The notes below the pieces were generated by a model that was not told the DNA's origin, made no database searches, and was given only the letters and a program-made list of their open reading frames with translations. Shown here piece by piece: positions 1-64,000 of a stretch of DNA of 64,000 bases (position 1 is the stretch's first letter; the number at the start of each line of letters is the position of its first letter). Source of the DNA: Candidatus Rifleibacteriota bacterium. GTDB taxonomy: Bacteria > Muiribacteriota > Ozemobacteria > Ozemobacterales > Ozemobacteraceae. Made by a program: the position numbers and the translations under genes. The DNA lies in assembly GCA_018818125.1 (NCBI GenBank), contig JAHISQ010000001.1, positions 1 to 64,000 on the forward strand. Reading direction: 5' to 3'.

Positions 1-1
1 A

Positions 2-64
2 AGCAGCGGAGATGATATATTTTTCATTGAAAACCTTTCGGGTGATGAAGTTATGGCCTTGTAA
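2..64 (+). CDS. 3' end of a possible plus-strand gene (partial)
   Basis: An open frame enters from the left edge and ends at TAA (62-64). The last residues read as an acidic, well-mixed C-terminus ending in DEVMAL. Only 20 codons are visible, so no family can be named and the frame may be chance. If real, the gene converges on the minus-strand gene that ends at 128. The 60 bp between them hold an imperfect inverted repeat (about 29-41 and 83-96) that could be a shared termination structure, although one arm lies inside this frame. Confidence 0.25.
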   Translation, partial: SSGDDIFFIENLSGDEVMAL

Positions 65-127
65 CCTTTACTAAATCACATTCCGGAAGGTTTTTCAATT
101 TCCCATCGCTATTTCAGGGGGGAATAT

Positions 128-3073
128 TCAGCCCCCAATGACAGCTGTCGTGTCTTCAGGGGGAAGGCGCTTTTCGAGAGCTTTCAGCCATGCCAGAAAA
201 TCCTCTGATTCTCTACCAATAAGTAGACTCAGCTCCAATGCATCGTGCCCGGAAAAGTTGCGCAGGGCGTATTCGGTAAGAATACTCAAAACCCCGGCAA
301 AACTGTATAACTCAAGCAGTCGATAAAAAAGTGCCCGGTAGCGTTTTGCTCTGATCTGAGTTTCTTCAGGTGTTTCACGGTGACGGCGCCAGACCATTTC
401 ACCCAGTGACGGTTTATTAAGCAGCAGCAATCGCAGACAGGTTTTTCCCCGTGGGGCTCTAGCCCATATATATAAAACGTCGAGCATGGCAGTAATACGT
501 TCGTTACGGTCTTCAGAATAAAGTCGAGGAAAAATCTCGGTAAGGTCACGCTTACGCAAAGTGAAGCGCTGACTGAATTTACCACTGCCTTCGATAAATC
601 CGGCAACAACATCAGACCAGAATTTAGCCTGAACAATGCTTGGAACGCCGAGCAGATTACCAGCTGGCGCAAAAGCCGTAGCAATTGGCCAGGACAGCAC
701 CGATCTGAAAAAATTAGCCTTGATAACTTTACGATCAAAATTACGCAGACGATTGTGCGTCGAAATATAAATGCCGTTGGCAATACAGATGCAGAAAAAT
801 TTGGAACTTTCAAAAAGCATTCCCGATTTAAGATAAGGCCACACAGTGTCAAAGTTATTCTTTACCAACCCCAATATAGGTACGCTGAACCCTGTCCAGA
901 AAAGTGACTGATAAGCGTTATCAAAGTTGACGTTGTGGAGACTCCATCTCTTGAAATCGGTACCCGAAGAAGCAATGAGATCGACGAGAACATTTCTGGA
1001 AAAAGTAATCAAAAACCAGAGCGCTGCGAAAATTGCGCCAGTAAGTATATCAGCGTCAAATTGAAACATGATCATCCAGTAAAGAGCAAACGAAAACCCG
1101 GTAGTCAACCTGAACAGGTTTTTGAGGTCAGGATTGAGGTAGCGCCAGAAACGTGAAAACTTGATCAATTCAACGTCTCTTTCGTCGCCAACCTTGTTGA
1201 GAAGAGGTGGCAATTGCTTGCCCATGCATATAATGGTTTCGTGATCACTGTCTTCATGAGGCAGTTCTTTCGACCATTTGCCCTGATTGAGAATCAACTT
1301 GCTGATAGGCAGGGGCAGAACAAAATGCTTTTCCAGAAAGCGCTTTTTAATCGCAGGCGAAATCATTGATGTTCTGATAAAGCCCATGCCGGGAATCAGC
1401 TTGTTACGACCGCTTGAATCGCTACCGCAGATTGGAATGATTGCCCGGGTTTCGGTTATATTGCGGGCATTTTCAACTGCTTCTGCTGAAATACCTGTGA
1501 TGTCCTGCTGCTCAAGAAACTCATGTATTTCACTTACCGGCCTGTTATTAAGAATAAAAACAAATTTATTGAAGACAATGAGATCAGAAGGGTTTCTTGC
1601 GGCGCTGTCACGTAGATTCATTGTTTCAAGATGGGTGATATAGGGGGCAAATTCAATAACATGCTTAATTGCATTTTTTAGTCCAAGGGCAACGGGGTGT
1701 ATCAAAATAACCTTGCCGGGAAGATCACGCAACGTTTTGAGGAGTGGCAGTTCTGCTTCAAATGAGCTGTCATAGTCGACCGAACTGCGTGAAGCCAGAT
1801 ATTTATCTGCCAGATCAGCTCGTGAAAGATGAATGTAGATCTGCCTGCATTCATGATAGTGCGCGTGAACAGTGTCCAGTTCCCATTGGCTGAAATTGCC
1901 TCTGCGAAAACGCTTTTCTGCAGCCATACTCTGGACTTTGAAAAAAAGCACCCGGTTAAGAAAAACTACGCTAAAACGTTCGAACAAAAGTTCACCGAGA
2001 TGTTCGCGCGAGGGCTGTCCATATGCAACAATTTTCTGAAGTTCCGCTTCTTCCAATGGCGCAAACCAGCACGGACTATCACTGGTAAAATCTTCGTTAA
2101 GCTTTGGCAGGTGTGTCTCATTAAACTGTCTGATGACCGAAACAATAGATCGGTACCTGTTCTCAATATTTTTCTGCAATCCCTCTCTGAACCTGATAAA
2201 GGCAGTCTCGTGCTCTTTAAAAAAAGCATGAAGATCACGACTCCTTCTGAAAACAGGCGGAACATAGATATAGTGTCTGCGACTTCCGCCAGGCCCAACA
2301 CTGAATTCAATGCCTATCTCAACTGAAATTCCGAGAATCTCGCCGGCAACGATTGCTTCACTGATAATGTGCTCTTCACCAACAGAGTTGTAAAGAAGGG
2401 TTATCCGTGACAACCCCTTTACAAAAGCATCAATGAGAACACGGGTTGGCGTTTTACGGCCCTCGGTCATGGAGTCGTGAACATGGTCATCCCAACCTAG
2501 ATTCAAAGCTTTAAGAGGTTTTCCTTCCTCTGGAACCTCGATCAATCCATGATCTTTAAGAAACCCTCGAATTACGGATTCATTGCCAAAAGAGGCTCGA
2601 CCAAAATCCGCTACTAATTCCATCTGCCGGCGACGATCTCCCTGAGCCTTTAAAGCCTCTTTTATCAGGAAAATTTGAACTCTGGCCGTATTAATAGGCA
2701 TGGTGATAGTCTTGGCGTGCATAGACTGTTCCGTCAGCGTACGCAACGCCTGCAGGCGAGTTTCAACGCATTCCGGGTTGTGAACCTTTGTTATGATAAT
2801 ATATGCTTCAGCCATGGTCAGGCGACGCCTGACAAACTCGCGAGAAAACCCACCAGGATGCGAAACGTGACGATGCCCGAGTTTAACCAGAGGTTCTTCG
2901 AGCGTCTGGTTAAGCTTATCAACAATGTGGCTGATTTCATTATTAAAGCTTAACCAGTGAATGAGATCATTCAAATAGGATTTGCCCATGTCGACAAATT
3001 TGCGTGATTTAGACAATTTCCCTGCCCTGCTATGTTGTCTGATAAAGTAAAACAACTGCTGCCCTTTTAACAA
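128..3073 (-). CDS. Large membrane protein with PHP-like hydrolase features
   Basis: A 981-residue protein with no name I can assign. Near residues 220-265 it has a segment resembling the PHP metal-hydrolase fold, with the pattern EAIVAGEILG followed by GIEFSVGPGG. Around residues 450-580 a second part reads ILIHPVALG and then PICGSDSSGR with MGFI. In PHP proteins a late His/Asp motif occupies such a place, but the usual metal-binding His set is not clear here. Residues about 660-780 hold several hydrophobic spans, and a charged 200-residue tail follows. The protein is therefore probably a membrane-anchored enzyme or sensor whose N-terminal part faces the cytoplasm. The longest frame opens with TTG at 3073; an in-frame ATG at 2989 lacks a clear ribosome site, so the start is uncertain. 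The gene stands alone, with 140 bp to the next one. Confidence 0.6.
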   Translation of the reverse strand: MLKGQQLFYFIRQHSRAGKLSKSRKFVDMGKSYLNDLIHWLSFNNEISHIVDKLNQTLEEPLVKLGHRHVSHPGGFSREFVRRRLTMAEAYIIITKVHNPECVETRLQALRTLTEQSMHAKTITMPINTARVQIFLIKEALKAQGDRRRQMELVADFGRASFGNESVIRGFLKDHGLIEVPEEGKPLKALNLGWDDHVHDSMTEGRKTPTRVLIDAFVKGLSRITLLYNSVGEEHIISEAIVAGEILGISVEIGIEFSVGPGGSRRHYIYVPPVFRRSRDLHAFFKEHETAFIRFREGLQKNIENRYRSIVSVIRQFNETHLPKLNEDFTSDSPCWFAPLEEAELQKIVAYGQPSREHLGELLFERFSVVFLNRVLFFKVQSMAAEKRFRRGNFSQWELDTVHAHYHECRQIYIHLSRADLADKYLASRSSVDYDSSFEAELPLLKTLRDLPGKVILIHPVALGLKNAIKHVIEFAPYITHLETMNLRDSAARNPSDLIVFNKFVFILNNRPVSEIHEFLEQQDITGISAEAVENARNITETRAIIPICGSDSSGRNKLIPGMGFIRTSMISPAIKKRFLEKHFVLPLPISKLILNQGKWSKELPHEDSDHETIICMGKQLPPLLNKVGDERDVELIKFSRFWRYLNPDLKNLFRLTTGFSFALYWMIMFQFDADILTGAIFAALWFLITFSRNVLVDLIASSGTDFKRWSLHNVNFDNAYQSLFWTGFSVPILGLVKNNFDTVWPYLKSGMLFESSKFFCICIANGIYISTHNRLRNFDRKVIKANFFRSVLSWPIATAFAPAGNLLGVPSIVQAKFWSDVVAGFIEGSGKFSQRFTLRKRDLTEIFPRLYSEDRNERITAMLDVLYIWARAPRGKTCLRLLLLNKPSLGEMVWRRHRETPEETQIRAKRYRALFYRLLELYSFAGVLSILTEYALRNFSGHDALELSLLIGRESEDFLAWLKALEKRLPPEDTTAVIGG

Positions 3074-3215
3074 GGCAACAGTCGTTATTTCCTACTGGAA
3101 GTATTATAGACCCGAAAGCCTGTTTGCGCAATAAAGGCATTTACAAAAGCAAACAAAAAGTAAACTTCTCTTCTGCCACAAAACGAGGGGATTGAAGGAA
3201 ACGTCCAGCGAGTGA

Positions 3216-4826
3216 TCAGGGATAATTGATGGTAAAATCAGGACTGGCCTGAGCCAGATCGCTTGGGCTGGTCAAGTCTGTTCTGATCTTTCCGTCGCCG
3301 TTGCCCGGCATCAGTTCGGCAAGCATTCCGCCAACAATCGGCCATTTTTTGACCTCTTCACGCTTTTTGACTCCCCAGTCGACAATCTTCACTACTGTCT
3401 GGATGCCAGGAGGTAGTGAAACCATCTCATTTTTGCTCATGCCACCAATTACTTCACCAAATGTGCCAAGATTCTTATAAATCGGCAAAAAGACTTTACC
3501 CAGAACCATAAGTAGATCTTTGCGACTGGCGCCACTTTCTTTGCCCAGTTTATCAATGTCTTTCAGCAGGGAAATGCCGATTGACGCCTTGCTCTTAAGC
3601 TCTCTAAGCTTGCCAATTCCCCAGCCAGCTTTGAATTTTCCAGTCTTCTGACCTTCTTCGTAGGCCTTGTTGGCGGCAGCAAAACCGGCAAATCCTTCAT
3701 TGCTCTTGATCTTGTTACACACCGTATTCAGCTTGTCGCGAGACTCTTTGTCAGGAAAAGCCTTCTCAAGCAATTTACAGTCTGGAATCAACTCATCGAT
3801 AAGAAACTGCTGAAGTTTGTTAATATCCGGACTATGACTATAGTCTATAGCAAATTTCATAACTTTGTCAGCCAGCTCATATTTATTCTTGGGTTCAAGA
3901 CCGTCTATTACCGCATGCAAAGCAACCAGAATCTTGTCGCGCTCGGGGTTCTTTTCGGCAAGCTGCCCCGTGAAACTGGCACCAATCGTGTAAGCTTTAT
4001 AAACCAGCTCACTGCAATAGAAGGCTTTGTCGCCGTCACCATTTGAAAACGCATAGTCATAAGGCTTACCAAGTTGTGCTTCGGCATAACTGACCGCTTT
4101 TTCGATAATAGCAGACGCCTTGCTGGCTGGCTGACCAAAGGTTGGCCTTACCAGTCGATAAGCGGCCCAGCTGCCAAATTCCTCATACCAGGTAGTCATG
4201 CGTACCTTGTCACTGGTGGTGTCTGAAGGGTTCGCAGTAATACCAACAGCTTCAATCATTACTGGTGGGGCGCTGTCAACAACCATGCTGGCATGATAAT
4301 ACGGACCTTTTGTCATCAGACAGATGAAATTGGTATCAATGTCTTTTTTCTGCAGTGGGCCGGTCAGATAAACGTCACCCCGCTGTGAAGAAGTTACGAC
4401 CGCGCACATTTTTTCGTCTTTGCAGTATTTTCTGGCCCAATCCAGCATTCTGACCGGGTTGCCGAAGTCGCGTGAATAATTACCACTGCCTTTCGGGAAA
4501 AAGCTCCTGCACAAATTCTTGGCAGCGCTCAAACCACCGTTTTTGCCGGTGAAAGTTCCCTTGCCGTCAAGACATTGCTTCAAAACCGGGTAATAAACCG
4601 GAAGCAGGTGCAATCTCAAAAATTCCTTCTCTTCATCGGTTAGTTCTAATGCTGCACTGGCGTTGCTCAGCGCAAAATCGACATTTTTTCCCTCAGTGGA
4701 AATTGTTATCCGACTATCGCTGAACGGATTGGTCGTCTGTGCCAGCACGGGGTTCGAGAGACCTAAAACAAAAGAGAGAAGCAACAGACCTGAAACTCCG
4801 ACAATATTACAACTCAATTTTGCCAT
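3216..4826 (-). CDS. Secreted YiiX/NlpC-P60-like cysteine hydrolase
   Basis: A 536-residue exported protein. It opens with a signal peptide (hydrophobic residues about 9-22, cleavage near the NPVLAQ segment). The central part resembles the permuted papain-like YiiX/YebB-type family of NlpC/P60 hydrolases: a His in YYHASMVVD (H178) and a Cys in AFYCSELVYKAY (C271) are in the order expected for a circularly permuted catalytic pair. Relatives cleave amide or lipid bonds in the cell envelope; the substrate here cannot be told. The 260-residue C-terminal half is helical and charged and I do not recognise it. The start has a GGAG site about 9 nt upstream. It is a monocistronic-looking gene next to the SPOR gene, which also fits an envelope role. 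Confidence 0.72.
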   Translation of the reverse strand: MAKLSCNIVGVSGLLLLSFVLGLSNPVLAQTTNPFSDSRITISTEGKNVDFALSNASAALELTDEEKEFLRLHLLPVYYPVLKQCLDGKGTFTGKNGGLSAAKNLCRSFFPKGSGNYSRDFGNPVRMLDWARKYCKDEKMCAVVTSSQRGDVYLTGPLQKKDIDTNFICLMTKGPYYHASMVVDSAPPVMIEAVGITANPSDTTSDKVRMTTWYEEFGSWAAYRLVRPTFGQPASKASAIIEKAVSYAEAQLGKPYDYAFSNGDGDKAFYCSELVYKAYTIGASFTGQLAEKNPERDKILVALHAVIDGLEPKNKYELADKVMKFAIDYSHSPDINKLQQFLIDELIPDCKLLEKAFPDKESRDKLNTVCNKIKSNEGFAGFAAANKAYEEGQKTGKFKAGWGIGKLRELKSKASIGISLLKDIDKLGKESGASRKDLLMVLGKVFLPIYKNLGTFGEVIGGMSKNEMVSLPPGIQTVVKIVDWGVKKREEVKKWPIVGGMLAELMPGNGDGKIRTDLTSPSDLAQASPDFTINYP

Positions 4827-4963
4827 AATTTAATACTCCACCGAATCACAATTAACTTATTATACTGCCAAAGCCTGAGAAAGTTTTGCATGACAGAGAA
4901 ATCCAAAAGCTGTTTATGGCCGGATCTGGCCGCCAGGATCTGGTATCTACAAATAAATTAAAC

Positions 4964-5479
4964 TCAGGGTTGTTCAATTACGAAACAGTTGAACTCAAGA
5001 ACGTTAAGTTTTTCGGCAACATCTTCAGCGGCAGTTTCGCTGGTGAATGGGCCGACAAAGATGCGATATATCTCAAACTGCTCGTCTGGCTCGGCCAGAG
5101 TTGGCCCAAAATTTTCAGCTTCAAGTTGATTGAAAACCTCTCGGGCCGAGGCTTCGTCTGCAAAAGCACCAAGTTGTACATAAAAGTGCTGTTCTGGTTG
5201 AGTTACAACATCTGCGCCAACGGGTTCTGTAGCGACAGCTGTTTTTGCCGTTGTCGTGCCGGCAGGGGAAGCTTTTGAGCGAGGTGCAGAGACCGCAGGT
5301 TCACTGCGACGCCCATTGATATCGAGCAAAGTCCAAACTCCAACGGCGAGCAGAATTATGATAATAAAATAAACCAGCCAGTCTTTGAAGCTGTCAGCAG
5401 TGTTACTGGCAGGTGGACCCCAGTCAAAACGGCGGGGGCCAGTGGTTTGTGTGTCGCTTTTTGCAGAGGTTTCTGACAA
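4964..5479 (-). CDS. SPOR-domain membrane protein
   Basis: A 171-residue single-pass protein: a short cytoplasmic N-terminus, one membrane helix (about residues 32-50, YFIIIILLAVGVW), a Ser/Ala/Thr-rich periplasmic linker, and a C-terminal SPOR domain (about 93-171) with the typical YVQLGAF and VGPF strands. SPOR domains bind peptidoglycan strands stripped of stem peptides, usually at the division septum. The start appears to be TTG at 5479, with an AAGGAA ribosome site lying inside the 3' end of the upstream radical SAM gene, which stops at 5482. The two are therefore probably translationally coupled. The functional link between a radical SAM enzyme and a septal protein is unexplained. Confidence 0.85.
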   Translation of the reverse strand: MSETSAKSDTQTTGPRRFDWGPPASNTADSFKDWLVYFIIIILLAVGVWTLLDINGRRSEPAVSAPRSKASPAGTTTAKTAVATEPVGADVVTQPEQHFYVQLGAFADEASAREVFNQLEAENFGPTLAEPDEQFEIYRIFVGPFTSETAAEDVAEKLNVLEFNCFVIEQP

Positions 5480-5481
5480 AA

Positions 5482-6495
5482 TCAGGTGTTCCTTTCTATT
5501 TTCAGACGCGGATTGTATTCGTCAATAAACGGCAGTTTTTCGCCACACTGGCAGGTAGTGCCACGGTAATTCACCAGAACATTGTAAGCATTGCGCTTGA
5601 TCAGCACGCTTTTGCAGGCTGGACAAAGCGTATCCTGGCTGGCAGAAATATTACCAGGATAAACAAACTTGAGCTTTTTCCCGGCTACCTCAACAAACTT
5701 TGCGATCAGTGCAGGTTTAGTCGGCGGGGCCGATTCCAGGTGACGGGGGAAATAACGCGAAATATGCAACGGAATACGGTCTGACAGATTGGCCAGCCAA
5801 TCGACCAATGTTGAAAACTCGCCAATATCGTCGTTTAAAGCGGTTACCACCAGATGCGTTACCTCAACGTGCACACCAGCTTTTACAGCAGCCACAATAT
5901 TGTTCTTTACTGTTTCAAGCTGGCCGCCACAGATATTCTTGTAAAAGTCTGCGTTGAACGACTTCAAATCGATATTCATGGCATCAACATGCCGGCACAG
6001 CTCGGCCCACGGTTCAGGGTTCAGGTAACCATTGGTAACCATAACTGTCAGCAGTCCAGCCTGACGCAACAGCGGTGCCGAGTCACAGATATACTCGAAC
6101 CAGATGCCCGGCTCATTGTATGTGAAGGCAACACCGATATTGTCTTTTATGCTCTTTGCCTCGGCTACCAGCTGCTTCGGAGTCAGCTCGCTACCAACAT
6201 GCTTATGCTGCGAAATATCGGCATTCTGACAAAACCGGCAACGAAAATTACAGCCATAAGAACCGATTGAATAAATCGGGCGACCGGGAAACACGTGATA
6301 AAGCGGTTTTTTTTCGATCGGATCAACATTGGCAGCCACAATTCTAGAGTAACTGTGCAATTGCATGCTTCCATCTTCAGTTGCGCCGCGTGACAGGCAG
6401 CGCCCGGTCTTGCCAGGTTGCAGCAGGCAGTGGTTCGGACACAACAGACAGAGCAATCCGTTGTCGGTCTGCTCATAAAATCTGGCTTTGTTCAT
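5482..6495 (-). CDS. amrS: AmrS-like radical SAM enzyme (AmmeMemoRadiSam system type)
   Basis: A protein of about 337 residues with the radical SAM cluster motif CNFRCRFC (Cys about 82, 86, 89) preceded by YSIGSYG. Ahead of it lies an N-terminal Cys-rich segment (CLLCPNHC) and near the C-terminus a further group CPAC plus TCQCG. This layout is that of the AmrS family, related to pyruvate-formate-lyase activases. The family normally sits beside AMMECR1 and MEMO genes in the AmmeMemoRadiSam system; neither partner is visible in this window, so they may be elsewhere or absent. The start is taken at the ATG at 6495, which begins the conserved N-terminus; a GAGG-type site lies about 20 nt upstream, rather far. 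The 3' end overlaps the ribosome site of the SPOR gene. Confidence 0.82.
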   Translation of the reverse strand: MNKARFYEQTDNGLLCLLCPNHCLLQPGKTGRCLSRGATEDGSMQLHSYSRIVAANVDPIEKKPLYHVFPGRPIYSIGSYGCNFRCRFCQNADISQHKHVGSELTPKQLVAEAKSIKDNIGVAFTYNEPGIWFEYICDSAPLLRQAGLLTVMVTNGYLNPEPWAELCRHVDAMNIDLKSFNADFYKNICGGQLETVKNNIVAAVKAGVHVEVTHLVVTALNDDIGEFSTLVDWLANLSDRIPLHISRYFPRHLESAPPTKPALIAKFVEVAGKKLKFVYPGNISASQDTLCPACKSVLIKRNAYNVLVNYRGTTCQCGEKLPFIDEYNPRLKIERNT

Positions 6496-6571
6496 ACTGC
6501 TAACATACCAGCAATTTCCTCGAAACGTCAATAAAACGGACTACAAGCCTGTAATCATACGTTCTGAAAAG

Positions 6572-8041
6572 CTATTTGAAACGGCGTTCGTCTTCACTGG
6601 CGTTTACAATGTAATCGACAACAATGCGGTCAGAACCTATCGAGTTTATTTTGAACAGAGCATAATGCTTTGTAGCCGGAAAATAAGCGGCAAACACATC
6701 ACCAGTCTCGAGAGTTCTTGTTGAAAAAAGCTCGCTTGTGAGACTTTTACTGGTATTGGGGTAGTAGTTGCCGCCGTTGAGCCATTCGGGTACACTTGTA
6801 AACTCATCAATGATGGGCTTAGCCTGCATCACCAAAACCATACGAGTGCCATCAGTACTTCCAATTCCGCTTTCAGTGCTAATAAAGCTGAGCATCCCAG
6901 CGCTTTCATCAGAATCCGTCAAAAAGTTAGTAGCATAAACTGCGCCTTCGATCAAAGCAGAGTCCTTATGCATCAAGGTTTTCTGGCCCTTGCTGATTGC
7001 GGTTGTCGCTGTTGCAACAAAGCTGTATTCGACGAGAACTCCGGCACAGTCGCCTTCAACGATATCAATGCGATGAATATACATTTTGAGATACTGGTCA
7101 CCAGTAGCCGACTTCTTGAAATAAAACCCTAGAATGGTTTGAGGTGCTCCTGGCCCAAAGGTGCGGATCTGGCTAAGCTGAGCCGGGTCTGCAAAATCAG
7201 CAAGTAACGCGGCATCGCTATAAGCATCCAGGCTGGTCACGGTTTCACGCATAGAAGTGTTGTTCGACAGGGCGGTGTAAAAATTGACACGCTCACCGCT
7301 GGAATTAGGTTTTACATAAAGATCATACTTACCATCACCGTCAAGATCGTTTCCGAGCTGCAAAGTGCCAGTTGCTGGTTTTAGATATGCAAATTTTGCG
7401 GTAGTGCTAAGGTCGGCAATAGTGTCCAGCTGCTTCTTCTGATCAGCTAAGACAGCTAAAACAGCAGAGTCCTTAACTATACTGCCAGCAGCCAGCACAG
7501 TTACAGTTTTCTTCGCGGCGGCGACCAGCGCGTTCTTGAGGCTGTTTACAAATGCAGAATAAGTGGCAAGTAACTCGTTCTGCTCGCGGCCAGTTGCTTC
7601 AGCAAGCATGGCGGCGGCAGTAGTTTCGAGATTAATGCGAAACTCAGACATTTCGATGACGCGCACCCTTGATTTGAGTGTAATATGGCCGGCAACCACA
7701 TCAATAATATATTTTCCGGTGGCTGATTCAGGCACATTCTCGATTTTTAGAGGCCAATCAGCATTGGATTGCATATCCAGAAGTTCAAAGGTGCTGATCA
7801 AAGCTCCGTTAACATAAATACCGGCAGTCTTAAATTTGCTGCGCACCTCGCTATCAGTGTTCTTACTTCCCAGTAACGATGATTCAATCTCGTCTGGTGC
7901 AGTCAGAGTGCCATTAAGCGTAACATACGAGCTTGGCGCCACCGGGCTGGAATCCTTTGAATCGCCGCCGAAACAGCCAATAAAGGTCATTGTGCCAATC
8001 AGCACCAGAATCAAAAACAGGTATTTGCGTGTTTGCATCAT
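6572..8041 (-). CDS. Lipoprotein of unknown function
   Basis: A 489-residue exported lipoprotein. The N-terminus has a charged start, a hydrophobic core and a lipobox ending FIGC, with Cys about residue 23, followed by a Ser/Asp-rich linker. The mature part begins with a likely beta-rich segment (YVTLNGTLTAP, then GIYVNGALISTFEL), as in carboxypeptidase-regulatory-like or cell-surface domains. An Ala-rich helical stretch follows around 140-210. A DLDGDGKYDLYV motif near residue 235 resembles a calcium-binding EF-hand/dockerin-like loop. I know no family name. GGGGAG precedes the double ATG at 8041/8038, so either Met may start. It is downstream of, but transcriptionally separated from, the HEAT-CheR operon by the terminator at 8090-8126. 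Confidence 0.7.
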   Translation of the reverse strand: MMQTRKYLFLILVLIGTMTFIGCFGGDSKDSSPVAPSSYVTLNGTLTAPDEIESSLLGSKNTDSEVRSKFKTAGIYVNGALISTFELLDMQSNADWPLKIENVPESATGKYIIDVVAGHITLKSRVRVIEMSEFRINLETTAAAMLAEATGREQNELLATYSAFVNSLKNALVAAAKKTVTVLAAGSIVKDSAVLAVLADQKKQLDTIADLSTTAKFAYLKPATGTLQLGNDLDGDGKYDLYVKPNSSGERVNFYTALSNNTSMRETVTSLDAYSDAALLADFADPAQLSQIRTFGPGAPQTILGFYFKKSATGDQYLKMYIHRIDIVEGDCAGVLVEYSFVATATTAISKGQKTLMHKDSALIEGAVYATNFLTDSDESAGMLSFISTESGIGSTDGTRMVLVMQAKPIIDEFTSVPEWLNGGNYYPNTSKSLTSELFSTRTLETGDVFAAYFPATKHYALFKINSIGSDRIVVDYIVNASEDERRFK

Positions 8042-8089
8042 TAAGTCTCCCCGAAATTCGTTGCTGTAACTGTACCAGAAACAACAGAC

Positions 8090-8126
8090 AAAAAAAAGAG
8101 GTTCGCAATCATTATGCGAACCCCTG
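8090..8126 (-). terminator. Intrinsic terminator of the cheY/HEAT-CheR operon
   Basis: On the minus strand an 8-bp GC-rich stem (GGTTCGCA with its complement, arms at 8115-8122 and 8100-8107, 7-nt loop) is followed directly by a run of seven or more T residues. It lies 17 bp after the HEAT-CheR stop codon. Confidence 0.9.
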
Positions 8127-8142
8127 TTTTCAGCTGTTAAGC

Positions 8143-11100
8143 TTAAAGCTTGCGATATGCTACCACTTTTTCGTAAGTCTGCAGCCTGAAGGCCTTGGTT
8201 ACGTTGTAAAGGGTTTCTTTGCCGCCTATCAGCAACACGCCACCCGGCACAAGAATATTGTAGATATTTTCAGCCATGCGTTCTTTAGCTTTATGCGAGA
8301 AATCTGAGAACAAGTTGCGGCAGATCACCACATCGTATTCGCCAAGCTGTTCCATGGCCTCAGCATTAACGGTGTTAGTGAACTTGAATTCAACCAGGTT
8401 CTTAACTTCATCTTTTACACGCAGATCACCACGATCGTCTTCGAAGTAAAGGTCGAGATACTTCTGATCTACCTGTCTGAATATTTCGCGCTTATAAATA
8501 CCACGCTTGGCGGTATTAAGACAGATGTGCGAAACATCAATGCCGGTGACAGTCACTCTAGCTTTGTCTGAGTGCACTTCTTCGAGCACACTCATGGCAG
8601 TTGAATAGGCTTCAGGGCCAAACGAGGTGCCACAGCAGAGAACGCGCACGGTGTCTTTGCCGTCTTTGACGCGGGTTTCGATGAGCTCAGGTATGATCGT
8701 AGAAACCAGAACCTTACTCTGTGCCGATTCTCCAAAGAATTCAGTTGCCGGGTTGGTTATTGAATCATAGAGACTGACAAGCAGATCACTGCCTTCTTCG
8801 GCGCCATATCTAAGGTTGTGATAATATTCAATCCACGAAGTAATGAAGAAACGGCTCAGATTGCGGCCAAGTTTCTGCTCAAGCTGTTTTTTGTCGTTGA
8901 TTTCGACACCACACTTTTCAGCGATGATATCGCGCAGAACCAATGCTTCTTCAGTATTGATTCCCTTTTCTTCGGCAGGAAGGGCTTTAAGGCGGTCGAA
9001 CAATCTGACTTGCCGGGGCGCCACAACAGACTTGAGAACCCTTTCGATGAGCTCTGAGCTGTTCTGAGCGGCTGTCTGAATAAAGTAATTACGTATCCAG
9101 GCATCGCGCAGGAAAATGTCTTTGAGCTTGTTTTCAAGGCCATTAACACCATCGGCACCGCTATCTTTGAAGTATTTGATCGCGGCTATAATCAGGTTCT
9201 GATCTTCATTATCAAGAACTTTCACTATGGTTTCAGTTGGCTTTTTGTCGCCGATTTTGGCCAATGCAAGTATGGCACGGGCTCGTACGGCATTGCTCTC
9301 GTCTTTTTCGACCATCTGGATCAGGGTGCTTACGCTGCTCTGGCTTTTGATGGTACCCAGAGCTTTAACGATCTGGTATCTTACTTCCCAGCGGGCGTGC
9401 TTGATATGCTTCTGCAAATCGATATCAAGCGACTTGTCGCCAAGTTCGCTTAGAGCAACAACAGCCAGTTTGGCTACCTGCGGGTTTTCGTCGGCAAGCA
9501 ACGGAACGAAAAACTGCTTAAGTTCTTTGCTCTTGAAAGACCGCAGAGCTGAAAGCGCAGCAATTCTGATCTGCCAGTCACCGTTTTTGAGCAGTTCCTT
9601 GAGCGGAAAGATCGATTTGAGATCTTTCATGTTTTCTAGTGAGAAACATGAATTAACAGCTACACGCCATTCTTTATCGTTGAGCTTCTGAATCAGCGAA
9701 TCGACGGCAAGCGTTGAACCACACTGCCAGATGGTGCGGGAAATGGTTTCGCGAATGCGTGAGTTATCGCTTTCGAGCATATCAAGAAGTCTTTTAGTGA
9801 TCTGCGGATCTTTGCGTCGGGCTAAAACCGAAGCGGCGGCTTCACGCACGTCACCATAGGCTTCTGTTGTTACAACGTTGAACAGGGGCTCAATCAACTG
9901 ACTTGAAGTTGAGTTGGCCATGGACAGACAAGCTTCGCGCCTGACATGGCCATTAATATCTTTAAACTTGTTGATCAGAGAGGTAAGAGCCCCATCGTAA
10001 TCAAGCATTTTCGCGATACCAGCAACTACATTTCGACGCACAATTTCGTCAACATCGTCGAGCATGGTTTTGAGGGTATTGTATGATTGATCAGAAGGAT
10101 TAGCGCCAAGAGTAAGCGCCAAAGCCTGCCTCATCGAATCATCCGGGTTAGCGGCAAACATCGAAATGGCGGCAGGAATTTCACTTGACGTGCAATTACC
10201 GAGAAAACTAAGAATTTTCACAGCCACTGGCGGCTCAACTCGCCCAACACGGTCTAGAGCGCATTTAATCGCCTTTTTGCCAATTTTCATGATACCTTCG
10301 AATGCGATGTCAGCGATATCGCTGTCATTGCTTTCGAGACCACTCATCAACGAACCGGCATAAGCTTCGTCGCCAAATGAAGCGGCAACGCGCACCATAT
10401 AACGATATTCAGCAGCATCCTGATTTTCCATCAGCGCCAGCAGAATAGGTTTAATCGCAGCCTGATCTAGCTTTTTAAGCGCACCGGCATTGGCTTCTTC
10501 GATCTGTGCCAGCGACTTGAAGATGAGGCGGCGGGTGCCACTGTCTTCTTCTTTTATCAGCTTGGCGAAAAGCGGCTCAATACCAGAAACTGCCTCCATA
10601 GAGCCAAGGGCTCCAATGGCGGTAAAATATTCAAGTATGTCAGCTGATTCAAGTGCGCCAAGGATTACCGGCATGGCTTTTTCTACTGAGATATTACCAA
10701 GAGCCTCGACCACAGAGTATTTGAGAATATCTGAGTTCTTATAGGTTTCCATAAGAATATCGACAGCCTTGGGATCCTGAATCTTACCCAGCGATTCGAC
10801 AGCAGTGGTTTTAATGTTGTCGTCTTCGTGGTTGATGAATTTGATAACATGATCGGTAGCGAGTAGCGAGCGAATATCACCGAGAATAACAAGAATCTGA
10901 ATGATTTCGTCAACATCTTCTGATCCGCTCAGCGCTTCGACGAGCGGCGGAATCGCCATCGGCCCGAGATTACGCAGAATACTCATACCAGCGTTTCTGG
11001 TATTCAAATCTGAGCTTTTGACCACCGGAATCAGGCCATAAACAGTGTTTACGTGCCTCATCGAAGCAAGTGCCTCTATGGTTATGTTCTGAACGCCCTT

Positions 11101-11241
11101 GTTGGGGTCGCCTAGAGCTTCACATAGAGCTTCCACAACAGGTTTCTGATCTGGAAACCCGACCAGCTCGCGTACGGCCTTGCGGCGCAGGGAAGGATCT
11201 GAATTTTTGAGTTGCTCAAGTAATGCTGTTGAACTCGACAT
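8143..11241 (-). CDS. HEAT-repeat protein fused to a CheR-type methyltransferase
   Basis: A 1032-residue fusion. Residues 1 to about 700 are a long run of HEAT/PBS-type repeats of about 31 residues, with recurring patterns such as VVEALGNI, AVESLGKI and RRNVVAGIAKM; they form a superhelical protein-binding scaffold. The last about 280 residues are a CheR-like S-adenosylmethionine methyltransferase: VLCCGTSFGPEAYSTAM matches the SAM loop, VTGIDVSHICLNTAKRGIY the acidic strand, and YDVVICRNLFSDF the CheR motif normally written CRNVLIYF. CheR methylates glutamates of chemoreceptors; none is in this window. The gene follows a CheY-like gene with 2 bp between them, so the scaffold probably brings the methyltransferase to a target under CheY control. 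No signal peptide is present, so it is cytoplasmic. Confidence 0.88.
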   Translation of the reverse strand: MSSSTALLEQLKNSDPSLRRKAVRELVGFPDQKPVVEALCEALGDPNKGVQNITIEALASMRHVNTVYGLIPVVKSSDLNTRNAGMSILRNLGPMAIPPLVEALSGSEDVDEIIQILVILGDIRSLLATDHVIKFINHEDDNIKTTAVESLGKIQDPKAVDILMETYKNSDILKYSVVEALGNISVEKAMPVILGALESADILEYFTAIGALGSMEAVSGIEPLFAKLIKEEDSGTRRLIFKSLAQIEEANAGALKKLDQAAIKPILLALMENQDAAEYRYMVRVAASFGDEAYAGSLMSGLESNDSDIADIAFEGIMKIGKKAIKCALDRVGRVEPPVAVKILSFLGNCTSSEIPAAISMFAANPDDSMRQALALTLGANPSDQSYNTLKTMLDDVDEIVRRNVVAGIAKMLDYDGALTSLINKFKDINGHVRREACLSMANSTSSQLIEPLFNVVTTEAYGDVREAAASVLARRKDPQITKRLLDMLESDNSRIRETISRTIWQCGSTLAVDSLIQKLNDKEWRVAVNSCFSLENMKDLKSIFPLKELLKNGDWQIRIAALSALRSFKSKELKQFFVPLLADENPQVAKLAVVALSELGDKSLDIDLQKHIKHARWEVRYQIVKALGTIKSQSSVSTLIQMVEKDESNAVRARAILALAKIGDKKPTETIVKVLDNEDQNLIIAAIKYFKDSGADGVNGLENKLKDIFLRDAWIRNYFIQTAAQNSSELIERVLKSVVAPRQVRLFDRLKALPAEEKGINTEEALVLRDIIAEKCGVEINDKKQLEQKLGRNLSRFFITSWIEYYHNLRYGAEEGSDLLVSLYDSITNPATEFFGESAQSKVLVSTIIPELIETRVKDGKDTVRVLCCGTSFGPEAYSTAMSVLEEVHSDKARVTVTGIDVSHICLNTAKRGIYKREIFRQVDQKYLDLYFEDDRGDLRVKDEVKNLVEFKFTNTVNAEAMEQLGEYDVVICRNLFSDFSHKAKERMAENIYNILVPGGVLLIGGKETLYNVTKAFRLQTYEKVVAYRKL

Positions 11242-11243
11242 GA

Positions 11244-11630
11244 TCAGCCTCCTTTTCCTGTTGATTTACCGAGAAGTCGTTCTACTTCCTGAAGCATCAG
11301 ATCTGGCTTGATTGGCTTCTGCAAAAATGAATTGGCACCAAGGGTGAGCCCTTTCATTACCATCTCTTTTTTGCCTTCAGTGGTTAGAATGATGATTGGT
11401 ATGTGTTTGAATTTGTCATTTTCCTTGACCTGGGTGATGAGCTCGAAACCATCCATCCCGGGCATGTTCAGGTCGGTTATGATGATATCTACTTCATTCT
11501 TTGACATCGCTTCGATCGCCTCGATGCCATTATTGGCCTCGAGAACTTTGTAGCCCGCTTTTTCGAGCGGAAAGCATGCGACTTTTCGCAACATCAAGGA
11601 GTCTTCAGCCACTAGTATCGTTTTGGCCAT
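11244..11630 (-). CDS. CheY-like single-domain response regulator
   Basis: A protein of about 128 residues consisting only of a receiver domain. The acidic pair lies in ILVAEDSLM, the phospho-acceptor Asp in IIITDLNMPGMDGFE, the switch Thr in IIILTTEG and the Lys in SFLQKPIKP. No output domain follows, as in CheY and Spo0F. The ATG at 11630 is preceded by GGAGGATT at ideal spacing; longer in-frame extensions upstream lack this. It is the first gene of a two-gene operon with the HEAT-CheR fusion. An unusual AC-F-P segment replaces the usual residues after the first helix (RKVACFPLEKAGY), but the catalytic residues are intact. Confidence 0.93.
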   Translation of the reverse strand: MAKTILVAEDSLMLRKVACFPLEKAGYKVLEANNGIEAIEAMSKNEVDIIITDLNMPGMDGFELITQVKENDKFKHIPIIILTTEGKKEMVMKGLTLGANSFLQKPIKPDLMLQEVERLLGKSTGKGG

Positions 11631-11729
11631 TATCTGGAATCCTCCGGCAATCTGGAATCTTAACTGCAGATTATAATGAGAAAGCCCTACAAATTGCAAC
11701 CCCAAAACTTAATTTATATGCAACTTGTC

Positions 11730-11770
11730 CGCAAAAAACAAAATGCCCGGCTGTACATCAGCGCGGGCAG
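11730..11770 (-). terminator. Intrinsic terminator of the TPR gene
   Basis: On the minus strand TGCCCG and GCTG pair with CAGC and CGGGCA (11764-11769 with 11744-11749 as outer arms), followed by TTTTGTTTTTT. It lies 22 bp past the stop codon of the TPR gene. Confidence 0.85.
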
Positions 11771-11791
11771 GAAAAGTTTTACTTTTTTGGA

Positions 11792-13666
11792 TCAGGAATC
11801 GAGATTATTCATCATTGCGGTCAGTCGCTGACGGGTTGCCTGGTCTGATTTGCCGGTCAGACCACGGTTAATCGCCTGCCGGGCAGCGACCTGATTGTTG
11901 CGTTCAAACCAGTAAAGAGCGGTATATAGATGAGCGCGACCATTACCTGGATTCTGCTGCAGATCGGCATTCATGGCGCCAAGACCATAACCGGCAGCAA
12001 GCGCTGACAGTTCACTTTCGCCACCCGCGTTAAGAGCTGATGCAATGCCAAGATAGGTTCTGCCGATTTCGGCAGAATCGCGAGCAGCGGCAAAATATTT
12101 CATGGCGGTCAAAAATGAACCCTGACGCAAGAAGTCTTCACCAGGCAGTCGATAGCTGCTTAAGTTGGCATGCGGAGCACCAGGCAGAGCAAGATTGCTG
12201 GCAAAATCAACTGGTCTACCACCCGCATCAACCTGTTTGCTGTCGCAAAGAATCTGCTGGCAGATGTTGATCATAGCCGGATCAGTTATCTGGGGCAGCA
12301 ATTGTTGTATTCGCGCGCTGCCTTCTTTTACTTTGCCTTCTGAGTAGTCAGCCAGTCCAAGAAGAATATCCGTTCTGGCATCTCCTGGCTTAAGAGAGGA
12401 AGCGTGAACTGCATAACGGCGCGCAAGTTCTGGCTGGTAAAACACGGTAAGATAGAATCTGGCAAGATTAAAATGTGCTTCAGCATTGTTTGGATTGTTA
12501 CGTGCGAGATGCACAAGTGTATTCTCGGCGCCTTTATAATCTAAGCTCTGCAGTTGGGCATCGGCAAGCAAATGCGCGACCAGCTGGTCATCAGGATTTT
12601 CAACAAACACTTCAAGCAGAAGGCGTGCCGCAACAGCGTGATGATTTGCACCCATGGCAATACCAGCAGCCAATCTGGCTTGATCAGAATTATTTCCAAG
12701 AGAAGAACCCTGATTATAGATATCAAGAAACGACTTGTAAGATTCGCTACCAAGAATGGGCTTAAGATTAACCAGTTGTTTACCAAAGCTATTAAAATCA
12801 CGGTTGTAGATATGCACCATGCTGGTAAGAATCTGCATTTCAAGAAAACGCCGACTGTTACTGTTGCTGCTCTCCAACTGCATCGCCTTGTTAAGACTGG
12901 TTGCGGCAGCAGCAAGATCACCGCTTTCGATATAGAATTTAGCAAGTTCCAGATTCATCAAAAAGGAACTATGAGCTTTTGCCAAAAAGCTTTCAAGCGA
13001 GAAATCCGCAGCTGCAACTGCTGTTGGTGGGATTTTTACGGCCACCGCAAGTTTTTCTCGAGCTGGTCTGTTAATTTTTCTGGCCCGATTATCTGTTTTT
13101 TCACCCGAATTGGCAACATATGGACTCAGTTTAAATTCTTTTCCGGTGTCGGCGAATGTTTTGTCTGAATTTTTCACTGGCAGCGGCTTTTGATCAAGCG
13201 GAATCTGTTCTGGCATCTGTTTTGTTACTGTCGAAACGCCGGCTTTCAGCGAATTTAGTATTTCGTTGGCCCGCACATGGCCAGGCTGCACCTTAAGTAT
13301 CCACTCAAGGTGGCTTCTGGCATCATCATTGCGGTTAAGCTCGACTAGATTCTCGGCCAGATAAACGCGAGCAATTATGTTGTTTGGTGAATTCTGCAGA
13401 ATTGCCTGAAACTGGCTATGGCTTTCGGCAAAACGCTTAAGCGAGAACAATGCCTGGCCGTATCTGAAACGCGCCCGAAGATTTTCTGGTGCATATTTAA
13501 GTGCCGCGGCAAAGTTCTCGGCAGCAGCGCTGAAGTTGCTTGCAGTGAAAGCTTTTTCCCCCTCTGAGAAAAGGCCTGAATGGTCGATTGAAGCAAAAAC
13601 AGGCACAGCCTGGCTGGTGATAAATGCGCATAAAAACGCGACGAGCAACCTGTTGCGGTATAGCAC
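11792..13666 (-). CDS. Secreted TPR-repeat protein
   Basis: A 624-residue protein with a signal peptide (about residues 5-25, FLCAFITSQAVPVFA) and at least three N-terminal tetratricopeptide repeats (about 30-140; NFSAAAENFAAALKYAPENLRARFRYGQALF is one, in 34-residue register). A low-complexity charged linker (about 145-215) leads to a second TPR block from about 225 to the end. TPR arrays mount protein complexes; periplasmic TPR proteins often serve envelope assembly or secretion. The gene is single, with its own terminator, and is divergent from the FlgM-like gene with a 170-bp shared upstream region. Confidence 0.82.
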   Translation of the reverse strand: MLYRNRLLVAFLCAFITSQAVPVFASIDHSGLFSEGEKAFTASNFSAAAENFAAALKYAPENLRARFRYGQALFSLKRFAESHSQFQAILQNSPNNIIARVYLAENLVELNRNDDARSHLEWILKVQPGHVRANEILNSLKAGVSTVTKQMPEQIPLDQKPLPVKNSDKTFADTGKEFKLSPYVANSGEKTDNRARKINRPAREKLAVAVKIPPTAVAAADFSLESFLAKAHSSFLMNLELAKFYIESGDLAAAATSLNKAMQLESSNSNSRRFLEMQILTSMVHIYNRDFNSFGKQLVNLKPILGSESYKSFLDIYNQGSSLGNNSDQARLAAGIAMGANHHAVAARLLLEVFVENPDDQLVAHLLADAQLQSLDYKGAENTLVHLARNNPNNAEAHFNLARFYLTVFYQPELARRYAVHASSLKPGDARTDILLGLADYSEGKVKEGSARIQQLLPQITDPAMINICQQILCDSKQVDAGGRPVDFASNLALPGAPHANLSSYRLPGEDFLRQGSFLTAMKYFAAARDSAEIGRTYLGIASALNAGGESELSALAAGYGLGAMNADLQQNPGNGRAHLYTALYWFERNNQVAARQAINRGLTGKSDQATRQRLTAMMNNLDS

Positions 13667-13838
13667 GACATGCCTCCAGAAAATTATTCTCTACGAGGCA
13701 TATCGACAAAAACCTGTTCATCGGCGAGGAAGTTTTTTTTGCTCCAGCTATAAACTTTTCAGGCAAAGCTGACGATAATTAAATTGGGATAAGGGAAAAA
13801 TATGCCTTTTTAACAAGGAAGTTACGAGGGAGAACATC

Positions 13839-14327
13839 ATGGTTGATTCCATTCAGGGACCTGGGAAAAGAATAATAATAACAACAAAGCCCAAGGCCAA
13901 AGAGTCGGTCGACAAAAAAAGCGGTTTTGACGACGCTTTGAAAGGCAAGACTACTGGCAGTGATAAGGCTGAAGGGGCTTCTACAATTAGAAGTCCTGGT
14001 GAAAACAATCTTAAAATCATGCAGCAGCAGCAGTTGGTGCATATGCAGCGCCTCGAAGTTATTTCCCGGCAAATTCAGGACGGTACTTATAAGTTGGTAT
14101 CGCCAGAAGTGCTCGCTGAGAAGATTTATCAGGTAATCTCAGATCGTCCGACACGCGAAAAGTTCATCAAGAAGTTGTTACAGGAAGAAGCCGAAAAGAT
14201 TTCGCATAAGGGCAAAAACCCGCACAGCGAACTTGAGATGAAAAAGCTCGTGTATCTGATCAAAGAGGCCGCCGACGAAAAATTTGACGACCCCGAGATA
14301 GACGAGCTGATCAAGGAATTTAGCTGA
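13839..14327 (+). CDS. FlgM-like anti-sigma-28 factor (putative)
   Basis: A 162-residue soluble protein. Residues about 71-96 read RLEVISRQIQDGTYK followed by SPEVLAEKI, which matches the core signature of FlgM anti-sigma factors (a helix, then I-x-x-G-x-Y-x-V-x-P-x-x-V-A-x-K-I). FlgM holds sigma-28 inactive until the flagellar hook is complete. The protein is longer than typical FlgM (about 100 residues), with a basic disordered N-terminus and about 60 extra residues at the C-terminus containing helices. It is the only plus-strand gene in the left arm and no flagellar gene is nearby. Its stop codon nearly abuts that of the convergent gene at 14329. A GAGGGAGAA ribosome site precedes the ATG. 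Confidence 0.55.
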   Translation: MVDSIQGPGKRIIITTKPKAKESVDKKSGFDDALKGKTTGSDKAEGASTIRSPGENNLKIMQQQQLVHMQRLEVISRQIQDGTYKLVSPEVLAEKIYQVISDRPTREKFIKKLLQEEAEKISHKGKNPHSELEMKKLVYLIKEAADEKFDDPEIDELIKEFS

Positions 14328-14328
14328 C

Positions 14329-15945
14329 TTACTTTGAGACAGCCAGAAACACCTGCTCTGGTATGACAAACTGGCCTGGCTGGTGACGTTCGCTTTGTCT
14401 AGTCGGAGTGCTTAGACTGTTACCACTCTGACGAGCAAGCTTGATGAGCGCACGAACGTCACTGGGCGGCCCCTTTGGCTGGTCTTCAACTGCAAATTCG
14501 CACTGGTAAAAATGCCGGCCGACATTAAGCCGGCCGGACCAGACCGGATCGATACTTTCTGGACTGGCACGATAAATGTTATAGTAATGTTGTTGAGTCA
14601 GCAACATGGTACCTTTTACCATTTTTGCAGCCTTCGGTTTTGGCATCAGATTTATTGCTTCTACCGACATCAAAATATCTTCGTCGTCAGTGAACGACTG
14701 TGGCCAGACAGAAAAACTGCCCAAGATCAAATTACCCTCGTGATCAGCTGTCATGGCAGAAGGCGTGAATGCCAGCCGGGTTACTTGTGGTTCTTCCCAG
14801 TCCATGTTGGTGCCATTATCATTATAAAAACGGTATAGCGAATTGTTGGGTGCCGAATAAACATATAAAAATGCACTTTGACTATCGCGGCCAGGCACCA
14901 TCTGTGTCATTGTGCATTCGGCATCTGCATGTTGTAAACCATGTATCTGCAGCCATCTGTGCAACAAGTCTGTGCCCATTACAATCAGGTGATTGCCACT
15001 AAAAATTGCCGGGAAACGCTTTTGTTGATGCTGAGATTCGAATGTTACCTGGGGATCCAGTATCTGATTTTCTGAGTATAGGACACCTGGGGCGCTACCA
15101 GACCAGCTGTAAATAGCAGTTTTGCAACATCCCGACAGCAGGTCGTCATATTGAAAAACAGCGGTTCTGGCAGACTGATTCAGCACTACCGCGAACTCGC
15201 GCGAGTCGGTGAGAAGTTCCATGGCACCGTCTACACTGGCACGGCGCAGACGATAGTCGACATATTTACCGATTGTCTGTTCATCGAATTTTGTCGGTGG
15301 AAACCCGCCCCAAATAGAATCACGCACGGTATTAATCTTTTCTTCCCATCTATCATAGGCAATTATGTAGGACAAGCCATATTCGCCGTTATTGGTAAAC
15401 CACGTCTGATACCAACTGTCATTGGATATCTCATACCAGTTTTTATCTGGCAAAATTTCTACCTCGCCTGAAGCTAATTTTTGCAAGGCCGACTGCTCAC
15501 TAGCCAGAAAACCTGGACCGGAGCTGAAAGGCGCACCACGACTACGAAAGACTGATCTGCCCGACTGGTCAGGGATTAACAGATCCCGCTGATCCTGATG
15601 TTGGGCGTGCCCCTTGCCCCAGTCTGCATGTGACGGCAATCCATCGAATATTTGACGAAATATGCGGCGACGCATAGGCATATAATCGCCGGTTTCATCA
15701 AAATAGGTCAATTTAAAACGGTTGAGTCCATCAATATGAAACGCTGTTGCCGAGTGCGCAAAAAACAGCTGGCCGAAGGGATTGGCAGGGCTTTGCAGCG
15801 AAACGATCAAATGCACTTCTGATTTGTCGCGATAATTAAACAAAGCATATACATCAGCTGCTTCAACGTCATTACTGAGCAGCAGCAAAAGTCCTACGAT
15901 CAAAATATATCTGCATGAGTAGAACATTATCTTGATAAAAAACAC
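14329..15945 (-). CDS. Secreted protein of unknown function
   Basis: A 538-residue protein with an N-terminal signal sequence (about residues 12-29, YILIVGLLLLLSNDVEAA). The mature part is rich in aromatic residues and short beta-type segments, including repeated LYRF/LHRW and GNLILGS strands, so it may be a beta-propeller; this is inference from composition. Positions about 60-130 carry a hydrophilic His/Arg-rich stretch (HADWGKGHAQHQDQRD). I recognise no family. The gene is convergent with the FlgM-like gene and separated by 195 bp from the peptidase gene upstream. Confidence 0.62.
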   Translation of the reverse strand: MFFIKIMFYSCRYILIVGLLLLLSNDVEAADVYALFNYRDKSEVHLIVSLQSPANPFGQLFFAHSATAFHIDGLNRFKLTYFDETGDYMPMRRRIFRQIFDGLPSHADWGKGHAQHQDQRDLLIPDQSGRSVFRSRGAPFSSGPGFLASEQSALQKLASGEVEILPDKNWYEISNDSWYQTWFTNNGEYGLSYIIAYDRWEEKINTVRDSIWGGFPPTKFDEQTIGKYVDYRLRRASVDGAMELLTDSREFAVVLNQSARTAVFQYDDLLSGCCKTAIYSWSGSAPGVLYSENQILDPQVTFESQHQQKRFPAIFSGNHLIVMGTDLLHRWLQIHGLQHADAECTMTQMVPGRDSQSAFLYVYSAPNNSLYRFYNDNGTNMDWEEPQVTRLAFTPSAMTADHEGNLILGSFSVWPQSFTDDEDILMSVEAINLMPKPKAAKMVKGTMLLTQQHYYNIYRASPESIDPVWSGRLNVGRHFYQCEFAVEDQPKGPPSDVRALIKLARQSGNSLSTPTRQSERHQPGQFVIPEQVFLAVSK

Positions 15946-16082
15946 CTGTCTTTGCGCGAAATTCTATGTAGTTTCAGCGAAGCAAAACAACGACAATCTT
16001 TTTGCCGGATCCCGGAAGAGACATGGCATTGTTCCCTTCGGGCATAGCTTACCATAAACTGTTATCAGCACAGAAGCTTCTA

Positions 16083-16132
16083 AAAGAGAAACGACGGGGA
16101 GTTTTTTTCTATTTTACTCCCCGCCGTTGCAC
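16083..16132. terminator. Hairpin after the zinc peptidase gene
   Basis: Arms AACG-CGGGGAGT and ACTCCCCG-CGTT, each with one unpaired base, flank a T-rich loop. It lies just past the stop codon at 16141 on the minus strand. The following tract (TTTCTCTTTT) is only partly T-rich, so termination efficiency is uncertain. Confidence 0.5.
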
Positions 16133-16140
16133 TGTACAGT

Positions 16141-17412
16141 TTATCTAACGCTGAACGGATTGCCGCCATCGGTATTAACTTCGATCTCAAGAGGCTTACC
16201 ACTGGCTTCAACTTTACCAGCTGTAACTTCCTTAGCGTCCTGATTTTCGGTGGCCTGGCCGCGGTTTTTAAGAAACTCTTTTGCGGCATCAGAACTACCA
16301 ATGTATTTCTCAAATTCCTTGTCGGAGAGCTTGCCTAGAGTTTGTTCATCAATTATCCTGGCAATGGCTGCAATATCATCATTCTGTTTGCAAAGTTGCG
16401 ATGTAATGGTTTTAAGGCTACGAAATAATTTCCAGCTGGTTGAAGTGAAGGCGTTAAAAACCTTGTCCTTGCCACCCGTCACTTCGGTTGCAATCCGGTG
16501 CAGAATTATAGCGTTAATACCTTCGACCGAAAGAAGCTCGGCGGCAGATAGAGTTTCTGGCTCAACATTGGTGTAGTCGCCAGCCTTGTTTTTGTCTTCG
16601 CGCTTGATAAGTGAAACTGAATTATTCATCTGCTTTACTTTATCAGCTGAATCAAGCATTTCATTAAATTCGGCCCAGCCTTCGACAAAGGCTGAGCGCG
16701 GTTTGGTAAGTTCATTACAATAGTGAGAACCATCCTTGCCGTATGGTTTAATGATTTCTTTGATTGTGCGGTCAAACGAGTGGGCAAATTCATGCACAAA
16801 GGTCGAACAGGCAGACTCAGCTGATCCAGGCCAGTTATATCGTCCACTCGACATCTGTATCGTGAAACCGCTGGAGTATGGCCAGAAATCCTTTTCCACA
16901 TTCGGGTATTCGCCAGGATTATCGAAACCAGTAGTATCAGAAAGAATCACGTTGATCCTGTCACGATAACTGTATTGCATGCGATCCTTGATATTCTGTG
17001 AGGTTGAGTGTTTGTATACTTCGAGCATCGCTTTTTGCCCGTCGGTAAGCTTACTTTCATCCTTGACACCCATGAGTTCGAGCAAATGTTCAACGCTCTT
17101 CACTTTAACGCGATTAACATCGTAGGCGATATTGTGGTCTTTTTCTGAATACCAGCGTTTTGTACCCTCTCCAGGAGCAAAATTGCGGGTCACAGTACTT
17201 TCCCAGGTTCTCTTAACCGCGTTTACACCAGATTTAACCAGCGACTTGGTTTTTTCCCACCAGCCTTTGGGTTCGGGGTTGTTTATCTGCGTAACTTTTT
17301 CAATGCGCTGATAATAAAAGTCAAAATCTGTATCAGCAAAAACCTTACCAGAAGTGAAAACAAACCCTGCAACCATGAAAAGAACCATCACACCCAATAA
17401 TCTACGACGCAT
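16141..17412 (-). CDS. Secreted zinc metallopeptidase (HExxH, gluzincin-like)
   Basis: A 423-residue exported protein with a signal peptide (about residues 5-26, LGVMVLFMVAGFVFTSGKVFA). The zinc motif HEFAH has H207, E208 and H211. A third ligand candidate, E244, lies in FVEGWAEF 33 residues later, the spacing and motif of gluzincins of the lethal-factor/thermolysin type. The 200 residues before it hold charged helices and a DYxxN-type region without a familiar domain. The C-terminus is charged and low in complexity. The gene starts next to the large repeat-rich intergenic block at 17413-18060, so its expression may be controlled from there. The substrate is unknown. Confidence 0.75.
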   Translation of the reverse strand: MRRRLLGVMVLFMVAGFVFTSGKVFADTDFDFYYQRIEKVTQINNPEPKGWWEKTKSLVKSGVNAVKRTWESTVTRNFAPGEGTKRWYSEKDHNIAYDVNRVKVKSVEHLLELMGVKDESKLTDGQKAMLEVYKHSTSQNIKDRMQYSYRDRINVILSDTTGFDNPGEYPNVEKDFWPYSSGFTIQMSSGRYNWPGSAESACSTFVHEFAHSFDRTIKEIIKPYGKDGSHYCNELTKPRSAFVEGWAEFNEMLDSADKVKQMNNSVSLIKREDKNKAGDYTNVEPETLSAAELLSVEGINAIILHRIATEVTGGKDKVFNAFTSTSWKLFRSLKTITSQLCKQNDDIAAIARIIDEQTLGKLSDKEFEKYIGSSDAAKEFLKNRGQATENQDAKEVTAGKVEASGKPLEIEVNTDGGNPFSVR

Positions 17413-18060
17413 TACTGCACCCCCTGCTTAACGGATTGCTGATCAGTCCGGAGTATGTATAAACGTTCTTCATCTAGACAATGAGACCTACTCTATAGAT
17501 TGTAACCAAAAAAACAAAAACTAGATAGCTCCTGCTCCTTAAAACAGAAAAACTTGACTGCCTGATTTAAGTGTTAACAAAACCAGAAAAACTACCGATA
17601 ACTCTACCGGGCTACAATCCATTAAGTTTTTTTATTTTATGTACACACCCAGAAGTAGACCAGCAAACAAACATTGTCAGGGTTTACATAACACAGTGTA
17701 CACCGAATTATGTAAACAAAAAAATATCCCAGATTTTATGTACACAGTATTGACATGATCGCTTTTTTGTTTTGCAAGTCTTTTGCCGATATATTTTTCA
17801 GAACCGCTCTAAAACCTCTTAAATAGTCTTTGTCAAGAGGGTAGCTTTTTTATTTTTCCACAGCAGTAAGTGCGCTTCTAATGCTTTTCCCCATAGTTTT
17901 CCACATTTTCCACGTGAATATTGTGTACACTTCTTAGTCATCCATATTATCAGGCAGACTGGCTTGATAAGAGGTTGTTAAAGGATTAATAGTGAACGTT
18001 CAGGCAAAAAAAAAACGGTTGCCCGATTTTTTTTCTTTTCAGCTATCAACTTTATGATAA
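17413..18060. other. 648-bp gene-free block with TTATGTA(A/C)AC repeats and near-DnaA boxes
   Basis: No credible gene. It contains two identical 13-mers TTTTATGTACACA (17635-17647, 17734-17746), TTATGTAAAC (17708-17717) and its inverse GTTTACATAA (17682-17691), and the half sites GTGTACAC (17696-17703) and TTGTGTACAC (17921-17930). Two TTTTCCACA sites (17854-17862, 17897-17905) are one base off a DnaA box. A CACGTGAA at 17911-17918 resembles a weak parS. The block could be an operator cluster for the peptidase gene or a site that titrates a chromosomal protein. Confidence 0.55.
18006..18034 (-). terminator. Intrinsic terminator of dnaX
   Basis: On the minus strand an A-rich arm plus CGG, a GCAA loop and CCG plus a run of ten T residues form a hairpin about 27 bp after the dnaX stop codon. 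The GC part is short (3 bp) but the T run is strong. Confidence 0.7.
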
Positions 18061-19809
18061 TCACTCTTCGAGGTCAACAATTTCTCCGCCGAAAACATCG
18101 ATTGCATCGGCTATTGACTGCTTCTGCAGTAACTTTTGCCTGGCCTGTTCGTCGAGTTTCGCAATCTGCTCACGATGATCGACTGGAGGTGGTGAACTCT
18201 CGGATGATGCGCCAGGAACCCTGATACTGACCGTCTCAACATTGCCAAAGACTTCCTTCGCAGCCTCTGTCAGCAGACTCATGTTTTTAGCTTCCTTCAA
18301 TTTGCCGGCAGCAAAAGCCTGCTCAAGAACGATAATTAGAACCCCGTCTTCGGGCTTTTTTACTCTGGCATTAACCAGCAATGCCTGACACACATTGGAT
18401 CTTCTGGCAACTGCGTTTCTAAAATCCAGCACAGGATCAGACTGTCTTGAAGTCATTGGCACAACGTTGTCGGGTAAAGGCGGCGGTGGAGCAGAAATTC
18501 GCGGGCTGACCGCAGGCTGAACCGGCCGAAGCGCTGGTGTCGATGGATCAACGCTGACAGCACGTGGGACCGTAACGTGAACGCCAGCCATTACCGGTCG
18601 GGCAGCAATTTTTCGCAGTGCTGACACCTTTTGTTCGAGTTGCTCGATACGCTTTTCCAGCGCTTCACTGGAAAAGATTTCGTCGCCGAGACCAAGTCTG
18701 ATCAGCTCGGATTCAAGCAGGATTCGCGCTTGAAAGGAGCTGCGAATATTCATCAAAGCTCGTTCTACTCGCGAAACAGCGCCAATCAGATATCTTACCT
18801 GTAGCCCGGCAACCTGTTTTCTGATCTCAATAGCCTGCTCGGCGGGCAGATCAAGTTGCTGATTTGCTTCGTCATCGATTTTAAGAATCATACAACGCCT
18901 CAGATATTCGAGCAGATCACGGCCAATTGTAAGCGGTTCGTAGCCCAGTGAGTAAAGCTCATTAAGCAATTTAACGAGCTGAGCGAGATCATGCGCGAAA
19001 ATCGCACCGGTTACCTCTCTGAGCGTAGTATAGCTGAGACGACGCGTAAGCTTGAGAACATGTTCAAGCTTTACAGGCTGTTCTGAGATCGACGAAGCAA
19101 TCTGATCAAGCAGGCTCAGACCGTCTCTGAATCCTCCCTGGGCACATTCGGCTATCATTGCCAGCGCCTCAGTCTCAAATGCTGGAAAAATGCCTTCAGC
19201 GCTCTCAAGTTTTACAATCTCTTCGAGGCGAGCCTGAATAGTGCGTCGCGAGACCGAATGAAAGTCAAAACACTGGCAGCGCGAAATAATCGTCGCCGGA
19301 ACTTTCTGCGGATCAGTAGTCGCCAGCACGAAAATAACGTTGGGAGGCGGTTCTTCAAGAGTTTTCAGGAAAGCATTAAACGCAGAACCAGACAGCATGT
19401 GAACTTCGTCGATGATGTAAATCTTGTAACGACCCTCGGCCGGACGATACTTGACCTTCTCGCGCATCTGCCTGATGTCTTCGACACCGTTGTTACTGGC
19501 CGCATCGATTTCGATGATATCCATGAAGTTCATATCTTCTATGCGCCGACAGTTATCACAAACGCGGCAACAGTCTGGCAACCCACCTGCGCTTTGCTCA
19601 AGGTTCTGGCAATTCAAAATCTTGGCCAGCAGGCGTGCAGCCGAGGTTTTGCCGGTTCCACGCGGACCTGAAAACATGTATGCATGTGAAATACGATCGC
19701 TCGCTACTGCCGACTGAATAGTTCGAGAAATGTGTTCCTGCCCGGAAAGTTCACTGAAGCGCTGCGGGCGATACTTACGATAGAGGTTCTGGCGAATGGG
19801 AGCTGACAT
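18061..19809 (-). CDS. dnaX: DNA polymerase III subunits gamma/tau
   Basis: A clamp-loader ATPase of about 582 residues. The N-terminal part has the start pattern YRKYRPQRFSELSGQEH, Walker A GPRGTGKT, four zinc-binding Cys in the segment CCRVCDNC and before it, Walker B-type IIDEVHMLS and the sensor/Arg-finger region ISRCQCFDF. The C-terminal third is a Pro-rich linker plus a tau-like end. Together with delta and delta-prime it loads the sliding clamp on DNA. ATG at 19809 is chosen because GGAGAAA lies 5 nt upstream; a Met 7 codons earlier contains that ribosome site within its reading frame. The usual downstream neighbours of dnaX in many bacteria, the YbaB-family gene and recR, are not here; the repeat-rich block follows instead. 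Confidence 0.97.
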   Translation of the reverse strand: MSAPIRQNLYRKYRPQRFSELSGQEHISRTIQSAVASDRISHAYMFSGPRGTGKTSAARLLAKILNCQNLEQSAGGLPDCCRVCDNCRRIEDMNFMDIIEIDAASNNGVEDIRQMREKVKYRPAEGRYKIYIIDEVHMLSGSAFNAFLKTLEEPPPNVIFVLATTDPQKVPATIISRCQCFDFHSVSRRTIQARLEEIVKLESAEGIFPAFETEALAMIAECAQGGFRDGLSLLDQIASSISEQPVKLEHVLKLTRRLSYTTLREVTGAIFAHDLAQLVKLLNELYSLGYEPLTIGRDLLEYLRRCMILKIDDEANQQLDLPAEQAIEIRKQVAGLQVRYLIGAVSRVERALMNIRSSFQARILLESELIRLGLGDEIFSSEALEKRIEQLEQKVSALRKIAARPVMAGVHVTVPRAVSVDPSTPALRPVQPAVSPRISAPPPPLPDNVVPMTSRQSDPVLDFRNAVARRSNVCQALLVNARVKKPEDGVLIIVLEQAFAAGKLKEAKNMSLLTEAAKEVFGNVETVSIRVPGASSESSPPPVDHREQIAKLDEQARQKLLQKQSIADAIDVFGGEIVDLEE

Positions 19810-19934
19810 GTGATTTCTCCAGTTGGACAATGCATTTTATTCAGTCATCAGCTTAACAGCAATATCTGACGAATTCAAGACCACCAGCAATCCCGTCAGA
19901 CCCGCACAAATATAGCCAGAGAAAGAAAATTACT

Positions 19935-20094
19935 CGCACTAAGCCGCAAAGCCACGATTTGCTGTCATTCCGAACGAATGTTAGGTGGCTCTTATGGCTG
20001 ACCTTGGTCGTTAGAGCCACGTATCCCGCAGTGCTCACAGGGTGAGGAATCTGTGTTTGTTAGTGAGATCTCTCCCTGCGGTCGAGATGACAAT
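19935..20094. repeat. Dispersed intergenic repeat (two nested parts)
   Basis: The part CGCACTAAGCCGCAAAGCCAC (19935-19955, described here as 21 bp beginning CGCACTAAGCC) recurs exactly at 46099-46119. Next to it lies an element bounded by TGTCATTCCGA and TCGAGATGACA inverted ends, with an inner inverted repeat GGCTCT/AGAGCC. A related TGTCATTGCTCGGAATGACG segment is at about 58065. No gene can be supported between 19810 and 20236. Confidence 0.6.
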
Positions 20095-20201
20095 ATCCCT
20101 TACATTCTTCGTGGTTTTGGCAGTTGCGCCGTAACTGCATAATGCCATCCATGGCCAAATGTCTTTGTGCGAGATCTTCCCTAAACACCAATGTTTCAGG
20201 C

Positions 20202-20236
20202 AAAAAAAAAAGACCCGCAAAACGGGTTTTTTTTAA
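20202..20236 (-). terminator. Intrinsic terminator of the SRP RNA gene
   Basis: On the minus strand AAAAAAAACCCGTTTTGCGGG with a long T run forms a CCCG/CGGG stem extended by A-T pairs, directly after the 3' end of the SRP RNA. Confidence 0.9.
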
Positions 20237-20506
20237 GGTCGTGCACCTGCCCTCGAACAAAAATCAATGGCACGCATCCTGAACTATAGGCTCCGGACAG
20301 GCGCTGCCACATCACCCGAAAGCGATCGTTTACCGTTGCTACCTTCCGGTCCTGGCGGAGTTCACGGACTTTCGCCGTGTGGAACCCATCCTTCAATGCT
20401 TCTAGAACTGGCCGTTACCACCAACCATGCCCTCTGGCAGGGATTCAATCCGCCGACGGGGATTTGCGGTTGTTAGAGGACCCCGAGCCCTCCACCTAGC
20501 ACGACA
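20237..20506 (-). ncRNA. ffs: Signal recognition particle RNA, large type with Alu domain
   Basis: About 270 nt. The hallmark Ffh-binding hairpin is seen on the minus strand as GCCAGGACCGGAAGGTAGCA (apical GGAA-type loop plus asymmetric loop). The 5' part GTGCTAGGTGGAGGG and CTCTAACAACCGCAAATCC matches the Alu-domain start of the Bacillus-type long SRP RNA. The two ends pair (GTCGTGC at 20505-20499 with GCACGAC at 20244-20238), which sets the limits. The RNA guides Ffh and FtsY in co-translational membrane targeting. It follows tRNA-Ser(GGA) by about 2 nt and so is probably processed from a common transcript with the tRNAs. Confidence 0.95.
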
Positions 20507-20507
20507 T

Positions 20508-20595
20508 CGGAAAGGGCGGGATTCGAACCCGCGGTAGGGGTAAACCTACACACGCTTTCCAAGCGTGCGCCTTAAACCAACTCGACCACCTTTCC
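20508..20595 (-). tRNA. tRNA-Ser (anticodon GGA)
   Basis: Acceptor arms GGAAAGG and CCTTTCC pair; the T arm GGTTCGAATCC and a long variable arm typical of serine tRNAs are present. The anticodon loop CTTGGAAAG gives GGA. CCA is not encoded. It lies immediately before the SRP RNA gene. Confidence 0.96.
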
Positions 20596-20675
20596 ATATC
20601 TTTTTCTGGACAGAAAAAACATTTTTACTCAAACCTGTTGGTAAAAGAAAAAATGTATCTGCTCAAAAAAAACAA

Positions 20676-20750
20676 CGCACCCGAGAGGACTCGAACCTCT
20701 GGCCCCCAGATCCGCAATCTGGTGCTCTATCCAAACTGAGCTACGGGTGC
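20676..20750 (-). tRNA. tRNA-Arg (anticodon GCG)
   Basis: Acceptor GCACCCG pairs with CGGGTGC; D arm AGCTCAG..GAGC; T arm AGAGGTTCGAGTCCTCT. The anticodon stem CCAGA/TCTGG encloses loop TTGCGGA, so the anticodon is GCG, reading CGC and CGU. Most bacteria use ACG modified to ICG for these codons, so this is unusual. CCA is not encoded. Confidence 0.93.
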
Positions 20751-20762
20751 AAAATTATACCA

Positions 20763-20851
20763 CGGAGAGAGGGGGATTTGAACCCCCGGTACCAGTTACC
20801 CAGTACGACAGTTTAGCAAACTGTTGGTTTAAGCCACTCACCCATCTCTCC
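20763..20851 (-). tRNA. tRNA-Ser (anticodon GCT)
   Basis: Acceptor GGAGAGA pairs with TCTCTCC; long variable arm; anticodon stem ACAGT/ACTGT with loop TTGCTAA gives GCT (AGC/AGU codons). CCA is not encoded. Confidence 0.95.
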
Positions 20852-20864
20852 AAGGTGTGCCAAA

Positions 20865-20947
20865 CGGAGGAAGTAGGATTCGAACCCACGGACCTTTCGA
20901 TCAACGGTTTTCAAGACCGCCGCCTTCGACCACTCGGCCATTCCTCC
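20865..20947 (-). tRNA. tRNA-Ser (anticodon TGA)
   Basis: Acceptor GGAGGAA pairs with TTCCTCC; anticodon stem CGGT/ACCG with loop CTTGAAA gives TGA (UCN codons); a variable arm and a T arm with GGTTCGAATCC follow. It is the first gene of the tRNA cluster on the minus strand. CCA is not encoded. Confidence 0.95.
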
Positions 20948-21007
20948 AACGCGATTACGAGAATAACACATGTACAAAATAAAATCAATGATTTTTTAAC
21001 GAGACCA

Positions 21008-21382
21008 TTAGTCCTCGCCGCTGACTGAACTGGATGAACCGCTGGCTGGCGGTGCAGCAGGCGCAGGTCTATTATCTTCATTAACTGTGTAAATCACCAG
21101 TTCTTCAGGTTTAACCAGACCAAGACGCTCACGCGCCAGTCTTTCTATGCCTTCTGGTGTTGAGAGAGTATCGAGACTTTGTTTTAATTGTCGGTTTTCG
21201 CGTTCAAGCGACTCGATGCGCTCCCGCAGTTCAGTCTCGCGCTGCAGCAGACTGCGAATATTGTTATAGCGAACCAGATAAATGACCGACAAAGCCACAC
21301 AAAACACCACCGAGAGAATAAACATAATTTCGGTCGAAAACCTTACTCTTTTGCGTTTTACTGCAACTTTTTCTTCGCTCAT
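21008..21382 (-). CDS. FtsB/DivIC-family cell division protein
   Basis: A 124-residue bitopic protein: basic N-terminus, one membrane helix (about residues 18-37, IMFILSVVFCVALSVIYLV), a coiled coil (about 45-78, ETELRERIESLERENRQL) and the family signature GIERLARERLGLVKPEE. FtsB/DivIC joins FtsL and FtsQ/DivIB to activate septal peptidoglycan synthesis. The tail after the signature is Pro/Ala/Ser-rich. GGGAG precedes the ATG at 21382. It lies between gyrA, which has its own terminator, and the tRNA cluster, so it is probably transcribed alone or with the tRNAs. Confidence 0.9.
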   Translation of the reverse strand: MSEEKVAVKRKRVRFSTEIMFILSVVFCVALSVIYLVRYNNIRSLLQRETELRERIESLERENRQLKQSLDTLSTPEGIERLARERLGLVKPEELVIYTVNEDNRPAPAAPPASGSSSSVSGED

Positions 21383-21404
21383 GGCTCAAGGCTCCCATAA
21401 CCTG

Positions 21405-21441
21405 TAAAAATCAGGGGCTGCCCCGGCTGGGACAACCCCTG
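21405..21441 (-). terminator. Intrinsic terminator after gyrA
   Basis: On the minus strand CAGGGG (21441-21436) pairs with CCCCTG (21417-21412) around an 18-nt GC-rich loop that can pair further (CCC with GGG), followed by ATTTTT. It lies 12 bp past the gyrA stop codon. Confidence 0.8.
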
Positions 21442-21453
21442 TGATGTGTTGAT

Positions 21454-24129
21454 CTAGTTGACCTGTTCTTCTTTAGCAGGTATTCTTACCACCGAAATCA
21501 GCCTGTCGTCCTTGTCCAGTGTTATCAGTTTAACTCCAGAAGCGGCCCGACCGGTATTTCTGATTGTATCGACGTTGAGTCTGACAACCTTGCCGTTGGT
21601 AGTTACAAGCATAAGTTCATCGCTTTCAAACATGCGCTTGATTGCGAGTACTTCGCCGGTTTTATCCATGATCTTGAGATTAATAACGCCTTTACCACCG
21701 CGATGAGTTACTCGATAGCTGTTAACATCAGTCTGCTTGCCAAAACCGAGAGCAGACACGGTCAGCACCTTACCTTCGTAGCGTCCATCGTCTTCGGGAA
21801 CAGGAGCGTTTTCATCTATAACGTCATCGATAACTTCTTCGATTATTTCAGCTTCTTCAACGATATCGTCACTATCTTCGACTTCGATATCGGAAACAGC
21901 TAATGCATCGCCCGCAGGAACCGGCGACAACTCGCCTTCTTCGCGCTGCTGACTGAATACTTCCATACCGATGACTTCGTCGTCTTTTTCCCTGAAGGTG
22001 ATAGCCTTAACACCACGGGTAACACGCCCCATCACTCTGACTTCGGCTTCGCCAAACCTTATTGCATAACCATTTTTAGTGGCAATTACAACTTGCTCGC
22101 CGCCAAAAATAGTCTTAACGCTGATGAGTTCATCACCTTCGTCAAGTTTGAGTGCAATGATGCCGCGCGCTTTCGGGCGCGAGAAGGCGGAGAGCATAAC
22201 CATCTTGCAGATACCGCGTCGGGTAACCATGAACAGACGCCGGGTAGTATCAAAATGCCTGACCGGAAGAATTGCAGTCAGGGTTTCGTTCTCTTCAATC
22301 TGCAACAGGTTGACCATGGCGCGACCACTCGCGGTTCTACCGCCTTCGGGTATCTGGTGGCCCTTGATCCAATGTACCTTGCCGATCGAGGTGAATACCA
22401 TCAGGAACGAATGGGTTGTCGCCAGAAACATCTGTTCGACCACATCGTCTTCTTTAACGCCCATAACGTTGCTGCCCTTGCCGCCACGGGCAATCTGCCG
22501 GAAAACATCGGGAGACATGCGCTTAACATAACCGCTTCTGGTCATGGTGATGATAATGTCTTCTTCCTGCATCAGATCTTCAAAGTTCAGTCGTTCTGCG
22601 CTCGTTTTGGTGATCAGAGTGCGGCGGGCATCGCCAAAGCGGGCACGGATTTCGGCAAGCTCTTCCTTGATGATTTCGCGGACCTTGCTGTCTGACTCAA
22701 GAATGCCTTTGAGCCTCTGGATCAGAGCCAGTGTTTCATGATATTCAGCGATAATCTTGTCGCGCTCGAGACCGGTCAGTCTCTGCAGGCGCATTTCGAG
22801 AATTGCCTGGGCCTGCCTGTCCGAGAGCATAAAGGTGTCCATTAAACCCTGCTTAGCGTCAACAGGATCTTTGGCTTCTTTAATCAGCTTGATTACCGCA
22901 TCAAGATTATCGAGAGCTATGCTCAAACCTTCGAGGATATGCGCCTTTTCTTCGGCTTTGCGCAGCTGAAAAATTGTGCGGCGTCTGATTATCTCGCGAC
23001 AATGAGCGATGTAATATTCCATCATCTGCTTGAGATTAAGTACCAGAGGGCGGTTATCAACAATTACCAGATTTATTACGCCAAAAGACGCCTGCATCTG
23101 GGTGTGTTTGTAAAGCTGGTTAAGAATTACATCAGTGTTAACGCCCTTGCGCAGTTCGATGCAAACTCGCATACCTTCGCGGCTCGATTCATCACGCAGA
23201 TCGGTAATGCCGTCTATCTTCTTGTCTTTGATCAGATCAGCGATAGACTTGACCAGTCTGGATTTATTAACCTGATAAGGCAGTTCTGTAACAACGATGC
23301 GGTCACGACCCTTGCCGTGATCTTCTATTTCGACGACCGAACGCACCACAACACTGCCACGGCCTGTTTTAAACGCCGATTCAATCCCATCAGTTCCCAT
23401 GATAATGCCGCCGGTCGGGAAATCCGGGCCGGGAATATGCACCATCAGATCGTCAATGGTTATATCGGGGTTATCAATAAGATCCATCAAGCCATTAACC
23501 ACCTCAACGAGGTTATGAGAAGGCATGTTGGTAGCCATACCAACCGCGATACCAGACGAACCATTCACCAGAAGATTCGGAAACTTGCTGGGCAGAACAA
23601 TCGGCTCATTGAGCGAACCGTCAAAGTTCGGCATCCAGTCAACTGTTTCCATCTCAAGGTCGCGCAAAAGTTCTTCGGCAAGAGCGTGCAGACGGGCTTC
23701 GGTATAACGCATTGCCGCTGCTTCATCACCGTCGACCGAACCAAAGTTGCCATGTCCGTTAATCAGCGGGTAGCGCAAACTGAAATCCTGGGCCATACGC
23801 ACCATGGTGTCATAAACTGCTGAGTCACCATGCGGATGATACTTACCCAGAACTTCACCGACTGTTCTCGCCGATTTGACGAAAGCGCGTTTACTGGTGA
23901 TGTTCTGGTCGAACATCGCATACAGTATGCGGCGATGCACAGGTTTTAGACCGTCACGCACATCTGGCAGAGCTCGTCCGATGATAACGCTCATCGCATA
24001 GTCGATATAAGAAGACTTCATATCGTCTTCAATATTTACATACTTGATCCCTATCGGAGGTGGCGGGGGAGGAGGTGTGTTAGCTCCGCCGTTTTCCTCT
24101 ACAGGAATGTTGTCATTATTTGTATCCAT
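21454..24129 (-). CDS. gyrA: DNA gyrase subunit A
   Basis: An 891-residue topoisomerase subunit. After a short acidic N-terminus with seven consecutive Pro residues comes the breakage-reunion domain, with [20 protein letters not shown], the quinolone-determining region [12 protein letters not shown] (Ser and Asp of the sensitive type) and the catalytic Tyr in RYTEARL. The C-terminal beta-pinwheel follows. The GyrA box position reads QIARGGKG instead of QRRGGKG, and a second HRGGKG occurs later. A highly acidic insert of about 60 residues (about 722-785, rich in Glu, Asp, Ile and Val) interrupts two pinwheel blades. With GyrB it introduces negative supercoils. It lies 15 bp after gyrB, in the same operon. 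Confidence 0.98.
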
Positions 24130-24144
24130 TCTATTGGCCCCTTC

Positions 24145-26455
<2,311 letters not shown>

Positions 26456-26462
<7 letters not shown>

Positions 26463-27418
26463 TGCAATTCTCCTGGTTCAAGACTCAGATAAGTTAACCA
26501 GTCATGGTCAGGTATCTGTTCTGGATGCAAATGATCAAGATCTACCTCGTCAGGCATACAGCCGGTATAAAGCATTACCGCCCTGACTATCTCCTTTTTC
26601 ATCTGCCTGAAATTTTCTTCATTAAACTCGGCTACCTGCTCCATTGCCAGCTCTTTGATAAAAGCCAGGCTATCTTCGAGCATTTCAAGCCGTATCGCAG
26701 ACAACTCGATCGAATCGAGCTGAAGATCAAGCTCATGTAGTTCTTCCAAGGTCAGCCAGGGCATCTCTTTTATCAGCAAACGCACCTGGGCACGGTCATT
26801 TTCGCGGCCAGCAAAGATACACACAGCACAGATACCATTCGGCGAATCAGTTACTGTCGCTTCACATTTGTGGCACAACTCAAAACCTTTCTGCCGTAAG
26901 CCACGCAGACGAGCATCAAGTTTGCGCTGACAACGTTCCAGTAATTCGCCAAGCTCGGCATCATCAGTGGGTATCAGATGCGCGCTTTCCTGACGCCAGT
27001 CCGGCCAATCTGCGTCAGCAAGCAGCATTTCAACTTCTTCAGGAATCTCACCAGGCCGGCCAATAATCTCGACGATCTTCACATCTGGAAAAAGCTGATT
27101 AAGCTTTTCAATAATCGCGCCCTTGAGAAACACCAGGGTCTGCATCCACTGACTGTCAGCAACGGCCAGATAAAGACAGCCTCTGATAAGTCGAATCGGG
27201 CAGGTTTTGTGAGCCAGCTGCAGGCCAACAACATCTTTCCAGGCATTGACCAGACGGCCAAGAACCAGCATTTCACGGGCACCAAGAAGGAATTTGCTGC
27301 GATCCTCGGTAGCGCGCCGATTCTTTTCACGCAAACCCGAAAGCGCTTTAACCAGAGCAAAACCCACAGGCTTTATTGCTCCGACTCTACCGCGTGCTGA
27401 CTGCTTTCTGTCTTCCAT
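26456..27418 (-). CDS. dciA: DciA-family (DUF721) protein, helicase-loader type, with extra C-terminal region
   Basis: A 320-residue protein. Residues about 45-125 match the DUF721/DciA core: LGRLVNAWKDVVG, then HKTCPIRLIRGCLYLAVADS and WMQTLVFLKGAIIEKLN. DciA promotes loading of the replicative helicase DnaB in bacteria without DnaC or DnaI. The family is usually 100-190 residues; here about 190 residues follow. They include a CxxC...CxxC pair (CHKCEATVTDSPNGICAVC, about residues 182-200), probably a zinc ribbon, and an acidic helical end. Its place just downstream of dnaA fits a role in replication initiation. It is the first gene of the dciA-remB-gyrB-gyrA operon. Confidence 0.85.
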
Positions 27419-27948
27419 TTATACATGACCTGCTGATAGCTTTTAGATACTACTAAAGGTGCCCACAGAAAAACCAACGTCCTACTGTGATGATATTTGA
27501 CCTTCTCACTCAGAGGAGTCAGTCATACTACCCTAAAATGGATAATTTTTCAAGATCCTGGCAGCAGATAAATTAATGCTAAAATCAGCATTGGAAAAGA
27601 CTTGCAGCTAAAAAACAGCATACCCCGAGAACAGCATCAACACCCCACCTGCAGGTTCTGATTTTACAATAAAAAACCCGCACCAAAAGCCGGTTTTGAA
27701 GAAAATGTTAAAACATCTCATTAATTTCATTGAAATTTTCGCATCAACCACAATTGCTTAATGAACATAATCCAGCTTTGTCGCATTTTTTTTGATTCGA
27801 TGCTGATAAAATATGCTGATAAAAGAATGAAAACAGGCCATTGTCGTTGCGCCATTAACACCATAGGGCGCCCCAAAACATGGTGAACCCCTACGGTGTT
27901 AATGTGGAACTGTAGCTTTGCGCGCGAAATTATTGTCAGAGCAGCGTA
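27419..27948. other. 530-bp intergenic region between dnaA and dciA
   Basis: No gene seen. It contains a strong interrupted inverted repeat (ATTAACACC-TAGGG with CCCTA-GGTGTTAAT, within about 27852-27902) placed about 50 bp after the dnaA stop codon; it has no T run, so it may be a processing or protein site. Farther along lies AT-rich sequence that probably carries the promoter of the dciA operon. Confidence 0.6.
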
Positions 27949-29340
27949 TTACTGCTTGTCAGGATCAACAAAACGTTTTACCCGCTCAAATTCTTCGAAA
28001 AAGTCTTTTTCCTGTTTGAGCTTCCGGTTAACTTTCTCGCAGGAGTGCATCACTGTAGTATGATCGCGGCCGCCAAACTTTTCACCAATCTGGTTAAGTG
28101 AAGCTTCGGTGAAGATCTGAGACAGACGCATAGCGACCTGCCTTGGTAAAACAAGATTTTGTGAACGACGCTTGCCGGTCAATTCATCTTCGCTGATATC
28201 ATAGAATTCGGCGACGCGCTTCTGAATCCAGGGAATGCTGATCTTGCCATCAGAATTTTCGCGCAACTGGAATGTAAGAACCTGGTCAACCAGATCTTTG
28301 TTGATCGGCTTGCCCATAATACCGGCAAAAGCCAGAACGCTGTTAAAAGCTCCCTCAAGTGCGCGAACATGCGAAACTACACCCTGGGCAAGATACATGA
28401 TTACATCATCAGGCACTTCAACCATTGACTTGCTGGCAAACTTCTTAAGAATCGCCGCACGCATTTCGAGATCTGGCTGTTGAATATCTACCACTACACC
28501 CATTGCAAAACGAGATGCCAAACGTTCTTCAAGTCTCTGAATCTTGTCAGGAGGTGAGTCTGAAGTCAGAACAATTTGTTTGCGCTGTTGAAACAGCTCG
28601 TTAAAGGTGTGAAAGAATTCTTCCTGCGTTTGTTCCTTGCCGGCAAAGAATTGCACATCGTCAATCAGCAGCAGATCTATCTTGCGATATTTTGCTCTAA
28701 AGGCTTCAGCTTTCTTATCCTTGAGTGAATCAATAAATTCGTTAGTAAATGTTTCAGAAGAAAGGTAAGCAATGCGAGTTTTGGGGTGAACCTTGATGAG
28801 TTCCTGGCCAATAGCCTGCATTAGGTGAGTTTTTCCGAGACCAACACCACCATAAATGAATACCGGGTTATGAAGATTGCCGGGACTACGGGTGACAGCC
28901 TGACATACAGCATAAGCAAACTGATTGCTTTTGCCGACAACGAATGAATCAAAAGTATATTTACTGTTGAACATACCGTCGTATTTGCCTGCAACCGACT
29001 TAGTCGGCTTATCTACGGCGATTTCAGTGGTAATGATCGGTAGAACCGGCTGGTTTATTTTGCCATCAGAAAATGGCTGTCCCACTTTGCCAGCACGTGT
29101 AATTAACCGGTATTTAAGAGCTGGTTCCTGGTTACTTAAAATTCGGCAGATAATTTCTGAGTAGCGCTTTTCAACATACTCACGTGAGAATTCATTCAAA
29201 GCTTCCATTACCAGTTGGTCACCCTCAATGGCAGAAGGTTTGATACAGCTCAAAAAAATCTTGGAACCCGACGTGTTTCTCTTGTCTGCTTTTATTTCTT
29301 CAGTTATTTCGGACCAGAGCGTTTCTATAGACGACATCAT
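27949..29340 (-). CDS. dnaA: Chromosomal replication initiator DnaA
   Basis: About 463 residues, the normal length. Domain I begins MMSSIETLWSEITEEI; after a short linker the AAA+ domain starts at YTFDSFVVGKSNQFA, with Walker A GGVGLGKTHL, Walker B LLIDDVQF and the sensor motifs; domain IV ends with the DNA-binding signature GGRDHTTVMHSCEKV. Start taken at ATG 29340 (a double Met): GAGG lies about 10 nt upstream, and the extra upstream codons would give a hydrophobic, non-homologous leader and run into the DnaA boxes. Three boxes at 29511-29541 lie upstream, so DnaA likely autoregulates its gene and the adjacent origin. Confidence 0.98.
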   Translation of the reverse strand: MMSSIETLWSEITEEIKADKRNTSGSKIFLSCIKPSAIEGDQLVMEALNEFSREYVEKRYSEIICRILSNQEPALKYRLITRAGKVGQPFSDGKINQPVLPIITTEIAVDKPTKSVAGKYDGMFNSKYTFDSFVVGKSNQFAYAVCQAVTRSPGNLHNPVFIYGGVGLGKTHLMQAIGQELIKVHPKTRIAYLSSETFTNEFIDSLKDKKAEAFRAKYRKIDLLLIDDVQFFAGKEQTQEEFFHTFNELFQQRKQIVLTSDSPPDKIQRLEERLASRFAMGVVVDIQQPDLEMRAAILKKFASKSMVEVPDDVIMYLAQGVVSHVRALEGAFNSVLAFAGIMGKPINKDLVDQVLTFQLRENSDGKISIPWIQKRVAEFYDISEDELTGKRRSQNLVLPRQVAMRLSQIFTEASLNQIGEKFGGRDHTTVMHSCEKVNRKLKQEKDFFEEFERVKRFVDPDKQ

Positions 29341-29504
29341 GTACGACAACCTCACCGCTACTATGTACAACACCAACAAAAAAACCGGTACAAAATTGTA
29401 AGGAAAAATTTGGTTTTTAATGCTGATCGGGATGCTTGAATAATAACAGACAAAAGCCTTATCTGCAAGGTTTTTTAATACTAATGATCTGATAATGATC
29501 TGGA

Positions 29505-29860
29505 AAACCATGTGGATAAATTGTGGATAAATTGTGGATAAATTCAAACCTCAACAAATGTTGACAAACAGTATAAAACTTTGGCAACTGTTAACAGGTT
29601 TTTACACATCCGCCAGCTGGCATTAGAAAACTATCACCTTGCTTTTCCACAGTTTCCACCATCTCTAATAATATTATGACTATATTATTTAAATAATATT
29701 GTACACAAGAATAAAAGAATATGTGTAAAAACCAGCAAAGTCAGACAATCGTAAACAAACTTCAACAAAAGCAAAAAACAGCTATTGGAATAATATACCA
29801 GTCAGCTTACCAGACACAACAATTGTGTCTTCAATATTTGGTAGTGTCTATCTTCACTGT
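29505..29860. other. oriC: Probable chromosomal replication origin (oriC)
   Basis: This is the AT-rich gap between dnaA (minus) and accB (plus), where gene orientation switches for the whole window. It holds three perfect DnaA boxes (see separate entry), a one-mismatch box TTTTCCACA (29643-29651), a very AT-rich segment with TATATTATTTAAATAATATT (about 29681-29700) suitable for unwinding, and a perfect 8-bp inverted repeat AGACACAA/TTGTGTCT (29812-29830). The limits are estimates. Confidence 0.8.
29511..29541 (-). promoter_or_regulatory. Three tandem DnaA boxes, 11-bp period
   Basis: TGTGGATAA at 29511-29519, 29522-29530 and 29533-29541; the reverse complement is the consensus box TTATCCACA in each case. 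The 11-bp period puts all three on nearly the same face of the helix. Confidence 0.95.
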
Positions 29861-30030
29861 ATGATAAAAAATATCACTACAAACGAAAAATCGCTGAAGT
29901 GAACGCTGTTACAGCAGGCAACGAGATCATCCAGCGGCATTAAAGCATTTGTCAGACAGACTTTTACCTTTTGTTGACCCTTATCTTTGCAATCTGTTAT
30001 ACTTCGGCGACTCCAAAAAGAGGTAAAAAT

Positions 30031-30552
30031 ATGGCTAAAACCAAGAGTGCTCAAAGTTCAGAAGGCATGGTCGTCGATCAGGTCGTTGAAATTATCCGAT
30101 TTATGGGCGAAAACAAGCTTGCAGAAATAGACCTTGAAACTTCTCAGATGAAGCTTAAGCTTAAAAAACATGGCAATGTGCAGATTCAAACCATCCAGGC
30201 GCCGATCAATCATTCATTCATGCCAACTATGCCGTTTGTTGAGCATTCGGCCTCATCCACCAGCGAAGCTGTCCGAACAGCTGAGGTTAAGAAGGCTGCT
30301 GAAGCTGATAATAAGTATCATAAAATTATCTCACCAATGGCTGGAACTTTTTACCGAGCTCCATCTCCTACCTCTGAGGTATTTTGCAATGAAGGTGATA
30401 AAATAGAGGTTGGTCAGACCATCTGTATAGTTGAAGCCATGAAGATGATGAACGAAATCAAATCCGATAAAGCCGGCAAGGTTGTTAAAATCATGATTGA
30501 GAACGGTAAGCCTGTAGAAAAAGGCCTGGTTCTCTTTCATATAGGTGATTAA
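30031..30552 (+). CDS. accB: Biotin carboxyl carrier protein
   Basis: About 173 residues. The N-terminal domain is helical, followed by a Pro/Ser/Thr linker, then the biotinyl domain with IISPMAGTFYRAPSP and the biotin motif EAMKMMNEI (Lys 36 residues before the C-terminus), as in AccB. It carries carboxybiotin in acetyl-CoA carboxylase, the first step of fatty acid synthesis. The ATG at 30031 is preceded by AGAGGTAAAAAT. accC, its usual neighbour, is missing; a lipoamide dehydrogenase gene follows with 1 bp between the stop and the next start. This is the first plus-strand gene right of the origin. Confidence 0.93.
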   Translation: MAKTKSAQSSEGMVVDQVVEIIRFMGENKLAEIDLETSQMKLKLKKHGNVQIQTIQAPINHSFMPTMPFVEHSASSTSEAVRTAEVKKAAEADNKYHKIISPMAGTFYRAPSPTSEVFCNEGDKIEVGQTICIVEAMKMMNEIKSDKAGKVVKIMIENGKPVEKGLVLFHIGD

Positions 30553-30553
30553 C

Positions 30554-31933
30554 ATGCAGAATTTCGATCTGGTAATACTTGGTGGCGGCCCCGGCGGTTA
30601 CCCACTTGCCGCAAGAATGGCTCGCAAAGGCTGGCTGGTTGCCATTGTTGACTATACTCAGGAATTTGGCGGAACCTGTTTAAACTGGGGCTGTATTCCT
30701 ACCAAAGCTTTGCTTGCCTCATCACGCAGCTATCATCTGCTCAAGAATGCAGCTGACTTTGGTTTAAGCTGTTCTGAAACAAGCTTTGACTGGCAGAAAA
30801 TTCAGGAACGCAAGAACAAAATAACTGTTCAGCTCCGCCAGGGCATAGTAAAAATGCTTGAAAAAAGCGGCGTTAAAATTTTTAACGGCTATGGCCAACT
30901 CTGTAAAGATCGTGTCATCAAGATTACCGGCCCTGAAGATAATTCTGTAACCGAAATTCAGGCAAAAAAGGTTTGTCTCGCAGTCGGCTCAATACCTGCT
31001 GCTCCTACCGTATTTCCTGCTGACCGCAGTATTTTCTGGACCAGTAACGAAGCGCTTAACACCGATAAGGTGCCGGAAAGTCTTCTCGTTGTCGGTGGTG
31101 GCGTAATCGGTATTGAGCTTGGTCAGGTTTTTGCGGAATTTGGCTGCAAAGTCTGTGTGGTAGAAATGATGCCACAGATTCTGCCAGGGCTGGATAACGC
31201 TACCGCCAAAAGGCTTCTGCCCGTATTCAAGAAAGCTGGGCTCGAAATTCTCGTTGGCAAAAAGGTTGAAGCTCTTGCCGAAAAAGATGGTCGGGCAAAG
31301 GCCAGTATTGATGGTGTTGAACGCGAATTTGACAAAGTATTGATAGCTGTCGGGCGCCGGGTAAACTATCGCTTTATGGAAAACTCGGATGTGCAGATTG
31401 TAACTGAAAAAGGCTTGATCAGCATAAATGAACGCTTTATGACTTCTGAACCTGAAGTCTATGCAATCGGCGATGCTGTTAAGGGCCCAATGCTGGCTCA
31501 CAAAGCAAGTTATGACGCCATGATTCTTGCGTCTCAATGGCTAGGTGAGAATGTGGCGGCCGATTATTCTCTGGTTCCATCATGCGTCTATACTCATCCC
31601 GAAATTGCCTGGGTCGGGTTGAACGAAGAGCAGCTTAAAGAACAGCAGATCGAATACAAAACCGGTCGCAGCATGTTTTCAGCCAACGGTAAAGCGCTGA
31701 CCGCCGGTGAAGGCGATGGACAGATAAAAACCCTGCTTACACCTGATGGAAAGCTGCTCGGAGCTATTATCTGGGGCCCTGAAGCCAGTAATATAATAAA
31801 CGAAGCAACCATGATGTCGCAATTCGGCATCAACAGCCATGATTTTAGTCGCATGATCCACCCACATCCGACTCTTTCAGAAGCTTTCATGGAATCAGTC
31901 GAAAACGCCTCAGGCGAAGGGGTTCATGGCTGA
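30554..31933 (+). CDS. lpd: Dihydrolipoyl dehydrogenase
   Basis: A flavoprotein of about 459 residues: FAD-binding GGGPGGYPLAARMA, redox-active disulphide GTCLNWGCIPTKALL, NAD-binding VVGGGVIGIELGQVF, FAD contact YAIGDAV, and C-terminal HPHPTLSEAF with the active His/Glu pair. It reoxidises lipoyl groups of 2-oxoacid dehydrogenases or the glycine cleavage system, and no other subunit of these complexes is in the window. It starts directly after accB and overlaps the next gene by one base. The biotinyl domain of AccB is not a substrate for this enzyme class, so the pairing is either accidental or hints at an undescribed link. Confidence 0.95.
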   Translation: MQNFDLVILGGGPGGYPLAARMARKGWLVAIVDYTQEFGGTCLNWGCIPTKALLASSRSYHLLKNAADFGLSCSETSFDWQKIQERKNKITVQLRQGIVKMLEKSGVKIFNGYGQLCKDRVIKITGPEDNSVTEIQAKKVCLAVGSIPAAPTVFPADRSIFWTSNEALNTDKVPESLLVVGGGVIGIELGQVFAEFGCKVCVVEMMPQILPGLDNATAKRLLPVFKKAGLEILVGKKVEALAEKDGRAKASIDGVEREFDKVLIAVGRRVNYRFMENSDVQIVTEKGLISINERFMTSEPEVYAIGDAVKGPMLAHKASYDAMILASQWLGENVAADYSLVPSCVYTHPEIAWVGLNEEQLKEQQIEYKTGRSMFSANGKALTAGEGDGQIKTLLTPDGKLLGAIIWGPEASNIINEATMMSQFGINSHDFSRMIHPHPTLSEAFMESVENASGEGVHG

Positions 31934-33117
31934 TGCAGTCAGTTGGCTTCATCAATCTGCCGACCTGGCAGGCTGAACTGCAGAAGATTCTCACCCGACT
32001 CGGGCGCGAGGACCTTTTACGTATTCCAGTGCTGGGTTGTGAAAATGTCGAGAAACCCTGGGTTGCTTTTGAAACCGGCGATTTTTTTGCTGCCGTCGAT
32101 AGCGGAATTCATTTTGCCGGAAGCGTGTCACTCAAGCGCCTGCCAGATACTGTAATAACTACCGATGCCGAGCTTGCTATCAGCAGGCTGTTGAATGGCG
32201 ATTATCAGAAAACCTTTTTCAGTGCGGCGGTTGGTGGTATTTTTGCATTTCTGCGCACTATTGCTGATGATTATGCTGTTGGCCGCCCGGACAAATTATT
32301 TGTGCAGAACGATTCGATAGCCGGTTACATACTCAGCAAAATGGAAGCTACCGGCAAAACACTTGAAGAGGCCAGCCATGAAGCACAGTGGGAAAGCATT
32401 GCAATCGGAAACCCAAGTCAGAGTCTGCATGGAATTGTTACTCGCAATCGTCTGGTTTTACAGATCGCTTCTGTTTTTGGCTTGATAACCAGACCAGAAA
32501 GTATAAAAACTTTGGGCATAAATACTTTGTCGAGCGAAGATGTGGCGACAGCAGGTGAACTCGGGTGTTCAATCAGATTACTCGGTCTTGCTCAGCTCGA
32601 TTCAGGCCAGCTTCGTGCTGTAGTCGAGCCCTGTTTGATTCCTTCTACTTATTTGCTGGCGCAGGCTCGCGCTGGCTCAGAGATTATCTATCTGCTTACT
32701 GATTCTGGCGATGCACACGTATATTCAGGGCCAGGTTCAAGTTATGAAACCCAGGTGCGTGGTATTCTCAGCGATCTTGAGCCTTGCTTTTCTGAACGAA
32801 AACAACAGATAAACATTTATGATGGCACCGTAGAAGACTTTGCAGACAGCTTCTATCTGCGTTTTAGCATGGTCAACATGAACGACACCCTGGCGCAGAT
32901 ACTGCAACTGTTCAATCGTGCCGGTGTCGAAATTGACAAAATTCATCAGCCGACCCGCCAGGTTTCACGTGAAACGCCTGAGGCCACCCGACAAAGCCTG
33001 GTTCTCATCACCGGTAAAACTCAGAGAAATGTTATCGAGGCAATATTGGTGCAAATCAGCGATCAAATTAAACTGGCCAGCGTACACGCCTGCTTGCGTT
33101 TTATCAGGCGGGCCTGA
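31933..33117 (+). CDS. Homoserine dehydrogenase-like protein with C-terminal ACT domain, probably inactive
   Basis: A 394-residue protein. Residues about 100-290 follow the catalytic fold of homoserine dehydrogenase: VQNDSIAGYILSKMEATGKT, EEASHEAQ, then SIRLLGLAQ and PCLIPSTYLLAQARAGSE. The last about 80 residues resemble an ACT domain (FYLRFSMVNMNDTLAQILQL). The N-terminal Rossmann part is short, and no GxGxxG loop is visible. At the place of the catalytic Asp and Lys of the family (GLDVARK) this protein reads GIVTRNR, so both are lost (V169, R173). It may therefore be a regulatory partner of the aspartate kinase encoded 3 bp later, or a strongly diverged enzyme. The gene carries the parS site at 32962. 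Confidence 0.7.
   Translation: MQSVGFINLPTWQAELQKILTRLGREDLLRIPVLGCENVEKPWVAFETGDFFAAVDSGIHFAGSVSLKRLPDTVITTDAELAISRLLNGDYQKTFFSAAVGGIFAFLRTIADDYAVGRPDKLFVQNDSIAGYILSKMEATGKTLEEASHEAQWESIAIGNPSQSLHGIVTRNRLVLQIASVFGLITRPESIKTLGINTLSSEDVATAGELGCSIRLLGLAQLDSGQLRAVVEPCLIPSTYLLAQARAGSEIIYLLTDSGDAHVYSGPGSSYETQVRGILSDLEPCFSERKQQINIYDGTVEDFADSFYLRFSMVNMNDTLAQILQLFNRAGVEIDKIHQPTRQVSRETPEATRQSLVLITGKTQRNVIEAILVQISDQIKLASVHACLRFIRRA
32962..32975. promoter_or_regulatory. parS: parS centromere site
   Basis: GTTTCACGTGAAAC, a perfect palindrome equal to the 14-bp core of the bacterial ParB-binding consensus. It lies inside a coding gene, 3.4 kb from the DnaA boxes, which is the usual location of chromosomal parS. 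Confidence 0.92.
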
Positions 33118-33120
33118 ACA

Positions 33121-34329
33121 ATGTTTGCCAATGGCGATGTTCTGGTGCAGAAGTTTGGTGGTTCGTCTATGGGCTCAGTTGAGCGTATAGCAAGAGTCGC
33201 CGATCGTATTGCTGCCAGGGCTGCCCGTGGTAATCGTATGGTTGTAGTCGTTTCAGCCATGGGCGATACTACTGACGACCTGATAGAACTGATGAACAGG
33301 GTTACTCCTGTTCCTGAGCGTCGTGAACTCGATAATGTAATGGCAACCGGCGAAATGGTCAGTGCTTCGCTTATGGCCAGTGCTTTGAACAAGTTGGGCA
33401 TTCGTTCGCGATCTTACAACGCCTTTAACCTGCATTTGCTCTCTGAACTGCAGGGTGATGACTATAACATCGTGCAGGTCGGGCGGCGCAATAATCTGGC
33501 ACGTTTTCTTGAACCGGGTAGCGTTGCTGTTGTTGCCGGTTTTCAGGGTATAACTGCTGACGGCGATTTGACCACGCTGGGTCGTGGTGGCTCTGACCTG
33601 ACTGCTGTTATTCTGGCTCGCGAGCTTGGCCAGAAGGTCTGCGAAAAATATACCGACGAAGACGGCATTTACACAGCTGACCCGCGTATCATTTCTGATG
33701 CCCGCAAAGTCTGGCAACTAAATTACGATGAAATGCTTACTCTTGCCGCATTTGGTAATGGTATTCTACACCCGCGCGCGGTTTCGAGTGCCAGAGATTG
33801 CGAAATACGCATTCATGTGCGTTCGAGTTTTTCACAGGCCGAAGGCAGTGTGGTAGGTCCTGACGGCGACGATCAGGTTCCGGTAAAAAGCATAACCTGT
33901 GATAACAGGTTCATTTATACCCGCATTCATGGTCTGGCAAAGCCAGACGAACGCTTTATGAGAGAACTGGCCGAGCAGCCATTCGTACCGGTAACGCTGC
34001 AATGGAAAGCATATAACGAGCATCAAGGCAGCTTTAGGATAGGTTTTCGCAGAACTGATGCCTTTTTTGCAATTCCATTCTGCTGGGAACAGGCGCACAG
34101 ACTTGGTGCCGAAGAAGTTGACTGTTTTGCCAACCTTTCGACTTTAAGCCTGGTTGGCTGTGGTTTGAACAATAATCCTGAGCTGGCCGCCACTTTTTGC
34201 GGTTGTCTCGACCCAATAATTCCGGTTGTTGAACAGCATGAGCGCATCAGGCTCAGTTTTGCTGTCGAAAAGAATCAGCTGAAATCAGCCATGGAAAGCC
34301 TGCACCAGGCTATATTTCTACCTGTTTAA
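33121..34329 (+). CDS. lysC: Aspartate kinase
   Basis: A 402-residue kinase of the aspartate family pathway (lysine, threonine, methionine, diaminopimelate). The substrate motif is VLVQKFGGSSMGSVERI, followed by VVVVSAMGDTTD, LGRGGSDLTAV, the nucleotide loop KYTDEDGIYTADPR and NGILHPRAV. The C-terminal part after about residue 250 has two ACT-like halves that are diverged and longer in the linker; the usual allosteric-site pattern is weak. It follows the homoserine dehydrogenase-like gene by 3 bp, as one transcript. No asd or thr genes are in the window. Confidence 0.93.
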   Translation: MFANGDVLVQKFGGSSMGSVERIARVADRIAARAARGNRMVVVVSAMGDTTDDLIELMNRVTPVPERRELDNVMATGEMVSASLMASALNKLGIRSRSYNAFNLHLLSELQGDDYNIVQVGRRNNLARFLEPGSVAVVAGFQGITADGDLTTLGRGGSDLTAVILARELGQKVCEKYTDEDGIYTADPRIISDARKVWQLNYDEMLTLAAFGNGILHPRAVSSARDCEIRIHVRSSFSQAEGSVVGPDGDDQVPVKSITCDNRFIYTRIHGLAKPDERFMRELAEQPFVPVTLQWKAYNEHQGSFRIGFRRTDAFFAIPFCWEQAHRLGAEEVDCFANLSTLSLVGCGLNNNPELAATFCGCLDPIIPVVEQHERIRLSFAVEKNQLKSAMESLHQAIFLPV

Positions 34330-34466
34330 AAATGAGATGGTTTATTTTATAGTGTTTTAAGATACTTAATGAGATGATTTTTTTGCCAGGTGAGATTAAA
34401 TGAGAAAGATTAACTTGAAAGGACTGATTTTTTTGCAGACTTTTTTTGCGTTTTTGAGCGTTGAGT

Positions 34467-35099
34467 ATGAGTGATAAAAAAGAAACTGGCTGTGCTACAG
34501 GCTTTTTTGCGATAATTTTTGCAATATTTGCCGGTCTGTCTTTTATTTTTGTTATAGGACAGGAAGCAGGAGTCTGGGGAAATCAAAAAAATGTTTTTGG
34601 GGGCAAAGGTGCTCTTATACTTGCTTATATAATTGTTCCCGGCCTGTTTGTTCTTATGGGTATAATTCTAGGATGGATGAATCGTCCGCCAAAAAAGAAG
34701 CCTGTAATTCAGGCCCTGGATGAAGGCGATATTGGTCTTTTGAGAGAAATCGTTGAAAAGAATCCTGAAGTTATTAATTACAAAGAGAAAGAATGTTCCA
34801 GTCTGGTTGGTTATGCAGCAAAGAAGAATCAGCTTGTCAGCACCAGGTTTTTGATTGAATCTGGCGCTGCAATCAGTGTTTCAGACAAAGAGGGATACAC
34901 TCCATTGCATTATGCAGTCGAATCAGGCAATCTGCCACTGACCAAGTTGCTGGTAGAAAGTGGTGCAAATCTGAGTGCGAGAATTATTGAACCTGCCTGT
35001 TATAGAGGTTTGACTCCTCCTGAATTTGCTGAGAAATTGAGAAAAACACATATTATTGAATACTTTAAAGAAGTTGTAACCAGCAAAAGTAAAAAATAG
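34467..35099 (+). CDS. Ankyrin-repeat membrane protein
   Basis: About 210 residues. Two hydrophobic helices lie near the N-terminus (FFAIIFAIFAGLSFIFVIG and ALILAYIIVPGLFVLMGII), followed by a soluble part with about three ankyrin repeats, the clearest being GYTPLHYAVESGNLPLTKLL and SGANLSARII. Such proteins hold partners at the inner membrane; the partner is unknown. ATG at 34467 is the second Met-like codon; a TTG lies 6 bp earlier. A possible terminator (AAAATGC/GCATTTT) follows at 35237-35257. Confidence 0.78.
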   Translation: MSDKKETGCATGFFAIIFAIFAGLSFIFVIGQEAGVWGNQKNVFGGKGALILAYIIVPGLFVLMGIILGWMNRPPKKKPVIQALDEGDIGLLREIVEKNPEVINYKEKECSSLVGYAAKKNQLVSTRFLIESGAAISVSDKEGYTPLHYAVESGNLPLTKLLVESGANLSARIIEPACYRGLTPPEFAEKLRKTHIIEYFKEVVTSKSKK

Positions 35100-35331
35100 A
35101 GATGATCAGTTTTAGAATTCTTAAAAATAAGCTACATAAATGGGTTTGGTATAGCTTTGGTTGTCAAACATTACCTGCTGAATATCTCTTATACTGACTT
35201 AGAAAGAGTTCAGCCTCCAGATCGTCGAATGACTGCAAAATGCGCTTCGGCATTTTTCCCTGAGAGTCGATACTAGAGATGCAGGAACTGGAATACCAGG
35301 TTTCTGTGAAACATTATGCGGGAAAATTACA

Positions 35332-37377
35332 TTGTGCCTTAGCAGCAGACAGATCAGCCGACTCCTGCTTTTTGTCCTGATGATTTCGCTATTTTATGGC
35401 GAAAGTTTTTTTGCTGCCGCTTTTGATGTGCCTTCGATTGATACCCAGAAGTTTCCGATCACTATACATGGTGACTATCTCGAATATCGCACCAAGGCTG
35501 AGCAGGTTGTAACCAAGGGTAATGCGTTTATTTCGTATCAGGATATGAAGATAAGCGCCCAGAATATTCAGGCCAACACCAAATCTCAGGATATTTTTGC
35601 ACAGGGAAATGTGGATTTCTGGAAAGGTTACGACCAGACGAAGGGCGACCTGATGGTTTACAACATGCTTAAGGGTGAGGGTTGGATGCGCGATGCCGTG
35701 ATTATAAAGAACCGCAACTATTTCAGCGCGTCCGAAGTCTATGTCAGCCCGCTTCACAGCGTTGCCAAAGACGTCATGCAGACTACCTGTGACAATTTTG
35801 AGCACCCCCATTATCGCATTACTGCAGATTTAATTGATAGTTATCCGGAAAAATCGATGACCATGGAAAACCTGCGTCTTAAGTGGAAAGGGAAAAGCCT
35901 TTATAGTCGCGGCCGAGATTACAGCAAATATACGAAAAGCGAAAAGTTTTTTAACACCAAACAGGGCATGTCGCAGGTTGATGGTATCTACTTTAAGTTT
36001 TCGACTGACCTGGAAGTTACCAAAGCTGTTACCGGGCGGTTTAGCGCGGATATCTACGAGCTCCGTGGTAGTGGTTACGGTTTTAATGGAACCTGGAGCG
36101 CTGGTGATAGCAGTAACGGCTCGATTTACATGTATCATCTCGACGAAAGCAAGCGCAATCACAAGAATACTCAGATCAATCTGACTCATAACCATCGGCT
36201 TTCAGGCGGTGAGACGGTTAATACCAGTGTCAATTATTCTGGTGACCAATATACAGGTCAGGCTGAGAACCAGGATTTAACAGTGCAGATGAGCTATCGA
36301 CCGGTATTCAGTTTTATGAACGTTTCAGTTACCGGCAACAAGTTTTTTGATCTTGATGGCGATAAATACACACTTGACAGTGGCTACCAGGTTCTTAATC
36401 GTTTGCCTGAAGTTAACTTCAGCTTTCCGGCATACACGACACCTGTAGTGCCTTTAACCGTCAATTTTTCTGGCATGTATGGTGCTTATGAAGAAGGTAA
36501 TCTCAGCGACAAAAAAAATACTGAGAAAAAGGATTTCCGTTTCAACTTCACTGTACCTACTGTTCAGGTGCACGATCGCTTTGATCTGACACCCTCATAC
36601 AATTTTCAAAAGAACTTTTACACAGGTGGTGTCGAACGCGAAAATGGCTCAACCATGGTGCGTGCTAATCATCGTTTCTCAAAAGTGTCTAACATGGAGT
36701 TTAACTATAACGTTTCTACTTCGAAGGGTAAATCGCCATTTCAGTTTGACTCATTCACCAGCACTGATGTAATCTCGACTCGTCTGCGGTTTGCTGAGAA
36801 TTCGTGGACCCTGAACCCGATAAATTTTAACTACAACCGTGTCAGAAGCCGACTTGAACAGGTCTACTGGGATTACTCGCGCCGTTCAGTCGCAGATGCC
36901 TATCGCACCTGGGAATTCTTTCTGCGACGAGATTATGTGCCAGCTGATGTTTCGTTGTCAAAGATTGATTTGACGCGGCTTGTGCCTGGAAACTTCAACG
37001 CCAGATATCGCATGTCTTCAAATCTCTGGTCATTCGATACAAGTTTGACTTATCCGCACAAATACAAAAAGATCACCAACACTTCGTTTAATTACAGAGC
37101 TGTAATCAGGCCTCTATGGCAGATTACGACATCAGGTAACTACAATCATCTGACCGAAAAATTCAGCCCGCTTACCATAGGGCTAGTTCGCGACCTGCAC
37201 TGCTGGGAAGCTCGTGCCGAGTATAATCACGAACGTCAGGAATTCTGGCTTGAGTTTTATCTGAAGGCCTACCCCGATGATACTGGTCGTTTCCGCTATG
37301 GTATGGAAGACAGCAAGCTCGAAGCTCGCCTTGCAGCCTATGATCAGATGACTCAACGCTACGAAAGCGGCTACTGA
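35332..37377 (+). CDS. LptD/OstA-like outer-membrane protein
   Basis: A 681-residue protein with a signal peptide (about residues 8-30). Residues about 40-180 show the OstA/LptA jellyroll pattern: ITIHGDYLEYRTKAEQVVTKGNAFISYQDMKISA, then IQANTKSQDIFAQGNVDFW. The remaining 480 residues are alternating strands with many aromatic residues, consistent with a large beta-barrel. This is the layout of LptD, which inserts lipopolysaccharide in the outer leaflet; the conserved Cys pairs of proteobacterial LptD are not obvious. The start is probably TTG at 35332 (GGGAAA upstream; an ATG 16 codons later would cut into the signal peptide). Three hundred bases upstream contain no gene. Confidence 0.78.
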   Translation: MCLSSRQISRLLLFVLMISLFYGESFFAAAFDVPSIDTQKFPITIHGDYLEYRTKAEQVVTKGNAFISYQDMKISAQNIQANTKSQDIFAQGNVDFWKGYDQTKGDLMVYNMLKGEGWMRDAVIIKNRNYFSASEVYVSPLHSVAKDVMQTTCDNFEHPHYRITADLIDSYPEKSMTMENLRLKWKGKSLYSRGRDYSKYTKSEKFFNTKQGMSQVDGIYFKFSTDLEVTKAVTGRFSADIYELRGSGYGFNGTWSAGDSSNGSIYMYHLDESKRNHKNTQINLTHNHRLSGGETVNTSVNYSGDQYTGQAENQDLTVQMSYRPVFSFMNVSVTGNKFFDLDGDKYTLDSGYQVLNRLPEVNFSFPAYTTPVVPLTVNFSGMYGAYEEGNLSDKKNTEKKDFRFNFTVPTVQVHDRFDLTPSYNFQKNFYTGGVERENGSTMVRANHRFSKVSNMEFNYNVSTSKGKSPFQFDSFTSTDVISTRLRFAENSWTLNPINFNYNRVRSRLEQVYWDYSRRSVADAYRTWEFFLRRDYVPADVSLSKIDLTRLVPGNFNARYRMSSNLWSFDTSLTYPHKYKKITNTSFNYRAVIRPLWQITTSGNYNHLTEKFSPLTIGLVRDLHCWEARAEYNHERQEFWLEFYLKAYPDDTGRFRYGMEDSKLEARLAAYDQMTQRYESGY

Positions 37378-37457
37378 CATTCTACGGTTGAAACTTCAGG
37401 TTTACCTGTGTATTATGATACATCCCGCTTGTCATAAGATACAGGAGACAATGTAGA

Positions 37458-37907
37458 ATGAAGATATATGCAGGGTGTGATCACGGCGGTCTTTTGTTGA
37501 AAAAGACGCTGATCAGAAGACTTGTCGAACTTGGGCATCAGGTCGAAGATCTTGGCACCAATTCAGAAAACTCTTGTGATTATTCCGATTTTGCACATGC
37601 GGTTGCCTTAAAAATATTGGCTGATCCAGGCGCAAAAGGTATTTTAACCTGTGGTTCCGGTATCGGAATTTCGATTGCCGCAAATCGCCACGCCGGAATA
37701 CGTGCCGCTCTTTGTCATAATTCACTTGAGGCTACCCTGGCTCGACAACACAACGACGCAAATGTTCTGGTCATGGGCGGGCGTCTGGTTGGCGAAGCTA
37801 TGGCAGTTGATATCCTCGAAAAATTCTTTTCGACCAGTTTTGATGGCGGCCGCCACCAGGCTCGTATCGAAAAGATAGAAATAAACCCCGAAAGGCAGGC
37901 AAACTGA
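37458..37907 (+). CDS. rpiB: Ribose 5-phosphate isomerase B
   Basis: A 149-residue RpiB: CDHGGLLLKK at the N-terminus, the catalytic CGSGIGISIAANR segment, and CHNSLEATLARQHNDANVLVMGGR. It interconverts ribulose and ribose 5-phosphate in the pentose phosphate pathway. It is the first gene of a tight operon; upp begins at the A of its stop codon. Ribose 5-phosphate leads to PRPP, the co-substrate of Upp, so the neighbourhood is sensible. A clear AGGAGA ribosome site lies upstream. Confidence 0.96.
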   Translation: MKIYAGCDHGGLLLKKTLIRRLVELGHQVEDLGTNSENSCDYSDFAHAVALKILADPGAKGILTCGSGIGISIAANRHAGIRAALCHNSLEATLARQHNDANVLVMGGRLVGEAMAVDILEKFFSTSFDGGRHQARIEKIEINPERQAN

Positions 37908-38536
37908 TGGGAACCCTCACAGTTTTAGATCACCCACTAGTCAAACACAAAATTGCTCTGTTGCGCTCAAAACATACTGATGTGCAACTTTTCCGCCAGC
38001 TCATGCAGGAACTTTCGATGATGCTTGCCTACGAAGCAACCCGTAGCATTCCGGCCGAAAAAACAACTTGCGAAACCCCGTTGATGCAGGCAGAAGCATA
38101 TATGATCTCTACCGAGAAACTTGCCATCATACCAATTCTTCGGGCTGGCCTGGGTATGGTAGATGGTCTGCTTTCTTTTATGCCAATGGCAAAAGTTGGT
38201 CATATAGGGCTTTATCGAGATCACGAAAGCCTTATGCCAGTTCAATATTATTGCAAACTTCCCGAAAACATCTCTGATATGGAAGTTTTTATCGTTGATC
38301 CGATGCTGGCTACCGGTGGTTCAGTCGCTAAAGCGATAGATATCGTAAAAGAGAAGGGTGCAAAACACATTAGATTTTTGTGTGTTGTTTCCTGCCCTGA
38401 AGGCGTAGACTGCCTCCAGAAAGCGCATCCTGACGTTGATATTTTCACTTGTGTACTTGACGAAAGGCTTAACGAGAAGGGTTATATTCTTCCGGGGCTT
38501 GGTGATGCTGGAGACAGGCTTTATGGAACCAAATAA
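37907..38536 (+). CDS. upp: Uracil phosphoribosyltransferase
   Basis: A 209-residue salvage enzyme making UMP from uracil and PRPP. Seen are [26 protein letters not shown], the PRPP loop [16 protein letters not shown] and the C-terminal [13 protein letters not shown]. It overlaps rpiB by 1 bp and the next gene by 14 bp, so the three are translationally linked pyrimidine/pentose functions. Confidence 0.97.
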
Positions 38537-39014
38537 TATTGCAGCGCCAGATCACATTTCGCAACGTCCCGACTGGGATACCTATTTTCTGCGCATAGCT
38601 CAGCTGATAGCGCAGCGATCCACCTGTCTGCGTCGCCAGGTTGGCGCCGTGATAGTAAGAGAAAACCGACTTCTGGCAACAGGTTATAACGGCGCGCCAA
38701 ACAATGTACCTCATTGTTTTCAGCTGCCAACCGGGTGTTTACGTGAATCGCAGAATATTCCTTCAGGTCAGAGACAAGAACTGTGCCGGGGTTTGCACGC
38801 TGAACAAAATGCTATATTGCAGGCTGCAGCTTTCGGTGTATCATTGAAGGGTGGCGATTGTTACTGCACCCACCAGCCCTGTGTAACCTGCGCCAAGATG
38901 CTTATTAACGCTGGAATCAAACGCGTGGTGTTTATGGGTGATTACCCCGACGAGCTTTCTGTCGAAATGCTCAAAGAAGGCAAGATTACGCTAGAAAGGT
39001 TAGATATAGGCTGA
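38523..39014 (+). CDS. dCMP deaminase (ComEB-type)
   Basis: About 163 residues. The zinc-dependent deaminase motifs are HAEQNAIL (catalytic His and Glu) and [15 protein letters not shown] (zinc Cys pair); the N-terminus [21 protein letters not shown] is typical of dCMP deaminases, which supply dUMP for thymidylate. Start at ATG 38523 within the 3' end of upp, with GGAG about 9 nt upstream; an earlier start would have no ribosome site. It is followed 4 bp later by murA. Confidence 0.93.
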
Positions 39015-39017
39015 TTC

Positions 39018-40295
39018 ATGGCAAAAATCATCATCGAAGGCGGCAATAAGTTATCTGGCTCAATCAGTGTAAGCGGCGCTAAAAATGCGGCGCTACCGAT
39101 TATGGCCGGGGTAATTTTAAGTAGTGAACCAGTTGAGCTTGCTAATGTTCCGGCGCTTAACGATGTAAACACCATGGATAAAGTGCTTCAGGCTCTAGGT
39201 GTTAAAGTCGAGAACGTTGGTAACAGTGTGTATCGATTTAATGCCTCAGGCCAGCTCGGTGACGAAGCACCTTATGAACTGGTTAAGAGTATGCGCGCCA
39301 GTTTTTTTGTAATGGGCCCTCTACTGGCACGCCTCAAGAAAGCAAGAATACCATTGCCGGGTGGGTGCGCAATTGGTGTGCGCCCGGTAAATATTCACCT
39401 CAAGGGATTCGAAGCTTTGGGTGCTACCGTTTCTATCGAGGGAGGCTGCGCAGTTGCAGTTGCCGATAAATTGCGTGGCAACAAAATCGTGCTTGATTTT
39501 CCATCGGTTGGTGCCACTGAGAATCTTATGATGGCAGCAACTTTGGCTGAAGGCCGTACTCAGATCGAAAACTCCGCTCAGGAGCCAGAAATTATCGATC
39601 TCGCCAACTTTCTCAATACAATTGGTGCAAAAATAAACGGTGCCGGCAGTCAGACGATAACAATAGAAGGCGTTGATAAGCTCGGTGGCGGCCGTTACAG
39701 CGTTATGCCGGACCGTGTCGAAGCTGGTACTTTTGCCGTAATGGGTGCCATGAACAAAGGCAATGTCAGAGTCGAGAACTGCGACCCCTCCCATTTACAC
39801 GCATTGATCAACAAACTGTGCGAAATGGGTGTGGAAGTCAGTTATGACGAAAATTCGATCAGCGTACATGCCCCGTCGCGACTTAATGCTGTCGAAATCA
39901 AGACTTTGCCGTTTCCAGGGTTTGCTACCGACCTGCAGGCCCAGCTGATGGCAGCAATGTGCATCGCCAACGGAACTTCTTCGATTACCGAAACTATTTT
40001 CGAAAATCGTTTCATGCACGTGTCAGAACTTGCTCGTATGGGTGCCAGCATAACTATTCATGATCGCACTGCTGTTATTCATGGAGTCGAAATGCTTAAA
40101 GGTGCCCCGGTTTCAGCCACTGACCTGCGCGCTGGTGCTGCCATGGTGCTGGCCGGTCTGGTAGCTGAAGGACGCACCGAAATCAGTCAGGTATTCCATA
40201 TTGATCGGGGTTATGAGAATCTCGTAGGCCGTGTGCGCAATCTGGGTGCAAACATAGAAAGAGTCGACGAGCCCGATCCAGCGACCGAAGAATAA
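39018..40295 (+). CDS. murA: UDP-N-acetylglucosamine 1-carboxyvinyltransferase
   Basis: A 425-residue MurA, the first committed enzyme of peptidoglycan synthesis. It opens with IIIEGGNKLSGSISVSGAKNAALP, and the active-site Cys lies in LPGGCAIGVRPVNIH, so fosfomycin sensitivity is expected. DRVEAGTF and the RGYENL end are as in the family. Fourth gene of the rpiB operon, followed 17 bp later by the HEAT-repeat gene. Confidence 0.97.
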   Translation: MAKIIIEGGNKLSGSISVSGAKNAALPIMAGVILSSEPVELANVPALNDVNTMDKVLQALGVKVENVGNSVYRFNASGQLGDEAPYELVKSMRASFFVMGPLLARLKKARIPLPGGCAIGVRPVNIHLKGFEALGATVSIEGGCAVAVADKLRGNKIVLDFPSVGATENLMMAATLAEGRTQIENSAQEPEIIDLANFLNTIGAKINGAGSQTITIEGVDKLGGGRYSVMPDRVEAGTFAVMGAMNKGNVRVENCDPSHLHALINKLCEMGVEVSYDENSISVHAPSRLNAVEIKTLPFPGFATDLQAQLMAAMCIANGTSSITETIFENRFMHVSELARMGASITIHDRTAVIHGVEMLKGAPVSATDLRAGAAMVLAGLVAEGRTEISQVFHIDRGYENLVGRVRNLGANIERVDEPDPATEE

Positions 40296-40311
40296 AACAG
40301 GAGAGATCAGT

Positions 40312-42033
40312 ATGCCGGGAGCCGAAAAAAACCGATTTAAGAATTTGATAGATGGTTTGAAAAGTGGCAATAGCGAAGAAAAGCTACTGTCAGTGTCTGC
40401 GCTAGGTATTCTGGGCATCAAACAGCATGCGGATCATCTCAAAGATCTGTTGTCTTCACCTGATCAGGAGATTGTTGACCAGGTGGTCAAGGCGCTGGGC
40501 CGCATAGGCAATCCGACTTCGGTAAAGCATATTGTTGAGTTTATCGTCACCGACAACGGCAAACTCGCTGAAACGGCTTTTACGGCTCTTAAAAGTTTTG
40601 ACTTTTTGCCGGCAATCGACGTGGTAATCAAGGCATGCAGTAGTGATCAGCCGATAGTTATCCGCCGCCGCCTTCTCGAACTGCTGGCCAGCTATGATGA
40701 TGTGCGGGTTGCTTCGTTAATGAATGAGATTCTCGGACAAACTCGTGACCCGGACCTGCTTACCGCCGCGGTTGGATATTTCGTGCGCCACCCCTCTGCC
40801 GAACGTCATACATCACTAAAAATGCTCTCTGGCAGCGACAACTGGTCAATATCGCTGATGGCCAATCTGGCTCTTTCACGTCTCAAAGACGAGGGGGCCA
40901 GCGCGCATGTCAGAAGACTGGTTAAATCAGCCAACGCTGAAGTGCGCCAGATTATTGCCGAAGCGCTGGTCAGTCAGCCTCTTATCGAAGATCGCAATAT
41001 ATTTCAGGCACTTTTCGAAGACGCCCGGCCTCGCATAAGGGAAATCGCCGTCGAAGGCCTTGCGCTGTTCGGATCTGATGAGCGCATAAGCATTCTCAGA
41101 CGCTGCTTGTCTTTAGAATCAGACCATAAAATCAAGCTTCTGCTCCTCAAAAAAGCCGAAAAAGAAAAATCGACACTGCTCTACGAAGAGTTTTATAAAC
41201 TGTTGCAGGTTTCTGATGACCAGATTCGCAATACCTCAATCAATGCTATTGCAGCTATGGGTGAAAGAATTGCCGATCGAATTATTATTGATTTTGATCG
41301 CATGCCTCTGGTTGTGCGCGAGCAGATGATTCTGGTGCTTGGTCAGATTGGCGGCGACAAGGTTGTAAAAATATTTAGAGAATGTCTTACTGCTAAAGAG
41401 CGCTGGCTGCGCATAAATGCTGTTGATGCATGTTCGCGTCTCGGCTCGGCCGAGCTTGATGGCGAGCTGATAAAAATTCTGCAAAACAGTGAAACCGATA
41501 TATGGGTGCGAGCAACTGCAGTCTCGGCTCTTAGACGCTCCAAAAACAGTCAGGCCCTGGAAATTATCGCCACTCAGCTCAAACACGACGATGCCAGGGT
41601 TCGCGCCAACGCTGTCGAGGCTTTGAGCGAGCTGAAATGGCCAGATTTGCCCGTTGCCTGCAAAAAGCTGTTGCACGACCGTAACGACCGTGTGCGCGTC
41701 AATTCAGCAATTGCACTGTGGAAAAGCGGCAATCAGGAAGTCTTTGGCGAACTCGAAAAAATGGCGCGCGATCGCAGTCGTTGGGTTAGATCCTCAGCGG
41801 TATTTGCTCTCGGGCGCATTCACGATCACCAGGTTACTCCGATTTTGCTCAAAATGCTGCATGACTCGGAAGACATCGTTTATCGCAATGCCATCGAGGC
41901 ACTTGCTGAACAGGGTGATCTCAGAGCCATGCTGCCACTTCTTAAAGAAACTCGTTCCACCCGACTCTCAGCTGAATTTTATGAACGCAGTCTCCAACGC
42001 TTTACTGGAAACATTCACAGCGACCAGAAATAG
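40312..42033 (+). CDS. HEAT-repeat protein
   Basis: A 573-residue cytoplasmic protein made nearly wholly of HEAT/PBS-lyase-type repeats of about 31 residues, for example VDQVVKALGRIGNPTSVKHI, RVRANAVEALSELKWPD and WVRSSAVFALGRIHDHQVTP. No catalytic domain is added, unlike the HEAT-CheR fusion at 8143. The repeats probably serve as a binding scaffold; the partner is unknown. GGAGAG precedes the ATG. It closes the rpiB-murA operon and ends 43 bp before an inverted repeat at 42077. Confidence 0.85.
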   Translation: MPGAEKNRFKNLIDGLKSGNSEEKLLSVSALGILGIKQHADHLKDLLSSPDQEIVDQVVKALGRIGNPTSVKHIVEFIVTDNGKLAETAFTALKSFDFLPAIDVVIKACSSDQPIVIRRRLLELLASYDDVRVASLMNEILGQTRDPDLLTAAVGYFVRHPSAERHTSLKMLSGSDNWSISLMANLALSRLKDEGASAHVRRLVKSANAEVRQIIAEALVSQPLIEDRNIFQALFEDARPRIREIAVEGLALFGSDERISILRRCLSLESDHKIKLLLLKKAEKEKSTLLYEEFYKLLQVSDDQIRNTSINAIAAMGERIADRIIIDFDRMPLVVREQMILVLGQIGGDKVVKIFRECLTAKERWLRINAVDACSRLGSAELDGELIKILQNSETDIWVRATAVSALRRSKNSQALEIIATQLKHDDARVRANAVEALSELKWPDLPVACKKLLHDRNDRVRVNSAIALWKSGNQEVFGELEKMARDRSRWVRSSAVFALGRIHDHQVTPILLKMLHDSEDIVYRNAIEALAEQGDLRAMLPLLKETRSTRLSAEFYERSLQRFTGNIHSDQK

Positions 42034-42076
42034 TTAATTTGAGACTGTCGGAATTATATAGACTTCAATAAAATTG

Positions 42077-42122
42077 CCTGTTTTACCGATATATAGACTA
42101 CATATTAGATCGGTAAAACAGG
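42077..42122 (+). promoter_or_regulatory. Perfect 14-bp inverted repeat upstream of the Xer gene
   Basis: CCTGTTTTACCGAT (42077-42090) and ATCGGTAAAACAGG (42109-42122) are separated by 18 nt. The second arm runs into the AGGAG ribosome site of the gene starting at 42130. No T run follows, so a translational control hairpin or a protein-binding palindrome is likelier than a terminator. Confidence 0.75.
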
Positions 42123-42129
42123 AGCAAAC

Positions 42130-43023
42130 ATGTCGGCAGATCTGCTTGAGCAGTTTCTGAACTATCTTGCTATCGAAAAAGGTCTTAGACCGCGCTCTCT
42201 TGAAGCATACCAGCGCGATCTTCAGGACTGGATCGACTTTGCCGAAGCGAGACAACGCGCGATCACCAGCACCTCGATCGACAGCACGCTGAGCCTTTTT
42301 TTCGTGCACATGCATGATCTTGGACTCTCACCACGTTCGATGGCGCGAAAATCCTCGGCTATCAAAGGCTTTTACCGCTTTTTGCTGCGTGAAAACATTA
42401 TTGCTGCCGATCCTACCGCTTTCCTTGAACGCCCACGCATCGGTCGACCCCTGCCCAAGGTGTTGAGTTTGCAGGAAGTCGAAAAAATGTTGCAGCAGCC
42501 AGATGTTTCAACGCCTTATGGCCAGCGCGACCGCGCTATTCTCGAAATTTTATACGCTACCGGCATTCGCGAATCAGAGCTTATTGATCTTAAACTCGGC
42601 AATCTCAATGCTGCCGCCGAATTTCTGAACGTAATCGGCAAGGGTGGTCGCGAACGTATTGTGCCAATTGGTCAGTTCGCCATCGCCGCCGTCAACGAAT
42701 ATATAAACAAAGGTCGCAATCAGATGCTTAAAGACATCAGCGAGCGAACTCTGTTTCTTAACCCCTATGGCAAGGCGATATCACGCATGGGTCTCTGGAA
42801 AATCATCAGAAAATACGCTCTGATGGCCGGAATTAATCGCGACGTATCACCCCATGTATTCAGACATTCCTGCGCGACTCACATGCTTGAAGGTGGTGCT
42901 GGTATTGTCGCAGTTCAAGAAATGCTCGGTCACGTAGATGTCTCTACAACCCAGATATATACACATCTGACCGGCAAGGATCTTAAAAATATTCATCGAA
43001 AGGCACATCCGCGCGGCAAATGA
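42130..43023 (+). CDS. Tyrosine recombinase XerC/XerD
   Basis: A 297-residue recombinase with the N-terminal SAM-like domain (LLEQFLNYLAIEKGLRPRS) and catalytic domain: Arg in ATGIRESELIDL, Lys near KGGRERIVP, H-x-x-R in HVFRHSCATHML, His in LGHVDVSTT and the nucleophile Tyr in QIYTHL. Length and the RPRSLEAYQRDL pattern are those of XerC/XerD, which resolve chromosome dimers at dif. Only one copy is here and I cannot say C or D. Its stop overlaps the next gene's start (ATGA). Confidence 0.93.
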   Translation: MSADLLEQFLNYLAIEKGLRPRSLEAYQRDLQDWIDFAEARQRAITSTSIDSTLSLFFVHMHDLGLSPRSMARKSSAIKGFYRFLLRENIIAADPTAFLERPRIGRPLPKVLSLQEVEKMLQQPDVSTPYGQRDRAILEILYATGIRESELIDLKLGNLNAAAEFLNVIGKGGRERIVPIGQFAIAAVNEYINKGRNQMLKDISERTLFLNPYGKAISRMGLWKIIRKYALMAGINRDVSPHVFRHSCATHMLEGGAGIVAVQEMLGHVDVSTTQIYTHLTGKDLKNIHRKAHPRGK

Positions 43024-46000
43024 TTAAAAATGCAACTAACAGCAGGTACGGGCGCATTGTAACAATGCGCATTCTGCTGTTTGCCATGATATTTCAGCTG
43101 TTTGCGCCAATTCAGGTTGCTGCAGTAATCATCAGCCCTGACGACGTGGTTGTCGACAGTAAGAAAGTTTCTTCCTCTCATTCAGGTACTACTGCATCAG
43201 CTACTCTTCCGATCGATGCCAAAAAGATTTCGGCTACCCATAAAAAGACGCTGAAATCAGCTAAAATTGGTCCTAATACTGTTGCCGTTGAAACAAAAGC
43301 AACAGCAAAAACCGCGCCGGTAACTTACCAGATTGTTCTGCCGCAAAAGCTCGCAGTTTCGGCAGATACTGTGGCCGTTAGCGAAACTGCTCTCAGTGCA
43401 GATTCTGTTGCTGTCGGCGCCAAACCAGCCCTGGTTTCCCCTGATGACATAGCAGTTGAAGGCTCTGCTATGCCCACTCAGTTCTCTGAGCCACAGCGCA
43501 TTAAGACGCCGCCCGCCCAGATCGTTCAGTATGCCCGCACTTTCTGGGATGAAGCCGATGAGCAGATTACCAAGCGCAATATTAATATTTCCGGTACCAA
43601 GACTTTTGAAATGAAGAGAGCTGATGTCTCTGGCGATATCGGTCATTTTTCGAGTCAAAACTACGACTCTATACCAGGCTTTAAGCTGGATCAGAGTTTG
43701 CATCTCGAAGTCAGCGGCAATATTACCGAAACAGCGGAAGTTCACGCTGTTCTCGACGACAAAGACGACGAAGATCGCCGCTTTACCGTAAATATTGATG
43801 GGCCAGTCTGGAAATTTGTCATGGGTGACTTTCCGCTGGCGCTTGATGGCACCGAATTTGCGCTTTTCCGCAAGGAAGTGCGTGGAATCATGGCCCAAGG
43901 CGCTTTCCACGAACGTTTTCAATCAACCTTTCTGTTTTCGCAGTCAAAGGGGCAGGCCCGCCGCGAGCAGTTCAGGGGTGCTGGTCAGCAGCAGGAATTC
44001 AGAATGGCGGCCAGCCCGATCGTACAGAATTCCGAAAAGGTTATGATTGATGGCGTAGTAATCAGCCGTGGTACTGACTACTTCATCGATTACGAAGATG
44101 GTGTTATCAAATTTCTTCCACACATGCTGCCGCTCGAAATGACGCGCTGGGTCGTAGTTGAATATGAGGTTTCTGACAAGGATCTGGCCTTCAGCCGCAA
44201 TTTGTTTGGCACTCGCCAGGTTTATCAGCACAACGAAACCAGTCATCTCGGCCTTACCTGGCTGCAGGAAGTTGACAGTTCTACGCCCAAGTCTGGTGCT
44301 GATGCCTCTGGAACCGCCACACCCATGCAGCATGATGTAATCTCGTTCGATACAAAATGGCAACTAACTCCGTCGGTGTCGATGAATGCCGAAACCGCAA
44401 TGTCGCAACTTGACCCGAACCGTAACTCAGAAGCCACTGCTCAGGATAAAGCGCTGACCGGTCACGCGACCAGATTTGGTGTGACCGGAAAAACCGCACG
44501 CAGCGAAGGTGATGTTACCTATCGTCGCATTGACAACAAATTCAAGGTGGTCGGTCGTGAAGGCGGTGTGCTGGAACTAGGTGAGCGCGGGCTGGTCAAC
44601 GATATCATGAGCGGTCGTGCTCGCCTAAGTTATAAATTTACCGGGACTTTAACCGGATTTGCCGATGCCGAGAAGTCAGAAACCAATCTTGATAACGATT
44701 TGGCACTACAGGCTGTCGATTTTAAAGACTATAACACTGGTTTTGTCTGGTTACCAAAAGCCGAAAATCGCTTTGAAGTGCGCGCTGGCAGGCAACAAGA
44801 CCAGGAAACTGGCCCGACTCGTAGTGCTGATATGGTCAGAGATACCTCCACTGCAGTCTGGGATCGCAAATTTGGCAAACTTATTACGCAAAGCAAGCTC
44901 AATAAAACCGGATATACAGATGCGCTCAATCTTGCTTCTGATTCAGAAGTAATCGAAATGGGCTTTACCATGGGTGCTAAGGCTGACGAAACTTTTGCCT
45001 GGAACACCGGGATTTCTCGAGTGACCGTAGATGATGGCCTGGTTGAAAACAATTTCCGTTCGGAAACCCGCAACTACAACCTTGATCTCAGCTACGAACC
45101 AAACCGGGAGCTCAGCGCTCGCGGCCTGTTTCAGTGGCGCAGCGAAGACGATTATCTTGCAAATTCGCGGGCCAATACTGAAATTGCAGACTCTCAGATC
45201 CGCTATGAGCCAAACCGCGACCTGCGAACACAGCTTAAGTATAAGATCGAAAATACTTCAAAAGTTCTCAGAGATCCGTCGCTTGACCCACAAAAATATA
45301 TTCTCCCGCCCAGTTTGCCAAACTCCGAGCAGGATAAGCTCGATATCGTCGGGACGTTCGAAAACCCGGTGCAAAAGACAACTGCGAACTTTATCACTGA
45401 TTACCGCATCAATCGCTATCTGCAAGCCTATTTTGACTGGCGCCGCCGCGATCTTCTCGATCAGGCAACTGATGTCAAGGTTTCGAGTAATGATCGGCGC
45501 ACCTGGGAACTACGCTACACACCTTTCGAAAAAATGATGCTCACTACCGAGTATGAGGAAGGCTTCAATCGCAATCACGAGCCACAAACCGAACTGCGCG
45601 ATAGTATCAAGTCGATTCAGCTGCGCCATGAGTTTTCTGAAGGCTACATTCTCGATGCCACCTACGAAGAAAAAGACGAAAACGATGTATATATAGACAC
45701 CAACGACATCTTTACCAAGACTAAGATACTTGGAGTGCAGCGCGTTTTCAGCCAGTCGGCTACGATGGAACTGGCTTTGCAGCAAAACAACATCAGTTCT
45801 TTTCAACCCTCTACCGAGTTCGAAAAGCGCCTTGCCGTCGTTCTTACGCCATTTTCACGCAATCAGCGCTACCGCTTTTTTGTCAACCACAAGGATATAA
45901 GTGCCAGTCAGAGCGGTACTAAATACGAAGCCGGCCTGAACTTTTCGCAGTTTATCGGCACCGACACCATCATCGATGGCGAAGTTAAAAAGGTGAATTC

Positions 46001-46070
46001 CTCTAAAACCCTGGTTGGCAATGGCTACGATGCCACCGTCTTCAACGCCAAAATGGTAGTAACCTTTTAG
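43020..46070 (+). CDS. Large exported protein, probably an outer-membrane beta-barrel
   Basis: A 1016-residue protein. A signal peptide (MRILLFAMIFQLFAPIQVAA) begins at residue 16, so ATG 43065 could be the true start; but a perfect hairpin (GCGCATTG/CAATGCGC, 43051-43069) covers that codon, so the overlapping start at 43020 is kept. Residues about 20-155 hold degenerate repeats of the form (S/A)-x-D-x-V-A-V. A mid part has DGVVISRGTDYFIDYEDGVIKF, a motif seen in exported proteins. From about 400 to the end there are alternating strands ending in an aromatic-hydrophobic residue (MVVTF), as in barrels. The role is unknown; it is coupled to the Xer gene by overlap. Confidence 0.7.
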   Translation: MIKNATNSRYGRIVTMRILLFAMIFQLFAPIQVAAVIISPDDVVVDSKKVSSSHSGTTASATLPIDAKKISATHKKTLKSAKIGPNTVAVETKATAKTAPVTYQIVLPQKLAVSADTVAVSETALSADSVAVGAKPALVSPDDIAVEGSAMPTQFSEPQRIKTPPAQIVQYARTFWDEADEQITKRNINISGTKTFEMKRADVSGDIGHFSSQNYDSIPGFKLDQSLHLEVSGNITETAEVHAVLDDKDDEDRRFTVNIDGPVWKFVMGDFPLALDGTEFALFRKEVRGIMAQGAFHERFQSTFLFSQSKGQARREQFRGAGQQQEFRMAASPIVQNSEKVMIDGVVISRGTDYFIDYEDGVIKFLPHMLPLEMTRWVVVEYEVSDKDLAFSRNLFGTRQVYQHNETSHLGLTWLQEVDSSTPKSGADASGTATPMQHDVISFDTKWQLTPSVSMNAETAMSQLDPNRNSEATAQDKALTGHATRFGVTGKTARSEGDVTYRRIDNKFKVVGREGGVLELGERGLVNDIMSGRARLSYKFTGTLTGFADAEKSETNLDNDLALQAVDFKDYNTGFVWLPKAENRFEVRAGRQQDQETGPTRSADMVRDTSTAVWDRKFGKLITQSKLNKTGYTDALNLASDSEVIEMGFTMGAKADETFAWNTGISRVTVDDGLVENNFRSETRNYNLDLSYEPNRELSARGLFQWRSEDDYLANSRANTEIADSQIRYEPNRDLRTQLKYKIENTSKVLRDPSLDPQKYILPPSLPNSEQDKLDIVGTFENPVQKTTANFITDYRINRYLQAYFDWRRRDLLDQATDVKVSSNDRRTWELRYTPFEKMMLTTEYEEGFNRNHEPQTELRDSIKSIQLRHEFSEGYILDATYEEKDENDVYIDTNDIFTKTKILGVQRVFSQSATMELALQQNNISSFQPSTEFEKRLAVVLTPFSRNQRYRFFVNHKDISASQSGTKYEAGLNFSQFIGTDTIIDGEVKKVNSSKTLVGNGYDATVFNAKMVVTF

Positions 46071-46098
46071 CAGTTGTCCACGTATTACTCGACTAGTC

Positions 46099-46119
46099 CG
46101 CACTAAGCCGCAAAGCCAC
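46099..46119. repeat. Second copy of a 21-bp dispersed repeat
   Basis: The 21 bases starting CGCACTAAGCCGCAAAG are identical to 19935-19955, in the same orientation. Confidence 0.85.
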
Positions 46120-46158
46120 TAAGAAATCAATATTAAAGCTGCATAACGCCATTATTAT

Positions 46159-46198
46159 ACCCAACTAACAAAAAGTCCTGACTATTCGTTAGTTGGGT
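46159..46198. repeat. Inverted repeat upstream of the toxin-antitoxin pair
   Basis: ACCCAACTAAC (46159-46169) and GTTAGTTGGGT (46188-46198), 11 bp perfect with an 18-nt spacer, about 100 bp before the antitoxin gene. It may be the operator or a terminator of the preceding gene. Confidence 0.7.
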
Positions 46199-46301
46199 AA
46201 TAAAAAGTCGCAAGGTGTTTTGTGGCTTTTTGCGATCTGCTGAAAGACATGACGCTTTGAGTTATGTTACAATGTTACAAATAAGACAAATGGAGATGTT
46301 T

Positions 46302-46544
46302 ATGGCAGCAGCAACCAAACGAGAGCGACTGACTATTGATCTGACACCGGAAGAGCATCGAAAAATCAAGTCTTATGCCGCATACCAGGGCAAGACGTTG
46401 AAAGAGTTTGTAATTGAAAGCATAAGAACAAAGATTGCCTTGGATTCAGAGCAGGAAGATTTGAAGATGCTGACCACCAAGCCGACTTCGGTTCTAATGG
46501 AACTGTGGGACAATGATAAAGACGCCGCCTATGACAAGCTTTAA
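46302..46544 (+). CDS. Antitoxin, ribbon-helix-helix type (putative)
   Basis: About 80 residues. The N-terminal RLTIDLTPEEHRKIKSYAAYQGKTLKEFVIESI has the strand-helix-helix pattern of CopG/Arc-type DNA-binding antitoxins. The C-terminus (about 30 residues, acidic) would wrap the toxin. Start at ATG 46302 with GGAG 8 nt upstream; two other Met codons lie just before. The gene overlaps the toxin gene by 14 bp, the usual arrangement of type II pairs with autoregulation. Confidence 0.8.
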   Translation: MAAATKRERLTIDLTPEEHRKIKSYAAYQGKTLKEFVIESIRTKIALDSEQEDLKMLTTKPTSVLMELWDNDKDAAYDKL

Positions 46545-46902
46545 AAAAGGCGAAATATATCTTTCGGAAATAGTCTTTACTGATGGAACCGCAACAAAAA
46601 AGCGGCCGATAGTAGTTGTCAGCGGCAAACACTTCAACGAAAAACGCGAAGAAGTTGTAGTTGCACCAATTACCAGTAATGTTATCCGTAAAATTTACGG
46701 TGATGTAACAATTAAACACTGGGAAGCAGCAGGATTACTGTTTCCGTCAGCGGTTACCGGCATCATTACCACGATAAAAAAGACAATGCTGGAAAAGAAA
46801 ATTGGTCAGTTGGACAAAGAAGATCTGCTCAAAGTCGAAGAATGTTTGCGAAAGAACCTTGAGTTGCAGGATAACAGCGGAAAGAGCGCTGGAAAGGCAT
46901 GA
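46531..46902 (+). CDS. PemK/MazF-family toxin
   Basis: About 123 residues. KKGEIYLSEIVFTDGTATKKRPIVVVSG and EVVVAPITSN match the PemK/MazF endoribonuclease family (KRGDI, F-D-G, KRRPALVVS, I-T-S). The C-terminal part ends in a helix with IGQLDKEDLLKVEECL, as in the family. MazF cuts mRNA at short sequences; the antitoxin gene lies directly upstream. ATG at 46531 is used; an ATG at 46513 would add six residues. Confidence 0.87.
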   Translation: MTSFKKGEIYLSEIVFTDGTATKKRPIVVVSGKHFNEKREEVVVAPITSNVIRKIYGDVTIKHWEAAGLLFPSAVTGIITTIKKTMLEKKIGQLDKEDLLKVEECLRKNLELQDNSGKSAGKA

Positions 46903-46928
46903 TCTGCTGATCTTCGAACCGATCATAA

Positions 46929-47819
46929 TTCAAAAATGATTTCGCGTTTCAGTGGATCTTTGGACGCAAGGGGAACGAAAAGCTCACTATCAGCCTGCTA
47001 AACGCAATTCTGCAACTTGACGATGACAGACGCATCGACACGCTGGAACTTCTAAATCCGTTCAATTTGCGCCAGTTCAGGAACGATAGGCTGACCGTTG
47101 TTGATGTGAAGGCTCGAGATTTCAGGGGCCGGTGGTATAACATTGAAGCTCAGGTTTATGAGCACGAGGCCTATATTGCACGAACCGTTTTTTATGTGGC
47201 GAAACTGTATTCAGGCCAGGCACGGGCTGGCGACGATTATACCCAGTTGAGTTCGGCTACCGGTATCTCCATTCTTGGTTTCAACCTTTTCGAGGGTTCC
47301 ACTCTGGTGCATGAGGTGTTTGAATTCCGAAACCGTGACGGTGGACTGATTCTCGAAGATACTATGGCTTTGCATTACATTGATCTGACCAAATTCGATC
47401 CTGAGAAGCCCAGGTCGATGCGGACTCCATTCGAAAAATGGCTGCATGTGCCGAAATTATCTCAGGTTTACGGTATAATAAATACTGTAGTGCCGGAAGA
47501 TATTTCACAGGATGAGGTTATTTTAATGGCCATAACCCAGCATCAACAACTTAATGCCAGCGAGAAAATGCGCCGCCGCATGGAAGAGCGCGAACTTGCC
47601 GCCGTTGATCTGGCAATAATCACGGGCGCCGTGCTGGAAAAAGGTATCACCATCGGCCACGCCAGGGGCAAAGCAGAGGGTAGAGCCGAAGGTAAGGCAG
47701 AGACAGTCGTGAGGCTTCAGTTACTCGGCGCCAGCAAAGAGATGATAATGCAGGCTACAGGTTTTTCCGAAGAAGAGCTGCAGGAAATCCTCGACAACCA
47801 TCATCAGCACCGGTCATAA
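46929..47819 (+). pseudogene. Rpn/PD-(D/E)XK-family nuclease gene lacking a start codon
   Basis: The frame reads FKNDFAFQWIFGRKGNEKL at its beginning, then LNAILQL, VDVKARDFRGRWYNIEAQV (the PD-(D/E)XK motif) and ends with a Gly/Lys/Glu-rich stretch (GRAEGKAETVVRLQLLG). This is the Rpn recombination-promoting nuclease, formerly a putative transposase. A TAA (46926-46928) closes the frame upstream and no ATG or GTG precedes the conserved start, so the first about 5-10 codons are lost or shifted. A TTG at 47067 could start a 250-residue form that keeps the nuclease motif. Such genes are often in mobile accessory regions. Confidence 0.7.
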
Positions 47820-47992
47820 TATTTGCCTCATATAAACAGAAATTGATTAATCTTGGCGCAGAATGCCTTGCCTGGTTGTTCCCTTTTGATACCGATCAGG
47901 CAGATATAGTGAGACCAGCTCAAGTTAAATCTGGCAGACATATGCTGAAAAAAATGATCAGGTAGAGCAATGAAAGATCTCTGCGGCGGTGC

Positions 47993-48235
47993 ATGTCTGA
48001 TGGCGAAACCGAGGAAGAAGCGCTGGAAAATGGACAGGATGCGTTTATTTCGTGGGTTTCAGCCAGAATAGATAAAGGAAAAAAGATTCCGGCGCCGACG
48101 ACAAAACCAGTTGACTATGTTGCGGCAGATGTTTCCGGGCGCTTTTTGGCCAGACTTCCAAAGTATATTCATGCCAGACTGGTCAAGCGTGCGGAGCGGG
48201 AAAGTGTCAGCGTGAGTTGCAGAAGAGGAATGTGA
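47993..48235 (+). pseudogene. HicB-type antitoxin remnant
   Basis: Eighty residues: CMSDGETEEEALENGQDAF and GKKIPAP followed by SGRFLARLPKYIHARLVKRAERE. This is the second half of HicB (DGET-x-EEAL-x-NA, then a ribbon-helix-helix DNA-binding end). The first half, before the PGC segment, is missing and the end runs into another frame after ESVS. No HicA toxin gene is upstream. It is probably a decayed toxin-antitoxin system. Confidence 0.7.
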
Positions 48236-48351
48236 ATCCGAATGACAACTGGACTAAAATCTACAAACATATTGTTTTATGCCGAGATTCGCAAGAAGCT
48301 TGCATCATTGGCAGGTTGGAAGTAGTTTCCTGGCAACAAGTGAGGGTTTAT

Positions 48352-48864
48352 ATGAGATTTGGCACCATAGCGGTTTTAATCAGTTTTCTTTTGTGCTTAA
48401 CAAATCTTTCCGGGCAGGACATAATAACAAAAACGCAGTTCTACGAGCTTGAAGCAGAGACAGAAAATTCAGTCATACAGAATATGCTTGCCAGTGTCTC
48501 TGCAAAGGTAGAGGGCAAAATACTTGGATTAACAGGCCCCGGCACCGTTGATGAAATAACGCAAAAGAATGCGCACCTTGTCCAGATAATCCTGCCAATT
48601 AAATTGATTAAATTGATAAAACTAACAAGCAGTAAGGAATTGAGCCCAAAAGCCGCTGTTTTTAATATTAAAATAATCGGACCCGACAAGAGTGGCACTT
48701 ATGCGGCGTTAATGCGATTTTATTATTACGAGTATGAGAAAAAAAGGTATGCAACCAGATCAACTCATAAATTCACTGGTAAAAAAATTGAAAACCCAGT
48801 AGATCTGGAGGCAATTGAAAAATATATCACCAATGCTGTTTACAGATATCCTTTCAAACATTAA
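48352..48864 (+). CDS. Secreted protein of unknown function
   Basis: About 170 residues from ATG 48352, preceded by GTGAGGG, giving a signal peptide (about residues 3-22, FGTIAVLISFLLCLTNLSG). The mature part has alternating charged and hydrophobic segments and ends RSTHKFTGKKIENPVDLEAIEKYI. I do not know the family. The end resembles the remnant at 49195-49529, which has LTGRKLHNPV near its C-terminus, so the two may be paralogues. Confidence 0.55.
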   Translation: MRFGTIAVLISFLLCLTNLSGQDIITKTQFYELEAETENSVIQNMLASVSAKVEGKILGLTGPGTVDEITQKNAHLVQIILPIKLIKLIKLTSSKELSPKAAVFNIKIIGPDKSGTYAALMRFYYYEYEKKRYATRSTHKFTGKKIENPVDLEAIEKYITNAVYRYPFKH

Positions 48865-49194
48865 AAATTTGCAGCAAAGGGAAGTTTTCTACAGCAATGG
48901 GACAAGAGGCGGATATCCCGGGGTTTTTTGGGATCTGGGGCGCGGGTTGGTTTTTTTGCCTGCCGGCTATTTCTTCAGGCTTTTGAGGTTGATCGCGCAT
49001 CTGGTCGAATGGAACCAGGACAAACGAACTGCGAAGAAAAACCGGAAAGAAAAAATCAGCCAAAAAGCTCTGAGTGGGATCCGGTTCTTGCTAAAGTCGC
49101 ATGTCACCTTCTATTTTGTAAACAAGAAGCCAGTCTGGTCTTATGTGCAGTTCCCGATAGCCGAATTATATTCGGCTATCAGTGGGTGGTCTAG
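48865..49194 (+). other. Gene-poor stretch with a 10-bp inverted repeat
   Basis: Short open frames occur but none looks like a protein. A perfect inverted repeat, GATAGCCGAA (49156-49165) and TTCGGCTATC (49171-49180) with a 5-nt loop, is present; no T run follows. Confidence 0.5.
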
Positions 49195-49529
49195 ATATTT
49201 TTCCGGAACAGGCTTTCCTTCAATCAGCATGGAAAGTATTGGTTCAAGGTAAGAAGAAGCTGCTTTAAAATTTTCGAGGAGCTGAGTTCGAATCAGAGAG
49301 TTCGCAGTCGTGGCGACCTGATTTTAAAAGCGAAAATCAATGAGAAAGGAGAAATTAAGAGCTTTGCTGTATCTGAAATCCAATTGAAGCTAGAGAAACA
49401 GGCAAATTTCAGACGCAATTTACTAATTTTTCAAAATTTTCTTTCAACCTGGTTCATTAAAATCGAAATTTCAGATTTTTCGGAACGTTTAACAGGCCGA
49501 AAACTTCACAATCCCGTCCCCCAAAAATA
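49195..49529 (+). pseudogene. Start-less remnant of an exported or TonB-like protein
   Basis: An open frame from a TAG (49192-49194) to TAG (49527-49529) codes about 111 residues but has no ATG or GTG start near its beginning. The middle, GDLILKAKINEKGEIKSFAV, resembles the strand pairs of TonB-type C-terminal domains, and the end reads FSERLTGRKLHNPV, similar to the gene at 48352. It is best read as a 5'-truncated gene copy. It is only weakly supported. Confidence 0.35.
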
Positions 49530-49546
49530 GCAACGCTATTTTTGGG
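49520..49546. terminator. Perfect 12-bp hairpin, possible bidirectional terminator
   Basis: CCCAAAAATAGC (49520-49531), loop AAC, GCTATTTTTGGG (49535-49546). It lies between the plus-strand remnant and the minus-strand lipoprotein gene that stops at 49566. It lacks a long T run outside the stem. Confidence 0.55.
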
Positions 49547-49565
49547 TATTCTCTGCTTTATCCTT

Positions 49566-50465
49566 TTACTGAGACTTTTCATTTATAATGTCTTGCATTT
49601 TTCTTTGAATATCGTCTTCGGTAACCTTATAGACAGGAAACTTCCTATTCTCGGGTTTGATATTGTTTTTTTCATAGAGTTCTTCTTGCTGCTTAACCAA
49701 GTTGGCATAAAACTCTTTTTGTCTTATTATCGCTTCTTCTCTAAGCTTTGCTTTAGCATCTGGTGAAAGAGTTTTTATGTAATCACTTGCCGACATATTC
49801 TTTGCCCATTCTATCATGCTGGCTTTAATCGCACTATTTGCCTTGCCAGCCATGTCGTTCTCATTTGCGTTTGGCGAGCTATCCATAACATTAGTTAGAG
49901 TCTTTTTTACATCTTTATTCTCTGGCAACACTATTTTATTGCTGGACGGAGTAGACACCTCGGTTTTTGGATTTTGATCCACATTTTGTGGGTTAGCTTC
50001 TACGAACTCTTGTTTTGCTACAGCTGATGGTGACGTATCAGAGTTCTCATTGTTAGAATTGCTGCTCTGAGCTGCTTCTTCTTCCTCTTTGGAGGTCGCT
50101 ACTGATTGGGTATTCTGTGTGATTTCCGTTGCTGTGGTGGTTGTGCTGGTTATTTCTTCAGAGTTGGGGTTAACGACTACAACATTGGCCTCATTCGGTT
50201 GATTTGCTTCCACAGCGGCAGGAACTGTGGTGGCGGTGGCAATTGCAGCTGTTTCAGAGGCTACAACATTGTTGTCTGCAGTCTGTTTGTCGCCGCCAAA
50301 GATATTTTTAAAGCTATCCACAACACCCTTTATTGCTGGCATCGCCTGTTGGATGCCCTGCGCAATATTATTGATTATTTGTGTGATCTGAGTCGCGTCG
50401 CACCCAGTCATAAAAATTGAGCTGGTCAGAAGCATTATAATTACTATTATCTTGAGTGCTTTCAT
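49566..50465 (-). CDS. Lipoprotein with low-complexity Ser/Thr/Asn-rich linker
   Basis: A 299-residue lipoprotein: hydrophobic signal and lipobox IFMTGC (Cys about residue 22), then an amphipathic stretch and a long Ala/Thr/Asn/Glu-rich disordered region (about 60-170) and a charged helical C-terminus (about 215-299, with KLREEAIIRQKEFYANLVKQQEELY). One of only two minus-strand genes to the right of the origin, so it stands against the local transcription direction and may be acquired. I know no family. Confidence 0.6.
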   Translation of the reverse strand: MKALKIIVIIMLLTSSIFMTGCDATQITQIINNIAQGIQQAMPAIKGVVDSFKNIFGGDKQTADNNVVASETAAIATATTVPAAVEANQPNEANVVVVNPNSEEITSTTTTATEITQNTQSVATSKEEEEAAQSSNSNNENSDTSPSAVAKQEFVEANPQNVDQNPKTEVSTPSSNKIVLPENKDVKKTLTNVMDSSPNANENDMAGKANSAIKASMIEWAKNMSASDYIKTLSPDAKAKLREEAIIRQKEFYANLVKQQEELYEKNNIKPENRKFPVYKVTEDDIQRKMQDIINEKSQ

Positions 50466-50780
50466 AAATAAGTCCTTTCAATTGACAATCTATTTTTCCT
50501 CGTTGCTAGTTTAACGTTTAACTGGAAACTAAAGTAACTGAATAAATTTTAACTGTTCACGTGGTTCTGACGCAAGCTTGTTTAAAAACGTTTTCGGGAG
50601 TTGGGCAGGTGCGAGGCGGCGAAGCTGCCGGAGCGTTGACCGGGGCAACAGGACGTGGGTTACGGTTTGGCAGTGTTTTCCCGACTTGTTTTCTCAAAAA
50701 AGTTTTCCCCATTTCCCTTTTCAATTGATTAATTATACGAGAACTAGTTGAAGGTCATAAAAAATCTGGAGTGTTAAAAT
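50466..50780. other. 315-bp intergenic region with a GC-rich island
   Basis: No gene. Positions about 50583-50690 are much richer in G+C than the flanks and contain GGCGGC/GCTGCC-type short inverted repeats; the flanks have TTCGGGAG and TCCCGA. It may be a structured RNA leader or a mobile repeat. TTCACGTGG at 50557 is a poor parS-like match. Confidence 0.4.
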
Positions 50781-51647
50781 ATGCGTCTGGTAACCATTTG
50801 GGCAATGTTGTGTGTCTTTGTATTGTTGACAGCGTCAGAAGGAATATGCGCTGAGAGATTTCTTTACATAGTGTCCGGAAAATATCGTTTTGAAATTCAT
50901 GCTTATGACGAGGCTGGTTTTGAACTATACAATCCCAAGGGAAAGCTTACTTTATCAGATAATAAAGCTGTTATTGATATTAAAACCAAGGGTTATCGGC
51001 CAACCAGCCTGGAGTTCCCATTAAATGAGAATGTTTATTGTTATTACGCCGAAATCGTTCTTCAAAACCCAGCAATTACTCTGGCCCTGGTAGATGAACA
51101 ATTTAATCCCATCAAGGAATGCGTTTTCAATGAGGAACCTACAGAGCAATCAACTCTTGAAACCGAATTTGGGTTTACGGGCTATTTTCCGAGAGACGGG
51201 TTTAAGAAATTAACCGCACGCAACTTCCACCTTCATATTAACGGCAAGCATTTATATAATGAACCACCGCAAGTATACCTGTGTTTCTTTAAAGATCTCT
51301 GCTATTTTGAAGTGGTAGTCGATCGAACCAGATTGGATACCTTAAACAACAATCACTTCGAATTGATCGTCAGGAAGAAACCAAAATCAACCAAGGTCTC
51401 AGCAGCATATCTATGTAATCTTGCTGCGGATTATAGCCGAAACTTTGAGTTAGCAACTGCTGCCAGGAGCAATAAAAGTATTTTACGCCTTCAGAGGCGA
51501 CTTGAGTCCAATGCTAATCAGCTGATTGAGTTTTTTGGCAGCATGGACGCTGGCGAACAAAGAGAAATACTAGGATATCTTTCTGTTGAAGGGGATCTCG
51601 CAAGATCGCTCAAAAGCATAATGGCATTTGCAGAACTTCACCGCTAA
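50781..51647 (+). CDS. Secreted protein of unknown function
   Basis: A 288-residue protein with a signal peptide (about residues 3-23, LVTIWAMLCVFVLLTASEGIC). The first 120 mature residues form beta-type segments (FLYIVSGKYRFEIHAYD, GFTGYFPRDGF), followed by a Lys/Asn-rich stretch and helices at the end. No known motif is visible. GGAG precedes the ATG. The 210 bp following contain no gene. Confidence 0.6.
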   Translation: MRLVTIWAMLCVFVLLTASEGICAERFLYIVSGKYRFEIHAYDEAGFELYNPKGKLTLSDNKAVIDIKTKGYRPTSLEFPLNENVYCYYAEIVLQNPAITLALVDEQFNPIKECVFNEEPTEQSTLETEFGFTGYFPRDGFKKLTARNFHLHINGKHLYNEPPQVYLCFFKDLCYFEVVVDRTRLDTLNNNHFELIVRKKPKSTKVSAAYLCNLAADYSRNFELATAARSNKSILRLQRRLESNANQLIEFFGSMDAGEQREILGYLSVEGDLARSLKSIMAFAELHR

Positions 51648-51860
51648 AATATCGCAATTAGAATTCCCCATTTTAGAATGATACTTATTTTCAATATCAT
51701 ATGGAAGAACCGAACCTCTGACTTTCAAGTTTGTTTAACAGAATCTCCTCTTTTGCATGAGCCGAACAGTTGAGTTCTCATCTGCTAACAAAGTTACAAG
51801 CTCGTGTGATTGATTAATTTGTTGTGGCACGCAGGCTGTTTGTAATACCATAGTCAACAG

Positions 51861-52469
51861 ATGACTCAAGCCAGCAGTAACTTACGACCACAAACTTTTC
51901 TGACCAGCGCTAATTATCGCGCTGAAGGGCAGATTTCGCCCCTTTTTGGCTATGCGGTTCTTACGTTATTGTGGGCGGGCAGCTTTGGCCTGATGAGTAT
52001 CGATATGAAGTTGCCACCACTGCTTGACCGGGTTCTTTTCGCCAGTCTGATCACATTTATGGCAGCCAGTGTCGGCTTTTTTCTTTTTCAAAGTTATGAT
52101 CTTTCGATAACAACTCATTCAGTGAAGTGGGAAAGCCACATTATTCCGCGCCTTTGGATTGAGCGCTGGGAAGAACCGATTCAGAACTACAAAGGAATTT
52201 GCTTGCTGCAAACCACACCGGTGAGCGATTTCTGGCCCCCCAAATATGTTGCGGCCAGAGTGTTTTACCCAAAACGCATATCCAAAAAACACATGAGTGA
52301 GGGCGACCGCAGGTTTAATGCAAGAAAATTTATCATTGTCTACCTTAAACATTCATGTGATCGCAGCAAAGATGTGTGTCTGAAGAAATTCGATGCAGAA
52401 GCTGTCGACGAAGTAAAGAAATACTGCCTTTATGCCAGCGAAAAACTCAATCTTGTGATAGACAACTGA
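51861..52469 (+). CDS. Membrane protein of unknown function
   Basis: A 202-residue protein with two membrane helices (about 29-47, GYAVLTLLWAGSFGLMSID, and 57-79, RVLFASLITFMAASVGFFLF) and a soluble C-terminal half of about 110 residues with a WERWEEP-like aromatic patch. Such short two-helix proteins with a cytoplasmic beta domain are common; no family is clear. There is no good ribosome site, so the start could be a few codons off. Confidence 0.55.
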   Translation: MTQASSNLRPQTFLTSANYRAEGQISPLFGYAVLTLLWAGSFGLMSIDMKLPPLLDRVLFASLITFMAASVGFFLFQSYDLSITTHSVKWESHIIPRLWIERWEEPIQNYKGICLLQTTPVSDFWPPKYVAARVFYPKRISKKHMSEGDRRFNARKFIIVYLKHSCDRSKDVCLKKFDAEAVDEVKKYCLYASEKLNLVIDN

Positions 52470-52503
52470 TCGTCTTAGGCACCCCCTTTCAAGGAGACTC
52501 AAA

Positions 52504-53559
52504 ATGAAAAGAATCATAGCAATTCTATTTGCCATTTTTCTCAGCGTTACCGCTTCTGCTGAATCAAAAAATCCTGGCAACCGCTACATGGAAGAATACA
52601 AAAAATATTTGACTGCCCAATGCCCAATTGAAAGCGATAACATCAAGAATTTTGTCTACTTTGCCCGCGATAGAGAAGCAATTCAGGAACATCCTTTCTT
52701 AAAATACCCAAGATTCGAAGGTGCACAAATAATGTATTCCTGGAAAGAATTGGAACCATCTGAAGGGCACTACGATTTTGCCATCATCAAGGATGACTAT
52801 GATTACTTAAAATTGAAAGGTAAGAAGCTATTTATTCAGTTGCAGGACGCCACATTCAATCCAGATTACTATGGAGTTCCGGATTTCTTGAGAACAGCAA
52901 AATTTGATGATGGAGCTATTTATCAGCGTGATGACAATGGCAAACCCGAGGGCTGGACAGCCAAGCGCTGGAACAAAAATGTTCGAGAAAGTTTCGCAAA
53001 GCTGCTTAATGCTCTCGGCAAAGAATTTGACGGGAAAATTGAGGGGATAAACTTACAGGAGTCTGCCATCGGAGTCACCAGCGAATACGATAAATCGTTT
53101 TCTCCATCTATTTATGTGGAATCCCTGAAAGAAAATATGCTGGCCTTAAAGACAGCTTTTCCCCATTCTATTACTATGCAATACGCCAATTTCATGCCCG
53201 GAGAATGGTTGCCATGGGAAGATAAAGGATATTTAAAGGCAATTTATGAATATGGGGAAAAAATTGGAGTTGGCTTAGGTGCGCCCGACTTGATGATACG
53301 CAAAAAAGGCCAGCTAAACCATGCTCTGGCAATGATGCATGAGCACAACTACAGTGTGCCACTGGGAATAGCGGTACAGGATGGCAATTATCTGGGGCTA
53401 ACAGACTCCAATCTCATAAAAAAAGATCGAGAAAACATAGTTCCGATGTTGCATGCCTTTGCCAAGGAATTTCTGAAAGTTCAATACATTTTCTGGGTAA
53501 ACCAGGAGCCATACTTTGAAGAAGATGTTTTACCCTGTTTTATCTCACACGATAAGTAG
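52504..53559 (+). CDS. Exported protein with TIM-barrel glycosidase-like features
   Basis: A 351-residue protein with a signal peptide (about residues 4-20). The sequence has the look of a (beta/alpha)8 glycoside hydrolase of the GH42/GH5 kind: MYSWKELEPSEGHYDF near the second strand, KKLFIQLQDATFNP, and GINLQESAIGV at about 180 with a possible acid/base Glu in the expected NEPE-like place. The nucleophile is not clear. A strong AAGGAGA site precedes the ATG. Candidate substrates are envelope or extracellular glycans. Confidence 0.6.
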   Translation: MKRIIAILFAIFLSVTASAESKNPGNRYMEEYKKYLTAQCPIESDNIKNFVYFARDREAIQEHPFLKYPRFEGAQIMYSWKELEPSEGHYDFAIIKDDYDYLKLKGKKLFIQLQDATFNPDYYGVPDFLRTAKFDDGAIYQRDDNGKPEGWTAKRWNKNVRESFAKLLNALGKEFDGKIEGINLQESAIGVTSEYDKSFSPSIYVESLKENMLALKTAFPHSITMQYANFMPGEWLPWEDKGYLKAIYEYGEKIGVGLGAPDLMIRKKGQLNHALAMMHEHNYSVPLGIAVQDGNYLGLTDSNLIKKDRENIVPMLHAFAKEFLKVQYIFWVNQEPYFEEDVLPCFISHDK

Positions 53560-53633
53560 CGAATTTTCTAAAATTGGTTTGTGTCGTCTGTGATACTATT
53601 TTGTAAATAGCATTTTGCCCTTGAGGAAACCTG

Positions 53634-54725
53634 ATGAATGTGGCTGACAATCCCGAGTTGTGTGGGCTGATTGCCGTTGTTTTTGTCGTAGTGTTTATCT
53701 GGGCAAACCGCTGCTCAAAATGCGGAAAGCTTTTCACTACAAAGATCAGAAGTCGCACCAAAACCTCAGAAGGATACAGTCATTCCTGGGAAGTTGATGA
53801 TAAGACGCAGCGGGCAAAAAGTGTTCGCAGCTACCGCTACAACTATAACGAAACCTACGCTTGCAGCAAATGTGGCCATGAATACAGCACTTCGACGTCG
53901 AGTCCGCGGGATCTTTCCTGCGGTTACTTTCTTTCCGAAGAATCTGGCAAGGCTAAGGCGAGGGGATGCTTTAACCCGCTGACCTGGTGGAGCTGGATTC
54001 CCGGTAAAAAGTTCTTGCTGACGCTGGTTTTCTTGTTTTTTGTCGGCCTGGTTGTTTTTGACTACGAGGTTTTATGGTATCCAACCCATCTAGAGACCTA
54101 TCTGGACAACTATATTGAATATCTCGAAGATCCTTTTTCGCCCAGGGAAAACTGGCGGACCCAGCTTGAGGTTAAAGAAGGGCACTGGCAGACCCGCCGC
54201 TATATCCAGGAATATCAGGAAGTAGAGAGAGAAAACTGGGAAGAATACGTGCCAGAATCTGCAAAGATTATGGAAAAATCCACAAAAGACCGGCCAATGG
54301 AGGCGAATCCATACAGCATTAACAGTCTTGGCGGCCCAAAACCAGGCATCTGGGTTAAATATTTGACTGATCAATGGGTAACGATTGAGACTTTGACGGC
54401 CTCCGGTACTGGATTGCCGATTGTCTACCCCGGAGAAATCGTTACTGCGCCCGGTGAAAGCCAATATGGCGCGCGCAAGTCTGATTATACTTCTGTAAGT
54501 TTTTCTCTAACTTTTAGAGAGACTTCAAATGGCAGTTTAATCTCAACCGACAGTGTCGGCTACATCAGCATTCGTGATCTTGATAATACTTACCCGCGCG
54601 AAATAAGCGAGAACATATACAAGTTTTTTATGCAGAATACCGGTCTGTTGAAAGCCAGAATTAAACAATATAGTTTCAATTCAACCCCCAAAGTATATAT
54701 CTACGTCGAAGAACCACTTTACTGA
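53634..54725 (+). CDS. Zinc-ribbon membrane protein of unknown function
   Basis: A 363-residue protein: a membrane helix at residues about 10-25, two CxxC knuckles (CSKCGKLF and ACSKCGHEY, about 50 residues apart) that form a zinc ribbon, a second helix at about 120-140 (FLLTLVFLFFVGLVVFDY), and a soluble C-terminal part of about 220 residues with Tyr/Trp-rich segments. I do not recognise the family. GAGGAAA precedes the ATG. It is the last protein gene before the large RNA locus. Confidence 0.62.
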   Translation: MNVADNPELCGLIAVVFVVVFIWANRCSKCGKLFTTKIRSRTKTSEGYSHSWEVDDKTQRAKSVRSYRYNYNETYACSKCGHEYSTSTSSPRDLSCGYFLSEESGKAKARGCFNPLTWWSWIPGKKFLLTLVFLFFVGLVVFDYEVLWYPTHLETYLDNYIEYLEDPFSPRENWRTQLEVKEGHWQTRRYIQEYQEVERENWEEYVPESAKIMEKSTKDRPMEANPYSINSLGGPKPGIWVKYLTDQWVTIETLTASGTGLPIVYPGEIVTAPGESQYGARKSDYTSVSFSLTFRETSNGSLISTDSVGYISIRDLDNTYPREISENIYKFFMQNTGLLKARIKQYSFNSTPKVYIYVEEPLY

Positions 54726-54787
54726 GTAGTTGTAATTCTTTGTTGATCGATGTTTGTCAGTGTAAAAAAAATATTTAAAAATAAATG

Positions 54788-54816
54788 TTGACATCAAATC
54801 CGTTTCGCGATAAACT
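54788..54816 (+). promoter_or_regulatory. Strong sigma-70 promoter of the large RNA
   Basis: TTGACA (54788-54793) and TAAACT (54811-54816) with exactly 17 bp between. The likely transcript start is at about 54823, where the outer closing stem of the RNA begins. Confidence 0.85.
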
Positions 54817-54835
54817 AGGAAAGTTGAACGAACAG

Positions 54836-54848
54836 ATCTTTGAAAATT
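54836..54848 (+). promoter_or_regulatory. boxA-like antitermination motif in the RNA leader
   Basis: The RNA contains TCTTTGAAA (54837-54845), matching the boxA core TCTTTRA of rRNA leaders. It lies in the 20-nt bulge between the two 5' closing stems, so it is left unpaired. NusB/S10-type antitermination would suit a long untranslated RNA. Confidence 0.6.
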
Positions 54849-55892
54849 GAAAAATAGAATCGGTGGCCGCAAGGCTGATGCTTCTGAGCTCCGGCAGGTT
54901 TCAGGCAGTTATCTCAAGATGGGTGCTGATGTCTGGTGACAGGCAAAACAACCCTGAAGGGAACAAATAACCTCGGGTAACGTGAAACTTAAGAAGAAGT
55001 ATGAGTTGGAAGGCAAAAATTCCATGGGGGGAGGACTCCGCATCGACGGAGAAACCAACTACAGCAGCAGAAAAACTCTAAGAGGGCCTCAAACCCTGTA
55101 AGAGGAAGGATTTATCCAGGGCTGTTGTAGCCAGATACCCCGAAGGACAAAAGGTCATGAGAGTTGTAATCGCGATGCCGGGGTGAAACTTGGCAGCGTA
55201 GGAGACGCTCTGAACCGGGAGTAAAGCTTCAAGGTTTGACTGAATCTCAAGATGGGAACCAGCTGCTTGCAGCAGGGGGCCAGTTAGAGCCAGGGTCGGG
55301 TAGAACGTAAGTTCAGCGGCCAGGTAGTGGGAACTGCCAGTGATTTCTGGAAGAAAACCATGTAGAGACAGTAACAGCGTAGGAGCATGATAGCTGGAAA
55401 CAGTTATCGATCGGATCAGTGTAAGACTCTGTAGATCAAGACCCTGCAAGTGCCAGTGGGGTGGAACAAACCCACAAGCTACCAAGGACGAAGTTCTGCT
55501 GAGAGGTTGAGAAAACCTGAGAGCGGAATGCGATAGGGCCGGAATCCTATCTGTCACGTCCTAGTTGTGAAGGCGCTAAGAGGGAAGAAACCTAGGAAGG
55601 CGTTGGCTTTATCCAGCCAATGAAGGTGTGTGTTGAACCTTGAAGTCGGCAGAAGCCCAGAAGAGGATAGAAAGACTCGGTTAACTCCAGTCCGGTGATT
55701 GTATCGACGGCCTCGAAGGCGATGAACGTCTGAGGCTTGGCGTAACCAAATATGCGTCATAGTGCAATTGCGTTAAAACTCTAGAAGGTATGTAACGACA
55801 TGAAGGGGTGATCAGAAGCGGTGACGCGACTGATTAATCACTCACTGACAGGTCTTCAAGAAGGAAAACCGATTCTAATTTGTTCGTTCAAT

Positions 55893-55922
55893 AAAAAACC
55901 CCCGGTTAAACGGGGGTTTTTT
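55893..55922. terminator. Intrinsic terminator of the large RNA, bidirectional
   Basis: AAAAAACCCCCG (55893-55904) pairs with CGGGGGTTTTTT (55911-55922) around GTTAAA. It starts 1 nt past the outer closing stem. The A run makes it work on the minus strand too, for the DUF3006-like gene at 55989. Confidence 0.95.
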
Positions 55923-55988
55923 CTATTTCCGCGTATTCGAAGTCAAAAGCAGTTTTGCTGTATTATTCGAGCCCAAGCACGGAAATCT

Positions 55989-56183
55989 TCAGTCCTCAAG
56001 GTCGACCGAAACGTAGTCACCCTCCTGGAGATCACGATTTTTGAATTTTTCGCATGGCACATATATTTCCATCATTGCTTCAGGATCTTCCGGGTGCCTG
56101 ATCACGACAACGACGATGCCAGCAGTGATACGATCTACAACCCCTCTTACCCGCCTTTTCTTTTTTGTTTCGCGGCCTCTCAT
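55989..56183 (-). CDS. Small DUF3006-like protein
   Basis: A 64-residue protein beginning with a basic RGRETKKKRRVR segment, then GVVDRITAGIVVVVIRHPED and a GDYVSVDLED end. The pattern (VDRIE..VVVL..., then a strand with GD-x-V-x-V) is that of the DUF3006 family, a small beta-barrel of unknown function. A GGGAGG ribosome site precedes the ATG at 56183, so it is a true gene. It converges on the large RNA and shares its terminator. Confidence 0.75.
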   Translation of the reverse strand: MRGRETKKKRRVRGVVDRITAGIVVVVIRHPEDPEAMMEIYVPCEKFKNRDLQEGDYVSVDLED

Positions 56184-56353
56184 GGTGTTTCCTCCCTGTC
56201 TTCTCTATATTAATTCTAATGATTTTTGGTCAAGGTGTCGTTGAGCCTGAACGCTTAAAGCTGATTTGCAATACAAGCTTCTTTACCTTAGCTCCTCTAT
56301 CTGGTATAGTGCCTCAGTACAACAATGACAGCAGCCACAGGGGGAGGTTCCCG

Positions 56354-56638
56354 GTGAACAACAACAAGGAACAGGTCGTGATTACCGTACTCGGTGCCAA
56401 CAATCCCGGTATTCTTGCCGGTATTACCCGCACCATTGCCGATTCAAACGTTAATGTAGAAGATGTCAGCCAGAAGATCATGCAGGATCTGTTTGCTCTG
56501 ATGATGATGACAGACTTTTCTTCAGCTAACTGTAGCTTTGAGGAATTTCAAAATCGCATGCAGGCGATGGCCGATCAGCTACGCGTCAAAGTTTTTATAC
56601 AACATGAAGATGTATTCAGGTATCAGCATCGACTTTGA
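56354..56638 (+). CDS. ACT-domain protein, UPF0237 family
   Basis: About 94 residues: VVITVLGANNPGILAGITRTIADSNVNVEDVSQKI followed by MQDLFALMMMTDFS. This is a single ACT domain of the UPF0237 kind, related to the GcvR type, which binds amino acids. The start is GTG at 56354, with GGGAGG about 8 nt upstream; earlier in-frame codons lie in non-coding sequence. The partner UPF0210 gene follows 55 bp later, and the pair is conserved in many bacteria and archaea. Confidence 0.88.
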   Translation: MNNNKEQVVITVLGANNPGILAGITRTIADSNVNVEDVSQKIMQDLFALMMMTDFSSANCSFEEFQNRMQAMADQLRVKVFIQHEDVFRYQHRL

Positions 56639-56693
56639 TGCTTGATGGCCGCCGCCCATGCTGGCGCGCGGATTGAACCGATGGAGGCAATAA

Positions 56694-58055
56694 ATGCTTT
56701 TTTCGCTCGAAGAAGTCATCGAAACCATCAGCGCCGTAGGTGTCGAAACCTTTGATGTCCGCACGATTTCGTGTGGTATTAACATCCTGAGCTGTGCTGA
56801 TTCAGACGTTCATAAATGTGCCGAAAAAGTTTACGAAAAGGTGGTTAGAGTCGCTCGCGATCTAGTGCCGACTGCTCGCACCCTTGAAAAGAAATTCGGT
56901 ATTCCTATTGTTAACAAGCGTATCTCGGTAACGCCAGTTTCTCTGCTTGCAAATGCTTTTACCGAACCAACTGCGGTGCCTATTGCCGCAGCAATGGATA
57001 AAGCCGCCAAAGAACTAGGTGTCGACTATATCGCTGGATTTGGTGCGCTTGTGCAGAAAGGCTTTACGCGCGGCGACCAGATTCTGATTAATTCAATCCC
57101 TGATGCTCTTTGTACTACTGATCGAGTCTGCTCAAGCGTCAATATTGGCAGTTCCCAGGCTGGTATCAACATGGATGGCGTTTATCGCATGGCAGAAATC
57201 GTAAAGGAAGCTGCTGAGCGTTCACGCGACACAAACGGTCTGGCCTGCGCCAAGCTGGTAGTTTTTTGCAACGCCGTCGAAGATAATCCCTTTATCGCGG
57301 GTTCATTTCTTGGCGTCGGTGAAGCTGAAGCCATTCTTAACGTCGGCCTTTCGGGCCCTGGCGTGGTAAGAGCTGCGCTCGAACGTGCCGGTAACCTGTC
57401 TTTTGGTGAGCTTTCCGAGCTTATCAAAAAAGTCAGCTTTAAAATTACCCGCACCGGCGAATTGATCGGACGTGAAGCTTCCCGTATTATGGGTATTCCG
57501 TTTGGCATTATCGACCTGTCTCTCGCACCAACCCCGGCTAAAGGCGATTCAATTTCTGATATTCTTGAACTCATGGGCCTCGAACGTACTGGCTGCCACG
57601 GCACTACCGCTGCGCTCGCCATGCTCAATGATGCCGTTAAAAAAGGCGGCATGATGGCGGCAACCTATGCTGGCGGCCTGAGTGGCGCTTTTATTCCGGT
57701 TACCGAAGACGATGGCATGTGTCGAGCTATTGTCGATGGCGCCTTGAATATTCAAAAACTCGAAGCCATGACCTGCGTATGCTCAGTTGGGCTCGATATG
57801 GTCGCAATTCCCGGCGATACTTCGATCGATGTTATCGCCGGCATTATCGCCGATGAGGCCGCAATCGGCATGATCAACCACAAGACCACCGCCTGTCGCC
57901 TGATTCCGGTACCTGGCATGAAAGCCGGTGATATCGTAGATTTTGGCGGTTTGCTCGGCAAAGGTCCGGTAATGGAAGTCGGCCGCTTCTCACCTTCGGT
58001 GTTTGTGCGCCGTGGCGGCCGTATACCGGCTCCGGTTCACAGCATGAAAAATTGA
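56694..58055 (+). CDS. UPF0210/DUF711 protein (PFL family)
   Basis: A 453-residue cytoplasmic protein with family patterns ETFDVRTISCGINILSC, VNKRISVTPVSLL, AAMDKAAKELGVDYIAGFGALVQKG, and GLDMVAIPGDTS with the C-terminal KGPVMEVGRFSP. Members have a fold related to pyruvate formate-lyase, but no glycyl radical motif is known and the reaction is unknown. The linked ACT gene upstream suggests amino acid control. A GGAGG site precedes the ATG at 56694. The operon ends at the terminator at 58111. Confidence 0.93.
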   Translation: MLFSLEEVIETISAVGVETFDVRTISCGINILSCADSDVHKCAEKVYEKVVRVARDLVPTARTLEKKFGIPIVNKRISVTPVSLLANAFTEPTAVPIAAAMDKAAKELGVDYIAGFGALVQKGFTRGDQILINSIPDALCTTDRVCSSVNIGSSQAGINMDGVYRMAEIVKEAAERSRDTNGLACAKLVVFCNAVEDNPFIAGSFLGVGEAEAILNVGLSGPGVVRAALERAGNLSFGELSELIKKVSFKITRTGELIGREASRIMGIPFGIIDLSLAPTPAKGDSISDILELMGLERTGCHGTTAALAMLNDAVKKGGMMAATYAGGLSGAFIPVTEDDGMCRAIVDGALNIQKLEAMTCVCSVGLDMVAIPGDTSIDVIAGIIADEAAIGMINHKTTACRLIPVPGMKAGDIVDFGGLLGKGPVMEVGRFSPSVFVRRGGRIPAPVHSMKN

Positions 58056-58059
58056 GTCA

Positions 58060-58106
58060 AATGTCATTGCTCGGAATGACGCGGCAATCTCGATGACTGT
58101 GTGATA
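58060..58106. repeat. Dispersed palindromic repeat
   Basis: TGTCATTGCTCGGAATGACG with GGCAATCTCGATGACTGTG. Its ends resemble those of the repeat at about 19970 (TGTCATTCCGA and TCGAGATGACA). Confidence 0.55.
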
Positions 58107-58110
58107 CCCG

Positions 58111-58144
58111 GCCCTGAAAGCTTAACACGCTTTCAGGGCTTTTC
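58111..58144 (+). terminator. Intrinsic terminator of the UPF0237-UPF0210 operon
   Basis: GCCCTGAAAGC (58111-58121) pairs with GCTTTCAGGGC (58129-58139), loop of 7 nt, then TTTTC. Confidence 0.9.
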
Positions 58145-58183
58145 AATAGAGGCCAGATACCCGATTGGTTTTAATAATATAAA

Positions 58184-61117
58184 ATGCAGACTGACAAGGA
58201 AAAGGCACTAAGACTGGCAATCTCTGCTGTTTTTGCTATTCTGATATTTCTGCCGCTTGTGTTTGTCTGTTCAGATCTTGCCAGGCTCGCTACGCTCAAA
58301 TACGAGCATCAGCTCACGACCCTCGAACAACAGCTCAAAGTCGAACTTGGCTCATTCAGAGAAAACCTGATTCCAAGGTTTTACCTTGAAAATCTCATCA
58401 AAGCCAGCGAAACCCATATTGGTCTGACTGCCGAGACGCACCAGCGTCCTGTTTTTGCGCGTGGCGTCGATCCGCAACTGATAACTGCAAATACCATCAG
58501 CCAGCTTCGCCAGTTTTATAAGGATAAAGCAGGGATTGAGCCCTTAATGGTATTGGCTTTTGGTGTTGACTACGAAAAAATCTGGTCGTGGTTCCGCGAC
58601 GACTTCCCTAACCTGGTCAGTGATGAGAAGAGCAGAATTGAGATTCTACTGGCCTGTTTTGCATCTAATTTTCAAGCGTTTACACCGGTAATTGCAGGGA
58701 ACTCTTTTGATGTCCGCCTCAAAGAACTGATTAGTGACGATGGTAGGGAGCTACAACGGTTTTATCGAGATATTTTTTATGATTATTTCTCTGACATGAC
58801 CTATGTACCACTACATCAAGGTTCTGCATATGATATGGCCATTAAAAGATACAACAGTCGCTTGCTTTTTGCTTACAACCGCGTGATTAAAGACGGTAAT
58901 ATGGTTTTTGGCGGCTATTTCGTGGTTTTCACCAGCAATCAGCTCAAAATTGCCAACCTTCTCGCTGCTGCCCGTGTTCCTCTGAACCAGACTTTTGTGC
59001 GCAGTTATCCGGCACAGACTGAGGGTGCAATAAACCAGATTCAGGTCGTCGATGACTACATGTTTTTGAGTTCACTGATTCCGACTGAGCTGGCTGGCTA
59101 TAACACATTGGCACCAGTTCCGCAGAAACTGCCGCGCTATATGGCTGTTTCAGCGCCTATTCATGATTTAAAGGGAAACTACCGGCGAACTCTGTGCCTG
59201 CTCGCATCTGTCGTGCGCCTTGTCGTTCTGGCGATTTTAGCCATGTCGGTGTATTTCGTTCTTTTCGGGTTTCCACCAGTTTTCAGACTACGCGCGCGCA
59301 TGCTGGCAGCCATGGCGATTGTCCTGTTGCTTCCCTATGTGATTCTTGGCTATTTTTGTCTCACCATTCTCGATAATATTCAGGGGCTTTCTGAGCACGA
59401 ACTTCGCGTTGAAGCGAACGGTCTGATGTACAGATTACAGAGCTATTATACTGACCAGAAATTGCAGATTATGCTGCAATTGCTTAAAGCCAAAGCTCGG
59501 CTGATCAAGTCCGTAGATGATGATCCAGACAGTATCATGCGGCTGCCATCGCATGATATTCTGCCGCCAGCCAGCCTTATTGATCTGAATTTCTTTCGCG
59601 ATGATGGTATCACAAGAGGGATTCACAACAGGCATAGAGAATCAACCGATTCTTCAAGTGTTTATAGTTATATGTCAGTAAAATATCTCGATAATCTGGG
59701 CGTTCTGGACAAACAGCGTTCGAAAGTAAGAAGCCTGCTCGAACAATCCATGTTTGCCGACGGTATGATGGAATCCATTCGTCAGAACTATGCCGAACAT
59801 TACTCTCTGGTTAACGAAGCCTTTGAAACCAAAGACCTGGCAAAAATGGACGATTTTTCGCGCATGTTCTATTACCTGATCCCGACTGTAAAAAGGCCCG
59901 GAAACCCGGTTCGTGTTCTGGTAATGAGTAATGTCAATGATTCCGACTACATACTTATCAAACCTTATGAATTTTTGCCAGGAATGTTCTCACAAACCAC
60001 AACGCTGGGTCAGCATGAATTTGCCATGGGGCAGCGCCGTATTGATGATATGATTTTGCGCTGGTGGCCGATTTCTATCAGCCTTGACTCCAGGATTAAA
60101 AGGCTTCTGCTGATTGCTGCCGGCAATCGCGAGAACGGTTTTCAGTCAGAGCAGAAAAATCAAATATCCACTTACCAGCAATATCGTTTTAACAAAAACG
60201 AACCGATTGTGTTTGCCGGAATTTCAACGGCTTCACCAGATCAGCTGCTGAAATTTTTTGTGCAGGGTTTTCCATTTTTGCTGTTGGTTATAGCTCTGAT
60301 TAGCCTGTTTTTGTCTGGTGACATACTTGCCGCACTCTTTATTGCTCCTGTTAGAGGCTTTCATAAGGCTACCCGGCAGATAGGTGCCGGTAACTACCAG
60401 CTGGCGGTAAACATCGAAAAAACCGACGAGTTCTCCCTGCTTGCCGACTCTTTTAACCGCATGGCACTTGGTCTGGCGCAGCGCGAAAAGATGCGGCGTT
60501 TTGTTTCTGAGAATCTATATGAACAGCTGGGCAGTCAGATAACCGATACCGCTCCCCGTGTGTCACAGGTTACCCTGCTGGCCAGTGATATTCGCAGCTT
60601 TACCACGCTTAGCGAAAAATATGAACCGCAGCAGATTGTCAGTCTGCTCAACGACTATTTTACCGAAATGGAAACTGCGATAACCTCCTGCGGTGGCTTT
60701 ATTGAGCGCCTGGTTGGTGATGCGGTGGTGGCGGTTTTTTATCAGGAAGCAACTAACAGCAGTGAACAGCGTGCGGCGCAGGCGGCGCTGCGCATGCGCG
60801 CGCGCCTTGTCCGCCTCAACCAGGAGCGTGCCGAATCCGGTTTGTTTACAATTGAAAATGGCATAGGTATAGCCACTGGTCAGGCGTTCTCAGGTATGGC
60901 CGGCGAAGAATCCGGTCGCCGCGTGTTTTCGGTTATTGGCGAAGTAGCCAGGCTTGCCGAGAAGCTCGAAGCCGCCAGCAGGTTTGTGAACTCGCGGATC
61001 CTGCTCTGTCCGCAGTCAGCAGCGGCTCTGGATAAGAATTTCAAAGTAATCACTGCCAGCGAAAAATGTGACTTTGTCGCGCTAGAACTGGTTTCTTGCG
61101 AGGTCGATCATGTCTGA
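58184..61117 (+). CDS. Membrane class III cyclase, C1-like catalytic domain
   Basis: A 977-residue receptor-type cyclase. Membrane helix at about 12-34, a large extracytoplasmic part of about 300 residues, then helices near 345-400 and 690-730, a HAMP domain (about 735-785; LLADSFNRMALGL), and the class III cyclase domain (about 790-960). Metal Asp residues are present: D802 in ASDIRSFTTL and D846 in RLVGDAVVAVF. But the adenine-binding Lys is R842, and the Asn/Arg of the transition state are R923 and K927 (GEVARLAEKL). So this chain has a C1-like half site only. It overlaps the next cyclase gene by 8 bp. Its ribosome site is weak. Confidence 0.9.
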   Translation: MQTDKEKALRLAISAVFAILIFLPLVFVCSDLARLATLKYEHQLTTLEQQLKVELGSFRENLIPRFYLENLIKASETHIGLTAETHQRPVFARGVDPQLITANTISQLRQFYKDKAGIEPLMVLAFGVDYEKIWSWFRDDFPNLVSDEKSRIEILLACFASNFQAFTPVIAGNSFDVRLKELISDDGRELQRFYRDIFYDYFSDMTYVPLHQGSAYDMAIKRYNSRLLFAYNRVIKDGNMVFGGYFVVFTSNQLKIANLLAAARVPLNQTFVRSYPAQTEGAINQIQVVDDYMFLSSLIPTELAGYNTLAPVPQKLPRYMAVSAPIHDLKGNYRRTLCLLASVVRLVVLAILAMSVYFVLFGFPPVFRLRARMLAAMAIVLLLPYVILGYFCLTILDNIQGLSEHELRVEANGLMYRLQSYYTDQKLQIMLQLLKAKARLIKSVDDDPDSIMRLPSHDILPPASLIDLNFFRDDGITRGIHNRHRESTDSSSVYSYMSVKYLDNLGVLDKQRSKVRSLLEQSMFADGMMESIRQNYAEHYSLVNEAFETKDLAKMDDFSRMFYYLIPTVKRPGNPVRVLVMSNVNDSDYILIKPYEFLPGMFSQTTTLGQHEFAMGQRRIDDMILRWWPISISLDSRIKRLLLIAAGNRENGFQSEQKNQISTYQQYRFNKNEPIVFAGISTASPDQLLKFFVQGFPFLLLVIALISLFLSGDILAALFIAPVRGFHKATRQIGAGNYQLAVNIEKTDEFSLLADSFNRMALGLAQREKMRRFVSENLYEQLGSQITDTAPRVSQVTLLASDIRSFTTLSEKYEPQQIVSLLNDYFTEMETAITSCGGFIERLVGDAVVAVFYQEATNSSEQRAAQAALRMRARLVRLNQERAESGLFTIENGIGIATGQAFSGMAGEESGRRVFSVIGEVARLAEKLEAASRFVNSRILLCPQSAAALDKNFKVITASEKCDFVALELVSCEVDHV

Positions 61118-64000
61118 GCAGAATATTGTAATCAGACGTCGGGTCAGTGCAGTCACTCTGCTGGCAACCTGGGTCATGGTTTTCATTCTTCCCGCTTTCC
61201 TTGTCTATCTGAGTTTAGATTATCTGTTCAATCTGACTCTGATTGCAGGAAAACGCGCGGCTACCGCCAGCATGACTAACGAAATGGACAGTTTCCGGCG
61301 CGATCTTGAAATGACCAGCTTTCTGCAGCGCCAGCTCGAAAATTACTTTGCCGGCCTGACAATGGTGCCTGACTGGCAAAATCCGGGGGATGCCATGAAC
61401 AGGCTGACTTCAGCGACTGGTTTGCATCCAGTCGGTCTGATCACCCATTCTGCTGATACTCTTGAGATTGACTATCACATGGAAGGCGTTCTGGCATCTG
61501 AGGTCAAAACCCTTTCGCGCAATTTGATGCGGCGCTATCTGGTTACGCTCAATCAACAGCACACCCACCATTTTCACAGCTCACAGGCCGAGGCTTCAAC
61601 CCAGGCATTGTTTCGCTTCGTTGATCCGACCAGAGCCAAAAAAGATGCCGATCTGTTTTTTCGTCGAATTTTCGGGCTGATCAGCGAAGTGCCGATTCTG
61701 CCACTGCGTGTCACCAAATCAATTTCTTCACGTCTCGGCGGTGCAGTATATTTTTATTATCACCCATTTATCAGCGTAAAAGCTGGTGAAAGACTGATAA
61801 CAGGTGGACAGCTCCTTATTTTGCGTGGTTCCGACATTCCGTGGGAAAAGGCGGCGCGCTCAGCTACCTGCAATGCTTCGACTGGCATGCAGCGAAGTTT
61901 TGCAGCTTTCGAACATTCAATGTGGGAAAGCGGGCAAAGTCTGCAGGAAATAGCCACCAGGTTTTACGAAGACAAAACTGGTTACCATTTTGTTTCTACT
62001 CTGTCGCAGTGTAGTCTCGTCGATCTGATTCAGGGCGGTTCGCTGATTCCATACCGGCTACAGCAGGTTGTCACAAAAATGCCACTGCTTAAGGTTTCGA
62101 TGCCCTGGTCAGAGCTGCAGCACCCGTTGCTGCCATGGTTGAAACACATAATTTTTGCGCTCAGACTATATATGTTGTTTGGCGCTTTGCTGGTGCTGCG
62201 TTTTTTCTTTTTCGGCATTGAGTTTCGAGCTGGTATTGGTGCCAAGGTAGTAATCGGAACTGTCTTTATTCTGCTGCTGCCAATTACTCTTCTGGTTGTC
62301 GGGTTTGTTACCTGGCAGCAGTTTCACCAGGTTTATGACTGGTATGAAGCCGAAACCAGACATCAACAGGTTTTTGCTGATTTCAGTAACAGATTTAATG
62401 CTTATCTGGCAACTTTGCAGCAACAGACATTTGATCTTTCCGTTGCCACAAAAAAGCTTTGTTTGCGCAACGACAAAAATGATTTCGGCGATCTTTTTGC
62501 CAACTGGCTAAAAACCTCGATTGCTGTTGATATTTCCTTAGATAGACCGTTAAAAGAGTCTATAAAAGTAAAATCAACAACTCAGCATAGCCCTGAACTG
62601 CCGGAAGAGGAATCAACCAGAAGACTTTCTGCCTCCTTGATTATTAACGCTTTTGATGCTGCCGACAACTTTAATAAAGTGTTTAACGATAGTGATAAGA
62701 GGAGCATAAATTCAGTTGAACCCAGTTTTATCAACGAAATGATTGCACGCTGGGGAAAGCTTTATATGTTCTCCAGCTTTAATATTGGCAGTCGTTTTTC
62801 GTCAGTTTATATCCACAAGCCCGGCAAAAACAGCCCAATGGCTATTCTAACTCTCAAATTCAACAACGAGACCATTCTGCGCGATTTTGTCACTCGCAGT
62901 TTCAAGTTGTTCAACAACTTTGCCGATATCGACTGTCAGTATTTTTTGATTCGAAAAGATTCAGGGGCATTGCGTTTTTACAATCTGTCTGATGAAAGTG
63001 AAATAGTCGATCCCAGACAGATTGCACGCTTAAATCTGGCAGTTACTTCCGGGCAATGCACGCATCGCCTTAATAATCGGGATCTTGTGCATTATTTTGC
63101 GATGAGTGAGTATCCTCTGGTTCTTTTTGCTCGCAGCAATAATGTTGCCGGCCGGCACGCTAACCCATGGTTTATCTCTCTGTTGATGCTTTATGCTCTG
63201 CTGCTGCTGCTGTTTATTTTTCTAGTGTTCATGCTGATTTATCTGCGACCGATCCGTGAGTTTATCAGGGTAACCGAAGCGGTGGCGGCCGGAGACTATC
63301 AACAGAAGGTTGCATTGACGCAGACTGACGAATTCGGCGATCTAAAAACCACCTTTGACGAAATGATTCAAGGCCTTGAACAGCGGCGCCGCCTTTCACA
63401 TTTCGTTTCGAGCGAAGTAATAAAGGCCGTCGAGTCTGATTCAGAAGAGAGCATGGCAGTTGGCGGCGAGCGTATCGAAGCCACTGTTACCTTTGTGCAG
63501 CTCGAAAAACTGCAGCATTTTGCTTCTGATGCAACGGCCGAAGAGATTTTTGCGATTCTCGACGAATTTATCGCCGTTGCAGATAACTGCGCCAGTCTGC
63601 ACGGTGGTGTTGTCGATAAACTCATCGAAGACACCCTGATGCTGGTATTCAGAGCCAGTCCTGAACGCCAGGACCATGCAGTTGCAGCCAGCACTGCCGT
63701 GCTTTCACTTGCTGAAATTATGCGGTCTCGTGGTCTGCGCATCTGCGCCGGCATTGCCAGCGGTATTGTTGTCTCAGGCCGTATTGGCTCACGTCTCGGC
63801 AAACTGGATTTTACCGTTATCGGCGACACGGTTAACCTTGCTGCTCGTCTCAAAGCTGAAGCCAAAAAGGCTGTTAACACCGGCATCATCATCTCGCCCG
63901 GCGCTATCCGCATTTTAAAAGGTCGCGCCCGCGTAACCTTTATCGAACGCACCGAGATTAAGGGAAAGAGCCGCGAATACCCGCTCTACGAACTCACCGC
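61110..64000 (+). CDS. Membrane class III cyclase, C2-like catalytic domain (partial at right edge)
   Basis: More than 960 residues; the frame is open from ATG 61110 to the end of the window. Membrane helix at about 14-40, extracytoplasmic region, further helices at about 355-410 and 685-715, HAMP (about 715-765; RPIREFIRVTEAVAAGDY) and cyclase domain from about 785. The first metal Asp is Q797 (VTFVQLEKLQHF) and the Gly of the GD motif is E840 (KLIEDTL). Yet K837, T902, N909 and R913 (TVIGDTVNLAARL) are all in place. It is therefore C2-like, and only together with the upstream protein could one full adenylyl cyclase site form. Start overlaps the previous stop codon region. Confidence 0.9.
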   Translation, partial: MSEQNIVIRRRVSAVTLLATWVMVFILPAFLVYLSLDYLFNLTLIAGKRAATASMTNEMDSFRRDLEMTSFLQRQLENYFAGLTMVPDWQNPGDAMNRLTSATGLHPVGLITHSADTLEIDYHMEGVLASEVKTLSRNLMRRYLVTLNQQHTHHFHSSQAEASTQALFRFVDPTRAKKDADLFFRRIFGLISEVPILPLRVTKSISSRLGGAVYFYYHPFISVKAGERLITGGQLLILRGSDIPWEKAARSATCNASTGMQRSFAAFEHSMWESGQSLQEIATRFYEDKTGYHFVSTLSQCSLVDLIQGGSLIPYRLQQVVTKMPLLKVSMPWSELQHPLLPWLKHIIFALRLYMLFGALLVLRFFFFGIEFRAGIGAKVVIGTVFILLLPITLLVVGFVTWQQFHQVYDWYEAETRHQQVFADFSNRFNAYLATLQQQTFDLSVATKKLCLRNDKNDFGDLFANWLKTSIAVDISLDRPLKESIKVKSTTQHSPELPEEESTRRLSASLIINAFDAADNFNKVFNDSDKRSINSVEPSFINEMIARWGKLYMFSSFNIGSRFSSVYIHKPGKNSPMAILTLKFNNETILRDFVTRSFKLFNNFADIDCQYFLIRKDSGALRFYNLSDESEIVDPRQIARLNLAVTSGQCTHRLNNRDLVHYFAMSEYPLVLFARSNNVAGRHANPWFISLLMLYALLLLLFIFLVFMLIYLRPIREFIRVTEAVAAGDYQQKVALTQTDEFGDLKTTFDEMIQGLEQRRRLSHFVSSEVIKAVESDSEESMAVGGERIEATVTFVQLEKLQHFASDATAEEIFAILDEFIAVADNCASLHGGVVDKLIEDTLMLVFRASPERQDHAVAASTAVLSLAEIMRSRGLRICAGIASGIVVSGRIGSRLGKLDFTVIGDTVNLAARLKAEAKKAVNTGIIISPGAIRILKGRARVTFIERTEIKGKSREYPLYELT

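Follow-up and report, generated by a model that had tools for sequence, protein, structure and literature searches.

Very few large structured bacterial RNAs outside rRNA are known, and three of them, GOLLD, ROOL and OLE, each turned out to have unexpected quaternary structures (PMC12286853). GOLLD is a very large and highly structured noncoding RNA of unknown function that is encoded by phages and prophages, often near tRNA islands (PMC12286853), ROOL is a large ornate stand-alone RNA, and OLE, with about 600 nt, is a chromosomal RNA that is conserved within a bacterial group. A fourth system that is relevant for comparison is the rRNA operon, in which a boxA element and a helix joining leader and trailer flank a long untranslated RNA and serve antitermination and maturation (PMC10250234). 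In the present study, we analyzed a stretch of 64,000 nucleotides (hereafter the window; contig JAHISQ010000001.1 of assembly GCA_018818125.1) from a Ca. Riflebacteria genome of the family Ozemobacteraceae. An earlier note, made from the sequence alone, had claimed that positions 54823-55922 of this window contain a 1.1-kb structured RNA with its own promoter and terminator but no supportable protein gene, and had suggested that it could represent a new family acting as a ribonucleoprotein (RNP) or RNA cage. Our analysis confirms the former claim and supports the new family, whereas for the suggested role only indirect arguments can be put forward. The RNA is larger than any non-ribosomal structured bacterial RNA class compared here, and a literature search found no paper on a Riflebacteria RNA.

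Features of the RNA locus and other elements of the window (positions refer to the 64,000-nt window)
Feature	Position	Strand	Remarks
Large SRP RNA	20239-20947	-	Next to four tRNA genes (Ser gga, Arg gcg, Ser gct, Ser tga)
Protein gene upstream of the RNA	ends at 54725		
Sigma-70-type promoter	54788-54816	+	TTGACA 54788-54793, 17 bp, TAAACT 54811-54816
Giant structured RNA	54823-55892	+	Start near 54823; about 1.07 kb to the trailer helix; 54823-55922 with terminator
Outer leader-trailer helix, 5' strand	54823-54837	+	15 bp; pairs with 55878-55892
boxA-like element	54835-54846	+	GATCTTTGAAAA, in the leader
Inner closing helix, 5' strand	54855-54864	+	TAGAATCGGT; pairs with 55868-55877
Domain A (5' domain)	54865-55016	+	Conserved GNRA loop at 54936-54939
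Domain B	55017-55148	+	Weaker internal copy of domain C
ORF of 159 aa	55078-55557	-	Rejected as coding
Domain E	55149-55440	+	Contains a weaker internal copy of domain D (55223-55389)
Domain C	55438-55587	+	Conserved core found across phyla (models R1, R3)
Domain D	55634-55810	+	Second cross-phylum domain (model R2)
Inner closing helix, 3' strand	55868-55877	+	
Outer leader-trailer helix, 3' strand	55878-55892	+	
Intrinsic terminator	55893-55922	+	C5/G5 stem, T6
Small ORF downstream of the RNA	55989-56183	-	

The note had named a hit to a known model or a lack of covariation as grounds to abandon its reading, and both tests came out in favour of the RNA. With the Rfam covariance models, nothing above gathering score was detected in the region, and at E-values up to 10 only terminator-like noise, almost all of it on the terminator hairpin, and one weak upstream match were obtained, which we rejected. 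For the other homologues, no hit to the GOLLD, ROOL or OLE models was found at E<=0.5. It is hence not GOLLD, ROOL, OLE, rRNA or an intron by model search, and genuine 16S genes of relatives were found separately. Two group II intron models do match in a third Riflebacteria family (genome G032, locus L122, 2494-2766, minus strand; handles with G stand for genomes, those with L for loci), but just downstream of the second RNA copy. A protein-coding gene mistaken for RNA can be refuted, as the antisense ORF of 159 aa showed no codon-position bias (e.g. 7/9/10 substitutions) and carried frameshifting indels in five relatives, while the neighbouring DUF711 gene, used as a control, showed 20/11/195 and none. 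The antisense ORFs as a group showed no bias, and the longest two carry frameshifts.

The predicted minimum free energy of the RNA is -371 kcal/mol compared to -317.6 +/- 10.0 for 60 dinucleotide shuffles (z = -5.4). Consensus folding of 24 homologues gave 217 pairs, 156 of which show at least one double, pair-keeping change. In a phylogenetic null test implemented in the manner of R-scape, in which columns are re-evolved on the tree, 25 of 217 pairs are significant across the family. When cross-phylum members were included, 19 of 47 pairs of domain D and 13 of 38 pairs of domain C are significant, and no significant pair lies off the structure. In domain D, 45 of 47 pairs show double changes and 92.4% of cells are paired, against 37-47% when partners are slid, although it has to be considered that this alignment was fitted to the model and includes five internal-repeat rows and hence leans towards the structure. 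In the inner closing helix (alignment columns 53-62 with 1239-1248), most pairs show double changes. The outer helix of the window was not reached by any of 100 shuffled 3' ends, and in relatives it is replaced by compensated sequences (GTTGAGTGG/CCACTCAAC, GGTTAAATGACC/GGTCATTTAACC). In the rumen genus (L018, L023, L025) it is partly replaced by a local hairpin near the 5' end (CTCCTCGCAAGGGGAG in L018 and L023). Domain A is absent or reduced in L018, and the member L020 (G014) lacks most of the core domain C yet keeps domain D and the ends.

A conserved core motif of the RNA, scanned against 84,980 species genomes, gave 23 loci, nearly all titled Riflebacteria or Ozemobacteraceae, and the few other titles (e.g. 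an 'Erysipelotrichia' and a 'Methylomirabilis' bin) are on contigs whose lengths match contigs placed in the window's own genus or family. By nucleotide search, the unit is present in 23 of 24 genomes of the family, including 10 of 10 high-quality ones, and was not found in the other genomes of that search. Two genomes of the rumen genus carry several copies (G021 on contigs C58, C145, C195 and C158; G018 on C182, C89 and C220), some of which are cut by contig ends.

Covariance models extended this distribution considerably. A model of domain C trained on the family (R1) found a second Riflebacteria family (four genomes), and a model of domain D (R2) found the third, with two copies. In the second family, the RNA has the same layout at about 1.5 kb, with a promoter TTGACA..TATAAT, ends that pair as GCTTTGAACA/TGTTCAAAGC and a terminator. 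R1 then found G217, in another phylum, and the broadened model R3 found G390, G227, G211 and two copies in G382. Phylum-level searches show that G217 and G382 share one phylum and that G390, G227 and G211 belong to three others, all unnamed here. These hits are unlikely to be due to chance, since R2, trained on the family alone, hits every one of these loci downstream of the core and on the same strand with E from 8e-13 to 1.4e-4, even though the E-values come from a shortened calibration and the G211 member is the weakest (R3 8e-8, R2 1.4e-4 to 3e-4). G217 has a 20-bp end-to-end helix spanning 1053 nt and the first G382 copy one of 12 bp, while shorter or GU-containing end helices were read by eye in G390, G227 and G211, several followed by a run of T. 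The distribution outside Riflebacteria is, however, patchy (2/5, 1/8 and 1/2 genomes of three of those phyla), and five of eight sampled Riflebacteria families gave no hit to R1 or R2. A borderline R3 hit in G235 (E 0.019) lies in what reads as protein-coding sequence and was discarded, which shows where the models stop being reliable, and a 34-nt hit in G049 (E 0.004) was not accepted.

A promoter matching 8-11 of 12 consensus positions with a spacing of 16-18 sits at the same place in 23 of 24 homologues, whereas L025 gave only a weak TTAAAA match. Most family homologues further carry a GWTCNTTKA-type element shortly after the start, and the same kind of element precedes 16S rRNA in the same genus (GATCCTTTGACATCG) and 16S or 23S genes of other families (GGTCATTGAAAACT, GGTCTTTGAAAA). 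The element is clear only in Ozemobacteraceae, weak in the second Riflebacteria family and not evident in the other phyla. That the RNA uses Nus-factor antitermination to escape Rho is an inference from sequence, but a reasonable one for a kilobase of untranslated RNA. One could also imagine that the rRNA-type leader and the leader-trailer helix reflect a decoy or sponge that sequesters a ribosomal or Nus-type protein under particular conditions, comparable to 6S RNA for polymerase and the proposed OLE-RpsU link. We consider this very unlikely, as no rRNA similarity was found and the boxA-like element lies in the leader, where it may only serve transcription.

The genomic context provides no indication of a cis-acting leader or riboswitch of the downstream genes, nor of an intron or mobile element. 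Beyond the position in an intergenic region nothing speaks for such a role, which is contradicted by the terminator that closes the unit, by a downstream gene that is not conserved among genomes and by the antisense orientation of the nearest downstream ORF in the window. The window neighbours are an ACT domain, DUF711, a cyclase and proteins without Pfam match, and no constant neighbour was found in the loci examined. A protein of about 1000 aa that looks like an outer-membrane protein ends just upstream of the RNA promoter in eight family loci (L034, 4635-7568, minus strand, and seven similar ones), but is absent beside the RNA in the window and most others. In G027, a selenocysteine tRNA (L120, 4270-4357, minus strand) lies within about 2 kb of the RNA core. 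Two pattern scans of viral contigs, the second of which has small reach as its pattern matched few of the known members, and blastn against phages and plasmids found nothing, and the tRNA cluster of the window is about 34 kb away. Since the RNA has its own promoter and terminator, no constant neighbour and no mobile-element signature, it most likely acts in trans.

Secondary hits of the models fall at the same alignment columns in many sequences, namely R3 at domain B (columns 243-410 in six homologues, best E 1.2e-4, and the nested hairpin 308-342 in eleven others) and R2 inside domain E (columns 489-679 in seven, best E 1.4e-6). As B and C also share topology in the consensus fold, the RNA is probably internally duplicated, B-E and C-D. 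About nine internal loops are 3x3 (one 4x4 with an A-U edge), most with an ARG strand facing GNA. Of 114 unpaired positions conserved in at least 95% of sequences, 72 are A, and several hairpin loops are conserved GNRA (54936, 55397, 55821). From this we infer with good confidence that the RNA folds into a compact body. From our point of view, it is somewhat more likely than not that it serves as the scaffold of a stable RNP, with its repeated 4-bp / 3x3 A-G loop / 4-bp modules as docking sites for proteins or for its own helices, although, as neither expression data nor a binding partner or conserved neighbour gene was found, this role rests on analogy and anatomy.

Alternatively, copies could assemble with each other through loop-loop and A-minor contacts without any protein, as known large ornate RNAs do (PMC12286853). 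Size, dense structure, the conserved GNRA loops and unpaired A, and an internal duplication that suits symmetric assembly would be in line with such an oligomer or nanocage. However, a simple scan of hairpin loops for 6-nt self-complementary (kissing) sequences was negative, no off-structure covarying pairs were detected and, unlike for GOLLD, no phage association was found in the searches described above. We thus regard this possibility as rather unlikely, even though the negative loop scan does not exclude oligomerisation. Less likely still is a giant ribozyme or catalytic RNP core, analogous in scale to RNase P or rRNA. The many invariant unpaired positions, the conservation of two domains across phyla and the rRNA-like leader could be explained in this way, but no known ribozyme or intron model matches in the RNA and no substrate or reaction is indicated. 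It is also possible, though less likely than not, that the RNA is an ancient, phylum-spanning machine of ribosomal scale, serving as a catalytic or structural core of an undescribed particle in several uncultured bacterial phyla.

Overall, the locus is almost certainly the type member of a new class of giant, stand-alone structured RNA. The resemblance to the large ornate RNAs exists only in the loose sense of size and structural density, and no tested defining feature of any of them was found. The RNA is longer than GOLLD, ROOL and OLE, it is kept by essentially the whole family Ozemobacteraceae without a detected phage link, it has homologues of the same domain order in four other phyla, it is probably internally duplicated, and, by sequence, it is transcribed behind an rRNA-like leader.
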